Shown: one piece after another, positions 1 through 64,000 of the stretch | Layout of the letters: the number at the start of each line of letters is the position of its first letter | How positions within the stretch are numbered: position 1 is the stretch's first letter | Source of the DNA: Calothrix sp. PCC 7103 | Lineage (GTDB): Bacteria > Cyanobacteriota > Cyanobacteriia > Cyanobacteriales > Nostocaceae | Reading direction: 5' to 3' | NCBI RefSeq assembly: GCF_000331305.1 | Contig: NZ_KB217478.1 | Span: 1,208,564-1,272,563, forward strand | Length of the DNA stretch: 64,000 nt | Notes under the pieces: generated by a model | The model's database searches: none | What the model saw: only the letters and a program-made list of their open reading frames with translations | What the model was told of the DNA's origin: nothing | Program-made: the position numbers and the translations under genes

Positions 1-163
1 TATCTGATGCTCAAAAGGATGGTTATAATCATCTGTCTAATTATCTATATTTTCGTCATTAGAATATCTCATCCACTTAACTTCTCTGTTAAATATCTTT
101 TTGCAAATATTTAATTTTATTTATTCTGAGTAAGCTAAAAAAATTATTGATAATATTATCCCT

Positions 164-388
164 TTATTGATAATCATCTCCTTCTCTAACGCCACCTTGA
201 CTGGGCTGCCCGTTTAAACCAAGCAACCAAGCAGAGTCTGTCTGGGTATAAATTAACCAAGAAATCGTTACCTGCGTCATAAACGTGCCTGACAGCGACA
301 GCGTTTGTCCACCAAAGAAGAGTCTAAAGTTACGCGATTGGAATGCAGGTAGATGTAAATAAATATTATTTTTTAGCCAGCCCTTCAA
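164..388 (-). pseudogene. Truncated MFS transporter, N-terminal fragment
   Basis: The 74-residue frame opens like the first part of an EntS-type major facilitator exporter: 'FRLFFGGQTLSLSGTFMTQV' and 'SWLIYTQTDSAWLLGL' match the family's first membrane helix and following loop. After 'WLLGL' the similarity stops and the tail is unrelated and hydrophilic. Family members are normally about 400 residues with 12 helices, so this is a remnant that cannot transport anything. No remaining part of the transporter lies to its left. It sits upstream of, and pointing away from, the precursor-peptide genes, so it might be a relic of an exporter for them; that is inference. Confidence 0.7.
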
Positions 389-676
389 TTGCAGATGCCT
401 CCCTAGTGGTATAATAACTGCCTTTTAGTATGCCCTATCTAACTCAGTAATGCTTCTGTTTGTTTACTTACTTCTGTCTCAAACTAAAGGATGACTCTTT
501 TCGATGGAGAAAATATAAGCTTTATTCCCAACGTTTGTGCGATGTACAGGAAGAAGCAAAATTCATAGTATGTAAACATGAAGCGAAAACAAACGCAGCA
601 AAGCAACCGAAATAATAAACGGTATGACTTCTGCGATATCTCAACCACACAATTATACTTTTACGGAGATAAGTAA
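389..676. other. Intergenic region upstream of precursor peptides
   Basis: No gene is visible. It should hold the promoter of the first double-glycine precursor; a Shine-Dalgarno-like 'ACGGAGATAAGTA' lies just before its ATG at 677. Confidence 0.4.
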
Positions 677-928
677 ATGAATAACGAAATTAACACCAAC
701 GCAGTTGAACTTTCTATCGATGAACTCGATACAGTTGCAGGTGGTTTGGCTATTAGCTTAGGTGACATCGGTGGGTTTACATCGGATGCTTCTAACAGCT
801 TTTCGCAAAAGAACTTAGGGGTTGCTCAACAAACCTTTGCTGGTCCCGGTGGTAGCTATACTGCTTCTGTTGTTCAGTTGCAAGATATCAAATCTGGTGC
901 TGGTCAAGCTATTGCTATCGGTTTCTAA
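677..928 (+). CDS. Double-glycine leader peptide (bacteriocin-like precursor) 1
   Basis: An 83-residue peptide with an acidic leader, 'VELSIDELDTVAGG', ending in Gly-Gly. This is the classic cleavage signal for peptidase-domain (C39) ABC exporters, and the ELS..EL..V.GG pattern is common in cyanobacterial bacteriocin-like precursors. The mature part (about 60 residues) is rich in Gly, Ser and Ala and ends 'GQAIAIGF'. It has no Cys, so no lanthionine or disulfide chemistry is suggested. It is almost identical to the next gene. No exporter or modification enzyme is recognisable nearby. The double-Gly class is well supported; the biological role is unknown. Confidence 0.8.
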   Translation: MNNEINTNAVELSIDELDTVAGGLAISLGDIGGFTSDASNSFSQKNLGVAQQTFAGPGGSYTASVVQLQDIKSGAGQAIAIGF

Positions 929-1021
929 ATATTACCGCAGGGTAGGCGCCGCTTACCCATTTATACAAAATCTTCATCCAAGTTCCAAATACATAATTAC
1001 ACAATTTCAGGAGTAAATATC

Positions 1022-1267
1022 ATGCAGAACGAAATTAATAACGCAATTGAACTTTCTATCGATGAACTCGATACAGTTGCAGGTGGTTTGGCTATTAGCT
1101 TAGGTGACATCGGTGGGTTTGCATCGGATGCTTCCAACAGCTTTTCGCAAAAGAACTTAGGGGTTGCTCAACAAACCTTTGCTGGTCCCGGTGGTAGCTA
1201 TACAGGTTCTGTAACTAGCTTGCAAGATATCTTTACTAACGCAGGTCAAGCTATTGCTGCTAAATAA
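1022..1267 (+). CDS. Double-glycine leader peptide (bacteriocin-like precursor) 2
   Basis: An 81-residue paralogue of the gene at 677. The leader 'IELSIDELDTVAGG' and the first ~45 mature residues are the same except Thr to Ala after 'GGF'. The C-terminal ~20 residues diverge and end 'NAGQAIAAK'. The DNA is also nearly identical over about 170 bp, pointing to a recent tandem duplication. An AGGAG ribosome-binding site lies about 8 bp before the ATG. The pair is probably co-transcribed and secreted by a C39-type ABC exporter encoded elsewhere. Confidence 0.8.
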   Translation: MQNEINNAIELSIDELDTVAGGLAISLGDIGGFASDASNSFSQKNLGVAQQTFAGPGGSYTGSVTSLQDIFTNAGQAIAAK

Positions 1268-1706
1268 TTAAAGTTACTCCTAGGACGGGCATCCTTGCCC
1301 GCTCCACAAGATAGCTCTACAAGATAAAAAAATGGTTTGTAAAGCAATAGTATAAATTGTAAAAAATTTTATTAAAGTTAACCTGATTTTGGCAGCGAAA
1401 TCAGGTAAAAATATTTTTTAAGTGATATAATAAATATAACAAGTTTCTAAGATATCATGAACAATCTCCTCAATACAAGCTCAGGTTTTTAACCTTGTCA
1501 CTAAAGCGGATATAGGGAAAGCTTACTATCCCAAATCTGCCTGACTTCATAAATATTAAATCAAATTGCATAACTCAATGAAAGTGAAGATATACGTTCG
1601 AGAAAAAACGTAATATTTTCTCAGAGTTTTGTGCAATTCCGAACACATTTTCGGTCTACCACCGGAATTCAAAGTGAATGCTGTAGTACTTTAATCATAC
1701 AAAATT
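1268..1706. other. Intergenic region with two hairpins
   Basis: Two terminator-like hairpins are visible. One is a GGGCA/TGCCC stem at about 1287-1300. The other is ACCTGATTT/AAATCAGGT at about 1381-1406, followed by an A/T-rich tract. No gene seen. Confidence 0.5.
1381..1420 (+). terminator. Candidate rho-independent terminator after precursor pair
   Basis: A 9-bp stem ACCTGATTT...AAATCAGGT with an 8-nt loop is followed by AAAAATATTTTTT. It could end the precursor-peptide transcript. Confidence 0.5.
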
Positions 1707-1955
1707 ATGAACACTATTACAATCCAATTCGCTGGTTTTTGCGCTCAATCTCCAAAATACACATTCAACTCGCGCGTGGCAATGAAAAGTAATTGCAAAC
1801 CAAGTAAGTGGGCTATCGGTCGAGTTACTGGATTACGGATTGATGATGATAATAATTGGAATTATACGATAGTTTTTGACTATCCGCAAGGTTATAGTGA
1901 CGAGTTCACCGAGGATGAATTAGCCGACGAAAACGAATTACTCTGCTTAAATTAA
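1707..1955 (+). CDS. Small hypothetical protein
   Basis: An 82-residue soluble protein whose C-terminal half is very acidic ('DEFTEDELADENELLCLN'). I do not recognise a domain. The pattern 'WAIGRVTGLRIDDDNNWNYT' looks like a small beta-barrel, and such short proteins are common in filamentous cyanobacteria. It stands alone, with long AT-rich spacers either side. No Shine-Dalgarno sequence is obvious before the ATG. Confidence 0.55.
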   Translation: MNTITIQFAGFCAQSPKYTFNSRVAMKSNCKPSKWAIGRVTGLRIDDDNNWNYTIVFDYPQGYSDEFTEDELADENELLCLN

Positions 1956-2240
1956 TCTTTTCCTTTTCTTTGTTTTCTTTGTGGTTCATGAAATGTGCCA
2001 CAAAGTACATAAAAGAAGGCGCCAAACCAAATAAATGTGTTTAAAATGACAGCGTATATTTTACTATAATAAATGTATAAAATAAGTCTTAAGTGTACTA
2101 GTAATTAGCTTGGCTTATGTTTAATATAGTAAGTATTGTTATTTAGTTTTAAACTAAATAGTAATTTTAATCGCCATTATATTTAGTCTTTGCATGGAAG
2201 CTTAATAGTCCCATGCAATTTTGCTTTTGAGTGTAATTAC

Positions 2241-3269
2241 TCAACTATTTAAAGGCGCCGATGGGAGAATAAAATTAAGGCTTTCAGGATACCATGTATA
2301 GTCCTTCATGTCGCTGGGCCAGGGAACTTCATCAACTTTAGCCACCTGTACAGTATTTTGGTAAATTTTATTATATAAAGCTGGAAAATCACCAATTTGA
2401 ATATTATTTTTAATAAAAGTTTGACGCAGCAATTGTGTTGTATACATCATATTATGAGCTTCAAAGCTACCTTCTGGAAATATCTGATCAAATATTAAAA
2501 ACTTTATATCATCTCGTTTTCGCTTAATTGCTCTTTGCGGTGTAATTCCAAATTTATTAGGTACAGTATCACCTTCGATGTACACCATAATATAACTCGG
2601 ACCTTTGACCCAATTTAAATAACCATTCCCAAAAGCAAAAATATTTATCAACTGACTAGCGCGCTTCTCCCAATTCTCCTCTAAAATTCGGCGCCTTTTA
2701 AAGTCAAATATACCAGCACGCGCATCAATATACTTCCTTTTTGCTACTCTTAAACCTCTTGCTAGTAAAATAGTACCATGACTATCACTGGAAAAGTTAA
2801 GAATAGTGTTGGAGGTAATGGCATAATTAGTTAAAATAGCTGTGTTGCCAATTACAGGGCTGCCAGATAAATTCAAACGGTCTAATCCTGCATTTATCCA
2901 ATCAAGGTATTTATTAATAAACCGAATAATTGGGTGTATCTTACGGTAAGAGGCGTTATTTAAATTTGCAATACCAGTAACGAGAGTCGAAGCATATCTA
3001 CGACTTCGCTTTGAAGACTCGCTTTCACGTTGCCCTAACCCAGAAATAAATATTGCATACAACTCGCGGTTATCCTTTTCCGGATAGTAAACTACTTGAC
3101 TCGTAATTACACCAAAAGGATTTCCTGATGCAATGACGGTGTTGAAGTCAAAAATTTGCTCAGTGTCAGGGTTTTGCAACTGCCCATCAAATTTTTTATC
3201 AGGAAATATTGCTTCTAGGGGCCAACGCCACCATCTTGATTCTACTTGTCCTGCTTTTGTTTCGCTCAT
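2241..3269 (-). CDS. Hypothetical protein, possibly alpha/beta-hydrolase-like
   Basis: A 342-residue protein without signal peptide or membrane helices. The segment 'YAIFISGLGQRE' followed later by 'FSSDSHGTILLARGL' resembles a degenerate alpha/beta-hydrolase layout, with SDSHG where GxSxG would stand. 'YIEGDTVPNKFG' could carry the later acidic residue. This fold guess rests on pattern only and no activity is claimed. It is a single gene with its own upstream region facing the small gene at 3310. Confidence 0.6.
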   Translation of the reverse strand: MSETKAGQVESRWWRWPLEAIFPDKKFDGQLQNPDTEQIFDFNTVIASGNPFGVITSQVVYYPEKDNRELYAIFISGLGQRESESSKRSRRYASTLVTGIANLNNASYRKIHPIIRFINKYLDWINAGLDRLNLSGSPVIGNTAILTNYAITSNTILNFSSDSHGTILLARGLRVAKRKYIDARAGIFDFKRRRILEENWEKRASQLINIFAFGNGYLNWVKGPSYIMVYIEGDTVPNKFGITPQRAIKRKRDDIKFLIFDQIFPEGSFEAHNMMYTTQLLRQTFIKNNIQIGDFPALYNKIYQNTVQVAKVDEVPWPSDMKDYTWYPESLNFILPSAPLNS

Positions 3270-3309
3270 ATATACTGTGGTTTGAAATTATACTATTTTT
3301 ATTGTAAGT

Positions 3310-3492
3310 ATGATTATACAAAATCCTTTATCAAAAAAGTATACCGTTTTAGCGTGCGAATCTAGAGACCAGGAAATTTTAGATGCCTTTCCGGAATTAA
3401 TGGCTCCTAAGTTGGTTACTTATATAACGATAACAAGCGCGCCCTGCATAAGTATAAAAGGTAGGCGCCTATATATAAATCAACCAGAGTAA
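3310..3492 (+). CDS. Small hypothetical protein
   Basis: A 60-residue frame 15 bp upstream of the next gene and in the same orientation, so perhaps the first gene of a two-gene unit. It contains a predicted strand-rich C-terminus ('YITITSAPCISIKGRRLYI'). No family recognised. The ribosome-binding site is weak (TTGTAAGT), so it could be spurious. Confidence 0.4.
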   Translation: MIIQNPLSKKYTVLACESRDQEILDAFPELMAPKLVTYITITSAPCISIKGRRLYINQPE

Positions 3493-3507
3493 CTAAAGGA
3501 ATTTATT

Positions 3508-3834
3508 ATGTCTGACTCAACTAATCCTTTAACACCAATTCAACCTGACAACGTTCCATCCCAAGATTTAACAAATTCTTTAACACCACAACAAATGCAA
3601 CCTAATAACGTTCAACCCAAATTCAACCTTAAAACTGCAATTATCAAAAACTGGAAGACTACAACTGTTGGTGTAGTTATTTCTTTCAGCGGTTTTGTCT
3701 CTTTTTCACCTCAAACCTTCGGTGGAAATGACGCACCTTTTGTACAGGTATGTAAGTATGTAACCTCTGGAGGTCTTGCAGCATTAGGTATTAGCTCGAA
3801 AGATTATAACGTCTCAGGTGGTAATGGTAGTTAA
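3508..3834 (+). CDS. Small membrane protein, holin-like layout
   Basis: A 108-residue protein: a Pro/Gln/Asn-rich N-terminus, then 'IIKNWKTTTVGVVISFSGF', one hydrophobic segment, and a second weak one ending 'GLAALGISSKDYNVSGG'. The KNWKTT...GLAALG.SKD.NV.G layout is what small phage holin-like or prophage-derived proteins show. No phage genes are nearby, so it may be a domesticated remnant. An AAAGGAA ribosome-binding site precedes the ATG. Confidence 0.55.
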   Translation: MSDSTNPLTPIQPDNVPSQDLTNSLTPQQMQPNNVQPKFNLKTAIIKNWKTTTVGVVISFSGFVSFSPQTFGGNDAPFVQVCKYVTSGGLAALGISSKDYNVSGGNGS

Positions 3835-3934
3835 ATTGAAATACTTTTGTATCAATGGGTTTTTCGATTCCAATGTGGCAGCATGGATACGAAAATGTGC
3901 AAAAATTGAAGAATTAGTTTCGATTTGAATTAAA

Positions 3935-4594
3935 ATGGCAACTTATTTAGTCACAGGCGCCAATCGAGGTATAGGTTTAGAGTACTGCCGTCAGTTAAAA
4001 GAACGAGGAAATACTGTAATTGCCGTTTGTCGTTCTGCTTGTGATGAGTTAAAAAATCTGGGTGTACAAATAGAGTCTAATATAGATATTACGAACGATG
4101 CATCGGTAAATGATTTAGTTAATAAGTTACAGGGTTTGCATCTCGATGTTTTGATTAATAATGCTGGTATTATCGAACGAGTTAGTCTTGATAATCTAGA
4201 CTTTGAAAGCATTCGGCGCCAGTTTGAAATAAATGCTTTAGGAACTCTCAGAGTTACAGGCGCCTTGCTTCCGAATTTAAAAAATGGCTCTAAAATAATT
4301 ATAATGACTAGTCGTATGGGTTCCATTGAAGATAATACTTCGGGAGGCTCATACGGTTATCGCATGTCGAAAGTAGCTGTCTCAATGGCAGGAAAGTCTT
4401 TATCGCATGATTTAAAACCAAAAGGTATTGCCGTTGCTATTCTGCACCCTGGACTAGTACAGACTCGCATGACTGGTTTCAGTGGTATTACTACATCTGA
4501 GTCAGTTCAAGGACTGATCAAACGAATTGATGAATTAAACCTAGATAATACAGGCACGTTCTGGCATAGTAACGGTGAAATATTACCTTGGTAA
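3935..4594 (+). CDS. Short-chain dehydrogenase/reductase
   Basis: A 219-residue SDR oxidoreductase using NAD(P)H. The dinucleotide-binding motif TGANRGIG is at residues 7-14, NNAG near residue 75, and the catalytic Tyr-x3-Lys in 'YGYRMSKVAVS' near residue 140. Length is typical of classical SDRs (about 220-250). The substrate cannot be told. The preceding region lacks a strong ribosome-binding site. A GGCGCC palindrome lies inside the first motif codons. Confidence 0.85.
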   Translation: MATYLVTGANRGIGLEYCRQLKERGNTVIAVCRSACDELKNLGVQIESNIDITNDASVNDLVNKLQGLHLDVLINNAGIIERVSLDNLDFESIRRQFEINALGTLRVTGALLPNLKNGSKIIIMTSRMGSIEDNTSGGSYGYRMSKVAVSMAGKSLSHDLKPKGIAVAILHPGLVQTRMTGFSGITTSESVQGLIKRIDELNLDNTGTFWHSNGEILPW

Positions 4595-5127
4595 TCAATA
4601 TATAAATATGAAATAAATATGAAATAAATATGAAAAAGCCGCAAAAACAATGCTTCGCGGCTTTCGGTGTGGTGTGAGGAGTTTAACTATCTATTATCAT
4701 AAAGCTTACTCTGGGGGACGACATACCTGGTAACAGTTTTGGTAACAAGAAACCTGGTTCCTAATAGAAACGCGACATATCGTGTCTACGACATACCGCG
4801 TCTCTAAAACTTTTTCTTCTTATCCTTCACATCTTCATGGTTGAAAATATTTTTCTACCACGAAGGCACAAATTACACGGAAGAAATCGAACTATTAAGT
4901 TCATTCGGTCAACGAAATTCACCTTAATGGTGAGTGTGTGTACCCTAAAAGTAAAAACCGTGGCTTTTGGGAGGGGTCCACGGCTTTTGGGGTAATGTGA
5001 GAAGCATAACTGAGATTCATAATAAGCTTATAAATTAGAGCCGTGGCGCCGGTAACAGTTTTGGTAACAGAGACTCAAAAACACCTCCAAGGTGTATAAA
5101 GTTTTCCTTTACAATAGTTTACATGAG
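4595..5127. repeat. Intergenic region with a duplicated degenerate block
   Basis: Two related blocks of about 100 bp (roughly 4653-4750 and 4974-5073) each contain a CGGCTTT hairpin arm, a GTGAG/AACT segment, AAGCTTA and the exact 19-mer GGTAACAGTTTTGGTAACA (4729-4747 and 5052-5070). A GCCGC/GCGGC hairpin at about 4633-4663 could terminate the SDR gene. No gene seen. Confidence 0.6.
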
Positions 5128-6114
5128 CTAAAGTAAGGCGCCACCACAACTCGAACCACTTCCAGCAGTACACCCATAACAGTAAGCAGCGGTTTGAACT
5201 TCATTTATTACGTCTAAGTTGCCACTCTCAAGTAACTTGACAACCGTCAAAGCTTCTCCATCCTTGGTTTTTGCGGGCAGATTCATCATTTGATTAAAGT
5301 CGCAATCGTAAATATTACCCTTATAATCAATAGATATTTCGTCACGACACATCAAGTTTCCTACTGTATCTGAGTTATAGTGCGATTCCAAAAAATCTAA
5401 GTAGGGAGCGTATAATTTCTTACGCTCTAAATGTAGCTTTGTTCTCCCTACTGGTAAGTTTGTGATTGTGAATAAATTATTGAAGTCAATATTAAAATTG
5501 TTTTTCAAAAAACGTTTGTAATCACTTTCGAGACTTTCTTGGTTAGGCACCAGAGAAAATTTTTCGGTAGTCGGTAGCAAGGGGTTGTACACTAAATCTA
5601 AAATTAAATCAGGCGCCGTACCGTAACCAAGTCTGTTTAACCATTGCAAAGCTTGAATAGAAGCGTCAAAAACACCGTTTCCCCGCATTTTGTCTACGTT
5701 GTCTGCCATGTAACAGGGTAGTGAAGCTACAACTCTGACTTTGTTGTGAACAAAGTATTGGGGAAGGTAGTCAAAACCAGGTTCAAAATAAATAGTCAAA
5801 TTTGACCTGACTATAACAGACTTATCGTTTTTTCTAGCTGCCTCAACAAGTTTCTGAAATCCATAATTCATCTCCGGCGCCCCACCAGTCAAGTCAACAA
5901 TTTTGATTTGTGGGAATTTTTGGATTAATTCTACTAAATACTGGCAAATTTCGGGTGATAACTCCTCTGTACGCTTCGGTCCAGCATCAACATGACAATG
6001 CGAACAAGCTAAATTACAGCGTTTACCCAAATTAATTTGCAAAACTCTGATTTGCTGTTTTGTTAGGGGTGATTTTAGTTTTTCCAAAAAAGGGGTGATT
6101 TTTGAAGTAATCAT
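5128..6114 (-). CDS. arsS: Arsenosugar biosynthesis radical SAM protein ArsS
   Basis: A 328-residue radical SAM enzyme. The cluster motif C33-x3-C37-x2-C40 lies in 'NLGKRCNLACSHCHVDAGPK', followed by 'VDLTGGAPEMN', typical of the ArsS family. The C-terminal Cys-rich segment 'CYGCTAGSGSSCGGA' is the family's second Fe-S binding tail. ArsS is thought to join an adenosyl-derived group to methylated arsenic on the way to arsenosugars, acting after ArsM. The arsM gene lies 3.5 kb away on the same strand beyond modABC. No transport or resistance genes (arsB, arsC) are visible here. Confidence 0.88.
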   Translation of the reverse strand: MITSKITPFLEKLKSPLTKQQIRVLQINLGKRCNLACSHCHVDAGPKRTEELSPEICQYLVELIQKFPQIKIVDLTGGAPEMNYGFQKLVEAARKNDKSVIVRSNLTIYFEPGFDYLPQYFVHNKVRVVASLPCYMADNVDKMRGNGVFDASIQALQWLNRLGYGTAPDLILDLVYNPLLPTTEKFSLVPNQESLESDYKRFLKNNFNIDFNNLFTITNLPVGRTKLHLERKKLYAPYLDFLESHYNSDTVGNLMCRDEISIDYKGNIYDCDFNQMMNLPAKTKDGEALTVVKLLESGNLDVINEVQTAAYCYGCTAGSGSSCGGALL

Positions 6115-6534
6115 TTTCTTTCAACCTAAATCATAAAATGTAGAGATGTGTAAACCGGAAATTTTCCCGTAGAGATATATAACGTCTCTATATTAATCAT
6201 ATTAATAGGGAGACGTGACATGTCATATCCATACATTATTTAAATGGTAAAATTATCTAGAATCGGAAAGTACTTCTAATCAACCCTGTATAAATTGTGT
6301 CGGCTAGTGGCATCCACAAGAAATTTTTCAGAATACTCGACATTTCACTCACACCTATTACTATGGTTACACCAACTTGATTGGTATTTATTTTACTACC
6401 AATTTAGTTGGGTACTGTAACATAAGTAACTTTATTTTTTAGCCATTACTGGCAAAATTTTACCAATGTTATTGGTAAGTTGGTTAAATGTTGGTAAGAT
6501 ACTACCAAGGCTTAATTCAATAGAAAAATTACTC
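6115..6534. promoter_or_regulatory. modA upstream region with repeated ACCAA-N5-TTGGT palindromes
   Basis: Three 15-bp inverted repeats of the form ACCAA-N5-TTGGT occur at 6372-6386, 6399-6413 (last base G) and 6462-6476. A reversed-order copy, TTGGTA...TACCAA, lies at about 6491-6508. They cluster within 160 bp upstream of the modA start, so they look like operators for an oxyanion-responsive or other dimeric regulator. The regulator is unknown. A GTAGAGAC-type interspersed repeat sits at about 6169-6190. Confidence 0.6.
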
Positions 6535-7347
6535 ATGAGCGAGTTTTCCATAAACAGAAGACGTTTTTTTGCCTTTGTTGGGGCGGCAATGGTCAGCTTG
6601 CTGCTTACAATTAGCTTGTCATTAATGGCGCCGTCTACCGTAGTCGCACAGTCTAATGCCACTTTACTAGTTTCTGCCGCCGCTTCTCTAAAAGAAGTTT
6701 TGGAGGAAATCAAAACTAATTACCAACAGAGCAGACCTGGTGTAACCATAAATTATAATTTTGGGGCTTCTGGTGCTTTGCTGCAACAAATTCAACAAGG
6801 CGCCCCAGCAGATATATTTATTTCTGCGGCAAAAAAGCAAGTAGATACATTAGAGCAAGCGGGACAACTAGTTGCGGGTACTCGTAGTAACCTGGCTAGA
6901 AATCGTCTGGTGTTAATTGTGCCAAGAAATGTAACAGGTGTTACCAGCTTTTTTAATCTGACAAGAGATAATATTAGAAAGATTGCAATAGGTGAACCTA
7001 GAAGCGTACCTGCGGGACAATACGCCGAACAAGTTCTGAAACAGCTAAAAATCTACGATAAAATTAGACCTAAATTTGTCTTCGCCAATAATGTGCGGCA
7101 AGTTTTAGCAGCTGTAGAATCAGGAAATGCGGATGCAGGTTTGGTTTATCGAACTGATGCAGCAATTTCTGACAAAGTTAAAACTGTCGTTGCGGCTTCA
7201 GAGACATATCATGCGCCAATTATATACCCAATGGCAGTGCTGAAGCGGAGTAAAAATCAAAAAGCAGCTAGGGAATTTTTACAGTATTTATCAGGAGAAC
7301 AATCTAAAGCTGTATTAAAAAAATATGGCTTTCTCTTGCCTGGATAA
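6535..7347 (+). CDS. modA: Molybdate ABC transporter substrate-binding protein ModA
   Basis: The start at 6535 is preferred over an upstream in-frame ATG because it puts the signal peptide first: 'NRRRFFAFVGAAMVSLLLTI' ending near 'VVAQS'. The protein is then 270 residues, normal for ModA. Family motifs include 'LLVSAAASLKEVLEEI', 'FNFGASGALLQQIQQGAPAD'-like text and 'DAGLVYRTDA'. It binds molybdate or tungstate in the periplasm and delivers it to ModB. It is followed by modBC after a 170-bp spacer. The molybdenum would serve nitrate reductase and nitrogenase. Confidence 0.92.
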   Translation: MSEFSINRRRFFAFVGAAMVSLLLTISLSLMAPSTVVAQSNATLLVSAAASLKEVLEEIKTNYQQSRPGVTINYNFGASGALLQQIQQGAPADIFISAAKKQVDTLEQAGQLVAGTRSNLARNRLVLIVPRNVTGVTSFFNLTRDNIRKIAIGEPRSVPAGQYAEQVLKQLKIYDKIRPKFVFANNVRQVLAAVESGNADAGLVYRTDAAISDKVKTVVAASETYHAPIIYPMAVLKRSKNQKAAREFLQYLSGEQSKAVLKKYGFLLPG

Positions 7348-7398
7348 AGGAATTGTCATAATTCCAAAACATTGTTTATTTTAATAATTCCAGACCAT

Positions 7399-7474
7399 GT
7401 AGAGACGTGATTAGTCCCTACCCTTCGGCATATCCTTCGGATAACGGGAAAACCTCCGGTTTACACGTCTCTAC
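7399..7474. repeat. Interspersed inverted repeat (GTAGAGACGT...ACGTCTCTAC)
   Basis: GTAGAGACGTG and CACGTCTCTAC arms flank about 50 bp between modA and modBC. It belongs to a family of short palindromic repeats also found at about 6169, 8198, 13672, 45734 and 53551. Confidence 0.65.
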
Positions 7475-7516
7475 AAAACCAAAAGATTAATAATTATATA
7501 ATTCAAAATTCTAAAA

Positions 7517-9334
7517 ATGCCACAAGACCTTTCCCCACTTTGGATATCGCTTAAAACTTCACTGCTGGCAACAGTTATTACTTTCTTTGTTGGTATTGCT
7601 GCTGCTTATTGGATGCTTAACTACCGAAGCAAAGGTAAATCTTTGATTGAGGGAATTTTTGTTTCACCGTTGATTTTACCTCCTACAGTTGTTGGTTTTT
7701 TACTGCTGATGTTTTTTGGCAAGTTTGGACTTGCAGGACAATTTTTAGAGAAATTTGGAGAGTTTAGTATCGTTTTTAATTGGTATGGTGCTGCTATTGC
7801 GGCAACGGTTGTATCTTTTCCGTTAATGTATCGTACTGCGTTAGGCACCTTTGAACAGATAGACGAAAATCTGCTTTTAGTCGCGAAAACTTTGGGTGCA
7901 TCCCAAATGACGATATTTTGGCGAGTTATGCTGCCGTTGTCGGTTCCAGGTATTTTAGCAGGAACAACTTTGGCATTTGCGCGCGCGTTAGGTGAGTTCG
8001 GCGCCACGCTAATGCTAGCAGGCAATATTCCTGGGCAAACTCAAACCATGCCTTTAGCTATTTATTTTGCAGTTGAAGGAGGAGCGAATAACGAAGCATG
8101 GTTTTGGTCGCTAGTAATTATGAGTACATCTCTATCTAGTATTGTTGCGGTGAATATTTGGCAACAGTCACGAGACAAAAGAATGAAAACAGGGGGTGTA
8201 GAGACCGTACATGTCGCGTCTCAAAAATTTCGTAAAGACCGTACATGTACGGTCTGTAAAGATTCTGGTTTATTTGTAGATATAGAGAAAAATTTTCCTG
8301 GTTTTGATTTAAAGGTTACTTTTAATGTTTCAGGGGAAGTTTTAGGATTATTAGGAGGGTCAGGCGCCGGAAAGAGTATGATATTGCGTTGTCTTGCTGG
8401 AGTAGAAACACCAACCGCAGGAAAGATTATATTGAATGGACGAGTATTATTTGACTCAGCAAAAAAAATTAATATTCCTAGTCGTGACAGACGTATTGGT
8501 TTTTTAGTACAAAATTACGCGCTTTTTCCTCACATGACTGTAGCGCAAAATATTGCCTTCGGTTTACAAAAGGGTTTGTCTAATACAGCAATTAAACAAC
8601 AAGTAGAAACTCAACTTATAACAGTACAATTAGAAGGGTTAGGAGATAGATATCCCCATCAACTTTCGGGTGGTCAACAACAACGAGTTGCATTAGCAAG
8701 AGCATTAGCTTCGCAACCAGAAGCTTTATTATTAGATGAACCGTTTTCTGCTCTCGATACTTATTTGCGAAGTCAGCTAGAACAAGAAATGATAGACAGG
8801 TTAGCTAATTATAACGGCGCCGCTTTATTTGTCACCCATAATATGGAAGAAGCTTATCGAGTTTGTCCAAATTTGCTAGTGCTTGATAAAGGTTCATCAG
8901 TACAATATAGTTCCAAACACGATATCTTTAAACAACCTGCGACAGTTAGTGTAGCTAAAATTACAGGCTGTAAGAACTTTTCGCAAGCTGTCATTATAGA
9001 ACCCCAACTAGTTGAAGCTATCGACTGGGGTTGTACTTTAAAGGTTATTGAACCAATACCTAATCAATTATCTCATATCGCCATCCGCGCGCATCATATT
9101 AGTGTAAGCAATACTCCGAAGAAAGAAAATACTTTCCCTTGTTATTTAGCAAGAACTAGCGAAACACCTCATAGAATGACGTTATTTCTCAAGTTAAACT
9201 CTCCATCAAACAAGAATAATGATTATCACTTACAAGTAGAAGTTTTAAAAGAAAAATGGGTTGCTCTTAAAGATCAACCTTCCCCTTGGTATGTATATTT
9301 AGACCCTTTGCGCTTAATTCTACTTGAAGATTAA
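7517..9334 (+). CDS. modBC: Fused molybdate permease and ATPase ModBC
   Basis: A 605-residue fusion. Residues ~1-215 are the ModB permease with several helices and the EAA-type loop 'LLVAKTLGASQMTIFWRVML'. Residues ~255-605 are the ModC ATPase: Walker A 'GGSGAGKS' (~280-287), signature 'LSGGQQQR' (~381), Walker B 'ALLLDEPF' (~404), H-loop 'VTHN', and a C-terminal mop-like domain. ModBC fusions are known in filamentous cyanobacteria. The linker (residues ~228-250) is encoded partly by two copies of an interspersed palindromic repeat, giving an odd Cys-containing stretch. Confidence 0.92.
   Translation: MPQDLSPLWISLKTSLLATVITFFVGIAAAYWMLNYRSKGKSLIEGIFVSPLILPPTVVGFLLLMFFGKFGLAGQFLEKFGEFSIVFNWYGAAIAATVVSFPLMYRTALGTFEQIDENLLLVAKTLGASQMTIFWRVMLPLSVPGILAGTTLAFARALGEFGATLMLAGNIPGQTQTMPLAIYFAVEGGANNEAWFWSLVIMSTSLSSIVAVNIWQQSRDKRMKTGGVETVHVASQKFRKDRTCTVCKDSGLFVDIEKNFPGFDLKVTFNVSGEVLGLLGGSGAGKSMILRCLAGVETPTAGKIILNGRVLFDSAKKINIPSRDRRIGFLVQNYALFPHMTVAQNIAFGLQKGLSNTAIKQQVETQLITVQLEGLGDRYPHQLSGGQQQRVALARALASQPEALLLDEPFSALDTYLRSQLEQEMIDRLANYNGAALFVTHNMEEAYRVCPNLLVLDKGSSVQYSSKHDIFKQPATVSVAKITGCKNFSQAVIIEPQLVEAIDWGCTLKVIEPIPNQLSHIAIRAHHISVSNTPKKENTFPCYLARTSETPHRMTLFLKLNSPSNKNNDYHLQVEVLKEKWVALKDQPSPWYVYLDPLRLILLED
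8198..8260. repeat. Palindromic repeat pair inside modBC coding sequence
   Basis: GTAGAGACCGTACATG...GCGTCTC at 8198-8222 and the perfect 20-bp palindrome AGACCGTACATGTACGGTCT at 8236-8255 lie in frame in the linker between permease and ATPase. Confidence 0.7.
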
Positions 9335-9433
9335 TTACAACAAATATATTTAGATTTGATAAAGATAGCTTTTAAATAAGTATTAATATTGATTTCCATC
9401 AACAAAGTTGGTATTGCTTAAATACCAAGAAAC

Positions 9434-9550
9434 TTTTAGTGTATTGTGCTATGGTGCAAGCGGTTTTGAGTTCGTAAACCCCAGAGGTGAAACTGTTCGT
9501 GTTAGTGGACTTTCCTATGTCAGTAGTCCGGCACCAGTATCACCTTGATG
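9434..9550 (+). pseudogene. Possible gene remnant between modBC and arsM
   Basis: A short open stretch of about 38 codons reads 'YGASGFEFVNPRGETVRVSG' and ends 'SYVSSPAPVSP' before a TGA. It has no convincing start codon or ribosome-binding site. It looks protein-like and may be the tail of a decayed gene; no family is recognised. Confidence 0.25.
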
Positions 9551-9594
9551 TAGTTTATGACTTTTGTGCCAAAATTAGAACATATGCTGTGTTT

Positions 9595-10560
9595 CTAGCA
9601 ACATCCTCCTCCGACGTAATGCCAAGTTGAATTGGTGACTAAAATATCTTTGGGAAGTTTGGATAAATTATTCGCTGTTTTATCGCATACAGACATAGGA
9701 ATTCCTGCTTGTAAGATGTGACCGTTTTTATCATCAAAATATTCTTCTGCTCCACTATATATGGCTGTCTTGCCAGTAAATACACAGGCGCCATCTTCTG
9801 GAATAGGTACTTTGAAAGATACTGAGTCTAGACTTTCTAACAGCAGGTGTTCTGGTAGATGATAATTGCGAGCATCTAATAAACGGTATGGGCGCCGTGC
9901 CCGAATTTCTACTTGTCCAAAACCAACATCTATAATGCGCTCAATATATTCATCATATGTCAAGGCGCCTGATAAACACATTGCACGCAACCGTTCATCA
10001 CACTGTAAATGTTCTGGTATTGGACGTGTGGCAATCGGGTCACTCATTTGCAGGCGCCCACCTGGTTTCAATACTCGATACGCTTCACGCAACGCACGAG
10101 TTAAGTCAGATGGTTCAAATATATTAAACAAACAATTCTGTGCGACTATATCTACTGAAGCATCCTCAATTGGTAAATTAAAAGCATCACCTTCTCGAAT
10201 TTCAACAAAACTAGTGTCGAACCAAGAATTGTCTTTTGCCGCAGTTTCTAAATTAGTAGACGCAGCTTCACGCATTGCCGCTACTGGGTCAACTGCAATA
10301 ACCCCACCCGGACGACGAGAAAAGTAAGCAAACTGTAAAGCTTCAAGTCCACCACCAACACCAACGTATAATACAGTCGGCTGGTTACTCAATTCTGTAG
10401 GATGTACTGTAGTTCCACAACCATAGTTCATGTCCTGCATCTTACGCGAAACTTTTAAGTCTGGGAACTGTAAAGGTAGACTTTGAACACAACAAAGCCC
10501 TACTTCTGGTGTTTGAGCAACATCACTGTAAAATTGCGCTACGGTTTCTAGGTAAGTCAT
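9595..10560 (-). CDS. arsM: Arsenosugar-pathway arsenite methyltransferase ArsM
   Basis: A 321-residue SAM-dependent methyltransferase of the cyanobacterial ArsM type. Motifs are 'VLYVGVGGGLEALQFA' (SAM-binding loop), 'IREGDAFNLPIEDASVDIV', and 'LKPGGRLQMSDPIA'. Cysteines that can bind trivalent arsenic occur in 'GLCCV', 'NYGCGTT' and the terminal 'GGGCC'. It would methylate arsenite in the cytosol, supplying the substrate for ArsS. An OmpR-type regulator lies 81 bp upstream on the same strand, so the two may be co-transcribed. It converges on modBC. Confidence 0.85.
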   Translation of the reverse strand: MTYLETVAQFYSDVAQTPEVGLCCVQSLPLQFPDLKVSRKMQDMNYGCGTTVHPTELSNQPTVLYVGVGGGLEALQFAYFSRRPGGVIAVDPVAAMREAASTNLETAAKDNSWFDTSFVEIREGDAFNLPIEDASVDIVAQNCLFNIFEPSDLTRALREAYRVLKPGGRLQMSDPIATRPIPEHLQCDERLRAMCLSGALTYDEYIERIIDVGFGQVEIRARRPYRLLDARNYHLPEHLLLESLDSVSFKVPIPEDGACVFTGKTAIYSGAEEYFDDKNGHILQAGIPMSVCDKTANNLSKLPKDILVTNSTWHYVGGGCC

Positions 10561-10641
10561 GGAGATTTGAGATTACTCTTTTTAGTCTATCAACTTGTAC
10601 ATGTCTTTAGAAATCGGGTTTCGATAAAGAAACCCGCTTTC

Positions 10642-11328
10642 TTATTCACGCAAAACATAACCTACGCCACGCACTGTGTGTATTAATCGTTTTTCGTGTT
10701 CAGCTTCGAGCTTGATACGCAAATAACGAATATACACTTCAATTATATTAGAATCACCCATAAATGTATATCCCCAGACAGATTCTAAAATTCTATCCCG
10801 TGATGTTACCTGGCGCGGATGTGATATTAAATATTCGAGTAAGTCAAATTCTTTAGTTGTTAATTCTATATTTCTTTCCTTACGTTTTACTTGTCGCGTT
10901 TTTCGATGCAAGCTCAAGTCTTCAAATAGTAATAGGTCTGGGTCTAATTCTTGTGTCTTCCTGACATGCGCGCGTACTCGTGCAAGTAAGTCATCCGCAC
11001 TGAACGGTTTAACTACATAATCATCTGCTCCCGCATCTAGTCCTGCTACGCGGTCGCTAACTTCATCTTTTGCCGTTAACAATATTACTGGCACTTGATC
11101 ACCAGTCGTTCGTAAACGTCGGCAAATTTCTAACCCTGATAACCCAGGCAACATCCAATCTACTATTACTAAGTCAGGTTGTGACTCACGCGCTACATTC
11201 AAGCCTGCTACTCCATCATGCTCGACTGTCACTTTATACCCTAGATATCCAAGCTCCATCTCCACGAATCGTGCGAGCTTAACTTCGTCCTCTACTAATA
11301 ATATATGGGCTGTCATCGATTTTTTCAC
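10642..11328 (-). CDS. OmpR/PhoB-family response regulator
   Basis: A 228-residue two-component regulator: receiver domain (residues ~8-120) with the acidic pair in 'LLVEDE', phospho-acceptor Asp in 'VIVDWMLPG' and Lys in 'YVVKPFSADD'. It is followed by a winged-helix DNA-binding domain with 'ELTTKEFDLLEYL' and 'VRGVGYVLRE'. An in-frame ATG four codons later (MTAHILLVEDE) is an alternative start. No cognate kinase is adjacent. The position upstream of arsM makes regulation of arsM possible but unproven. Confidence 0.88.
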   Translation of the reverse strand: MKKSMTAHILLVEDEVKLARFVEMELGYLGYKVTVEHDGVAGLNVARESQPDLVIVDWMLPGLSGLEICRRLRTTGDQVPVILLTAKDEVSDRVAGLDAGADDYVVKPFSADDLLARVRAHVRKTQELDPDLLLFEDLSLHRKTRQVKRKERNIELTTKEFDLLEYLISHPRQVTSRDRILESVWGYTFMGDSNIIEVYIRYLRIKLEAEHEKRLIHTVRGVGYVLRE

Positions 11329-11767
11329 AGTTTTTTTCTTTAATTAACAACACAGACTCATCCGAACTAAAGCAACATTTTTTACATTTGTTTGACTTTC
11401 GATTTGATTTTGGTGTGTTATAATTTACATGCTACTGTAAACGTTAACACTCCAGATTATACAAGCATAATCTGAAATCAATTGATAAGTTTTGTTGCAA
11501 TATTATATTATTTTACTTATTTATGCTTAAAGATTCCTAGCTTCTTCACGAAGTCAGGAATCTATAACTTTCAAATAGAATTTAAGTATAATTTATACCA
11601 CAATATAACAGTGGTTAAAGGTCTAACGTAAAGCTATAAAGTTATTGAAATACTGATTGAAATACTCTGGCTATATTAATGTTGCGCGCGCTGAGTATAG
11701 CTTGTAGAGATACTTTAGGCATTCATTACAGTTAACACGAAGTTCTTTCATTAAGTCAAAACAAATA
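11329..11767. other. Intergenic region
   Basis: AT-rich spacer holding the response-regulator promoter side. A hairpin AGATTCCT...AGGAATCT lies at about 11531-11563. No gene seen. Confidence 0.4.
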
Positions 11768-12055
11768 CTAACAGTAAGCACTTACATCTTCGCCGCAGAC
11801 ATCTGCAAGGTAGCATAATGCTTTGAAGCGTAAATACACGACTTGTTCGTAAAAAGGATTTAACTTGCACATTGGGGGAATATGAAATAACTTCTTGCCA
11901 AATACTACAACATCACGTTCAAAGGGGCATTGAGAAGGAATAAGTTTACATAACTTATGTGCAAATTTTGAGTCTTTAATTTCGATAGATTCTAACCACT
12001 GACGGATAGGAAAGAGTATATCGTTTTGGCGTTGGAGTTGTGTAAAGGATGTCAT
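11768..12055 (-). CDS. Mo-dependent nitrogenase C-terminal-family protein
   Basis: A 95-residue protein matching the cyanobacterial family annotated as Mo-dependent nitrogenase C-terminal domain (PF06967). The sequence carries 'IRQWLESIEI', 'LCKLIPSQCPFERDV', 'HIPPMCKLNPFYEQVVYLRF' and ends 'LADVCGEDVSAYC'. Five Cys are conserved-looking. The name comes from resemblance to a tail on some nitrogenase proteins; the biochemical role is not established. Its own ribosome-binding site (AGGAGAA) lies upstream. Confidence 0.8.
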   Translation of the reverse strand: MTSFTQLQRQNDILFPIRQWLESIEIKDSKFAHKLCKLIPSQCPFERDVVVFGKKLFHIPPMCKLNPFYEQVVYLRFKALCYLADVCGEDVSAYC

Positions 12056-12395
12056 AATAGTTCTCCTGATATTTTAGTGTTTGTTTGGTAGTCGGGTTGT
12101 TATCCCTTCTATTACTTATATATGTCTATGTTTTTCAACTTATGCATGGGAGCATCCAGTTTTGGCAACAACTCTTACTACAGTTACCAAATTTAACTTT
12201 CCGGACAGTATGGTAAAATTTGGCAACGGATACAACGGATGTAACGGATAGCTCGCAGAATCGTAGGTTGTGGCGCCCTGACCCAGATATACAAAGGCGC
12301 TTGCATTCATCTATCGCTTTTACTTGACTTTCTCATTAACTTAAAGTTACACTGTTTTATAACGAGCGTTCAATATAAAAAAATAAAATTATATT
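12056..12395. other. Intergenic region upstream of tetR
   Basis: Contains the AACGGATACAACGGATGTAAC-type short tandem repeat seen also near 31940 and 38970, one GGCGCC, and the TetR operator described separately. Confidence 0.5.
12359..12376. promoter_or_regulatory. Putative TetR operator 1 (upstream of tetR)
   Basis: ATAACGAGCGTTCAATAT, an imperfect palindrome 19 bp before the tetR start, matching the consensus ATAACrAACGTTCGnTAT shared with three other sites. It implies autoregulation. Confidence 0.7.
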
Positions 12396-12977
12396 ATGCC
12401 AAAGATAGTAGACCATGATTTGTATCGCAAAGAGTTACTGAGTAAGAGTTTTGATTTGTTTGCGGCAAAAGGGTATGCGTCGATAACGATGCGTAAAATT
12501 GCTGAGGAGTTGGGGGTTTCTACGGGAACTCTGTATCACTATTTTCCCAATAAAAAGGCTTTATTTGAGCAGTTGGTGGAAGATATGGTGCAGAATGAGC
12601 TTTCTATTGCGACTGCGGAGTGGAAGACCTTAAAGACTCGACAGGAACGCGCGGAAGCTTTGGGTAAGTATTTGAATGGTAATCTTGATTATCATATTAA
12701 AAGCAGTTATTTAATGATTGATTTTTCTCAGCATCAAGATTCTGAAGGTTATATAGATAGTCCTTTTTGGCGCCGTTTATGCGAGCGTTATGAAGGTGCT
12801 ATTTATGAGTTTTTGGGTGTGGAAGACCGCGCGCTTGCTGATTTTATTATGTGTTTTGTTGATGGGGTGATTTTGGAAAGGTTGCTTGGTGTAAATACAA
12901 TTGATGTTGTTGAACAATGTACGCTGATGGGCAAGATGGTGAATGCTTATTTAGAAAAGTATGGATTTAATTCATAG
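12396..12977 (+). CDS. TetR/AcrR-family transcriptional regulator
   Basis: A 193-residue regulator with an N-terminal helix-turn-helix: 'FAAKGYASITMRKIAEELGV' then 'TGTLYHYFPNKKALFEQL'. The C-terminal ligand-binding domain is variable. It is followed 9 bp later by a TMEM175-like gene, then devB, in one likely operon. Palindromes of the same sequence precede this gene, the GNAT gene, devA and an SDR at 47 kb. It is probably a local repressor of an export regulon that responds to a small hydrophobic ligand. Confidence 0.88.
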   Translation: MPKIVDHDLYRKELLSKSFDLFAAKGYASITMRKIAEELGVSTGTLYHYFPNKKALFEQLVEDMVQNELSIATAEWKTLKTRQERAEALGKYLNGNLDYHIKSSYLMIDFSQHQDSEGYIDSPFWRRLCERYEGAIYEFLGVEDRALADFIMCFVDGVILERLLGVNTIDVVEQCTLMGKMVNAYLEKYGFNS

Positions 12978-12986
12978 GAGTTTTTT

Positions 12987-13703
12987 ATGATTAGTCAAGG
13001 ACTTGAGAAAGAAGATAAGTCTACTAATATGATTCGTCATTTGGCACGATTGAGCGATTGTATTTTTGCTTTTGCAATGGCTCTAATGGTTGCTGGTTTT
13101 GATTTTCCGGAAACAAAGGGGATGACGGATGCTCAAATAAATTCTTTTTTGATGGAGCAATTACAGCCGTTGGGTACTTATGTAATTACGTTTGTTTTGG
13201 TGGCTGTTTATTGGATTGCTCATTCGCAGCAGGTTAGTTATTATAAGCGTACTGATGAAACACACCTCTGGATTGGGGTTGTTTATTTGATGTGTCTTTT
13301 TCTTGTTCCTTTGTCGAATGATTTGTTGATGAATTTTTCTGAAAATTTGATGGTGAAGGTTTGGTTTAGTGTTAATATTTTTTTAATTGGTGTTTTAAAT
13401 TTTGTAAGTTGGACTTATGCAACTTATAATTATCGTCTTATTGATATAAGTTTGGATAAGAGTATTATTTTGAGTACGAGGGTTAAGGCTTTGATTGAAC
13501 CTGCTTTTGCTCTTGTTTCGATTGGGGTGGCTTTTTTGAATCAAGGTTGGTGGGATTATGTTTGGTTGGTGATTCCTGTTGTTTATTTTTTGGTGGAACG
13601 AACCGCAAAGGTCGCAAAGGTCGCAAAGGAAGAGAGTTCAGAGGAATTTTTGGGAATTATAGTAGAGACGCGATTAATCACGTCTGTACATCTATATATA
13701 TAG
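12987..13703 (+). CDS. TMEM175-like (DUF1211) membrane protein
   Basis: A 238-residue protein with about six membrane helices. The N-terminal 'RLSDCIFAFAMALMVAGFDF' is the diagnostic RxSD-containing first helix of the TMEM175/DUF1211 potassium-channel-like family. It lies between tetR and devB with short gaps. The C-terminal ~14 residues ('IIVETRLITSVHLYI') are encoded by an interspersed GTAGAGACG-type repeat, preceded by a CGCAAAGG tandem repeat, so the native end of the protein was probably altered. Confidence 0.75.
   Translation: MISQGLEKEDKSTNMIRHLARLSDCIFAFAMALMVAGFDFPETKGMTDAQINSFLMEQLQPLGTYVITFVLVAVYWIAHSQQVSYYKRTDETHLWIGVVYLMCLFLVPLSNDLLMNFSENLMVKVWFSVNIFLIGVLNFVSWTYATYNYRLIDISLDKSIILSTRVKALIEPAFALVSIGVAFLNQGWWDYVWLVIPVVYFLVERTAKVAKVAKEESSEEFLGIIVETRLITSVHLYI
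13605..13690. repeat. Short tandem repeat plus palindromic repeat in TMEM175-like 3' end
   Basis: Three CGCAAAGGT-type units (about 13605-13630) of the family also seen at 21706 and 32735 are followed by GTAGAGACGCG...ACGTCTGTAC (13672-13689). Both lie inside the coding frame. Confidence 0.6.
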
Positions 13704-13712
13704 AGGGGAAGT

Positions 13713-15104
13713 ATGAGTTTTAAAGTATCTCTCAAGTCTTTTAATGGTTGGATGGTTGGAATGATGGTTGCTGCTACTGCTGCGACTGGTGGTGTATTAT
13801 ATTATGGCGCCCAGCAGTTTGGTTTAAGTGGTAAACCTGTTGAAAAACCTCTTGAATTACCTCCTGTTACCAAAGTTAGTGCTTTGGGGCACCTGGAACC
13901 TGAAGCTGAAATAATTAAGTTATCGGCGCCTATCCCTTTAGATGGTGATAGAGTAGCTAGGGTGCTGGTGAAAGAAGGTGAGACGGTTAAAGCTGGTCAG
14001 GTTGTTGCTGTATTAGATTCAAGAGCTAGATTACAGGATACTTTACTCGTTGCTCAAAAACAAGTCAGTATGGCAAGGGCAAAGTTAGCACAAGTACAAG
14101 CTGGCGCCAAAACTGGACAAATTCAAGCTCAAAAAGCTACAGTAGCTAAACTGCAAGCTCAATCTGTTGGTGATAAGGTTGGACAACAAGAAATTATTGC
14201 TCGGTTAGAAGCTCAATGGCAAGGTGATAAACAAGCACAGTTAGAAAATATCGCTCGGTTAGAAGCACAAGCACAAGGTGATAAACAAGCACAACTTGCC
14301 AGTATTAGTAGGTTAAAAGCTGAGTTGAATAATGCAAATTCAGAATTGGGACGTTATCAGCAACTATATAATGAAGGGGCAATCTCAATTTCGCTGTTCG
14401 ATGGTAAACGCTTAAGTGTGGAAACTGCGAAACAGCAACTTAACGAAGCTCAAGCTGTGTTGAAACGGATTGAGACTACTTCTCTTAGAGAAATTAGTGA
14501 AGCTAAAGCTGTGTTGCAACGTATTGATGCAACTAATCGCAAGCTCTTAAGTGAAGCAAGAGTTGCGCTAAATCGAATTAACGCAACTGGCAATAAACAA
14601 ATTAGCGAGGCTCAAGCTACATTAAATAGTATCGCTGAAGTTCGTCCTGTGGATGTTCAAGCTGCACAAACTGAAGTTGATAATGCTATCGCTGCTACTA
14701 AACGTGCAGAAACTGAATTAGAACAATCTTACATTCGGGCGCCACTAAGTGGACAAATTCTCAAAATTCATACCCGTCCTGGAGAAAAGATTGGTGATAA
14801 CGGAATTGCAGATTTGGCACAAACGAGTCAAATGGTAGCAATTGCTGAAGTTTATCAAAGCGATATTGCTAAAATTAAACTTGGGCAAACGGCTAAGGTA
14901 ACAGGACAAGCGTTCCAAGGTGAAGTCAAAGGTACCATATCACAAATTGGCTTACAAGTGAGCCGTCAAAACACCTTTGCTAACCAACCAGGAGAAAACC
15001 TCGACCGTCGTGTCGTCGAAGTCAAAATTCGTATCAACCCTGAAGATAATTCACGTGTAGCTGGGTTGACTAATTTACAAGTTCAAACTTCGATTGATTT
15101 GTAA
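13713..15104 (+). CDS. devB: DevB-like membrane fusion protein (HlyD family)
   Basis: A 463-residue periplasmic adaptor: one N-terminal membrane helix, a biotinyl-lipoyl-like segment ('VKEGETVKAGQVVAVLDSRA'), a long coiled coil, the second lipoyl half ('YIRAPLSGQILKIHTRPGEK') and a beta-barrel tail. It links an inner-membrane ABC exporter (DevC/DevA) to an outer-membrane TolC-type channel. The coiled coil holds internal repeats of about 18 residues ('ARLEAQ.QGDKQAQL' twice and 'SEA.A.L.RI.AT..' about four times). In heterocystous strains the related DevBCA exports envelope glycolipid; here the cargo is unknown. Confidence 0.88.
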   Translation: MSFKVSLKSFNGWMVGMMVAATAATGGVLYYGAQQFGLSGKPVEKPLELPPVTKVSALGHLEPEAEIIKLSAPIPLDGDRVARVLVKEGETVKAGQVVAVLDSRARLQDTLLVAQKQVSMARAKLAQVQAGAKTGQIQAQKATVAKLQAQSVGDKVGQQEIIARLEAQWQGDKQAQLENIARLEAQAQGDKQAQLASISRLKAELNNANSELGRYQQLYNEGAISISLFDGKRLSVETAKQQLNEAQAVLKRIETTSLREISEAKAVLQRIDATNRKLLSEARVALNRINATGNKQISEAQATLNSIAEVRPVDVQAAQTEVDNAIAATKRAETELEQSYIRAPLSGQILKIHTRPGEKIGDNGIADLAQTSQMVAIAEVYQSDIAKIKLGQTAKVTGQAFQGEVKGTISQIGLQVSRQNTFANQPGENLDRRVVEVKIRINPEDNSRVAGLTNLQVQTSIDL

Positions 15105-15123
15105 CATTTTATTACTCTAATCC

Positions 15124-15141
15124 ATAACGAATGTTCGTTAT
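15124..15141. promoter_or_regulatory. Putative TetR operator 2 (upstream of GNAT/devC)
   Basis: ATAACGAATGTTCGTTAT has perfect 8-bp arms and a 2-bp centre, 17 bp before the GNAT start. It is the best match to the shared consensus. Confidence 0.78.
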
Positions 15142-15158
15142 AAAGAAGGAAGTCAAAT

Positions 15159-15773
15159 ATGCAAGCAACAATAACTAAGCTTGAAACATCACAAGTCAAC
15201 CAAGCTATCAAAGTTTTAGGTCATGCTTTTTGTCAAGACCCCATTTTTAATTATTTGCTGCCAGATAATTCTACTAATTCGCTCTTGTGGTTACTTCGTG
15301 TTGCTTTGAGACATAGCCATTCTTATAACCATACTTATACAACTACTAGCAATACTGGGCAATTACAAGGTGTTGCATCTTGGATACCCCCCGAAGGTTC
15401 TGGTAGCAGTGTAATACGTATATTACAAGCAGGCGCCTTAATTTTGCCGTTCAAACTAGGAATATCAAGGTTTGCACACACGCTTTCTTGGTCTTGGGCA
15501 ATGGAAGAACTGCATAAACGCAATATGTCGTCAAAACCTCACTGGTATTTATCGCTGTTAGGTGTTTCACCAAGTAGTCAAGGATGTGGAATAGGTGGTT
15601 TATTAATTGAACCGATATTGAAACAAGCTTGTCGTGACGGGTTGCCAATTTATTTGGAAACTTCAACCGAACTCGCTGTGCGGTTTTATCAAAAGCATGG
15701 GTTTAAGGTTGTTTGGGGTGGTGAGTTATTAAAGGGTAGTCCTTATTTATGGGCAATGGAAAGGGAGGCATAA
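15159..15773 (+). CDS. GNAT-family N-acetyltransferase
   Basis: A 204-residue acetyl-CoA-dependent acetyltransferase. The acetyl-CoA loop appears as 'LLGVSPSSQGCGIGGLLIEP' (Q-x-x-G-x-G type), followed by 'PIYLETSTELAVRFYQKHGF', the usual last strand and helix. It sits between devB and devC, two bases before devC, and carries its own operator-like palindrome. The substrate is unknown; a role in modifying the exported compound or in resistance to it is inference. Confidence 0.85.
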   Translation: MQATITKLETSQVNQAIKVLGHAFCQDPIFNYLLPDNSTNSLLWLLRVALRHSHSYNHTYTTTSNTGQLQGVASWIPPEGSGSSVIRILQAGALILPFKLGISRFAHTLSWSWAMEELHKRNMSSKPHWYLSLLGVSPSSQGCGIGGLLIEPILKQACRDGLPIYLETSTELAVRFYQKHGFKVVWGGELLKGSPYLWAMEREA

Positions 15774-15775
15774 TT

Positions 15776-16942
15776 ATGAGATTATTTAGTAAGAAAAAAA
15801 CACCGTTAGCTTGGCGCCAGTTGATGAAAGAGAAAACTCGTCTTGCTATTGCGGTAGCGGGAATTGCGTTTGCTGATATATTAATGTTAATTCAGATGGG
15901 GTTTGAAGGCGCCTTATATGATGCTTCGATACAACCGCATCGTAACCTACAAGCTGATTTGGTGTTAATTGACCCGCAAATGCAAACTTTATTTTCTGTC
16001 AAAGATTTTGCGCGGGAACGATTGTATCAAACTTTGGCGTATGATGGTGTTGAGTCGGTAACTCCAATTTACATTTCCACCGGACAATGGCGTAATCCGC
16101 AAACTCGTTTAGAAAGAGCTATTTTGGTATGGGGTGTTGACCCAACTAAACCAACGTTCAAAATGCCAGAAGTTAATAAGCGACTCGAAAGCATTAAACC
16201 GCTGAATAGTGTGCTGTTTGATATTGCGGGTCGTCCTGACTATGGTGTTAATAGTGATGAGTTTAACAAAAGTAATAAGTTTGAAACTGAGTTAAACGGT
16301 AAAACTGTTAATGTGACTGGTTTGTTTGTGAATGGCGCCTCGTTTGCAGCAGATGGTAATGTAATTACGAGTGAATCTACATTTATGCAGCTTTTTCCAA
16401 GTGGCAAACCTGAGAAAATTGCCGTTGGTTTGATTAACTTGAAGGATAATGCCAATATTCTCAGGGTGCAAAAACAGCTTGCTGCATCTTTACCCAAAGA
16501 TGTTTCGGTACTGACTACCGAAGAGTTTGCCCAAATTGAAAAAAAATATTGGGCAGAAGGTACAGCGATAGGGTTTATTTTCGGTTTAGGTGTCGGTGTT
16601 GGGTTTATTGTGGGAATTGTAATTGTATATCAAATTCTTTATTCTGACGTTTCAGAACATTTACCTGAGTACGCAACACTCAAAGCGATGGGATACACAG
16701 ATGGTTTTCTGCTGCGGGTTTTAATACAGGAATCGCTGCTTTTAGCTGTATTAGGTTATATACCTAGTTTTATTGCTGCTATTGGATTATATAGTCTTGC
16801 TGCTGGCGCCACAATGTTACCGATTGCGATGACGGTGGAACGTGCGATTAATGTTTTTGTTTTAACTGTAGCTATGTGTAGTATTTCTGGTGCTATTGCG
16901 ATGCGGAAGTTGCAATCTGCTGACCCTGCCGATATTTTTTAA
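15776..16942 (+). CDS. devC: DevC-like ABC exporter permease
   Basis: The start at 15776 is chosen because GGGAGG lies 8 bp upstream; an earlier in-frame ATG overlaps the GNAT gene. The ~388-residue permease has an N-terminal helix after 'TPLAWRQLMKEKTRL', a large periplasmic domain, and three C-terminal helices beginning 'IGFIFGLGVGVGFIVGIVIV', with 'SEHLPEYATLKAMGY' typical of DevC/FtsX-type permeases. It works with DevB (13713) and an ATPase, most likely the DevA at 23959. Confidence 0.88.
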   Translation: MRLFSKKKTPLAWRQLMKEKTRLAIAVAGIAFADILMLIQMGFEGALYDASIQPHRNLQADLVLIDPQMQTLFSVKDFARERLYQTLAYDGVESVTPIYISTGQWRNPQTRLERAILVWGVDPTKPTFKMPEVNKRLESIKPLNSVLFDIAGRPDYGVNSDEFNKSNKFETELNGKTVNVTGLFVNGASFAADGNVITSESTFMQLFPSGKPEKIAVGLINLKDNANILRVQKQLAASLPKDVSVLTTEEFAQIEKKYWAEGTAIGFIFGLGVGVGFIVGIVIVYQILYSDVSEHLPEYATLKAMGYTDGFLLRVLIQESLLLAVLGYIPSFIAAIGLYSLAAGATMLPIAMTVERAINVFVLTVAMCSISGAIAMRKLQSADPADIF

Positions 16943-17622
16943 GTTTTGCGGATGGATGCTAGTTTAAAGTAAATTTGGTTGCCCATGATTTGATAATTGT
17001 AAGTCATTAAAAAGGATTGATTGTATGTTCCGGAATTAGGGACATATAATGTTGCAAGTAAAGTTAATTGATTGTTCGTGATTTTAAGTAAATACTGATT
17101 TCTGAAAAAATCAATTACTACTCTATCTTGGTGTCTAAAAAACTTGATATCGCATGAATTTATGAGATAATCAAGTATATCATTTTGAAGTCGATTATAT
17201 ATGTTAATTTGGGCGCCGTTTACACTAACTAAACAAGCATCGCGTGGTGCCCATCTACCATTATAAGTGATTAAGGCTACTTGTGAATCAGCCCGCCAAT
17301 TTGCAGTAATATTACCATAACCTTGAGGACTACCATTACAAGCGTAAATGCTTGCAACTGGCTTATCACCTCGTATATCATACAAATAGTTTCTGGTTCT
17401 ATTAGATTTACTATTTTGACCCCATACTACTGTATATCGAGAATTTGGCGATATTAAATATTCTCGATGAGAGTCATATAAATAATATTTTGTGATTGCA
17501 CGTACAGGTCTACGCGCAGCATGAAATTGCATTTTTCTTGCTTCAACTTTTGCATTTAAATCTATAACCAAGACAGCAAAAAATAATAAACTTAAAGAAA
17601 CTCTAAGCAATGTTTTAAGCAT
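16939..17622 (-). CDS. Secreted hypothetical protein
   Basis: A 227-residue protein with an N-terminal signal peptide ('LLRVSLSLLFFAVLVIDLNA'). The rest has repeated aromatic/strand patterns ('YTVVWGQNSKSN', 'ITANWRADSQVALITYNG') suggestive of a small beta-propeller or beta-sandwich. No family recognised. It overlaps the devC stop codon by a few bases, converging on it. Confidence 0.65.
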   Translation of the reverse strand: MLKTLLRVSLSLLFFAVLVIDLNAKVEARKMQFHAARRPVRAITKYYLYDSHREYLISPNSRYTVVWGQNSKSNRTRNYLYDIRGDKPVASIYACNGSPQGYGNITANWRADSQVALITYNGRWAPRDACLVSVNGAQINIYNRLQNDILDYLINSCDIKFFRHQDRVVIDFFRNQYLLKITNNQLTLLATLYVPNSGTYNQSFLMTYNYQIMGNQIYFKLASIRKT

Positions 17623-18037
17623 ATTTACTTTGTTTTATATTTATTTAGCTTTTAACTGTATCTTATTTTCATTTTATCCGGTTTAGTTAAACAATTAAGT
17701 GATAAATAGAACAATGAATTTATTGTTTAAAAAGCAATATTCATAAAACTTTCAGGCGCCGATACAATTATGATTACTCTTTATTAACAAATTAATTATT
17801 GCAGATATGAAGCAGTAGAAGCCCGAATTATTCTTAACTATATCTTAATTTTTGTATGCAAATTTTAAAATAAATTATATCATGGTTTGAGTTATGTAAT
17901 TTTTATATATAGAATTTATGTGTTAATACTAGTAGTGTTTGAGTAGATAAGTGACAGTGAATATAAAAAAATAATTAAGTGTTGGCGAAATATAGTGGTA
18001 TCTTGTCGTATCTTTTGGATGTGTAGAGGAGAACAAA
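17623..18037. other. Intergenic promoter region of oxidase cluster
   Basis: A 415-bp AT-rich region between divergent genes. One GGCGCC is present. I see no clear NtcA box (GTA-N8-TAC). A Shine-Dalgarno GAGGAG precedes 18038. Confidence 0.4.
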
Positions 18038-18541
18038 ATGTTTGACAACTTACTTCCACCTTTAAATGAGCATAATCTACCGTATCCGGACACAATACAC
18101 CCTATTGTTGTTCACTTTGTAATCGCAATGGTTTTGTTTGCTGTAGTTTGTGATTTTGTGGGTTTGGCAACTAGGAATTATAAACTGTATGAGGTGAGTT
18201 GGTGGAACATGTGTTTCGCCACGGTTTCGATATTTATTGCGATTATATTTGGTCAAATCGAAGCTGGTCTAGCTTTGGCATATGATGCAGTAGAACCTGT
18301 ATTGAATTTACATACTTTGATTGGTTGGTCGCTGTCGGGAATTATTGCAGCGATTACAGGATGGCGTTATATTATTCGATTACGTGACCCGTTAAGATTA
18401 CCTACTTCTTATTTGGCTGTTGGATTAGTTTTAACTGTCATTGTTTGTTTCCAAGTTTACCTTGGGGATAAATTAGTTTGGGTCTATGGACTACACACAC
18501 AACCAGTTGTAGAAGCTGTAAAACAAGGGGTTTTGCAATGA
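18038..18541 (+). CDS. DUF2231-like membrane protein (oxidase cluster)
   Basis: A 167-residue protein with four predicted helices. The start 'YPDTIHPIVVHFVIAMVLFA' carries the HPI.VHF motif of the DUF2231 family; the His residues might bind heme or metal. It overlaps the next gene by ATGA. In heterocystous cyanobacteria two such genes precede coxBAC3, so it is probably an accessory or electron-transfer subunit of the oxidase. Confidence 0.8.
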   Translation: MFDNLLPPLNEHNLPYPDTIHPIVVHFVIAMVLFAVVCDFVGLATRNYKLYEVSWWNMCFATVSIFIAIIFGQIEAGLALAYDAVEPVLNLHTLIGWSLSGIIAAITGWRYIIRLRDPLRLPTSYLAVGLVLTVIVCFQVYLGDKLVWVYGLHTQPVVEAVKQGVLQ

Positions 18542-19143
18542 ATTATGATTTGATTGACCAAATTAAATCACAACTAGGCGCCAATGGGTTGCCTTATGCA
18601 ATACCAATTCATCCCAACTTGGTGCATTTAACGTTGGGTTTATTTATTGTAGCGGTCGCTTTTGATATTGTTGGCGCCTTTTATGTGTTGGAAAAGCCAG
18701 TTTTTAAGTTTTTGGCAATTCCTGCGACTCGTGCGAGCTTGTTCGATGTTGGTTGGTACAATATGCTAGCTTGTGCAATTATTACGTTTTTTACGGTTGC
18801 AGCAGGTTTTTACGAAATTATGCTGGCACAACCATCAGCTGAAATTAAGAGTGCTTGGGGTTTACAAGCTTTTGAAACTATGCTTTGGCATGGTGTTGGT
18901 GGTGTTGTTTTATTAACGTTAATTGTTGTCATGACGGTTTGGCGAGGGTTTCAGCGCTATGTATGGCGTAAAGACAGAGGACAACAAGTTCAGTGGAGTT
19001 ATTTAGCTGTGGGATTGATTATCATGTTTTTGATGTATCTTCATGGTACATTAGGTGCCCACTTAGCAGGTGAGTTTGGTGTTCACAATACCGCTGTTAG
19101 GTTATTGCGGATGGGTGAAGATGTTAATGCGGTGTTGAAATAA
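18538..19143 (+). CDS. DUF2231-like membrane protein 2 (oxidase cluster)
   Basis: The start at 18538 overlaps the upstream stop (ATGA), giving 201 residues; an upstream ATG would add a frame overlapping the previous gene. It has 'AIPIHPNLVHLTLGLFIVAV', again an HPN.VHL helix, and about four helices. Paralogous to the gene before it. It is two bases from the coxB start, so is clearly part of the operon. Confidence 0.8.
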   Translation: MNYDLIDQIKSQLGANGLPYAIPIHPNLVHLTLGLFIVAVAFDIVGAFYVLEKPVFKFLAIPATRASLFDVGWYNMLACAIITFFTVAAGFYEIMLAQPSAEIKSAWGLQAFETMLWHGVGGVVLLTLIVVMTVWRGFQRYVWRKDRGQQVQWSYLAVGLIIMFLMYLHGTLGAHLAGEFGVHNTAVRLLRMGEDVNAVLK

Positions 19144-19145
19144 TT

Positions 19146-20045
19146 ATGAAAATTCGTACTATTGTAACCTTGGTTATTGTTACATTAGCTTTGAGTGCTG
19201 TGAGTTTATGGATGGGAAATTTGTCACATTCTTGGTTTCCACCCCAAGCAACAGCAGAGTCTTTGCTTATTGATGATTTGTTTAGCTTTTTGGTGACGTT
19301 AGGTACTTTTATCTTTTTCGGAGTAACGGGTACTCTTACTTATTCAATTCTGTTTCAACGTGCAGGTAAATACGATATGAGTGACGGGCCTCCAATTGAG
19401 GGGAATGTCAAATTAGAAATTATTTGGACTGCAATTCCTTTTTTCTTGGTGATTTGGATAGGCGCCTATAGCTATCAAATATACGACCAAATGGGAATTC
19501 TTGGACCGATGGAACATGTACATCTAATGCAGTCCGCAGAAGCTGCTTCGATGGATACACCATCTAAGAAAATTACAGAAGTAGAAGTCATTGCCAAACA
19601 GTGGTCTTGGGAGTTCCGCTATAAAGGCGCCAATGTTAGTAGTACAGAGTTACATTTACCTAGCGCGCAACGAGTTCGGTTGAAATTGACTTCTGCTGAT
19701 GTAATACATGGGTTGTATATTCCAGCTTTTAGGTTGAAGCAAGATATCATACCTCAACAAGTTATAGATTTTGAGTTTACTCCAATACGTGTGGGTAAAT
19801 ATCGTCTTCGTGATTCCCAATTTAGTGGTACTTATTTTGCGGCAATGCAAACCGATGTAGTTGTGGAAACACCTTCGGATTTCAATAATTGGTTAGTTCA
19901 GGTAGCGGAACTTGAGCCAAAACCTTCATATAATCAGGCTTTTTCTGAGTATCAACAGCAAAGTAAACAAACTATAAAAGGTTGGGATAGTGTGGTGCCT
20001 GCTACACCTCCAGTCGTGAATTATTCCAGTCAGAAGGATAGCTAG
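19146..20045 (+). CDS. ctaC: Heme-copper oxidase subunit II lacking the CuA site (ARTO/Cox3 type)
   Basis: A 299-residue subunit II with two N-terminal helices and a periplasmic cupredoxin domain ('VEVIAKQWSWEFRY'). Where canonical CuA ligands (C-x3-C-x3-H-x2-M) belong, the text reads 'RLRDSQFSGTYFAAMQTDVV', so both Cys and the His are gone. This is the pattern of the cyanobacterial alternative oxidase (ARTO/Cox3), probably a quinol oxidase. Operon order DUF2231-DUF2231-ctaC-ctaD-ctaE matches heterocyst Cox3 clusters. Confidence 0.88.
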   Translation: MKIRTIVTLVIVTLALSAVSLWMGNLSHSWFPPQATAESLLIDDLFSFLVTLGTFIFFGVTGTLTYSILFQRAGKYDMSDGPPIEGNVKLEIIWTAIPFFLVIWIGAYSYQIYDQMGILGPMEHVHLMQSAEAASMDTPSKKITEVEVIAKQWSWEFRYKGANVSSTELHLPSAQRVRLKLTSADVIHGLYIPAFRLKQDIIPQQVIDFEFTPIRVGKYRLRDSQFSGTYFAAMQTDVVVETPSDFNNWLVQVAELEPKPSYNQAFSEYQQQSKQTIKGWDSVVPATPPVVNYSSQKDS

Positions 20046-20047
20046 TT

Positions 20048-21703
20048 ATGACAATTTTAGAAAATATTGAAGGGCGCCAAGAACATCATCCACCTTTAAC
20101 GACGTGGAAAACTTATTTTAGTTTTAGCACTGACCATAAGGTAATTGGTATTCAATATATAGTTACGGCATTTATATTCTTTCTCATTGGTGGAATTTTC
20201 GCGATGATTATTCGCGGAGAGTTAATAACTCCCGAATCTGACTTGGTTGACCGTACTGTTTATAATGCCATGTTCACTATGCATGGAACGGTGATGTTGT
20301 TTCTGTGGACGTTTCCTGTTTTAGCTGGTCTGGCTAATTACCTTGTACCACTAATGATAGGCGCCCGTGATATGGCATTTCCAAGATTGAATGCTGTGGC
20401 ATTTTGGATGGTGCCTATATTCGGCATTATCCTAATGGCAAGTTTTCTATTACCTTCTGGTCCAGCACAAGCGGGATGGTGGTCTTATCCTCCTGTCAGT
20501 TTACAAAACCCTAGTGGGAATTTAATTAGCGGTCAATTCTTATGGTTGGTGGCAGTGGCATTATCAGGAGTTTCTTCAATAATGGGCGCCGTAAATATTG
20601 TCACAACCATCTTTAAAATGCGGGCACCGGGAATGACTTTTTTCCGAATGCCTGCATATGTTTGGACGATTCTTAGTGCCCAAATTATTCAGTTATTTGG
20701 ACTACCTGCACTCACCGCCGGGGCAGTAATGTTACTATGTGACCTCTGTTTTGGCACAGCATTCTTTGACTCTGCCAAAGGTGGCAGTCCAGTGTTATAT
20801 CAACACTTTTTTTGGTTTTATTCACATCCCGCAGTCTACGTAATAATACTGCCAATTTTTGGTATTTTCTCGGAAATTTTTCCAGTTTACGCCAGAAAGC
20901 CGTTATTTGGATACAAAGTAGTTGCCGTATCATCCTTAATTATCACAGCGTTGAGTGCAGTTGTTTGGGTTCACCACATGTTTGCTAGTGGAACTCCAAA
21001 CTGGATGCGGGTGCTATTCATGTTTTCAACAATGTTAATTTCCGTCCCCACTGGCATTAAAGTGTTTGCTTGGGTCGCGACGATTTGGGGTGGTAAACTT
21101 CGACTTGACACTCCAATGCTATTTGCACTGGGTGGATTAGTAATGTTTGTATTTTCGGGCATTACAGGTATTATGCTTGCCGCAGTACCCGTTGATATTC
21201 ATGTTAATAACACCTATTTTGTCGTCGGTCACTTCCACTACGTTATATACGGCGCCACTGTCATGGGAGTGTATGCTGCTATATACCACTGGTTCCCCAA
21301 AATGACCGGACGGATGTACTATGAAGGATTAGGAAAACTACACTTTGTATTAACATTTATTGGCGCCAATCTTAACTTTTTTCCAATGCACCCGTTAGGT
21401 TTACAAGGAATGCCACGTCGGGTAGCTTCATACGACCCAGAGTATGCATTTTGGAATGTGATAGCTTCTTTAGGAGCATTTTTATTGGGAATGTCCACAC
21501 TGCCATTCATATTAAATATGGTCAGTTCGTGTGTAAACGGTAAATTAGCAGGTGATAACCCTTGGAGAGCAATAGGTTTGGAGTGGTTAATTTCCTCACC
21601 TCCAGCAGTAGAAAACTTTGAAGAACTCCCCATAGTTATCTCAGAACCATATGGTTATGGTAAAAACGAACCACTCGTAGAAAACGGCGCCAATCTTAAA
21701 TAA
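20048..21703 (+). CDS. ctaD: Heme-copper oxidase subunit I (A2-type)
   Basis: A 551-residue catalytic subunit with 12 helices. Heme and CuB histidines appear in 'TMHGTVMLFLW', 'WFYSHPAVYVIILP', 'VWVHHMFASG' and 'YFVVGHFHYVIYGA'. Helix VI reads YSHPAVY instead of GHPEVY: the D-channel Glu is lost and the Y-S pair gained, the signature of A2 heme-copper oxidases. The cross-linking Tyr is kept. It reduces O2 to water, and in heterocysts such an oxidase helps protect nitrogenase. Confidence 0.93.
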   Translation: MTILENIEGRQEHHPPLTTWKTYFSFSTDHKVIGIQYIVTAFIFFLIGGIFAMIIRGELITPESDLVDRTVYNAMFTMHGTVMLFLWTFPVLAGLANYLVPLMIGARDMAFPRLNAVAFWMVPIFGIILMASFLLPSGPAQAGWWSYPPVSLQNPSGNLISGQFLWLVAVALSGVSSIMGAVNIVTTIFKMRAPGMTFFRMPAYVWTILSAQIIQLFGLPALTAGAVMLLCDLCFGTAFFDSAKGGSPVLYQHFFWFYSHPAVYVIILPIFGIFSEIFPVYARKPLFGYKVVAVSSLIITALSAVVWVHHMFASGTPNWMRVLFMFSTMLISVPTGIKVFAWVATIWGGKLRLDTPMLFALGGLVMFVFSGITGIMLAAVPVDIHVNNTYFVVGHFHYVIYGATVMGVYAAIYHWFPKMTGRMYYEGLGKLHFVLTFIGANLNFFPMHPLGLQGMPRRVASYDPEYAFWNVIASLGAFLLGMSTLPFILNMVSSCVNGKLAGDNPWRAIGLEWLISSPPAVENFEELPIVISEPYGYGKNEPLVENGANLK

Positions 21704-21782
21704 TAACCACAAAGTACGCAAAGAAATTCCTTTGCGTCCTTTGCGTCCTTTGCGGTTCAAACTTCTTATTCAAAAATCTAAA
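21704..21782. repeat. CGCAAAGG short tandem repeat
   Basis: Between ctaD and ctaE lies a run of ACGCAAAG / CCTTTGCGT units (about 21713-21757), forming an inverted repeat AACCGCAAAG-like structure. Similar units occur at 13605 and 32735. Confidence 0.6.
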
Positions 21783-22367
21783 ATGGAAACAACAGCACCA
21801 GAACATATTCAACATTCCCACGACGAAGAAGCAAATAGCATGTTTGGCTTCATCGTGTTTCTACTTTCCGAAAGCGTTATTTTCTTAAGTTTATTCGCAG
21901 GATATATAGTCTACAAAACCACAACAACAAACTGGTTGCCAGCAGGTGTAGAAGGATTAGAAATTAAAGAACCAAGCATCAACACAGTTATTCTTGTAGC
22001 TAGCAGCTTTGTTATATATATAGCCGAGCTTTTCCTCGCACGTAAAAATATTTGGGGTTTCCGCGTGTTTTTACTTCTCACAATGATGATGGGGAGTTAT
22101 TTTCTATACGGTCAAGCTGTGGAATGGCAAGGACTCAATTTTGGCTTTACATCTGGAGTATTTGGTGGAACGTTTTATTTACTCACAGGTTTCCACGGAC
22201 TGCACGTTTTCACAGGTGTTTTATTACAGTTCATGGTCTTAATTCGTTCTTTTATTCCTGGTAACTACGATAAAGGTCACTTTGGTGTTGCGGCAACTTC
22301 GCTATTTTGGCACTTTGTCGATGTGATTTGGATTATTTTGTTTAGCTTAATTTATTTGTGGCAATAG
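21783..22367 (+). CDS. ctaE: Heme-copper oxidase subunit III
   Basis: The start at 21783 (METTAPEHIQHSHDEEAN) is preferred; an upstream ATG would read through the tandem repeat. The ~194-residue protein has five helices, as usual for cyanobacterial subunit III, with 'LTGFHGLHVFTGVLLQFMV' and 'SLFWHFVDVIWIILFSLIYL' diagnostic. Last subunit gene of the operon, followed 9 bp later by a GMC oxidoreductase. Confidence 0.92.
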   Translation: METTAPEHIQHSHDEEANSMFGFIVFLLSESVIFLSLFAGYIVYKTTTTNWLPAGVEGLEIKEPSINTVILVASSFVIYIAELFLARKNIWGFRVFLLLTMMMGSYFLYGQAVEWQGLNFGFTSGVFGGTFYLLTGFHGLHVFTGVLLQFMVLIRSFIPGNYDKGHFGVAATSLFWHFVDVIWIILFSLIYLWQ

Positions 22368-22376
22368 GAAACTTAT

Positions 22377-23864
22377 ATGATTATTGATGACCAATATTAT
22401 GATGTGATTATAGTTGGTACTGGCGCTGGTGGTGGAACCATAGCACAAAAGCTGGCGCCAACGGGTAAGAAAATTCTGATTTTGGAAAGAGGTGGTTTTT
22501 TAGCTCCAGAAGAACAACTTCAAGGTGGCGAAGTCTTTAAAAAAGAACGTTATCGTGCTAACGAAGAATGGTACGATAAAGATGGTGAGCCGTTTTTTCC
22601 CCAAACAAGTTACTCGGTTGGTGGTGATACTAAGACTTACAGCGCTGAACTGTTACGAATGCGAGAAAAAGATTTTGAGCAGGTACAGCACCAGCATGGT
22701 ATTTCTCCGGAATGGCCAATCAAATATAAAGACTTGGAACAATATTACAACGAAGCTGAAAAGCTATACAATGTCGGTGGTCAAACTGGAGAAGACTCTA
22801 CCGAACCACCTCGCACTCAAGAATATTTGTACCCAGCAGTAAATCACGAACCTCAAGTCCAAGAAATTTGCAATATCGTATCTAAACAAGGATTAAATCC
22901 ATCGCATCTACCTTTAGAATCAAATCAAGATAGCGATACTAAACCAGGAATTGCGACAGTTAAAAACTATCCTAACGTTACTCTCAAAACCGACGCATTT
23001 GTAAGCTTTCTACATACTAGCCCAAGCGGCGCCGAAGTTAAAGCAGTTGAAGCGCAAATAGGTACACAGTCATATTTATTCTTTGCCAATATTGTTATTT
23101 TAGCTTGCGGCGCTGTCAACTCGGCAGCATTACTATTGCGTTCACACAACGAAAAACACCCCAACGGACTTGCGAACAGTTCCGACCAAGTGGGACGCAA
23201 TTTTATGAAACACTTAATGACGTCTATAGTGCAACTACGTCCAACAACAAATTCGGGTATATTTCCCAAAACAGTTTGTATCAATGATTTTTACTGGGGA
23301 GATAAAAACTTTCCCTTCCCAATGGGTAGTATCTACAACACAGGTGGTCTTCTTCAAAATGTCATGTTTGCAGAATGTCCACCTTTATTATCAGGTTTAG
23401 CCAAACTAATGCCTGGTTTCGGTTTACGACAATTAGCCATTCATTCTATAGGTTGGTGGTTACAAACCGAAGACCTACCAGACCCAAACAACCGAGTCAG
23501 ACTAAAAAACTCAAAACTCTATCTAGAATATACCCCTAATAACACCGAAGCACATGACCGTTTGATTTATCGCTGGTTAGATACACTTAAAACAGTAGAC
23601 CGCATTATGAATAATCCCCTATCACGTGGCGCCTATCCCCGTGCAGAGGCGCCTTTAAATGTAATTGCACACCAGTCAGGCACATGTCGCTTTGGTGAAG
23701 ACCCCAAAACATCAGTTCTTAACCTCAACTGTTGTACACACGATGTTAAGAACTTATATATTGTTGACGCCAGCTTTTTCCCATCTAACCCAGCAACCAG
23801 TCCCTCACTAACAGTAATTGCAAACGCTCTCAGAGTCGGAGAACATTTAATTACAAATATATAA
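22377..23864 (+). CDS. GMC-family FAD-dependent oxidoreductase
   Basis: A 495-residue flavoprotein. FAD-binding 'VIIVGTGAGGGTIAQKLA' is at residues ~10-27; the C-terminal 'HQSGTCRFGEDPKTSVLN' and 'PATSPSLTVIANALRVGEHL' are the family's second signature. The length suits a GMC dehydrogenase acting on an alcohol or sugar. It lies 9 bp after ctaE, so is probably co-transcribed and may pass electrons into the quinone pool used by the oxidase (inference). Confidence 0.88.
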   Translation: MIIDDQYYDVIIVGTGAGGGTIAQKLAPTGKKILILERGGFLAPEEQLQGGEVFKKERYRANEEWYDKDGEPFFPQTSYSVGGDTKTYSAELLRMREKDFEQVQHQHGISPEWPIKYKDLEQYYNEAEKLYNVGGQTGEDSTEPPRTQEYLYPAVNHEPQVQEICNIVSKQGLNPSHLPLESNQDSDTKPGIATVKNYPNVTLKTDAFVSFLHTSPSGAEVKAVEAQIGTQSYLFFANIVILACGAVNSAALLLRSHNEKHPNGLANSSDQVGRNFMKHLMTSIVQLRPTTNSGIFPKTVCINDFYWGDKNFPFPMGSIYNTGGLLQNVMFAECPPLLSGLAKLMPGFGLRQLAIHSIGWWLQTEDLPDPNNRVRLKNSKLYLEYTPNNTEAHDRLIYRWLDTLKTVDRIMNNPLSRGAYPRAEAPLNVIAHQSGTCRFGEDPKTSVLNLNCCTHDVKNLYIVDASFFPSNPATSPSLTVIANALRVGEHLITNI

Positions 23865-23927
23865 CCTTCTGGGTTGGGCATCCTGCCCGACCTTGACACC
23901 ACTTTACTCAATAAGTTATGTTAATTT

Positions 23928-23945
23928 ATAACAAACGTTCGATAT
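23928..23945. promoter_or_regulatory. Putative TetR operator 3 (upstream of devA)
   Basis: ATAACAAACGTTCGATAT, 13 bp before the devA start, matches the operators before tetR and the GNAT gene. Confidence 0.75.
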
Positions 23946-23958
23946 AATAAGTGAAATT

Positions 23959-24690
23959 ATGCAATTAGAATCACATCAGCAAGCTGTTGAGAGTGTAATA
24001 TCGATACAAGATTTAAACCATTATTTTGGGGAAGGCGCCTTACGTAAGCAAGCATTATTTGATATAAATTTAGAGATTAACAAAGGTGAAATAATCATCA
24101 TGACGGGGCCATCTGGTTCTGGAAAGACGACGCTTTTAACGTTGATGGGTGGTTTGCGTTCAGCGCAGTCGGGTAGTTTGAGGATATTGGAACAAGAGAT
24201 ATGCGGCGCCAGTAAAAAGCAGTTAACTTCGTTACGTCGTAATATTGGCTATATATTCCAAGCGCATAATCTGATGACATTTTTAACGGCAAAAGAAAAC
24301 GTGCGGATGTCATTAGAGTTGCACGATAAGTACTTAGACCAAGATATTGATGCCTTAGCTGTGAATATGTTAGAAACGGTCGGTTTAGGTAATCGTGTTG
24401 ATTATTATCCAGAAAGTTTGTCGGGAGGACAAAAGCAGCGTGTAGCAATCGCGCGGGCATTAGCGAGTCATCCTAAAATAGTACTAGCAGATGAACCAAC
24501 AGCCGCATTAGACAAAAAATCAGGACGTGATGTCGTAGAACTGATGCAAAAACTGGCAAAAGAGCAAGGCTGTACAATATTATTAGTCACCCACGACAAC
24601 CGTATTTTAGACATTGCCGACAGAATTGTATATATGGAAGACGGCAAGCTGGTTAGCGATGGTATTGATGCGGTAGCCAAAGTTAAATAA
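23959..24690 (+). CDS. devA: DevA-like ABC exporter ATPase
   Basis: A 243-residue ATPase: Walker A 'GPSGSGKTT' (residues ~50-58), signature 'LSGGQKQR' (~154), Walker B 'IVLADEPTAALD' (~174), H-loop 'LVTHDNRI'. The MacB/DevA subfamily text 'GYIFQAHNLMTFLTAKENV' is present. It would energise DevC at 15776. It is separated from devBC by the oxidase cluster but has the same operator palindrome, so the three parts are probably co-regulated. Confidence 0.9.
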   Translation: MQLESHQQAVESVISIQDLNHYFGEGALRKQALFDINLEINKGEIIIMTGPSGSGKTTLLTLMGGLRSAQSGSLRILEQEICGASKKQLTSLRRNIGYIFQAHNLMTFLTAKENVRMSLELHDKYLDQDIDALAVNMLETVGLGNRVDYYPESLSGGQKQRVAIARALASHPKIVLADEPTAALDKKSGRDVVELMQKLAKEQGCTILLVTHDNRILDIADRIVYMEDGKLVSDGIDAVAKVK

Positions 24691-24745
24691 TATATCTTGC
24701 CTTGTAGAATAAGTTATGCTATAATTAACAAGTTGCGAAAAATTC

Positions 24746-24819
24746 GGACGTATAGCTCAGTTGGTTAGAGTACATCCTTGACATGGATGGGGTCACTGGT
24801 TCGAATCCAGTTACGTCCA
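24746..24819 (+). tRNA. tRNA-Val(GAC)
   Basis: A 74-nt cloverleaf: acceptor GGACGTA pairs with TACGTCC, D-arm GCTC...GAGT, anticodon loop TTGACAT (anticodon GAC), T-arm ACTGG-TTCGAAT-CCAGT, discriminator A. CCA is not encoded. Confidence 0.95.
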
Positions 24820-24966
24820 TAAATTTATACCCACATAGACAAGGACACCCATGCGACAACCTCTCAAAATACTCCTTAAGCGGTATATGTAGACATGGGC
24901 GATGCGTATACAATGGTATGCTAACCTCGTGTAATTAGTCTACATGGCTTTTTAGCATATTACGCG

Positions 24967-26181
24967 ATGCGAATTTATGCTAATTCGCTTTTAATTGGGA
25001 GAGTAGCTGTGAGTCAAATTTTGTTACTCCTGGATAATAGACAAAATAGGCGCCTGTTAGTGAATACTTTGGCACAAACCAATGAAATAGTGGCGCCAGA
25101 AGCGTTATCTAGTAAGGAATTAGAAAAGTTAATACAGCAACCGTTTGATTTATGTATTTTGTGCAGCGTGATGTTAAAACGCTATCGTCAAGCACTGCAC
25201 ACACGTAAAGAAGCTGAGTATCCCGTTGTTTTGCCATATTTACTGGTTATTACCCAGAAACAGCTAAGAATAATAAATTATAATTCGCTGCATAGTATAG
25301 ATGAGCTAATTACAATACCAATAGTGAAACGTGAGTTACTTTTAAGAGCAGAAGTTTTATTAAGGTCACGCTTGTTGTCGCAGCAGATGCATACAGCGAA
25401 TAAAAAGCTATCAATGGAAATTGAACAGATACGCTGTTTAGAAACAGATATTCGTTCATCTTTAGAACGTGAACGTACACTAAATGAACTAAAGTCTCGG
25501 TTTGTATCGATGGTGTCGCATGAGTTTCGTTCACCCTTGCAAGTCATTTTATCTTCTTCGCAAATCATAGAGCAGCATGGTGATAGGCTTTCGTTGGAGA
25601 AAAAGCAGCAGTTTTTTCAACATATTAAAGCTAATGTTAAGAAAATGAATAAATTGTTAAATGATGTTTTAACGATTGGTGAGGTTGATTTAAAAAGGTT
25701 TAAAGCGGATATTAAGTCAATTAACTTATCTGATTTTTCGCGTGATTTAATTGAAGAAATTTGCCTAACATCAGAGCAACATCGCAAAATCGCATTTAAG
25801 TTTTACGGTGGTTATAATGATGTATATGTTAATGAAAATTTAATTCGTCACATTCTCGTTAACTTACTTTCTAATGCAGTTAAGTACTCATCTCCTGAAA
25901 AGGAGATTAATTTTACTTTACGTTGTCAAAATGGTGAAGCGATTTTTACAATTCAAGACAAAGGTATTGGTATTCCTCGCGAAGATAAAGAAAAACTATT
26001 TGGTTTATTTCAACGTGCCAGCAATGCCAAAGATATTCCTGGTACGGGGTTAGGACTTGCTATTGTGAAAAAATGTGTTGATTTGTATGCTGGTTCAATT
26101 GAACTAGAAAGTGAAGTAGGCGCCGGAACAACAGTGACGGTAAAATTACCAATACCTCAACCTGCACCTGTTTATCGATAG
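24967..26181 (+). CDS. Sensor histidine kinase with receiver-like N-terminus
   Basis: A 404-residue soluble kinase. Residues ~17-120 look like a degenerate receiver ('ILLLLDNRQNRRLLVNTLAQ') without the usual acidic pair. A coiled-coil follows, then the phospho-acceptor box 'VSMVSHEFRSPLQVILSSSQ' (His ~185), N box 'LVNLLSNAVKYSS', and G boxes 'DKGIGIP' and 'GTGLGLAI'. No membrane helix, so the signal is cytosolic. An alternative GTG start at 25009 would begin directly with the receiver-like part. No partner regulator is adjacent. Confidence 0.88.
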   Translation: MRIYANSLLIGRVAVSQILLLLDNRQNRRLLVNTLAQTNEIVAPEALSSKELEKLIQQPFDLCILCSVMLKRYRQALHTRKEAEYPVVLPYLLVITQKQLRIINYNSLHSIDELITIPIVKRELLLRAEVLLRSRLLSQQMHTANKKLSMEIEQIRCLETDIRSSLERERTLNELKSRFVSMVSHEFRSPLQVILSSSQIIEQHGDRLSLEKKQQFFQHIKANVKKMNKLLNDVLTIGEVDLKRFKADIKSINLSDFSRDLIEEICLTSEQHRKIAFKFYGGYNDVYVNENLIRHILVNLLSNAVKYSSPEKEINFTLRCQNGEAIFTIQDKGIGIPREDKEKLFGLFQRASNAKDIPGTGLGLAIVKKCVDLYAGSIELESEVGAGTTVTVKLPIPQPAPVYR

Positions 26182-26194
26182 GGCGCCTGGATGA

Positions 26195-26533
26195 TTAAGG
26201 TTCAATAAGCTTAAAACCCCAAGGTTTGATGACGGTGAGGGCAATTTCTCGGTCTATACCTTCATATACTTCCCATTCGGAGTTTTTGTCTTTGGGATGT
26301 CCCTCACCAACATGACCTGCAACTTTGATAATGGGCAGACCAGCTAAGCGGTTACGCTCCATTTCCTTTGTAAGTGGTAGTTTAATTATATGACCTCTAA
26401 ACTTGGAGGTGCTTTCTTTGGCTACAACTTCGCGAACGAGACAAATATCACCAGCAGTTCCCCAAGTAGTTTCGTAAATGTAAAGGAACGATATATAGGT
26501 TTTTGGTTTAATGGCTCTTCTAAGAACTTCCAT
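26195..26533 (-). CDS. Hypothetical protein
   Basis: The start at 26533 (MEVLRRAIKPKTYISFLYIY) is chosen over one nine codons upstream. The 112-residue soluble protein is charged, with 'GHIIKLPLTKEMERNRLAGL' and a C-terminal 'ALTVIKPWGFKLIEP'. No family recognised. It lies between the kinase and gyrB, converging on the former. Confidence 0.6.
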   Translation of the reverse strand: MEVLRRAIKPKTYISFLYIYETTWGTAGDICLVREVVAKESTSKFRGHIIKLPLTKEMERNRLAGLPIIKVAGHVGEGHPKDKNSEWEVYEGIDREIALTVIKPWGFKLIEP

Positions 26534-26695
26534 TATATATAATCCTGAAATGAGGCACAAAATATATTTTCATAATAAATACTAGCAGATTGTTACTGTC
26601 TCCGCCTCTTGGTTTCTGCCTGTATTTTAAATTACTTATGAAAAAAGGCTAGTTTTGAGGCTAGCCATTTTAAATATTAGTGATTGAAATCTGGA

Positions 26696-30333
<3,638 letters not shown>

Positions 30334-31233
30334 ATGACCGAATTCAAATTAATAGTCATATGTGGTGCAACAGCGACAGGGAAATCTGGGTTGGCGTTAG
30401 AATTAGCAACACGACTCAACACTATAATTATTAGTGCAGACTCGCGTTTAGTTTACCGTGAGTTTGATATTGGTACCGCCAAACCCACACCATCAGAGCT
30501 TGCAATGGTACCCCACTATATGATAGATATCTGCGACCCACTTGACACAATGACAGTTGCAGAATACCAAGACCAAGTTTACAACTTAATACAAACCTTG
30601 AAAGAAGAAACCCCTCTTTTAGTAGGAGGTACAGGTTTATACATAAAATCAATCGTAAAGGGTATGAAAATACCAAGAGTGGCACCAAATTATAACTTAA
30701 GAACCCAACTAGTAGAAACATTCACTCAAAGTCAATTATACGCAATGCTGCAACAAGTAGACTCAACTGCCGCATCAAAAATCCATCCTAACGACCCAGT
30801 ACGAACCCTTAGAGCGCTAGAAGTATATTACATTACAGGCATACCAATATCAGAACAACAGGGAGAAAACACTCCTTCCTACCCCATCCTACAAATAGGT
30901 TTAGATAGCGACCCGACACATCTAACACAACGTATTGCCCAGCGTACCGAAAAAATGATAGAAGACGGATTTATCGCAGAAGTCGAATATTTATCTTCTA
31001 AATACGGCGCCGACCTCCCCTTATTAAATACACTAGGTTATCAAGAAATTCGACAATACTTAGCAGGCGAAATTTCTCTAGAAAAAGCCAAAGAACTAAC
31101 GGTAATACATACCCGACAATTTGCCAAAAGACAACGGACATGGTTTCATGCATATCCAGAAATTGAATGGTTTGACATTCAATCACCATTATTATTAAAG
31201 CAAATATGGCAGAGAGTACAAAACTTTTTATGA
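30334..31233 (+). CDS. miaA: tRNA dimethylallyltransferase MiaA
   Basis: The start at 30334 (MTEFKLIVICGATATGKSGL) is preferred over six extra upstream codons. The 299-residue enzyme has P-loop 'GATATGKS', 'IISADSRLVYREFDIGTAKP', 'VGGTGLYIKSI' and 'LGYQEIRQYLAGE'. It adds a dimethylallyl group to A37 of tRNAs that read codons starting with U. Overlaps the next gene by ATGA. Confidence 0.94.
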   Translation: MTEFKLIVICGATATGKSGLALELATRLNTIIISADSRLVYREFDIGTAKPTPSELAMVPHYMIDICDPLDTMTVAEYQDQVYNLIQTLKEETPLLVGGTGLYIKSIVKGMKIPRVAPNYNLRTQLVETFTQSQLYAMLQQVDSTAASKIHPNDPVRTLRALEVYYITGIPISEQQGENTPSYPILQIGLDSDPTHLTQRIAQRTEKMIEDGFIAEVEYLSSKYGADLPLLNTLGYQEIRQYLAGEISLEKAKELTVIHTRQFAKRQRTWFHAYPEIEWFDIQSPLLLKQIWQRVQNFL

Positions 31234-31973
31234 ATATTATAATATTAATCTCTATTAGTCTCAACTTGCTAGCATTTATATTAGCTTGTTTGTTGACCAT
31301 TAAAAACGGAGGAATAGATTACTGGCACCAAAAACTCTCCAATATAAACATCTCTAATATATCAGATGTACAGAACCCACCGTATTACCAACATAAAACA
31401 AGTCAATTTGAAATATTGCCAATAAAACTTAACACAATAATTTTTCTTGGAGACAGTATAACCGACGAAGGAGAATGGACAGAGCTGTTAGGAAACCTAA
31501 ACATTCAGAACCGTGGTATATCTGGTGACACTACAGAGAGAATATTAAGGCGCCTAGATACAATCATTAAAAATCATCCCAAACAAATATTTTTGATGGT
31601 TGGTATTAATGACTTACACATGCTCAAAAAATCAGTGGTAGCAACAGTAGAGGGGTATAAACAAATTTTAAATCAGTTTCAGGAGCAATTGCCTAACACC
31701 CAAGTATATATTCAAAGTGTCTTACCTGTAAACAATAATATCTATTTGTATTGGGCAGATAACCAGAAAGTGATAGACTTGAATAGGGAGTTACAAAAGT
31801 TAGCAGTGCAGTATAACTATAAATATATAGACATACATTCTCATCTTGTTGATACACAGCAACAATTAGGCGCCGAGTTTACGAGTGATGGGCTACACTT
31901 AAATGGCAAAGCGTATTTGATATGGAGGGAACTATTGGCAACGGATTTAACAGATGTAACAACGGATGGTTGA
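31230..31973 (+). CDS. SGNH/GDSL-family hydrolase
   Basis: The start at 31230 overlaps the miaA stop (ATGA) and yields 247 residues with an N-terminal membrane anchor ('IIILISISLNLLAFILACLL'). Catalytic blocks: I 'IIFLGDSITDEGEW' (nucleophile Ser), III 'VGINDLH' (Asn), V 'DGLHLNGKAY' (Asp and His). Probably an anchored esterase or lipase; substrate unknown. Translationally coupled to miaA. Confidence 0.85.
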   Translation: MNIIILISISLNLLAFILACLLTIKNGGIDYWHQKLSNINISNISDVQNPPYYQHKTSQFEILPIKLNTIIFLGDSITDEGEWTELLGNLNIQNRGISGDTTERILRRLDTIIKNHPKQIFLMVGINDLHMLKKSVVATVEGYKQILNQFQEQLPNTQVYIQSVLPVNNNIYLYWADNQKVIDLNRELQKLAVQYNYKYIDIHSHLVDTQQQLGAEFTSDGLHLNGKAYLIWRELLATDLTDVTTDG

Positions 31974-32290
31974 TTTTTTATTTTGTGATTATGGCATTGG
32001 GGTTAGTTATATTTGATGCTTCTGTTCCTAATGTGCTATCAGGTACTATTTATCCATGCGCTGGTTGATATATAATTATACTGAATAGCAATATTAGTCA
32101 GTAATAGCGATTCTGGCGCCGACTAATTGAATATATTACCTTCATAAAAAGCTTTTGTTAACTGTAAGATCGAACTTTAATTGTATTTAGTATCTTATAT
32201 CACATTGTATCTATTTTAATATCAAGAAAATAAGTAAGAGGACAGATGACAAACTGTCCTACAAGAGAATGTAGATATTATACAAAATCG
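31974..32290. other. Intergenic region
   Basis: AT-rich, one GGCGCC at about 32116. No gene or strong hairpin recognised. Confidence 0.35.
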
Positions 32291-32548
32291 CTATTGAACG
32301 TTAAATAGCGTGTTGTTATAATATCTTTTCATTAAGCTTTCATAAGTTTTTGTAATTTTGGCTTGCTCCGTTTGTCGGTCAGCCAATTTGATTATAAATA
32401 TAAATGGTAAAAAAAGTAAAACTAAGCCTAAAAATGCACCTAGCCCAATCACCAAAAAACAAGCAATCAACCCATAGATTAACTGTGATGTATAATTAGT
32501 CGCAGGTGCCGCTGTTACATCACCACAACCTTCCAAGTTACGATACAT
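32291..32548 (-). CDS. Small membrane protein, hypothetical
   Basis: An 85-residue protein with one long hydrophobic segment that could be two helices ('LIYGLIACFLVIGLGAFLGL' then 'VLLFLPFIFII') and a charged C-terminus. No family recognised. It stands alone upstream of the hairpin at 32651. Confidence 0.55.
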   Translation of the reverse strand: MYRNLEGCGDVTAAPATNYTSQLIYGLIACFLVIGLGAFLGLVLLFLPFIFIIKLADRQTEQAKITKTYESLMKRYYNNTLFNVQ

Positions 32549-32650
32549 ATATGATTGGGTTAAAAAATATAAAACACACTTAACATCGTTATCATATCCT
32601 CTTACCTAGAAAAAATAGTGTTAAAAAGCTAACAAGTATTAAAGATTATT

Positions 32651-32687
32651 ATTTTACTTTGTGCGCCATTGGCGCACAAAGTAAAAT
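32651..32687. repeat. Perfect 17-bp inverted repeat with 3-nt loop
   Basis: Arms ATTTTACTTTGTGCGCC and GGCGCACAAAGTAAAAT flank ATT. A CGCAAAGG tandem repeat follows at about 32735-32765. It could act as a bidirectional terminator or be a small mobile palindrome. Confidence 0.75.
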
Positions 32688-32828
32688 ATATATAGCATTC
32701 CTAATTGATTTGTAAAAAATGATGCTTATGTAACGAACCGCAAAGGGCGCAAAGGACGCAAAGGAAGGAAAGAAAGAAGGGAAATATTTTACAAGTGATT
32801 TAGGATTGCTATATGTAATAAATAAATT

Positions 32829-34058
32829 ATGTTTACTCGTAGTCGTCGTAACCTAACTTACTTGTTTGCTCTGCCAATGGGTAGTATCCTTGTTGTCTTT
32901 GCAGGGGTTGCTTATTACTTGGGAGTTGAGCAGGAACTAAAGGTATTTGATGAGACTTTGTTCAATAGAGCTAAAGCTGTTGTAAATCAAGCGCGTTACT
33001 CTGGAGGCGCCATACAATATGACTTAGCTGGCTCTCTACTCTTAAATGGTGATTCTAAGGATATACGCTTATATAATAGTCAAGGCAAATTAATTGAGCA
33101 TCGAGGAAAAGAACCCGAACGTCTATTAATTGTATCACCAGGTTTTCGGACAATATATATAAGTCAAACAAAACAGCGTTTGAGAGAAGCGACGTTAGCA
33201 GTCCACAAAAATAAATATATATTGATTGGATATATACAAATAACTGCTCCATTAACTTCGCTGGAGGAAAGACTTAATCGTTATAGATTGTTTTTAGCTC
33301 TTGGTGTACCCATTACCTTTATCATCATTGGAATAACAGGATGGTATTTAGGAGGACTAGCGATGCAACCAACTCGTCGAGCTTACGAGCAGTTACAGCG
33401 CTTTACTGCTGACGCTTCTCATGAACTACGAGCGCCTATTGCTGCAATGTTAAGTAATGCCCAAGTTGCCCTTATACCACCATACGACGAAACTGAGCAA
33501 CAATTTCGCTTACAGAATATCATCAAAACAGCCAAGTCTATGAGTAGCTTGGTTAGTAACTTACTATTCCTATCACGCCATGAAGGCGCCTTAAATTTAG
33601 ATAGCTTACCCAATGTCAACCTTGTTGAACTCTTAAAAACACTCGCTTCAGAATATCAATCCCAAAATAACCATTCTAATCTTACGGTACAACTACCAGA
33701 AAAACCCGTATATATCAAAGCCGATGCTGATTTATTAAAACAAGCTATTATTAACCTGCTAGATAACGCCTTTAAATATACTTCCAATCAAAAAATAGTA
33801 GAATTAAAACTATTATCACAGCCACACGGCACGATTATCGAAGTCAAAGATAATGGTATCGGTATTCCCCAAGAAGACTTGCCGCATATATTTGAAAGAT
33901 TTTACCGTGTAGACAAAGCGAGAACAAGAAACTCAGGAGGGTTTGGTTTAGGGTTAGCAATAGTTAAGCAAATAGTACAAGCACATCAGGGAGAAATAAC
34001 AGTGAATAGCATTTTAGAGAATGGTTCTACTTTTCAAATTAAATTACCCGTGGCTTAA
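32829..34058 (+). CDS. Membrane sensor histidine kinase
   Basis: A 409-residue two-helix sensor kinase: first helix 'YLFALPMGSILVVFAGVAYY', a periplasmic domain of ~125 residues, second helix 'LFLALGVPITFIIIGITGWY', then the phospho-acceptor box 'FTADASHELRAPIAAMLSNA' (His ~197), N box 'IINLLDNAFKYTS', and 'DNGIGIP', 'GFGLGLAI'. It resembles the cyanobacterial RppB/NrsS type of sensor. No adjacent response regulator; the OmpR-type regulator at 10642 is one distant candidate partner. Confidence 0.9.
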   Translation: MFTRSRRNLTYLFALPMGSILVVFAGVAYYLGVEQELKVFDETLFNRAKAVVNQARYSGGAIQYDLAGSLLLNGDSKDIRLYNSQGKLIEHRGKEPERLLIVSPGFRTIYISQTKQRLREATLAVHKNKYILIGYIQITAPLTSLEERLNRYRLFLALGVPITFIIIGITGWYLGGLAMQPTRRAYEQLQRFTADASHELRAPIAAMLSNAQVALIPPYDETEQQFRLQNIIKTAKSMSSLVSNLLFLSRHEGALNLDSLPNVNLVELLKTLASEYQSQNNHSNLTVQLPEKPVYIKADADLLKQAIINLLDNAFKYTSNQKIVELKLLSQPHGTIIEVKDNGIGIPQEDLPHIFERFYRVDKARTRNSGGFGLGLAIVKQIVQAHQGEITVNSILENGSTFQIKLPVA

Positions 34059-34064
34059 AATGTG

Positions 34065-34085
34065 GCACAGGCATCCTGCCTGTGC
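34065..34085. terminator. Bidirectional terminator-like hairpin
   Basis: GCACAGGCA/TGCCTGTGC stem with 3-nt loop between two converging genes. Part of a 'GGCATCCTGCC' repeat family seen also near 1287, 23876, 49815 and 57145. Confidence 0.6.
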
Positions 34086-34090
34086 TTTGA

Positions 34091-35023
34091 TTATATAGTT
34101 GACACCCATTCTTTAATTAGTGCATTTACTTGGTCTGGTATTTCGTCATGAGGACAGTGACCAGCATTTAGAAAATGCTCAGTTAAATTTGCGTAGTAAC
34201 CACGAAACTGTTTAGAGCGTTCGCGAGCATTCATCCAAGGGTCAGCTTCTCCCCATAATATTAGTAATGGGCAAGTTAATTGTTTTAATAGAATATCAAC
34301 CTTTTCTCCTTGGGGAGTGCTGAACATCGAAGCGAAAACATCAAAGGCGCCTTCATCACACGATGGACGATATATATCTTCTACTAATTGGTCGGTGATA
34401 GCACTTTTATTCAGGTATACTTTTTCAAGGGTTTGTCGAATAACCCAACGCTGACGTGCGTATTGAAACATCAAAAATTGAGCAAATGGCTGTTTGAATA
34501 TTAACTTTGCGATATCTCCAAACAATTTTTGTACCATATCAGGTTGTTTGGGCGGTTGAATTTCACTTTGTACAGCTTCCGGTTCCGAAGATGACTGAGT
34601 ATCACTAAATGGACCAGCACTATTAAGTAATATTAACCCCGCTGCTGCATCTGGACGCTGTGCAGCTAGACATAAAGAAGCATAACCACCAAGTGAGTTA
34701 CCAGCAAGAACAGCTTTATTCCCAATAACCTGGGTAATAAAATCGTAAAGTTGGTCACACCACAAATTACCGCTATACTCTAACTTTGGTTTTGCGGACC
34801 TTCCATAACCAATTAAATCGATAGCATATACCTCAAAGCTCTGCGAAAGCTCTGCAATATTTTTGCGCCAATGGTCAGTAGAGGCGCCGAAACCATGTAC
34901 TAATAATAAAGCTGGTCTTGACGGACGCTTTTCTCCAGCTTGGACATAATAAACATTATGTCCTCGCCATTGCCAATACTTGCCAGGAATAGAAGAGGTA
35001 GGATATACCGTAGCTGCCTGCAT
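34091..35023 (-). CDS. Alpha/beta-fold hydrolase
   Basis: The start at 35023 (MQAATVYPTSSIPGKYWQWR) is preferred over ten extra codons. About 310 residues: oxyanion-hole 'LLVHGFGASTDHWR', nucleophile elbow 'VLAGNSLGGYASL' (Ser in GNSLGG), acid in 'ILWGEADPW', and His in 'NAGHCPHDE'. A cytosolic esterase or related hydrolase of the kind common in cyanobacteria; substrate unknown. Confidence 0.87.
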   Translation of the reverse strand: MQAATVYPTSSIPGKYWQWRGHNVYYVQAGEKRPSRPALLLVHGFGASTDHWRKNIAELSQSFEVYAIDLIGYGRSAKPKLEYSGNLWCDQLYDFITQVIGNKAVLAGNSLGGYASLCLAAQRPDAAAGLILLNSAGPFSDTQSSSEPEAVQSEIQPPKQPDMVQKLFGDIAKLIFKQPFAQFLMFQYARQRWVIRQTLEKVYLNKSAITDQLVEDIYRPSCDEGAFDVFASMFSTPQGEKVDILLKQLTCPLLILWGEADPWMNARERSKQFRGYYANLTEHFLNAGHCPHDEIPDQVNALIKEWVSTI

Positions 35024-35110
35024 AATTAAGAAATGTAAAGTAACCTTTAACAATCTTAAACTTTTTACAGTGCAGACAGGATACGGAATAACACACCTCG
35101 GTTGGAGAGT

Positions 35111-35737
35111 TTATCGCAAATTAGCTGGGATATCTTTAGGAATAGTCCAATAATAAACCGTTCGACCATTAACATTAGCAGTTTGCTCAGGTTTCCAGTC
35201 ACCCATATCAAAAGCGTGAGAAACAATACGAGTACCTGGTTTAAGCTGTTTAAACAACTGTGGTCGCAATTTGACATTAAGTTCTGGTAGCAAATATAGT
35301 GTCACTACCGTAGCTTTACTGAAATCACTCTTAAACAAGTCTTGTTGAAGGAACGTAACCTTATCGCTAACACCTTCTTTTTTCGCATTTGCGTTAGCTT
35401 CTTTAATACGCTCTGGGTCAATATCTATCCCAGTTCCTCTCATCCCAAACCTTTTTGCTGCAGTAATAGGAATTCTACCGTCACCGCTGCCAAGGTCAAA
35501 CAAAATATCATCTTTTCCGACTTTAGCCATAGACAACATTTTGTCTACAACCTCTGGTGGTGTTGGTACATAAACCACATCAGGAGTACGTTCTCTGGGT
35601 TGTGCAGGCGCCGTTTGCTGCACTTCTTGTGCATTTGTTGTAGGCGCCTGAGCTACGTTTTTTGAGTCAACCTGTTGCGTGCAGCTAGCTAAAAGTAAGC
35701 TACTTACACCTAAAGTTGCGAGTAAAGTTTTGAGCAT
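35111..35737 (-). CDS. Lipoprotein class I SAM methyltransferase-like protein
   Basis: The start at 35737 places a lipoprotein signal first ('LLATLGVSSLLLASC', lipobox LLASC). The 208-residue protein then has a methyltransferase core: 'ILFDLGSGDGRIPITAAKRF', 'GTGIDIDPERIKEANANAK' and 'VTLYLLPELNVKLRP'. A secreted, lipid-anchored methyltransferase fold is unusual, but this family is recurrent in bacteria. Its substrate is not known. Confidence 0.8.
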   Translation of the reverse strand: MLKTLLATLGVSSLLLASCTQQVDSKNVAQAPTTNAQEVQQTAPAQPRERTPDVVYVPTPPEVVDKMLSMAKVGKDDILFDLGSGDGRIPITAAKRFGMRGTGIDIDPERIKEANANAKKEGVSDKVTFLQQDLFKSDFSKATVVTLYLLPELNVKLRPQLFKQLKPGTRIVSHAFDMGDWKPEQTANVNGRTVYYWTIPKDIPANLR

Positions 35738-35845
35738 AATGTTTTGATAAGGGGGATAGTAAAAGTGCATAGAAACCGGGCTTCTTAGCAAAATTTGCTT
35801 GATAAATTAAATTTTTGAAAAGAAGCCCGGTTTCTTTCTGGTTAG

Positions 35846-37177
35846 TTATTGCTTATTACCTAAAAGCAATATGGGAACTCCAGTTAACAAGACCAAAACA
35901 CCGACAGTACCGCCTATGCCTGTATAGTTAATGCTGGAGTACAGCAAGTATGCACAGGTGGCACAAAATAGTAGAGGAATAATGGGATAAAGCGGTACTT
36001 TGAAAGGACGTTCAATTTCTGGCTCACGATGACGCAGTACGAATAAGGCAATACCAGACAGAAGGAAAAAGAGCCAAAATACTGGCGCCGTATATTCGAC
36101 CATCGTTTTAAAGCCGTTACGAGTTATGGCACCAAGTATTATGAGTAAAAGAGCGATGCCAGCTTGAACTAAGAGAGCATTCGCGGGTGTACTCTTACTA
36201 CTCCAGCGACCGAGGAAAGCAAATTTACGAAAATCTTGTCCAAGTGCATAGTTACTGCGGGCGCCTGTAAAGATAGTGGCGTTTGCCGCACCCAATGCAG
36301 AAACAGCAATTAGAAAACTGAGAAACTTCGCTCCGCCTTCACCTAAAGCACGACGCATCAAATCAGCAGCAGGCGCCTTAGAATTTGCCATATCTACTAT
36401 ACCTAAACCGTGCAAATATGCCAGGTTAATTAATAAATAGATAACTGTTATGATGGCGATACTTCCTAATAATACCTTTACCATATTGCGCTGTGCGCCG
36501 CGTACCTCCGCAGAGAGATATGCAGCTTCATTCCATCCACCGTAAGTTAGCAATACAAACACCATCGCTAACCCAAAAGTAGTAGTTTGGTTAGGAGCAG
36601 GCGCCGTACTTGCTCTTTCGGCGGTAGCAAAAAAAATACCAACACCAATAACAAGCAATAAGCCTAAAATTTTAGCGGCAGTAAGAAGATTTTGTGTCCA
36701 TCTACCTGAATTAATACCTATAACGTTTAAGAACGTCAGCATTATAACTGCCAAAATAGCGTAAATATCTGCCGAATATTCTCCCAACGGTAAAAGCTGT
36801 GAAGTATAATCTCCAAACACAAAACCTAGCAAAGCAATTGAACCCGTTTGAACAACTGCCATACGTGCCCAAGCAAATAGAAATGCCAGCTTGTCACCAA
36901 ATGCGCGATGTATATAATGATAAGTTCCACCCGCATGAGGGAATGTAGTTGCTAACTCCGCATAACACAAGGCACCGACTAAAGACATAATTCCACCTAG
37001 CAACCAAGCAGTTAGTGCAACTTGTGCATTTGCTGTATTAGCCGCAACTAAAGCAGGTGTCTCGAAAATGCCTACACCAACAACCATTCCCACTATCAAA
37101 GCACACGCATCAACAGTAGAAAGCGTTGGCTTTGGAGTAGATATTTCTGACTCAGACAGTGTAGTTTTTGATGCCAT
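35846..37177 (-). CDS. APC-family amino acid permease
   Basis: The start at 37177 (MASKTTLSESEIS) is preferred over 26 codons of extra upstream frame. The 443-residue protein has about 12 helices, beginning 'ALIVGMVVGVGIFETPALVA' (the GxGIF motif of APC transporters), and 'ALCYAELATTFPHAGGTYHY'. It imports or exchanges amino acids or polyamines at the inner membrane. The gene faces away from the HxlR regulator. Confidence 0.9.
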   Translation of the reverse strand: MASKTTLSESEISTPKPTLSTVDACALIVGMVVGVGIFETPALVAANTANAQVALTAWLLGGIMSLVGALCYAELATTFPHAGGTYHYIHRAFGDKLAFLFAWARMAVVQTGSIALLGFVFGDYTSQLLPLGEYSADIYAILAVIMLTFLNVIGINSGRWTQNLLTAAKILGLLLVIGVGIFFATAERASTAPAPNQTTTFGLAMVFVLLTYGGWNEAAYLSAEVRGAQRNMVKVLLGSIAIITVIYLLINLAYLHGLGIVDMANSKAPAADLMRRALGEGGAKFLSFLIAVSALGAANATIFTGARSNYALGQDFRKFAFLGRWSSKSTPANALLVQAGIALLLIILGAITRNGFKTMVEYTAPVFWLFFLLSGIALFVLRHREPEIERPFKVPLYPIIPLLFCATCAYLLYSSINYTGIGGTVGVLVLLTGVPILLLGNKQ

Positions 37178-37624
37178 AATATTTATTGGGATGGTTTTAC
37201 TGATAACGCTCAGACGCAGTAGAAACTCTAGTTTTATTAAAATTTTAATAATCAATCAATATGCATTATTTATATACATTCTTAAACAAATGCGTGTGTA
37301 TAAAAAAATAGCACCAGTGCCAGTGTTTGCTTGACAGGTCAAGACATACTCATACGTTCGTACATTATCAAGTATTCAAAACTTTGATAAATCCCCCATG
37401 AAAGTTTTATGAAAACATTTTAATATTTTATTTATATATTTTATAAAGTTTTTTTCATAAAGAAATATTACTTTAGGAGGATGCTAATTTAAATAAACTG
37501 GGTTTATAAGCGAAATCGTCATTTAAATTACAATATTTCAATGAAGAAACTTGGTTTCTAAGATTTACGTTATATAAAACATCACGTGCCAAAATGGAAT
37601 GAACAGTAAACACATAACAACACT
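37178..37624. other. Intergenic region between APC permease and hxlR
   Basis: A 447-bp divergent promoter region. It holds two degenerate 'GAAAC..GGTTTCTAAG' repeats (about 37495-37562) of the family widespread in this window. No gene seen. Confidence 0.4.
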
Positions 37625-37960
37625 ATGCATCTCGACTCTAAAAACCATGCCCGACTCACGTGTGAAGTTGAATCAACGATAAAAGTTATAGGGGGACGTT
37701 GGAAAGTTTTGATTATTCGTGAACTAATGACAGTCAAACGCTTTGGTCAACTACAGCGCGCGTTACCTGGAATAACTCAAAAAATGTTGACTCAACAACT
37801 GCGCGAACTCGAAGACGACGGAATTGTTAGGCGCCAAGTTTACCCACAAATTCCGCCAAAAGTAGAATATGAGTTAACACCGCTCGGAGAAACGCTCAAA
37901 CCCCTCCTCTATGCAATGCACGAATGGGGTGTCAAATATTTACAACAAAAAAATCAATAA
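37625..37960 (+). CDS. HxlR-family transcriptional regulator
   Basis: A 111-residue winged-helix protein. The Cys-containing N-terminus 'RLTCEVESTIKVIGGRWKVL' and 'ALPGITQKMLTQQLRELEDDG' then 'PKVEYELTPLGETL' are the HxlR signature. Members often sense reactive electrophiles or oxidants through that Cys. The target may be the divergent APC permease or an unlinked gene. The 3' end nearly meets the converging gene at 37974. Confidence 0.92.
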   Translation: MHLDSKNHARLTCEVESTIKVIGGRWKVLIIRELMTVKRFGQLQRALPGITQKMLTQQLRELEDDGIVRRQVYPQIPPKVEYELTPLGETLKPLLYAMHEWGVKYLQQKNQ

Positions 37961-37973
37961 CATTATATATACA

Positions 37974-38375
37974 TCAATTCTCCAAACCTTCCAAATATTC
38001 AACTGCTGCATCCAACTGAGATGGGTACCCTTGAGAAAAACTTTCAAACCAAAGTCCCTCTGGAGAGAGCGGTTCTAACTCAGATAACCAAATTTGCGCT
38101 TGCTGCTTTAAAGCATCACGCTTTCTCTGCCGCTCCTCTAACACACGAATACGCTCTGCCTCAAGTTCTTGCTGTCGTTGTAACTCTATTGCTAAATCTT
38201 TCTCATCAAAATCAGCTTTGACATCAGCCAACAGTTTATCTAGACCAATCGGTTTATCTGATGATACAAAATTATTTAATGTACGTATGTTCGGACGCTG
38301 TGATTGAGATTGTGATTTAGGCGCCTGTGTATATTCGTTCTGAATTTCAGCGAGTAGCTTATCAATTTCATCCAT
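37974..38375 (-). CDS. Slr1339-family salt-stress-like protein
   Basis: A 133-residue soluble cyanobacterial protein: 'MDEIDKLLAEIQNEYTQ' N-terminus, a Gln/Arg/Glu-rich coiled coil ('ELQRQQELEAERIRVLEERQ'), and a conserved-looking tail 'SPEGLWFESFSQGYPSQLDA'. The pattern recalls the cyanobacterial family named after Slr1339; that assignment is by memory and moderate. Function unknown. Confidence 0.65.
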   Translation of the reverse strand: MDEIDKLLAEIQNEYTQAPKSQSQSQRPNIRTLNNFVSSDKPIGLDKLLADVKADFDEKDLAIELQRQQELEAERIRVLEERQRKRDALKQQAQIWLSELEPLSPEGLWFESFSQGYPSQLDAAVEYLEGLEN

Positions 38376-38701
38376 ATGGTGATGAATATTATTTATTTAA
38401 AAGATATTGAGTCCTATCCATCACTATAACAATTAGTTATATGAGAATCAAAGAAACCCGGTTTCTAAAGGTTTCTCAGATTTGACATAACTTTACATTC
38501 CTTGCCAAATACAAATTCAATGTTAAGTTAGACTGATAAAAGGCATAAAGGATATAAATGTGATTTTTTCTACCTATATTTTTACGTAAGTAACTTTGGC
38601 TATGGGATTTATCAATGAGTCAGAACGAAGAATTTAAAGTCTTAAATGTATTTATGTACGTGTTTAGTGCTATTTATTTAACGCAGTAAGGATAGATAAA
38701 T
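38376..38701. other. Intergenic region
   Basis: Contains a GAAACCCGGTTTCTAAAGGTTTCT repeat at about 38454-38477, of the same family as copies near 35775, 40381, 46690 and 52844. No gene seen. Confidence 0.45.
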
Positions 38702-38938
38702 ATGAGTTACATGCAGGTAATGTTAGATTTCATTACATGTAAGTTTCCGTTTTGGGGAACATGTAATTTTCAATTTGAGCCAGAAACGAAAACAATATTC
38801 ATTCAATGCTTAAATTCTGAAGGGAGAGCAAAAGTACTCGCAGATGCGTCGAAAATATCAGCATTAGATATTAATGTTGAGCAATTTATTATTAAAGTTC
38901 CGCAATATTCAGATATTATTATTTCTCATATTCGGTAA
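38702..38938 (+). CDS. Small hypothetical protein
   Basis: A 78-residue protein, alternating strand-like ('FQFEPETKTIFIQCLNSEG') and helix segments. No family recognised. A GGATAGATAA stretch precedes the ATG. Flanked by spacers holding a GTTGCATCTGTTACATCCG-type short repeat downstream (about 38975-39000). Confidence 0.5.
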   Translation: MSYMQVMLDFITCKFPFWGTCNFQFEPETKTIFIQCLNSEGRAKVLADASKISALDINVEQFIIKVPQYSDIIISHIR

Positions 38939-39152
38939 ATCTATCGAGAGCAAAGCGATGTAACCAACTCACCCGTTGCATCTGTTACATCCGTTGCCAA
39001 TATATCGCGAGTAGTGTATACCAGCCTATTCAAGGTTGATATACATTGTTATTCTTTTGGATGGCACCACATATGTCTTGAGTAGGGTTATTCGCAAATG
39101 ATGTTTTGATAACTTGACGTTATCAGAGTATAAATACCAATCGGAGAGAATC

Positions 39153-39644
39153 ATGACCTATACTCAAAGCCCTAACCAAGAGATTAATCAAGTCGCGCAG
39201 GCTTTTAGCGGTTTAGAAGTAGATGACCAACTAGCATTGTTTTGGTTCGTTTACAAAGAAATGGGTAGTTCTGTAACTCCTGCTGCTCCAGGCGCCAGTA
39301 CAGCTTCAGATGCAATTGCTGTAGGTCTGTTTAACCAAGTTAAAGAATTATCTCATGAAGAGCAGCTACAACTTCAAAGAGATTTGATAAACAAGGCAGA
39401 TACTCAATTAAGTCGTGAGTATGGTTCTTTAAGCGATACAACAAAACTATTGTTCTGGTACTTGCTCGCTCAAGGTATGGATAATGGAACAATTATCCCA
39501 ATGCCTGAAAATTATGAACTTTCCAGTTCTGCTCAAGAAGTGTTTGACCAAATCAAACAAAAAGAATTTGAACAACAAATGACCATTTTCCGTGATTATG
39601 TAGCACCAATGGGCGCCGAAGCGAAGCCAGGTGCAGAAATTTAG
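39153..39644 (+). CDS. Helical carotenoid protein (OCP N-terminal domain homologue) 1
   Basis: The start at 39153 has a GGAGAG ribosome-binding site; an upstream non-ATG start is rejected. The 163-residue protein corresponds to the OCP N-terminal domain alone: 'SGLEVDDQLALFWFVYKEMG', 'APGAS', 'LSDTTKLLFWYLLAQGMDNG', 'IIPMPENYELSS'. Such stand-alone HCPs bind a keto-carotenoid and quench singlet oxygen or phycobilisomes, depending on clade. No separate C-terminal-domain homologue is in the window. Confidence 0.88.
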   Translation: MTYTQSPNQEINQVAQAFSGLEVDDQLALFWFVYKEMGSSVTPAAPGASTASDAIAVGLFNQVKELSHEEQLQLQRDLINKADTQLSREYGSLSDTTKLLFWYLLAQGMDNGTIIPMPENYELSSSAQEVFDQIKQKEFEQQMTIFRDYVAPMGAEAKPGAEI

Positions 39645-39849
39645 ACTTTGATAGCGTGAAACGGGGAAAGGAAAACCTTTCTCCAACTTCGCGTCTATCT
39701 AAAGGTATATAAATATATTTCTACCTTTTAATAGTGAAGTTAGAAGCTTACATTTTCTAGTGTAGTAATAAGTACGACATTTACAAGGCAATAATTATTA
39801 AGTGGTCGTATACAAAAGCAAATAAAGAATCAAATAATTGGAGGTTGTG

Positions 39850-40368
39850 ATGACTTTTGCGAATGTCAAAAATGTAGAGACTGTTATATTGAAATACCGC
39901 GCATTAACTGCTGACGAGAAGTTAACCGTTTTAGCTCAACTTTATGGAGAAGTAGCAGCAGAAATAGCTCCGACTATTTCTCAGAGTAATGTAACTGATG
40001 ACGCTGCTACTAATTTAGTCAAGCGACTTCAGCAAATGGCTTCAGAAGAACAGGTTGATGCTTTGCGTGGGTTAGTTGAAGGCAAACAAAGCGACGGAGA
40101 AACTGTACTTGATGAGCATCCCAGCAAAGCGCTAGGTGAACTTTTTACAAGTGGCGAGAAAAGCACTTCATTTTCGACTAAAGAATATGACTCGTTAAGT
40201 ACTGACTCTCGACTCTTTTTCTGGTTTCAGATAGCTCAAAACCTAGGAAAATCAGTTGTTGGCATACCTGATGACCATATGCCAAATGAACGAGTTTCTG
40301 AAGTATTAGATTTAATTGGAACTCCTGAAGTTGAAGACTTGGTGTCTTTATTGAAGAAAGTACTGTAG
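39850..40368 (+). CDS. Helical carotenoid protein (OCP N-terminal domain homologue) 2
   Basis: The start at 39850 is set by GGAGG six bases upstream; a TTG further up is unlikely. About 172 residues. It keeps the OCP-NTD plan ('YRALTADEKLTVLAQLYGEV', 'YDSLSTDSRLFFWFQIAQNL', 'GIPDDHMPNERVSEVLD') but is more divergent than its neighbour, with a longer acidic middle. Carotenoid binding is likely but less certain. The two genes are 205 bp apart and may be separately expressed. Confidence 0.75.
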   Translation: MTFANVKNVETVILKYRALTADEKLTVLAQLYGEVAAEIAPTISQSNVTDDAATNLVKRLQQMASEEQVDALRGLVEGKQSDGETVLDEHPSKALGELFTSGEKSTSFSTKEYDSLSTDSRLFFWFQIAQNLGKSVVGIPDDHMPNERVSEVLDLIGTPEVEDLVSLLKKVL

Positions 40369-40380
40369 TTCAATTTATAT

Positions 40381-40411
40381 AAACCGGGTTTGTGATATAA
40401 CCCGGTTTTTC
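40381..40411. terminator. Bidirectional terminator
   Basis: AAACCGGGTT...AACCCGGTTTTT stem with 8-nt loop and T-tract, between the converging HCP gene and the lipoprotein gene. Confidence 0.75.
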
Positions 40412-41063
40412 ATTGTGCTTTAGCTACAATTTTAAAGGCTGGAGGAGTGCCGCTGAAAACGGTATTATAAACTAACCAGCCACTTTTTGTTTTTTGCAAG
40501 TAATTAGTTTGTGGAACATCAGAAGGTGGAGACTTTGCCAGTAATTGATTTGATTCAAGCGAAAATATTTTATGACTCCAAGTTTCTGTTAAATCTACCT
40601 TTGCAGTAGAACCATCGGGGCTAATTTTAAAGTTATGAAAAACTTGTTTCCGTAATTTGGAATAAATATAAGTTTTATGAGATTTTAGCTCCGAAACAAA
40701 TTTTTGCTTTTTCTGTAGCTCCTCTCCTGTGTACGCTTTACTAAGTACATCAGAATTTAAAGACTGATTAACTTCTCTATCAATATCATCAGCATTTTTG
40801 ATAGCATTTTTGAGTTCATCAATATTCTTTTCAGCCTCCGCTCCATCTTCTGGTTTAATAGTAATTAAATATTGTTGTGGTGTTTGAGCAGAAGCTTGAC
40901 TTGATGCAAAAGATGTAGCTAACGTAGCCGTAGTAAGACTAGCAATCTTTTCAGATGTATCTGTATTAACTTTTTTCGATTCAAGGCTTTTACAACTATT
41001 TAGTAGTAAGGCGATGGAGGTTGCGTAAAAACAAGTGTAGATAACATGGCACCTAATCTTCAT
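40410..41063 (-). CDS. Hypothetical lipoprotein
   Basis: A 217-residue protein with a lipoprotein signal ('CFYATSIALLLNSC'), a coiled, charged middle ('GAEAEKNIDELKNAIKNADD'), and a C-terminal domain reading 'FKISPDGSTAKVDLTETWSH' that resembles SnoaL/NTF2-like or ARC6-type IMS-like beta domains. The assignment is weak. Anchored in the membrane. No operon partner. Confidence 0.65.
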   Translation of the reverse strand: MKIRCHVIYTCFYATSIALLLNSCKSLESKKVNTDTSEKIASLTTATLATSFASSQASAQTPQQYLITIKPEDGAEAEKNIDELKNAIKNADDIDREVNQSLNSDVLSKAYTGEELQKKQKFVSELKSHKTYIYSKLRKQVFHNFKISPDGSTAKVDLTETWSHKIFSLESNQLLAKSPPSDVPQTNYLQKTKSGWLVYNTVFSGTPPAFKIVAKAQ

Positions 41064-41328
41064 CGTGATTCCCCCTGATTTAGCTTAACACTACACAATA
41101 AAAACTATTTATATATGCGGAAAATGATTCTTATTTACATCATAGAGTATAAATACTCATACATATGTTAAGTGTTATTAAAGCAAAATCAAATTTTTCA
41201 TAATGATAGTTAATAGAATTAAAGATTTTGGCGCCGAAAACCACTAGAAAGTTAAGACTTCTTAAAATTAAGCCGGGAGTATTGAGATTACCCCCTGATA
41301 AAAGAAATTCTTATGCTATATTGTTTAC

Positions 41329-41400
41329 GGGTGACTAGCTCAATGGTAGAGCATAGGACTCTTAATCCTCAGGTTCTGGGTTCGAGCCCCAGGTCACCCA
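41329..41400 (+). tRNA. tRNA-Lys(CTT)
   Basis: A 72-nt cloverleaf: acceptor GGGTGAC/GTCACCC, D-arm GCTC/GAGC, anticodon arm TAGGA-CTCTTAA-TCCTC (anticodon CTT), T-arm with TTCGAGC, discriminator A. CCA is not encoded. The V-K transposon begins 7 bp downstream. Confidence 0.93.
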
Positions 41401-41402
41401 CC

Positions 41403-41407
41403 TGAAC
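41403..41407. repeat. Target-site duplication, tRNA side (TGAAC)
   Basis: TGAAC directly precedes the TGTCGA terminus. The same five bases follow the other terminus at 45677-45681, as expected for a Tn7-like transposase. Confidence 0.88.
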
Positions 41408-41493
41408 TGTCGAGTAACAAATTATTTGTCGTCGTTAACACATTAATGTCGGCACATCAAATTATTTGTCGCTATTAACAAATTAATGTCGTC
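41408..41493. repeat. tRNA-proximal transposon end with four TnsB-like sites
   Basis: Four repeats at 41414-41433, 41435-41453, 41454-41472 and 41475-41493 each match (T/G)TAACA(A/C)ATTA(T/A)TTGTCG-like text. The pattern resembles the ends of the Scytonema V-K element known as ShCAST. Confidence 0.8.
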
Positions 41494-41650
41494 GAAAGTA
41501 GATGCTTTGTATAACATCTTATATCCTGACTTGCTTGCAAAATATTCCTCTTCGCTAAAAGCTATTTCTATATTTTACTTTTATTAGTGTTTATGTACTA
41601 ATAAATACTTATTAGCCATCATAGGAATTTTTTAAGATTCCTCTACGCTC
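41494..41650. other. Spacer between transposon end and CRISPR region
   Basis: Holds the tRNA-like homing spacer next to the atypical repeat (about 41624-41650) and an inverted TACTAATAAATA...TATTAG stretch. No gene. Confidence 0.5.
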
Positions 41651-41917
41651 CTTTCAACCCTCCGGAGTTACATTGATTTTAAACAACTGTTGAAACAGTT
41701 ATTGTCTTACGGAAAAAAATTGTAGCTTTTCAAGAAATTTCAATCCCCATAGCTGGAATGGTTGTTGAAACATAGAATTTTTAAAATTGTTTTCCAAAAA
41801 ACATAACTTTCAACCTACCCATAACCGAAATAGTTGTTGAAATTTATCTCAATATTTGTAACAAAAGCATTGACATATCGCTTTCAACCCACCCATAACC
41901 TTAATTCAGTAAAGTTT
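41651..41917 (-). CRISPR. Degenerate type V-K CRISPR array
   Basis: Read on the minus strand the repeat is GTTTCAACAACC...GGGTTGAAAG, like known V-K repeats. Units are 41881-41917 (5' half decayed), 41807-41843 (37 bp), about 41736-41771, and an atypical 41651-41696 that keeps only the two ends. Spacers lie at 41844-41880 (37 nt), 41772-41806 (35 nt) and 41697-41735 (about 39 nt). A further spacer-like sequence below 41651 resembles the adjacent tRNA. The array lies between the transposon end and the tracrRNA-like locus, the standard V-K order. Point differences in every repeat indicate decay. Confidence 0.85.
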
Positions 41918-42074
41918 TTCTAATACAAATTTGGTGCCCCCTAAAAAAGTATCTTCATTTTAAATGAAAAACTAAATTAATTGACAGGTCTATAATTAAA
42001 TTAGTTACTGGATAAGAGTTTTAAGATTTTGACGATAATTCAGTGATTTTGCCCGCACTTAGACACGCCAAAAA

Positions 42075-42433
42075 AAATATTTGGAGGGTTCCCCCGACGA
42101 AGGAGGTGATTCGGTAGCCACCACTGAGGTAGTCCCCACCGTTATTCAATGGGAGCAACGGCTTAAGCTTTTCAGCTTTACTCTTTTTGCTGGGAGCGCA
42201 CCTATTCCCCTTTCAGAGTTCTCAACATAAACATTTTTCTTTGTTATCAAAACATAGAGGAATTTTGCTTATCTTAAGATATAAAAGAAGATGTATCCTG
42301 TCCAAACGAGCCAGACAGCAGCTTCAAGAGCGGGTAGCTACCAGGGTCAGAAAGCAAAACGGTTTTCAACCCGTTAAACTAACCCAAACTTATCACTATT
42401 CAGAGGCTTAAAAGTATGAATAGCGGCGCTATT
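42075..42433 (-). ncRNA. tracrRNA-like locus of the V-K system
   Basis: The minus strand contains blocks strongly resembling the ShCAST tracrRNA: 'AATAGCGCCGCTATTCAT', 'GCCTCTGAATAGTG', 'GGTTAGTTTAACGGGTTG', 'GCTTTCTGACCCTGGTAGCT', 'GACAGGAT', 'ATAGGTGCGCTCCCAGC', 'GGTGGCTACCGAATCACC' and 'GGGGGAACCCTCC'. About 90 nt separate GACAGGAT from ATAGGTGCGC, where I recall them being adjacent in ShCAST, so there may be an insertion here. It lies between the array and the cas12k remnant. Confidence 0.85.
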
Positions 42434-42484
42434 ATTTAAATCATATTATTATATTTTCATGGTTCTGTTTTATTTAACAATTTT

Positions 42485-42757
42485 TTACTTATTTAGCATA
42501 GCTTGACGTTCTTTATAGACGCAAATTGCTAAATCTTTTGCCTGCTCTTGAGGACTACCCCTTGTTTGCTGAGATGATGTTTCTATTATAATTCCGGCTT
42601 TAGCTGCTTGAACTTGAATATTCTTAATTAATCTTCCATAGCTCCAACGATGAACACTCATACGGTACTCTTTTGCGTATTTTTGCTGTCCTTCTTTGTA
42701 TCCCGGAATCTTGATTTCTGCTTTCGCTTGAATCTCGCTCTGAATGATTTCTCGCAT
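42485..42757 (-). pseudogene. cas12k: Cas12k C-terminal fragment
   Basis: A 90-residue frame starting MREIIQSEIQAKAEIKI. 'GYKEGQQKYAKEYRMSVHRW', 'SYGRLIKNIQVQAAKAGIII' and 'RGSPQEQAKDLAI' match the end of Cas12k, the RNA-guided target-binding protein of V-K transposons (about 640 residues full length). The remaining ~550 residues are absent; upstream the frame continues only about 25 codons to a stop with little similarity. Cas12k function is therefore lost here unless supplied in trans. Its position, just upstream of the tracrRNA locus on the same strand, is the normal one. Confidence 0.9.
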
Positions 42758-42883
42758 TTTATTTGCAGTTGTTTCTTTCCTTAGATAGAGGCTTGCAGAA
42801 CCTACAACCGTTAATTTGATGAATTAAAACTAGATAATTAATCAGCAAAAATGTCGGATTAATCAACAATCAAGCGGGTTGCT

Positions 42884-43408
42884 ATGGAAGTTAAAGAATT
42901 ACTAAAACAACGTGTTCAGGGTAGAAAGAATTTTCAGGGAATAGATTTATCTGGAAAAGATTTGAGTAGTACATACCTAGTTGGAGTAAATTTCAGGGGA
43001 GCAAAATTGATAGAAACTAATTTTCATGGGGCTAATCTTGCTGCCTCTAACTTAAGTGAGGCAAACTTGAGTAAAGCTGACCTCAGTAATGCAAATCTTG
43101 ATGAAGTTAAATTAACCAAAGCCAATTTAACAGAAGCAAATCTAAGTTCGGCTGTCTTAATTGGAGTAAATTTGAATCAGACGAACCTAAGTGGGGCAAA
43201 TTTAACCAGAGTTAATCTGCACTTGTCTCACTTGGAAGCTGCCAATTTAAGTGAGGCAAATTTACAGTTTGCCAAACTAGGTTGGGTCAATTTAACAGAG
43301 GTCAATTTAATGGGAGCTGACTTGAGAAATGTTGATTTAAATGGAGTAAGCTTAAATGGAGCAAAGCTGGCAGGGGCAATTATGCCTAATGGAGCTATCC
43401 ATAGTTAA
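42884..43408 (+). CDS. Pentapeptide-repeat protein (transposon cargo)
   Basis: A 174-residue protein of about 25 A(N/D)Lxx units from residue ~20 to the end, e.g. 'GANLAASNLSEANLSKADLS'. These fold into a right-handed beta-helix. Such proteins are common in cyanobacteria with mostly unknown roles; some mimic DNA and protect gyrase. As cargo of a mobile element a protective role is conceivable but not shown. No signal peptide. No GGCGCC in the gene. Confidence 0.88.
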   Translation: MEVKELLKQRVQGRKNFQGIDLSGKDLSSTYLVGVNFRGAKLIETNFHGANLAASNLSEANLSKADLSNANLDEVKLTKANLTEANLSSAVLIGVNLNQTNLSGANLTRVNLHLSHLEAANLSEANLQFAKLGWVNLTEVNLMGADLRNVDLNGVSLNGAKLAGAIMPNGAIHS

Positions 43409-43448
43409 ATCTGAATACAGCATATTCTCACAATTACAGTGCAAAAAG

Positions 43449-45380
43449 CTAATCATTATTAAATAATTGGTGTAACGCTTTTAACAAGACCTTAGCCGTG
43501 AAAGGTTTGTCCAAAAAATCTTTTACACCACACTCAATGGCTTTGATTTTTTCCTCATCGTCACTTGAACCACTCATGGCAATAATTTTGACATCTGGCG
43601 TTATTTTCTGTAACACTTTAATGGTTGTTACTCCGTCTAATGTTGGCATCATTAAATCGATTATCACGGCTTTAATTGTATGCTTATTCTGAACGTAGAT
43701 TGGTATAGCTTCAATGCCGTTATTGGCAATTAAAACTTGATAATTATGTATTTCTAAAGTGTTTTTACTAACTTCGGATATAGCTGATTCGTCATCGACA
43801 AATAAAACTAATTCTCCTTGACCATCAACTATACTTGTATCTTCTTCGACAACTGCATCGGATTGTATAGCCGCTGGTAAAAATACTCGAAAAACCGAAC
43901 CTTTATTATTACTGCCAACTTCAAGAAAACCACCGTGACTTCTGACAATATTCAGGACGGTAGGCAAACCTAAACCAGTTCCCTTTCCTGGTTCTTTAGT
44001 GGTAAAAAATGGGTCAAAGATTTTCTCGATAATATTTTCAGCAATCCCAGTCCCTGTATCGCAGAAGGCTACTACAATATATTTACCTTCTTGCGCTTCG
44101 GTATTCATTTTTGCATAGTTAATATCAATGAATTAATTAGAGGCTGTAACGCTTAAAGTACCTCCCGAAGGCATTGCATCGCGGGCGTTTATGGCTAAGT
44201 TCATAAACACTTGATGCAATTGCGTTGCATTAGCGTTTACTGTCCATAAGTTATCAGCAATATCTTTTTTGAATTCAATTGATTTAGGAAACGTACTTAA
44301 ACTGATTTGTTCAATATCTAACAGTAAATGTCTCACTTGAACAATTAAACGCTCTCCATTATCATTATCGCGCGCAAAGCTGAGAATTTGCTTGACTAAA
44401 TCTCTGCCTCTTTTTGTACTAGTTTCCAAAATATTCAGCATCTCCTGATTACGCTGGTTCAGACTTGGAAGCGTTAGAGGTAAAAGTTGAGAAATTGCTA
44501 AGATTGGCGTTAAAATATTATTCAGGTCGTGAGCTATTCCACCTGCTAAAAGACCGATATTGTCCAAGCGTTGAGTCCGTAAAAGCAGCAATTCTAATTG
44601 TTTTGTAGCAGTAATATCTATATCAATACTGAGAATATATTTAGGCTGATTTTTAGCATCTTGTACTAAAGTCCAGTGACTATCCACTATTACATCTTGA
44701 GTGTTTTTCGTCATTTTATGTAACTCACCTTGCCATTTTCCTATAGAAAGTACGTTGTTTAAAGCTGCTTCCGCTTCTGGAGCATGTTCTTTAAACAGTA
44801 ATTCAATAATATTTTTACCTATAGCTTCCTCAGCAGTCCAACCGTAAAGACGTTCTGCACCTTGATTCCAGTAAGTAATTATACCGTCTAACTTTTGTAA
44901 TAAAATCGCATTTGTGGTAACGTCCAACAGTGATGCTTGTTCATAAATTTGTTGCTCTGCTAGTTTGTGTTCTGTTATATCTATTACTATCCCTAGCATA
45001 TGGTTAGGGTGCCTGTATAAATCGGTACCAAAATTGCCGATTGCTTGAATCCAGTGAATACTGCCATCTTGCCATACGACTCGATATTCCTGTTGGAACT
45101 TTTGATGTGATTTTTTAGCACGATGAAGCGCTTTGGTTAAACTTTTTCGGTCTTGAGGATGAACACGGTTGATAAAAGTTTTTAACGTTTTGCCAGTTCC
45201 AATATTTAAATCAAACAATTGCTCGCAGTTGCTTGAGCAATTAATTTCGTTGGTTAAAGTATTCCAATCCCAAGTCCCTATATAATTAGCTTGTAAAACT
45301 AACCGCAATTGTTCTTCGCTCTGTTTTAGAGCTAATTCGCTTGTCTTACGTCGCTGGAAAATGAAGTGTAAAAAACCCAT
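43449..45380 (-). pseudogene. Hybrid sensor histidine kinase interrupted by one stop codon (cargo)
   Basis: Two frames, 45380-44133 and 44108-43449, join in phase: '...GGTLSVTASN', stop TAA (44133-44135), 'FIDINYAKMNTEAQEGKYIV'. Together they form one hybrid kinase: two PAS domains, the phospho-acceptor box 'GGIAHDLNNILTPILAISQL', N box 'MNLAINARDAMPSGG', then after the stop 'FCDTGTGIAENI', 'GKGTGLGLPTV' and a receiver domain ('LVLFVDDESAISEVSK', 'VIIDLMMPTLDGV', 'FLDKPF'). The stop falls between the N and G1 boxes, so each half lacks a working ATP site. Either an inactivated gene or, less likely, a readthrough or sequencing artefact. Confidence 0.85.
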
Positions 45381-45439
45381 TTTATATCTTACATAACGTT
45401 ACAATAAACAACTGCTAATTGTTTGAAAATCATCTCACG

Positions 45440-45577
45440 CTATCCCATTTCCATGAGCTTTACCATCAAATCAATGAACTTTTCCCAAGAATTAGACAGT
45501 TTACAGGTGCTTCTGGGAGGTAAGACCTGTAAAAAGTAAAGGGCATATAAAGTTAAATTTCTAAACGCATCTATTAA
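45440..45577 (-). other. Short unassigned open frame near far transposon end
   Basis: About 45 codons reading 'LTLYALYFLQVLPPRSTCKL' and ending 'SWEKFIDLMVKLMEMG' before a TAG. It may be the tail of a lost gene. No family assigned and no ATG start. Confidence 0.2.
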
Positions 45578-45631
45578 CAATCAAAAAGGCTATAATGCTT
45601 ATATGGTAAGTATTACAGCCCTTAATATGTG

Positions 45632-45676
45632 GACGACATTATTTTGTTAAGACGACAAATAATTTGTTAATCGACA
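45632..45676. repeat. Far transposon end with two TnsB-like sites
   Basis: On the minus strand TTAACAAATTATTTGTCGTC then TTAACAAAATAATGTCGTCC directly inside the TGTCGA terminus. Mirrors the tRNA-proximal end. Confidence 0.8.
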
Positions 45677-45681
45677 TGAAC
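45677..45681. repeat. Target-site duplication, far side (TGAAC)
   Basis: Second copy of the 5-bp duplication flanking the element. Confidence 0.88.
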
Positions 45682-45733
45682 ACCACAAAAAATTTCCCTT
45701 ACGCAGCAAAGCATTCAAGCATTTACAGGAAAC

Positions 45734-45761
45734 GTAGAGGCGTTACATGTAACGTCTCTAC
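45734..45761. repeat. Interspersed palindrome GTAGAGGCGTTACATGTAAC...
   Basis: Near-perfect 28-bp palindrome with core CGTTACATGTAACG; an almost identical copy is at 53551-53578. Confidence 0.75.
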
Positions 45762-45818
45762 AATGTTAGGGTATCAGGTATATGTTTCCGCAACCTAAAA
45801 TTTGCTAAATCTATCAGT

Positions 45819-46457
45819 CTATCTATACGCTTCGGGTCTGACGGTGCGACGACTGCGAGTTCCAACAACGGCGCCAATCATGGAAGCAAGTAAACTTAGT
45901 AAAGAACCTAGTACAAACCACCATAACCCTTGACGTACACTAGATGCTGCTTCACGAGCTTGTTGAGCAGATACGTTAGGCGTATTTTGCGGTAAGTTAA
46001 CACCTTGTTGCTGCACTTGATTTATTACTTCTCCTGCGTTAGAAGCGGCAACACCAAAAGCACCCGATACACCACTAGCTAATAACCAAGAACTTAATGC
46101 CAATGTTGTTGCCCAGAGTATTGCACCGTTGAGCAGAGCAGTATTACGACTCATTGGTCCACAAGCACGCGCTGTTACCCAACCACCTGTAAATAGAGAA
46201 ATTAACAAACCAATGGTTGACCAAATTCCTACATTTCCTGCAACGTCAGATGAGATTGTTCTAGGTCTTCCAGAACCTTCCACAGTTCCGGCGCCAATTG
46301 CACCAAATAATGCGCTCAGTACTAACTGAGTAGCAATTGCGACTAGTAATCCAGAAATGATTGGACCCCAACGAACACGGTCATGATAATCAGCTACTGG
46401 GGTGGTAATAATAGGCTCAGTACCTATATTATCTGTTGTTCTATTTACATATGCCAT
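45819..46457 (-). CDS. Membrane protein, hypothetical
   Basis: A 212-residue protein with four helices. It starts 'ADYHDRVRWGPIISGLLVAI', followed by 'IWSTIGLLISLFTGGWVTAR' and an extracytoplasmic Gln-rich loop, and ends 'ASMIGAVVGTRSRRTVRPEA'. This resembles a recurrent family of bacterial membrane proteins linked to stress (YrzE-like), a tentative call. Single gene. Confidence 0.6.
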   Translation of the reverse strand: MAYVNRTTDNIGTEPIITTPVADYHDRVRWGPIISGLLVAIATQLVLSALFGAIGAGTVEGSGRPRTISSDVAGNVGIWSTIGLLISLFTGGWVTARACGPMSRNTALLNGAILWATTLALSSWLLASGVSGAFGVAASNAGEVINQVQQQGVNLPQNTPNVSAQQAREAASSVRQGLWWFVLGSLLSLLASMIGAVVGTRSRRTVRPEAYR

Positions 46458-55548: not shown

Positions 55549-56535
55549 ATGCGACAAGAATTAATGCTAGACCAAGCAACGTTATATCAGCTAAAAATTT
55601 TTTATACAGTTGTCAAATTTGGAAGCTTTACTCGTGCAGGTCAAGAGCTTTTTCTCTCTCAACCCGCAGTTTGTATGCAGGTGAAAAAATTAGCTCAAGC
55701 ACTTGGTTTGTCGTTATTTGATAAGCTAGGTAAAAATATCAGCCCGAGTATAGCTGGACAGGAATTAATAGCAACATGCGATAAAATCTTCAATACGATG
55801 GATAAGTTTGAAGATAAGTTAGCTGATTTACAGACATTGAAGCAAGGTACACTAAGACTCTCAGGGCTAACTACAGCTAAGTATATTATTCCGTTGACTT
55901 TAGGAGAATTCAGTCAGCGTTACCCAGATATAGATGTTTCGTTAAAATTGGCAAATCATAGTGGGATTGCCGAACGGATGATGAAAAATTTAGACGACCT
56001 ATATATAGTTAGTGAAATTCCCAAGTTTATCGATGTTGAAAGTTTTCCATTTTTCCGAGATGAGTTGGTTGTTGTAGCTTGCTCTCGTCACCCATTAGCT
56101 AGAGAAAAGAAGATTTCGATTCATCAACTTGCCAACGAAACTTTTATCATGCGTGAAATCGGTTCTTTAACACGAAATCAGGTACAAAACATCCTCCTCC
56201 AGCATGATGTTAAAGTACGAGTTAAAATGGAATCGAACAATGATGAGATGATTAAGTCTTTTGTAGCTGATGGTTTAGGTATTTCGGTTCTGCCACGTCA
56301 GTGCATAATTTCAAATCCGGATAATCAATTAACAATTCTTAATGTCGAACATTTCCCAATCTGGCGCCAGTGGCATATAGTATATCCAGCCAAAAAGCAT
56401 TTGTCTGCGCTTGCGAAAACTTATTTAGAGTATTTACTAGAAATATCAGTAGGTTGCTCAGAGGTTGAAATGAGTAACTGTCGATTAATCTCGGACTACA
56501 CACTACACAGTTACAACGACTATGTTGCAGCATAA
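55549..56535 (+). CDS. LysR-family regulator (CmpR/CcmR-like)
   Basis: A 328-residue LysR protein. The helix-turn-helix 'TVVKFGSFTRAGQELFLSQP' then 'AVCMQVKKLAQALGLSLFDK' is followed by an effector-binding domain with 'LRLSGLTTAKYIIPLTLGEF'. An alternative ATG at 55564 gives a more standard N-terminus (MLDQATLYQLKIF). Cyanobacterial LysR proteins of this subgroup control carbon uptake genes, and the divergent sbtAB supports that role here. Confidence 0.85.
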   Translation: MRQELMLDQATLYQLKIFYTVVKFGSFTRAGQELFLSQPAVCMQVKKLAQALGLSLFDKLGKNISPSIAGQELIATCDKIFNTMDKFEDKLADLQTLKQGTLRLSGLTTAKYIIPLTLGEFSQRYPDIDVSLKLANHSGIAERMMKNLDDLYIVSEIPKFIDVESFPFFRDELVVVACSRHPLAREKKISIHQLANETFIMREIGSLTRNQVQNILLQHDVKVRVKMESNNDEMIKSFVADGLGISVLPRQCIISNPDNQLTILNVEHFPIWRQWHIVYPAKKHLSALAKTYLEYLLEISVGCSEVEMSNCRLISDYTLHSYNDYVAA

Positions 56536-56807
56536 AATTCTAGAAACCTGGTTTCTTCTAATTTCTTCTAAAGAATACTCAGTATTTCAGTGCCATTCGT
56601 TGAGTGACATATTTCTCATATAATTAAACACAACTACACTTAACACGGGTAAGAAATGTCATTCTGAGCGTAGCGCTCCGGCGGAGCATTTGCCGCAGGC
56701 TAGAATCTCTAAGATGCTTCACTGCACTACGTTTCGTTCAGCATGACAAAGTTTATATTCTACCCATTAGCAGTATAAAGCAACATTTTTATAACTACTA
56801 GCGTCTA
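56536..56807. repeat. Intergenic region with GTCATTCTGAGCG... repeat
   Basis: Holds a GAAACC..GGTTTCTTC repeat (about 56542-56561) and a ~90-bp TGTCATTCTGAGCGTAGCG...AGCATGACA inverted repeat (about 56656-56749), of the type also at about 51371-51443. No gene. Confidence 0.55.
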
Positions 56808-57137
56808 ATGGGGGGGTGTTACCCCTATTTTTTTAGAGAAAAATGCGATTCAAAAAAAGCATACGTATTTATTGCAGTAGCGACAATGCTGCTGAGTCTT
56901 TGTTGTGGCGTAAAAACAGTACAAGCAACAGGCCCAATCAATTCAGTTACGCTAATTATTAGCGATATGCAAGCACCACAAGACGCTTATCCACATGGAG
57001 TACCCAAACACTACAGTTGGGCGAATGGTGGAATTGCCACAGGCAGATTCAAATACGTCACAACCGACTGGCAAGCTTTTAACATGACAACCTTACCAGC
57101 AGACCAAATTCGCTCCGTACCGCCACCACTAGAATAG
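56808..57137 (+). pseudogene. Internally deleted, probably frameshifted paralogue of the next gene
   Basis: A 109-residue frame whose signal-peptide region and N-terminal part ('INSVTLIISDMQAPQDAYPH', 'GVPKHYSW') and C-terminal part ('GGIATGRFKYVTTDWQAFNM', 'SVPPPLE') match the gene at 57203. The ~145 residues between SW and GG are missing in frame. The natural start, ATGCGATTCAAAAAAAGC at 56843, is out of frame across an A7 tract, so a frameshift also seems present. The ATG at 56808 lies in a GGGGGTGTTACCCC palindrome without a ribosome-binding site. Confidence 0.65.
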
Positions 57138-57144
57138 TAATGTG

Positions 57145-57165
57145 GGTCAGGCAGGATGCCTGACC
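57145..57165. terminator. Hairpin GGTCAGGCA/TGCCTGACC
   Basis: A 9-bp perfect stem with 3-nt loop between the two paralogues; same repeat family as 34065-34085. Confidence 0.5.
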
Positions 57166-57202
57166 ATATTAGTGTTAATAAAACAAATTGATTTAAGTAA
57201 TT

Positions 57203-57982
57203 ATGCGTATTAAGCCAATTCATTTATTTCTTGTAGTAGTCGCGATACTATTCAGTTTCGGCGCCAGTGTCAGCGCGCGACAGCCAAGAATAAATTCGGT
57301 AGCAACAATTATCAGTGATATGAAGCCACCACATGATGCGGCACCACGTGGAGTGCCCAAACATTACAGTTGGACAAAAGGACCAGAATTGGGGATGGGT
57401 AACAACCCCAAGAATTTTAAAGCAATGATTGCATGGGGGCAACTATATGAAGCAGAACAAGGAAACCCCGCAAAAAATACGCGCGTTCAGATACGAAACG
57501 TCAAGTCTTATGTTCTTAGCAAAAGAGATAGAAAATGGCGCCTATTAAAAAGTTCAGTTGGAGTAGATGGTGCAGCATATCGCGAGGACTTTGCAGGAGA
57601 TAACAACAAATCACCAGACGTTCGTATAGAAAAAGATGGTAGTATTTCAACAAAAGCAGGAGGAGGATATAACTATCACTTCTGGTCAAAAAACGGTAGA
57701 AGCACTGTAAACCCCAACGACATAGCTGGTATATTCACTACCTGTCAAGCAAGACTAGTAATAGACAACGCAAAAAAACCAGACGATAGAAGCAAAGCTA
57801 AATACGTGCTTAACATGGGTGGAGATTACTGGCTAGACCTTGCGGCACCGTGGGATAATTTTAAAACCAACGGTGGCATAGGAATGGGTAGGTTCAAATA
57901 CGTACAAAGAAACTGGCAAGCATTCAACATGACAACAGTTCCAGAATCTGAACTTCGCCGCAACCCTCCACCAATCGAGTAA
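57203..57982 (+). CDS. Secreted hypothetical protein
   Basis: A 259-residue protein with a signal peptide ('IHLFLVVVAILFSFGASVSA'). The mature part has beta-rich text: 'AMIAWGQLYEAEQGNPAKNT', 'VRIEKDGSISTKAGGGYNYH', 'GDYWLDLAAPWDNF', 'GMGRFKYVQRNWQAFNMTTV'. No family recognised. Length and even composition suggest a single extracellular domain. The upstream paralogue has lost the middle part. Confidence 0.7.
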   Translation: MRIKPIHLFLVVVAILFSFGASVSARQPRINSVATIISDMKPPHDAAPRGVPKHYSWTKGPELGMGNNPKNFKAMIAWGQLYEAEQGNPAKNTRVQIRNVKSYVLSKRDRKWRLLKSSVGVDGAAYREDFAGDNNKSPDVRIEKDGSISTKAGGGYNYHFWSKNGRSTVNPNDIAGIFTTCQARLVIDNAKKPDDRSKAKYVLNMGGDYWLDLAAPWDNFKTNGGIGMGRFKYVQRNWQAFNMTTVPESELRRNPPPIE

Positions 57983-58312
57983 CCTAATATAATATTATTG
58001 GCAAATTAAAACTTCTTAAACCAACCTAAACGTGCAGAGTAAACTCGCTAATCCGCAAGACTTTTCCTGGTCATTTTGGTACACCCTGCCGATATACCCA
58101 ACTGACTGTATCCCCTAAGTCGGCACCGAGAAAGTACTTATGTAGCAAGGGTTAGCAAGAATACTTACAGGTCATATCAGCACCGACAATAATGGTCACT
58201 AAATGGTGAACACGGCATGTAACTATCGTCTGAAGAGTCTACCATATAAGCATTCCTAGGGCGAACAACAAACTACTTCTGGCTATCGTTTAGCTATCAT
58301 AATAATACCTAC
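57983..58312. other. Junction region between chromosome and integrated element
   Basis: GGCGCC is last seen at about 57538. CTAG-rich sequence starts near 58250. The left boundary of the element is therefore somewhere in this spacer. It carries one copy of ATGTAACTATCGTCT (58217-58231). No tRNA or clear att repeat is seen. Confidence 0.4.
58217..58231. repeat. ATGTAACTATCGTCT site, copy 1
   Basis: Identical 15-mer to 59820-59834. Related TGTAACTATCGGCT sites lie at 59901-59914 and, inverted, 59461-59474. They may be recombinase-binding sites flanking the integrase gene. Confidence 0.5.
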
Positions 58313-59425
58313 ATGGTTGGTATAGAAGTATATAGAGGTAAGCTACGTATCCGACTACCTAGGACAGTACTAGGCATCACCCAGAGGTACATAAATACTA
58401 GTCTAGAGGACACCCAGGATAACCATAAGCAGGTACAGAAGCTAGCATGGACTATAGAGGAAGATATCAGGATAGGTAACTTAGACACTACCTTCAGACG
58501 CTACAAAACAGCCCTAGCCCTACCTGTAGGTACACTGTCCATACTAGATATCTGGAGTAGCTACTGCGAGCATAAGAAACATCTAGTATCTACGACTACC
58601 TACACCCAAGAGTATCAGAGAAGACTAAGTAACCATATTACTAGGCTACCGAGTTATCAGCTAGGAGATGCCAAATACATACAGCAGTACTTATATACTA
58701 CTCTATCAGTTAAAGCAGCTAAGTTGGTACTGATGTATCTGAATGCTGCATGTACTTGGTCAGTCGATAGTGGTTTGATAGTCCATAACCCGTTTAAAGG
58801 ACTCTACAAGTCTCCTAGAGGTACTGCTAGGTCTACACCTGACCCCTTTAGCTACCTAGAGAGAGAAGCCATACTAGAGACTATCCTAGCTAGGTATCCT
58901 AGGTACCATCCCTTTGTTAAGTTTCTGTTCCTAACTGGCTGTAGGACTGGTGAGGCAATAGGTCTACAGTGGCAACATGTATCACCAGATAGTAGCCAGA
59001 TAACTTTTAGGGATACCTATAACACTAGATACAAGATACGCAAGGCTACTAAGACTGGTATCACTAGAAGGTTTCCTTGTAACTCAATACTACGCCATTT
59101 ACTAGAGGAGCTACGACCACCTAATGTACTACCGGATATGTTGGTATTCCCTAGTAGGACAGGTATCACTATCAACCTAAATGACTTCAATAAAAGCATC
59201 TGGAGAGGTACTAAGTCCCGACTAGGAATAGTACCTAAACTAGTATCCGAGGGGCTAGTAGAGCGCTACAGGTGTCTATATACGACTAGACATACCTTTA
59301 TCACTATGTGCCTAGATAAAGGTATTCCAGTAACTCAGGTAGCTCTGTGGGTTGGTAATAGTCCTGATATCATCCTTAAGCACTACTCAGGTATCATTAG
59401 AGACATAGAAGTACCTATCGAGTAA
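58313..59425 (+). CDS. Tyrosine recombinase / integrase
   Basis: A 370-residue site-specific recombinase. The catalytic domain has 'LTGCRTGEAIGLQWQHV' (Arg I), 'YTTRHTFITMCLDKGI' (box II Arg), 'ALWVGNSPDIILKHYSG' (catalytic Tyr). The first His of box II and the His of the LGHS motif are replaced (Tyr and Asn), a variation seen in some cyanobacterial integrases. It would integrate and excise the surrounding element. Codon and CTAG use match the downstream rep gene, not the chromosome. Confidence 0.88.
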   Translation: MVGIEVYRGKLRIRLPRTVLGITQRYINTSLEDTQDNHKQVQKLAWTIEEDIRIGNLDTTFRRYKTALALPVGTLSILDIWSSYCEHKKHLVSTTTYTQEYQRRLSNHITRLPSYQLGDAKYIQQYLYTTLSVKAAKLVLMYLNAACTWSVDSGLIVHNPFKGLYKSPRGTARSTPDPFSYLEREAILETILARYPRYHPFVKFLFLTGCRTGEAIGLQWQHVSPDSSQITFRDTYNTRYKIRKATKTGITRRFPCNSILRHLLEELRPPNVLPDMLVFPSRTGITINLNDFNKSIWRGTKSRLGIVPKLVSEGLVERYRCLYTTRHTFITMCLDKGIPVTQVALWVGNSPDIILKHYSGIIRDIEVPIE

Positions 59426-60139
59426 GCGCGAACTGATGAATACTGCTATACATACGTTACAGCCGATAGTTACATACTAGAGCGTGATATAGACACGAAT
59501 AGGAAGCAATGGGGGTTAATGGGGTTAAAGGTATAGCCAGAGCTACTTCTAGTCATCCAGAGGTACCTTTGTTAATAGGGACTAAGCGCACTTCTGCGCC
59601 TCCGTAGAAATACCTAAGCCGATATTCCGCTCTAGGTAATAATACTCGATACGGGAATACCCGTTTCTATAACTAATAGTGCTGTTTTAGCACCTTTGAG
59701 CCTGGATGCCTTACCTAGCGCTCTTTTCCGCTATTCCTTGACTTTCCAGTGTTATCCCATAAGTATTTATACTTACTACCACCATTTAGAGGTAGTTTAG
59801 ATACCCCGGTTTCCATAGTATGTAACTATCGTCTCTAATGTATAGCTGGTAAGTACTTAGGGGCGGTTTCCAATACTAATAGCTGGTGCGGGGCTGTGAC
59901 TGTAACTATCGGCTACAGTAGGCTCTAGGTATACCGTTAAAAGTGAGCGACTAGCCACGCACTAGCTGACTTTCCAGTATATCAGAAAAACTTATCTAAT
60001 ATCCAATATCACAGCAGAAGTGCATTATCTACTTATCTCTCTAGGTAACTCTATAACACGGTAAGTATATATACTCATAGGTATTAGTAAGTCCCCCTAG
60101 GTAGGCTAGGAGGAGGGAGGTATATATTAAGTAGTGTAC
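59426..60139. other. Non-coding region of the integrated element
   Basis: A 714-bp region with three TGTAACTATCG-type sites (59461-59474 inverted; 59820-59834; 59901-59914) and many CTAG-containing words. No gene seen. It could include an att site or a replication origin. Confidence 0.45.
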
Positions 60140-63100
60140 TTAGGAGAGAAGTCTAGACATTAGTATTGACTGTTGAGTAGTACGAGTTACTATATATTGT
60201 CTCTCCTTAGTTGTCCCACTAACTCCTTCTACTTCTTTAGAGGTCATGTCTAAGTTAGTGGTACAAACTCGGACTTGCTTCGAGTTAACTGTGTACTCCA
60301 TCAACTCCAGAAGTGACTTAGCTGTACCGGATGCATCCTTCATGTCAACTCTAACTCCTAACTGTCGAACTGTCTCAACTCCAATATCACGGACTACTGC
60401 CATAAACCCTGACAAGTCGTACTTGGTGAACTTACCAGCATCTAGGACTGGTTGTAGTGCTGCTAGGAGACGCTCTAAGGACTGTTTATTACGAGCATAG
60501 AACTTACCATCGTAGCCCCCATCTTGCTCATTACGACTAGCTATAACTACGTCATCTCGTAGTAAGTTATACATGTCAGTCTTAAGTAACTTAGTAGCAG
60601 CTATCGTGTACTTACCGCGTTTGTTATACCAGAGTACCTCATCAGCAGTTACATCAGCTTGTCCAGACTGGCTAGGGTACATAGCTAGAGATATGAAATA
60701 GCGCTCAACAGCTAGTAAGTCCGTCTTGGTAACAGTAATACCTTGCTTACGGCTCTTGGCTAGCTTCTTAACTGCTGCTACCTGTTCTTTATTGAATACG
60801 GGGGCAGTTGCTATTGCTTCAGCTTCAGCCACTTTCAGTTGCTTCTGTTGTTCCTTGATATCATGCTTACGTACTGAAACAGGTATTTCCTGAGTGAGTA
60901 GCTCTATGGTATGACCAGACGACTGTACAGCACTCCAGAACTTACTACCTCTAAACTCCTTACCCTGTTCCTGTTGTAGTAAGTAAACCATCTGGTACTC
61001 TTGGATGCTGTAGTAGTCCTGGTGTAGTAGCTCTTTAAGCTTTCTAGAAGTACCTCTCATCTCTAGCTCATGACCTAGTACGAATGGTTGTATAGCTTCA
61101 GTACCTAGGTTATGACGTTCAGCTAACCTATCCACATCTAGTAGCGCATTTGAGTTGTCATCGATATAGACATATACTTTATCCAGAGGATATCTAACTC
61201 TGCCCACACTCTGTAAGCAGTCTTTAAATGTTAAGTCCCTTGAGTTAACAAATACACCTACCACACTGTCAAAGTACTCACAGCTAATATCCACACCAGT
61301 CCCTACTGTTGGTGATGCTACTACTAGTTGGTACCTCTGTACTGTACTGTTAATGTCTCCTAAGTCGTAGGTATCTTTAGTCTTGGAGGTGATACAGGCT
61401 ACAGGTACATCTGGGTTAAGTATTTGCATCTTAGCCGCTATAGCCTCAGCTTTAACTCGACTGTCTGTAGCTACATACACTTTCTTACCTTCACTTACTA
61501 GGCTAGCTATGGTACTATATGCTACATCTTCAGTACCTAGCTGTACAAAAGTCTTAGTATGGGGCTTAACCATATTTAAGTATTTTTGTACTGTCAACTC
61601 TGGGTACTTATCACTCTTAGCCATCTCGGTTAAGATATCGACTTCAGTATCAGAGACAGTAGCACTAGTGGCAATGATGTGAGTAGCCGACTGTACCAGT
61701 ACCTTAAGGATGTCATAGCACTTATTACGTTTAGCAGCTATGGAGGTTTCTTTACTTAGGAAAGTGTACTGTAGTGCTTGGTCTATCTCATCTAGTACGA
61801 GTAGCTCTTTAGTAGTGTGCCAGCCATTAAAGGACAGAGCTAAGGAGTCATAAGTACAGATAAGGAACCGGACGCTACCTAACTCATCTCCTTTGAACGC
61901 TCTTACACCATTCAAGTCAGAGTATTTAACAAAACCCTCATCCTTTAAAGCATCGTACCACTGCTCTACTAGCGCTACTCTGTGGCATACTATACGAACA
62001 TAGGTGTTATTGTTACTATCTAGTTGCTTGGCTTGTCTAATACACTCCTTAACGTACCAAGTCTTACCAGTACCAATAGGAGACTGGATAACAGTTAGCT
62101 TGGCAGCATCCAAGTCGATACCCATATCAGCTACAAACTGTTTTGAGGTAGTAATAGCGTCAGTTAAGGGGTAGTGAGACTGCTTAAGCTGTTCTAAGGA
62201 ACTCTTGGCACCGTAGTTTAGACCTCTTAGCAGTACTACTTTATACTCTTCTGTATTCCAAGCTGTACCATCTGCTTTAACTTCAGAGCCATAAGCATCC
62301 TGTGCCCACTCCTGTAGCGCTTCTCTAGCCTCCTCTACTGACCAAGTACCAGTTAGAACCAACTTAGATGCTATGATACCAGTCTCTAGCGCTCTATTGT
62401 TAGCAGTGCCAGCATTACGACTACCTGTAGCTAACTTAGCTTTACATCTCTTTACTAACCCCTCTACTTGCTTACTGGTTAGCTTCTGTACTGCTACTGT
62501 ATCCTGGTATACCTGGATAGTATCTAGTAGTTCTGTAACTGTACCTACTATATTGGTACTAGTAGTCTTAGCCGTCTTAACTTTAGCTGTAGGAGCTACC
62601 AGAGTGGTAAAGGGGAAGTCAGATAAGGTATAACGACGGTCAGAATGTAGTTCTAGTAGCTGTACTGCATAAGGGTCGCTAGGGTTCTTCATATGGTTAA
62701 ACCCTGGTAAGCGCATTACACGGGGTAAGTCCTTAACTACCTCATCTCCTCCAGTTAGGTTTATGAGTAGTTGCTGGTAGGCTGTGAAGCGCTCTATGGG
62801 ACATGCTTCAGGTTGTAGAAACCAGTAGAGATGCTTACCGTTTTTAGACTGTACTATGGCACTTGGTAGAGGTAGCTGGTCTAAGTTCTTAGGCTCACAT
62901 CCGTCATAGTCACAAAAGAATGAAGTAACTCCAGTAATGTTAGCAGCCGTTCTACCAGTTCCATCTGTATGGTTAACTGTATGGTAGATGCCCGCACCTC
63001 GACTATTCAAGTCCATTAAGCGCTTCATTGTTCTAGAGTCAGTACTACCGTGCCAGTTAGCGACTAGGCTAGAGTCCTTTGTACCCTTAGTCTTGGCACC

Positions 63101-63289
63101 GTCATCAAAAGTCTGAAAACAGATGTCATTATCTCCATGTACTGCTCTTAGAAGCTCGATAGCAGTATCATAAGACTTGGTTGACAATGTAGAGGTATAT
63201 GAGTTATCTTTATTGGTATAAGTAAGCATTTGAGTTAGTTCCTTGAGTGCTTTATGTTTAACCGGAAAGCCCATTGGTGTTGATAGCAC
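60140..63289 (-). CDS. CyRepA1-type plasmid replication protein (primase-helicase)
   Basis: A 1049-residue protein. Residues ~80-225 resemble a RepB/AEP-type primase: 'GVTSFFCDYDGCEPKN', 'IVQSKNGKHLYWFL', 'DLPRVMRLPGFNHMK'. Residues ~390-720 are a superfamily 2 helicase: Walker A 'SPIGTGKTW', 'ICTYDSLAL', DEAD-like 'LVLDEIDQAL', 'ATSATVSDTE', 'VGTGVDISCEYFD', 'QSVGRVRYP'. This fits the cyanobacterial plasmid replication family called CyRepA1. It suggests the element is, or was, an autonomously replicating plasmid now beside chromosomal DNA. Confidence 0.82.
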   Translation of the reverse strand: MLSTPMGFPVKHKALKELTQMLTYTNKDNSYTSTLSTKSYDTAIELLRAVHGDNDICFQTFDDGAKTKGTKDSSLVANWHGSTDSRTMKRLMDLNSRGAGIYHTVNHTDGTGRTAANITGVTSFFCDYDGCEPKNLDQLPLPSAIVQSKNGKHLYWFLQPEACPIERFTAYQQLLINLTGGDEVVKDLPRVMRLPGFNHMKNPSDPYAVQLLELHSDRRYTLSDFPFTTLVAPTAKVKTAKTTSTNIVGTVTELLDTIQVYQDTVAVQKLTSKQVEGLVKRCKAKLATGSRNAGTANNRALETGIIASKLVLTGTWSVEEAREALQEWAQDAYGSEVKADGTAWNTEEYKVVLLRGLNYGAKSSLEQLKQSHYPLTDAITTSKQFVADMGIDLDAAKLTVIQSPIGTGKTWYVKECIRQAKQLDSNNNTYVRIVCHRVALVEQWYDALKDEGFVKYSDLNGVRAFKGDELGSVRFLICTYDSLALSFNGWHTTKELLVLDEIDQALQYTFLSKETSIAAKRNKCYDILKVLVQSATHIIATSATVSDTEVDILTEMAKSDKYPELTVQKYLNMVKPHTKTFVQLGTEDVAYSTIASLVSEGKKVYVATDSRVKAEAIAAKMQILNPDVPVACITSKTKDTYDLGDINSTVQRYQLVVASPTVGTGVDISCEYFDSVVGVFVNSRDLTFKDCLQSVGRVRYPLDKVYVYIDDNSNALLDVDRLAERHNLGTEAIQPFVLGHELEMRGTSRKLKELLHQDYYSIQEYQMVYLLQQEQGKEFRGSKFWSAVQSSGHTIELLTQEIPVSVRKHDIKEQQKQLKVAEAEAIATAPVFNKEQVAAVKKLAKSRKQGITVTKTDLLAVERYFISLAMYPSQSGQADVTADEVLWYNKRGKYTIAATKLLKTDMYNLLRDDVVIASRNEQDGGYDGKFYARNKQSLERLLAALQPVLDAGKFTKYDLSGFMAVVRDIGVETVRQLGVRVDMKDASGTAKSLLELMEYTVNSKQVRVCTTNLDMTSKEVEGVSGTTKERQYIVTRTTQQSILMSRLLS
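60207..60262. repeat. CCCACTAACTC...GTTAGTGGTAC repeat, copy 1
   Basis: About 55 bp within the rep gene 3' end, with an inverted pair ACTAACTC/..GTTAGTGG. A close copy lies at 63880-63935. Confidence 0.6.
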
Positions 63290-63310
63290 TAGTGGGCTAT
63301 TTAACTATGT

Positions 63311-63324
63311 AACCTAGCTAGGTT
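63311..63324. promoter_or_regulatory. Palindrome AACCTAGCTAGGTT and related repeats upstream of rep
   Basis: A perfect 14-bp palindrome overlaps the stop of the RHH gene 22 bp before the rep start. Related ACTAGGTTAGG/ACTAGGTTAACCT words occur at about 63513-63540, upstream of the RHH gene. They look like operators for that small protein or iterons. Confidence 0.5.
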
Positions 63325-63490
63325 AACCTACAGTAGACTTGATACTAGCGTTAAAGCAGACGTATCGTACATAGCTGCTAACCGACATCCCTAAACTACT
63401 TGCTCTATCTTTGAGACTCTCCATCTCATCGGTTGAGACTCTAGCTGATATCCACTTACTGTCTGTCTTTGTATACATCTTTGTCTCCAT
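63323..63490 (-). CDS. Small ribbon-helix-helix-like protein (CopG type)
   Basis: A 55-residue frame: 'SKWISARVSTDEMESLKDRA' then 'SSLGMSVSSYVRYVCFNA'. The strand-helix-helix plan (xxISARVS..E...L...A...G.S.S.YVR) is typical of RHH/CopG or MobC-like DNA-binding proteins. It lies 33 bp upstream of rep on the same strand, the usual place for a plasmid copy-control repressor. Palindromes of AACCTAG type lie on both sides. Confidence 0.7.
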   Translation of the reverse strand: METKMYTKTDSKWISARVSTDEMESLKDRASSLGMSVSSYVRYVCFNASIKSTVG

Positions 63491-63582
63491 AGTTCTCACA
63501 CTATTAACTTGTAAACTAGGTTAGGTAACTAGGTTAACCTCTTATTATAAGATACAATACTTTTAGAGGTTATTCCGGGAAG

Positions 63583-63828
63583 TTACTGAAGAATATTTGT
63601 ATTATTTTCAGTTATCATACATTCACTTTTGTACAGTTCTACAGCTTCTCTTAATAGCGTCCTAGCTTCACAGTAGCCAGATGCTCCTATGTACTTATGT
63701 AGTGCTTTATACAGACCCTCGTGAGTATTATCTGTCCACTCTGGAGTGACAAAAGCACCTCTAGCTAGGTCTCCTAGTGGTGTATCTTCTTTCTTATAAG
63801 GACGTAGCCAAGTTCTAAAGGACTTCAT
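63583..63828 (-). CDS. YozE-like SAM-domain-type small protein
   Basis: An 81-residue protein: 'FRTWLRPYKKEDTPLGDLAR' and 'ASGYCEARTLLREAVELYK' resemble the YozE_SAM_like family ('F..WL......D.PIGDLA.D.'). Function unknown; such genes are common on plasmids and phages. Its start lies 9 bp after the stop of a small upstream frame. Confidence 0.6.
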   Translation of the reverse strand: MKSFRTWLRPYKKEDTPLGDLARGAFVTPEWTDNTHEGLYKALHKYIGASGYCEARTLLREAVELYKSECMITENNTNILQ

Positions 63829-63837
63829 ATAGTTTAC

Positions 63838-63993
63838 CTAGTAGGTTGTCCGTAGCAGTATTTTACTAACCTTGCTTACTGCCCCACTAACTCCTATCTC
63901 TTTCTTAGAGGTCGTGTCTGAGTTAGTGGTACAAAAGCTAGGGTACCTAGTGGTTACTCTGGATACTCGGATAACGTTGCTGTACTTCCTCAT
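63838..63993 (-). CDS. Small frame sharing a C-terminal motif with rep
   Basis: A 51-residue frame with 'FCTTNSDTTSKKEIGVSG', very like 'VCTTNLDMTSKEVEGVSG' near the end of the replication protein. The shared text comes from the ~55-bp DNA repeat. It may be a gene fragment rather than a real product. Confidence 0.35.
   Translation of the reverse strand: MRKYSNVIRVSRVTTRYPSFCTTNSDTTSKKEIGVSGAVSKVSKILLRTTY
63880..63935. repeat. CCCACTAACTC...GAGTTAGTGGTAC repeat, copy 2
   Basis: Arms CCACTAACTC (63882-63891) and GAGTTAGTGG (63920-63929) form a perfect 10-bp inverted repeat; copy 1 is in the rep gene. Confidence 0.65.
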
Positions 63994-64000
63994 CCGTTAA
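63947..64000 (-). CDS. Partial gene end at window edge
   Basis: The last codons of a frame entering from the right: 'LTDEEVQQRYPSIQSNH' then TAG. It looks protein-like but is too short to identify, and overlaps the small frame at 63838 in another phase. Confidence 0.35.
   Translation of the reverse strand, partial: LTDEEVQQRYPSIQSNH

Follow-up and report, generated by a model that had tools for sequence, protein, structure and literature searches.

We identified a 4269-bp element at positions 41408–45676 of the analysed window, a 64-kb stretch of the Calothrix sp. PCC 7103 genome. The element was confirmed as real and very probably (we estimate a probability of about 0.83) derives by internal deletion from a type V-K CRISPR-associated transposon (CAST) homed to tRNA-Lys, of which it is a relic. 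It is bounded by terminal inverted arms of 26 nt (41408–41433 and 45651–45676; 25/26 matched, 96% complementary), with a second pair of 19 nt further inside, and is flanked by two copies of the target-site duplication (TSD) TGAAC. The inverted termini and the perfect duplication, already pointed out in the initial annotation, were borne out by a scan of the whole window for TGT...ACA end pairs that have a 5-bp TSD and match in 16/25 or more of their end bases. The 41408/45676 pair was the sole match and scored 24/25; in the control, 8 of 20 mononucleotide shuffles yielded any pair, the top score being 17/25. The ends are predicted to be of the TnsB type, which together with the 5-bp TSD is the configuration of V-K CASTs.

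Beginning with the tRNA-Lys gene, the features are arranged in the order LE, R* with the anchor guide, CRISPR repeats, tracrRNA, Cas12k C-terminus, cargo and RE (Table 1). By convention, the CRISPR side is named the left end in V-K elements (available sections of PMC9938897), and the end naming of the initial annotation was corrected to follow this usage.

Table 1 Features of the 4.3-kb element and its attachment site, in window coordinates.
Feature	Position	Strand	Remark
tRNA-Lys(CTT), attachment gene	41329..41402	+	ARAGORN
GTA PAM (41346-41348) and 17-nt anchor protospacer GAGCATAGGACTCTTAA (41349-41365)	41346..41365	+	PAM to LE 59 nt
TSD TGAAC, left copy	41403..41407	.	empty site in L013
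LE: terminal inverted repeat and TnsB-site-like repeats	41408..41493	+	sequence-predicted
R* (truncated repeat 41651-41665) and decayed anchor guide GAGCGTAGAGGAATCTTAA (41632-41650)	41632..41665	-	
Degenerate CRISPR array: repeats 41737-41771, 41807-41843, partial 41881-41905	41737..41905	-	
tracrRNA locus, conserved, limits approximate	42040..42460	-	DNA similarity across family
cas12k C-terminal fragment	42485..42757	-	residues 563-654 of resident Cas12k, 83%
Cargo: pentapeptide-repeat protein, 174 aa	42884..43408	+	PF00805
Cargo: PAS/HisKA/HATPase/receiver hybrid histidine kinase, one in-frame stop 44133-44135	43449..45380	-	
RE: TnsB-site-like repeats and terminal inverted repeat	45634..45676	-	sequence-predicted
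TSD TGAAC, right copy	45677..45681	.	

The attachment site follows the rule described for V-K elements, namely a GTN PAM located 46–82 nt from the LE (PMC9938897, in the sections available), with GTA at 59 nt in this case. The truncated repeat and the anchor guide sit where the V-K layout expects them, and by eye the decayed guide differs from the tRNA-Lys protospacer by two substitutions and a 2-nt insertion. We infer the ancestral anchor guide from this protospacer and the partial anchor sequence of a second V-K element residing in the same genome.

This resident element, found by searching the genome for a full V-K CAST with similar ends as had been proposed, measures 22,458 bp and lies on the 1.56-Mb contig C12. 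It is inserted in a gene, also 59 nt past a GTA PAM, and a 16/17 match to one spacer of its own array adjoins the insertion; thus, both insertions obey the same rule. The two elements are homologous in the block comprising the CRISPR repeats, the tracrRNA and the cas12k C-terminal end (86%), in the LE (76%) and in the RE (81% over 45572–45676), and their ends are about 91% similar over 43–44 bp. The resident array contains six 37-nt repeats, five of them identical, and a degenerate seventh. The CRISPR array of V-K type reported for the small element stands as far as the presence of repeats is concerned, but they are degenerate and unlike those of the resident array: two are nearly complete (37 and 35 nt) but differ in sequence, one is partial, and one is the truncated R*.

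The tracrRNA-like locus, in contrast to these degenerate repeats, is well kept and was upheld as of V-K type. Over 42041–42459 its DNA is 86% identical to that of the resident element, and it retains 73 of 75 consensus pairs, in a consensus structure built from an alignment that includes its own sequence. Similarly, the last ~90 residues of Cas12k were correctly recognized, the ATG-started frame of this remnant encoding 90 aa. An origin of this frame from another family was ruled out by its similarity to the resident Cas12k, which is itself an intact frame of 654 aa passing NF038191. As no further part of the effector is left, the 4.3-kb element is a relic and no functional V-K member. A genome-wide TnsB search, in which all 26 candidates were scored, gave none inside the element, and its four longest ORFs (that is, all but the 74- and 64-aa frames) contained no TniB, TniQ or Mu-transpos_C Pfam match. 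Within these searches, tnsB, tnsC and tniQ are missing in cis and the ends are kept without a transposase as in MITEs, which supports the earlier description as a decayed V-K CAST that has lost the genes for transposition. Decay is further visible in the mutated guide, the unequal repeats and the in-frame stop of the cargo kinase, a relative of which (C12:697138-699438) has ~132 extra N-terminal residues.

The insertion is corroborated by a clean empty site in a genus mate (G064), where the flanks are 93–94% identical. A single pentamer is present there as anticipated, but it reads TTAAC instead of TGAAC. In three further genus mates (G060, G061, G065) the tRNA-Lys site is occupied by other DNA; G063 has the tRNA, with the right flank and V-K ends absent from the 5 kb taken, and the site was not found in G062. 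A full-length element at this tRNA-Lys was found in none of the relatives. The whole left part (query 40700–42760) had no match in the 216 other family genomes among the matches listed, in a search of 217 genomes with the two best candidates per genome scored. In its own genome, one full copy of the 4.3-kb element was detected (40 of 200 candidate stretches scored). Hence, these copy searches revealed neither a second copy nor proof of movement of the small form.

The anatomy suggests the following history. Guided by GAGCATAGGACTCTTAA as its anchor guide, Cas12k would have brought a full element to the GTA PAM and the protospacer in tRNA-Lys, and TnsB would have joined this element 59 nt downstream of the PAM, duplicating 5 bp. 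Comparison with the resident element shows that a deletion took tnsB, tnsC, tniQ and cas12k up to residue ~562 and fused the LE/CRISPR/tracrRNA block to the cargo and the cargo to ~105 bp of the RE; we infer the order and timing of this deletion relative to the insertion. Mutations would then have built up, in the absence of selection, in the anchor guide, the repeats and the cargo kinase, with the tracrRNA and ends intact so far. That the tracrRNA and both ends outlast the rest fits either youth of the relic or ongoing use in trans.

An alternative, which we consider unlikely, is that the deletion came first and the 4.3-kb form was inserted at tRNA-Lys in trans by Cas12k and the transposition proteins of a full element, for example the one on C12. 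The intact ends and TSD, the well-kept tracrRNA and the related full element with similar ends in the same genome would agree with such a non-autonomous element. However, a single copy was seen within the searches run, guide and repeats are degenerate, and the sole V-K-type tnsB found in the genome is broken at about residue 453 by a multi-copy insertion sequence, so that no V-K transposase is evident now. Moreover, by eye the resident anchor sequence has no recognisable repeat before it, which makes homing to tRNA-Lys hardly possible today. The initial suggestion of a MITE-like CAST still mobilisable in trans finds no support in the single copy, the interrupted tnsB and the decay of guide, repeats and cargo; most likely, the element is immobile at present. 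Still less probable is a role of its tracrRNA and residual repeats as guide-RNA parts for the resident Cas12k. The kept tracrRNA pairs and the intact resident effector frame speak for it, but the resident element owns a tracrRNA and six full-length repeats, and the repeats of the small element are degenerate. An inverted repeat arisen by chance in ordinary DNA, or a transposon of another family, had no evidence in its favour and is refuted almost with certainty by the shuffles, the empty site and the V-K homology of cas12k and tracrRNA.

To place the deletion relic in a broader context, we consider other V-K loci of the family. V-K loci without transposase seem not to be rare: of the 130 family genomes in which cas12k was matched, 20 gave no match to tnsB among the scored candidates. 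Both ends with a TSD were found at none of seven tnsB-less loci (G076, G215, G092, G117, G130, G143, G040; G216 was left out), several of whose contigs end within the stretch taken, and such a shell may therefore be unusual. The scan demanding a TSD misses much, as only three of eight comparison regions gave a clear pair with TSD (C12, G132, G105); G062 gave a weak 16/25 pair and G138, G116, G122 and G064 none. A rescan without this demand detected V-K-like end pairs with TSD in the window, C12, G132, G105 and G061:C13 and a pair without TSD in G138; no V-K-like pair appeared in G116, G122, G064 and G062.

Besides that, MITEs of ~200–250 bp with ends like those of V-K elements were observed in other genera of the family as well as in two genus mates. 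This shows that small derivatives with ends of this kind exist, but these MITEs differ from the 4.3-kb element and lack TSDs (0/15 distinct copies, compared with 5/6 larger V-K end pairs); the one TSD-sharing pair of copies (ACAGT, same genome) was judged near chance. It appears rather doubtful that V-K-type ends yield non-autonomous families moved by TnsB in trans, comprising multi-kb deletion forms and these MITEs. The odds are lowered because a paralogous flank may account for the 'breakpoint' at one MITE copy, and a Tn5469-like element could alternatively provide the partner transposase. Replicative transposition without TnsA within one replicon, with copies too short for recombinational cointegrate resolution, would produce the TSD-less pattern. 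The fate of V-K cointegrates in native hosts is called unknown in the available part of PMC11406308. If the TSD-less MITEs were tied to V-K transposases, cointegrate handling in native cyanobacteria would become testable by genome comparison. The two insertions in one genome, in a tRNA gene and in a gene on another contig, constitute a natural record of both V-K guide-RNA pathways, and the 4.3-kb shell reveals what has been lost and provides a small natural donor with which trans-mobilisation could be tested.

Altogether, the element shares with type V-K CASTs (ShCAST/AcCAST/AnCAST, Tn7-like) the tRNA attachment, the order LE, R*, anchor guide, CRISPR, tracrRNA and cas12k and a GTN PAM within 46–82 nt of the LE (PMC9938897 and PMC11406308, in the parts available), as well as TGT ends and a 5-bp TSD. 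Unlike them, it lacks tnsB and any recognisable tnsC or tniQ, has a ~90-residue cas12k remnant and a degenerate array, and measures 4.3 kb compared with 22.5 kb for the resident element. No V-K MITEs or miniature V-K elements are reported in the literature titles and abstract openings surveyed. Ziemann et al. (PMC9938897) mention twelve Cas12k proteins that are degenerated, along with regulator loci holding 'a degenerated version' of the gene; in the available sections of that paper, none of the degenerate elements is a short form that keeps both ends and a TSD and has a demonstrated empty site. Kept ends and a missing transposase are common to MITEs, from which the element differs in its length, the one copy seen, its cargo genes and the lack of any sign of amplification. 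The 4.3-kb shell shows no sign of present movement and is a well-preserved relic whose kind is already known.

The small element beside tRNA-Lys(CTT) is a bounded unit of 4269 bp, whose inverted-repeat ends are composed of repeats similar to TTAACAAATTAATGTCG and carry TGAAC on either flank. When the whole window was scanned for TGT...ACA pairs that have 5-bp duplications and match at 16/25 end bases or more, this pair was the sole return, at 24/25; among 20 mononucleotide shuffles, any pair was obtained in 8, with a top score of 17/25. From left to right, we find tRNA-Lys, the left end (LE, the CRISPR side), a truncated repeat (R*) with its guide, CRISPR repeats, the tracrRNA, the cas12k C-terminus, a pentapeptide-repeat gene, a PAS/histidine kinase/receiver gene and the right end (RE), with the minus strand carrying the stretch from guide to cas12k. 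In the genus mate G064 the site is empty, its flanks being contiguous and 93% and 94% identical to those of the window. The ends, the duplication and this empty site bear out the initial annotation of a bounded V-K-type element; the single TGAAC it anticipated at the empty site is, however, a single TTAAC, versus two TGAAC in the window.

Locations of the small element, its full-length relative and other features (C12, contig of the same genome; L, stretches taken)
Feature	Location	Positions
Small element	window	41408-45676
Inverted-repeat ends (96% complementary)	window	41408-41433 / 45651-45676
tRNA-Lys site	window; L031, L032, L033	41329-41402
Full-length V-K element	C12	700371-722828
End-like stretch	C12	722500-722545
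Kinase gene	C12	697138-699438
CRISPR-Cas cargo of C12 element	L009; L010	13550-18344; 1412-5859
V-K-like end pair	G138:C337	642-22184
Short gene-less elements with V-K-CAST-like double ends	L046	1910-2143
	L047	6075-6323
	L048	2776-3009
	L049	2431-2650
	L052	7563-7783
	L050, L051, L058	
Short gene-less elements, g37 copies	L059-L061, L197, L200-L203	

At the DNA level, a search across the 12 contigs of this genome (11.58 Mb) recovered the full V-K CAST that the initial annotation had proposed to look for: a 22,458-bp element on C12 with 25/25 end identity and the target-site duplication (TSD) ACAAC in the small-element orientation. It codes for TnsC (TniB domain), TniQ and a 654-aa Cas12k. Its tnsB has most likely been disrupted by an insertion sequence, since the frame tracks relatives to about residue 453-456 and then enters sequence recurrent in the genome. 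In a tnsB search of this genome, 20/22 matches were the recurrent stretch, one was the gene itself and one a 35%-identical protein; no other V-K-type tnsB was found. Going by NCBIfam matches, the C12 element also carries an apparent CRISPR-Cas set of type I-MYXAN, in which Cas4 and Cas1 are fused and Cas2 is present, so adaptation genes travel within a CAST.

Homology between the two elements covers the LE and then the CRISPR-tracrRNA-cas12k end block as far as residue 563 of cas12k (window 42757); it restarts at 45572, in the RE, and the middle is cargo. The cargo kinase shares 73% DNA identity with the C12 kinase gene, lacks the first ~132 residues of this relative and contains one in-frame stop. 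This nearest relative seen lies ~0.9 kb outside the C12 element's RE, possibly by chance or through cargo exchange. Further, the repeats of the small element are unequal, and its tracrRNA keeps 73/75 consensus pairs (70-75 in ten relatives), a consistency check only, as the consensus includes the small-element sequence. These losses, the stop and the unequal repeats largely uphold the earlier description as decayed, and we consider the small element a relic formed by internal deletion (probability about 0.83). That it inserted at tRNA-Lys already as a small element is improbable. For the suggested mobility in trans, the intact ends are the one argument.

How both elements reached their sites can be read from the guides. 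In tRNA-Lys, a GTA PAM is followed by GAGCATAGGACTCTTAA, and the LE begins 59 nt past the PAM; the guide adjoining R*, GAGCGTAGAGGAATCTTAA, differs from this protospacer by two substitutions and a two-base insertion (by eye). The homologous stretch of the C12 element, ..AGCATAGGACTCTTAA, has no recognisable repeat ahead of it on inspection. Between the CRISPR array and LE of that element, a short stretch resembles another transposon end (by eye; one half-site match) and occupies the expected place of the anchor guide's repeat handle. The C12 array comprises six 37-nt repeats with spacers of 34-37 nt; the sixth spacer, GAGAAGTAATTCCGGGT..., matches at 16 of its first 17 nt next to a GTA PAM exactly 59 nt from the element's own LE, and the match is lost after position 17. 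Given these matches at GTA PAMs, both at 59 nt, the tRNA-Lys insertion appears anchor-guided and the C12 insertion array-spacer-guided; judged from sequence, the latter is a natural example of an array guiding insertion into a gene that lies on a different contig (1.56 Mb).

The tRNA-Lys site resembles a hot spot, with other DNA in three genus mates. Between tRNA-Lys and the right flank lie about 9.5 kb in G060 and about 2 kb in G061, and in G065 the flank is absent within 20 kb. A 3' piece of tRNA-Lys recurs about 9 kb (G060) and 19 kb (G065) further along, which suggests integrase-type elements. In G063, tRNA-Lys was found and the right flank was not (5-kb stretch); in G062 the site was not located. 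Contig C2 of G062 has a further reduced relative, with a cas12k fragment (residues 454-654, 86% identical) and, at a distance of about 18 kb, part of a tnsB that contains a stop.

A genus search with the RE returned gene-less elements of 201-249 bp with two V-K-CAST-like ends in G061 and G064. Short elements of ~70-76% similarity occur elsewhere, chiefly in another genus (g37); with three candidates scored per genome, their number is a lower bound. None of 15 distinct copies has a 5-bp TSD (G061/G064, 7; G022, 1, from two rows; g37, 7, from eight rows, G145 and G113 being the same site; incomplete copies and the diverged one in G196 set aside). Larger V-K-like end pairs, sought without requiring a TSD, had one in 5/6. 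A 21.5-kb pair in G138 (22/25) lacks it (GCGGC / ACAAT). The flanks of three of these MITE-like copies were searched (G143:C74, G145:C37, G064:C24). The G143 copy sits at a junction, because 92-95% relatives of its right flank continue on the other side into sequence unlike its left flank; homology breaks off 116 bp ahead of the MITE on one side and about 70 bp past it on the other. Its left flank matches elsewhere at 75-85% and may be a paralogue, as one of these matches (83%) is a second copy within G143, leaving rearrangement unproven. In G145:C37, the MITE and about 180 bp of unrelated sequence stand in place of about 46 bp at a site that runs uninterrupted in G145:C64, G146 and others; a nested insertion plus a deletion would account for this as well. 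Replicative transposition within a replicon is our guess for the missing TSDs.

Across the family, Cas12k matches occur in 130/217 genomes (E <= 1e-15, up to five candidates scored per genome) and TnsB matches in 120/217 (E <= 1e-40, up to seven). Twenty of the 130 had no TnsB match among the candidates scored, a rough figure since thresholds differ, only best candidates were scored and assemblies are fragmented.

The layout of the small element corresponds to the V-K arrangement given in passages of Ziemann et al. (PMC9938897), and a review (PMC11406308) likewise has tRNA attachment sites served by crRNAs that are truncated and separate.
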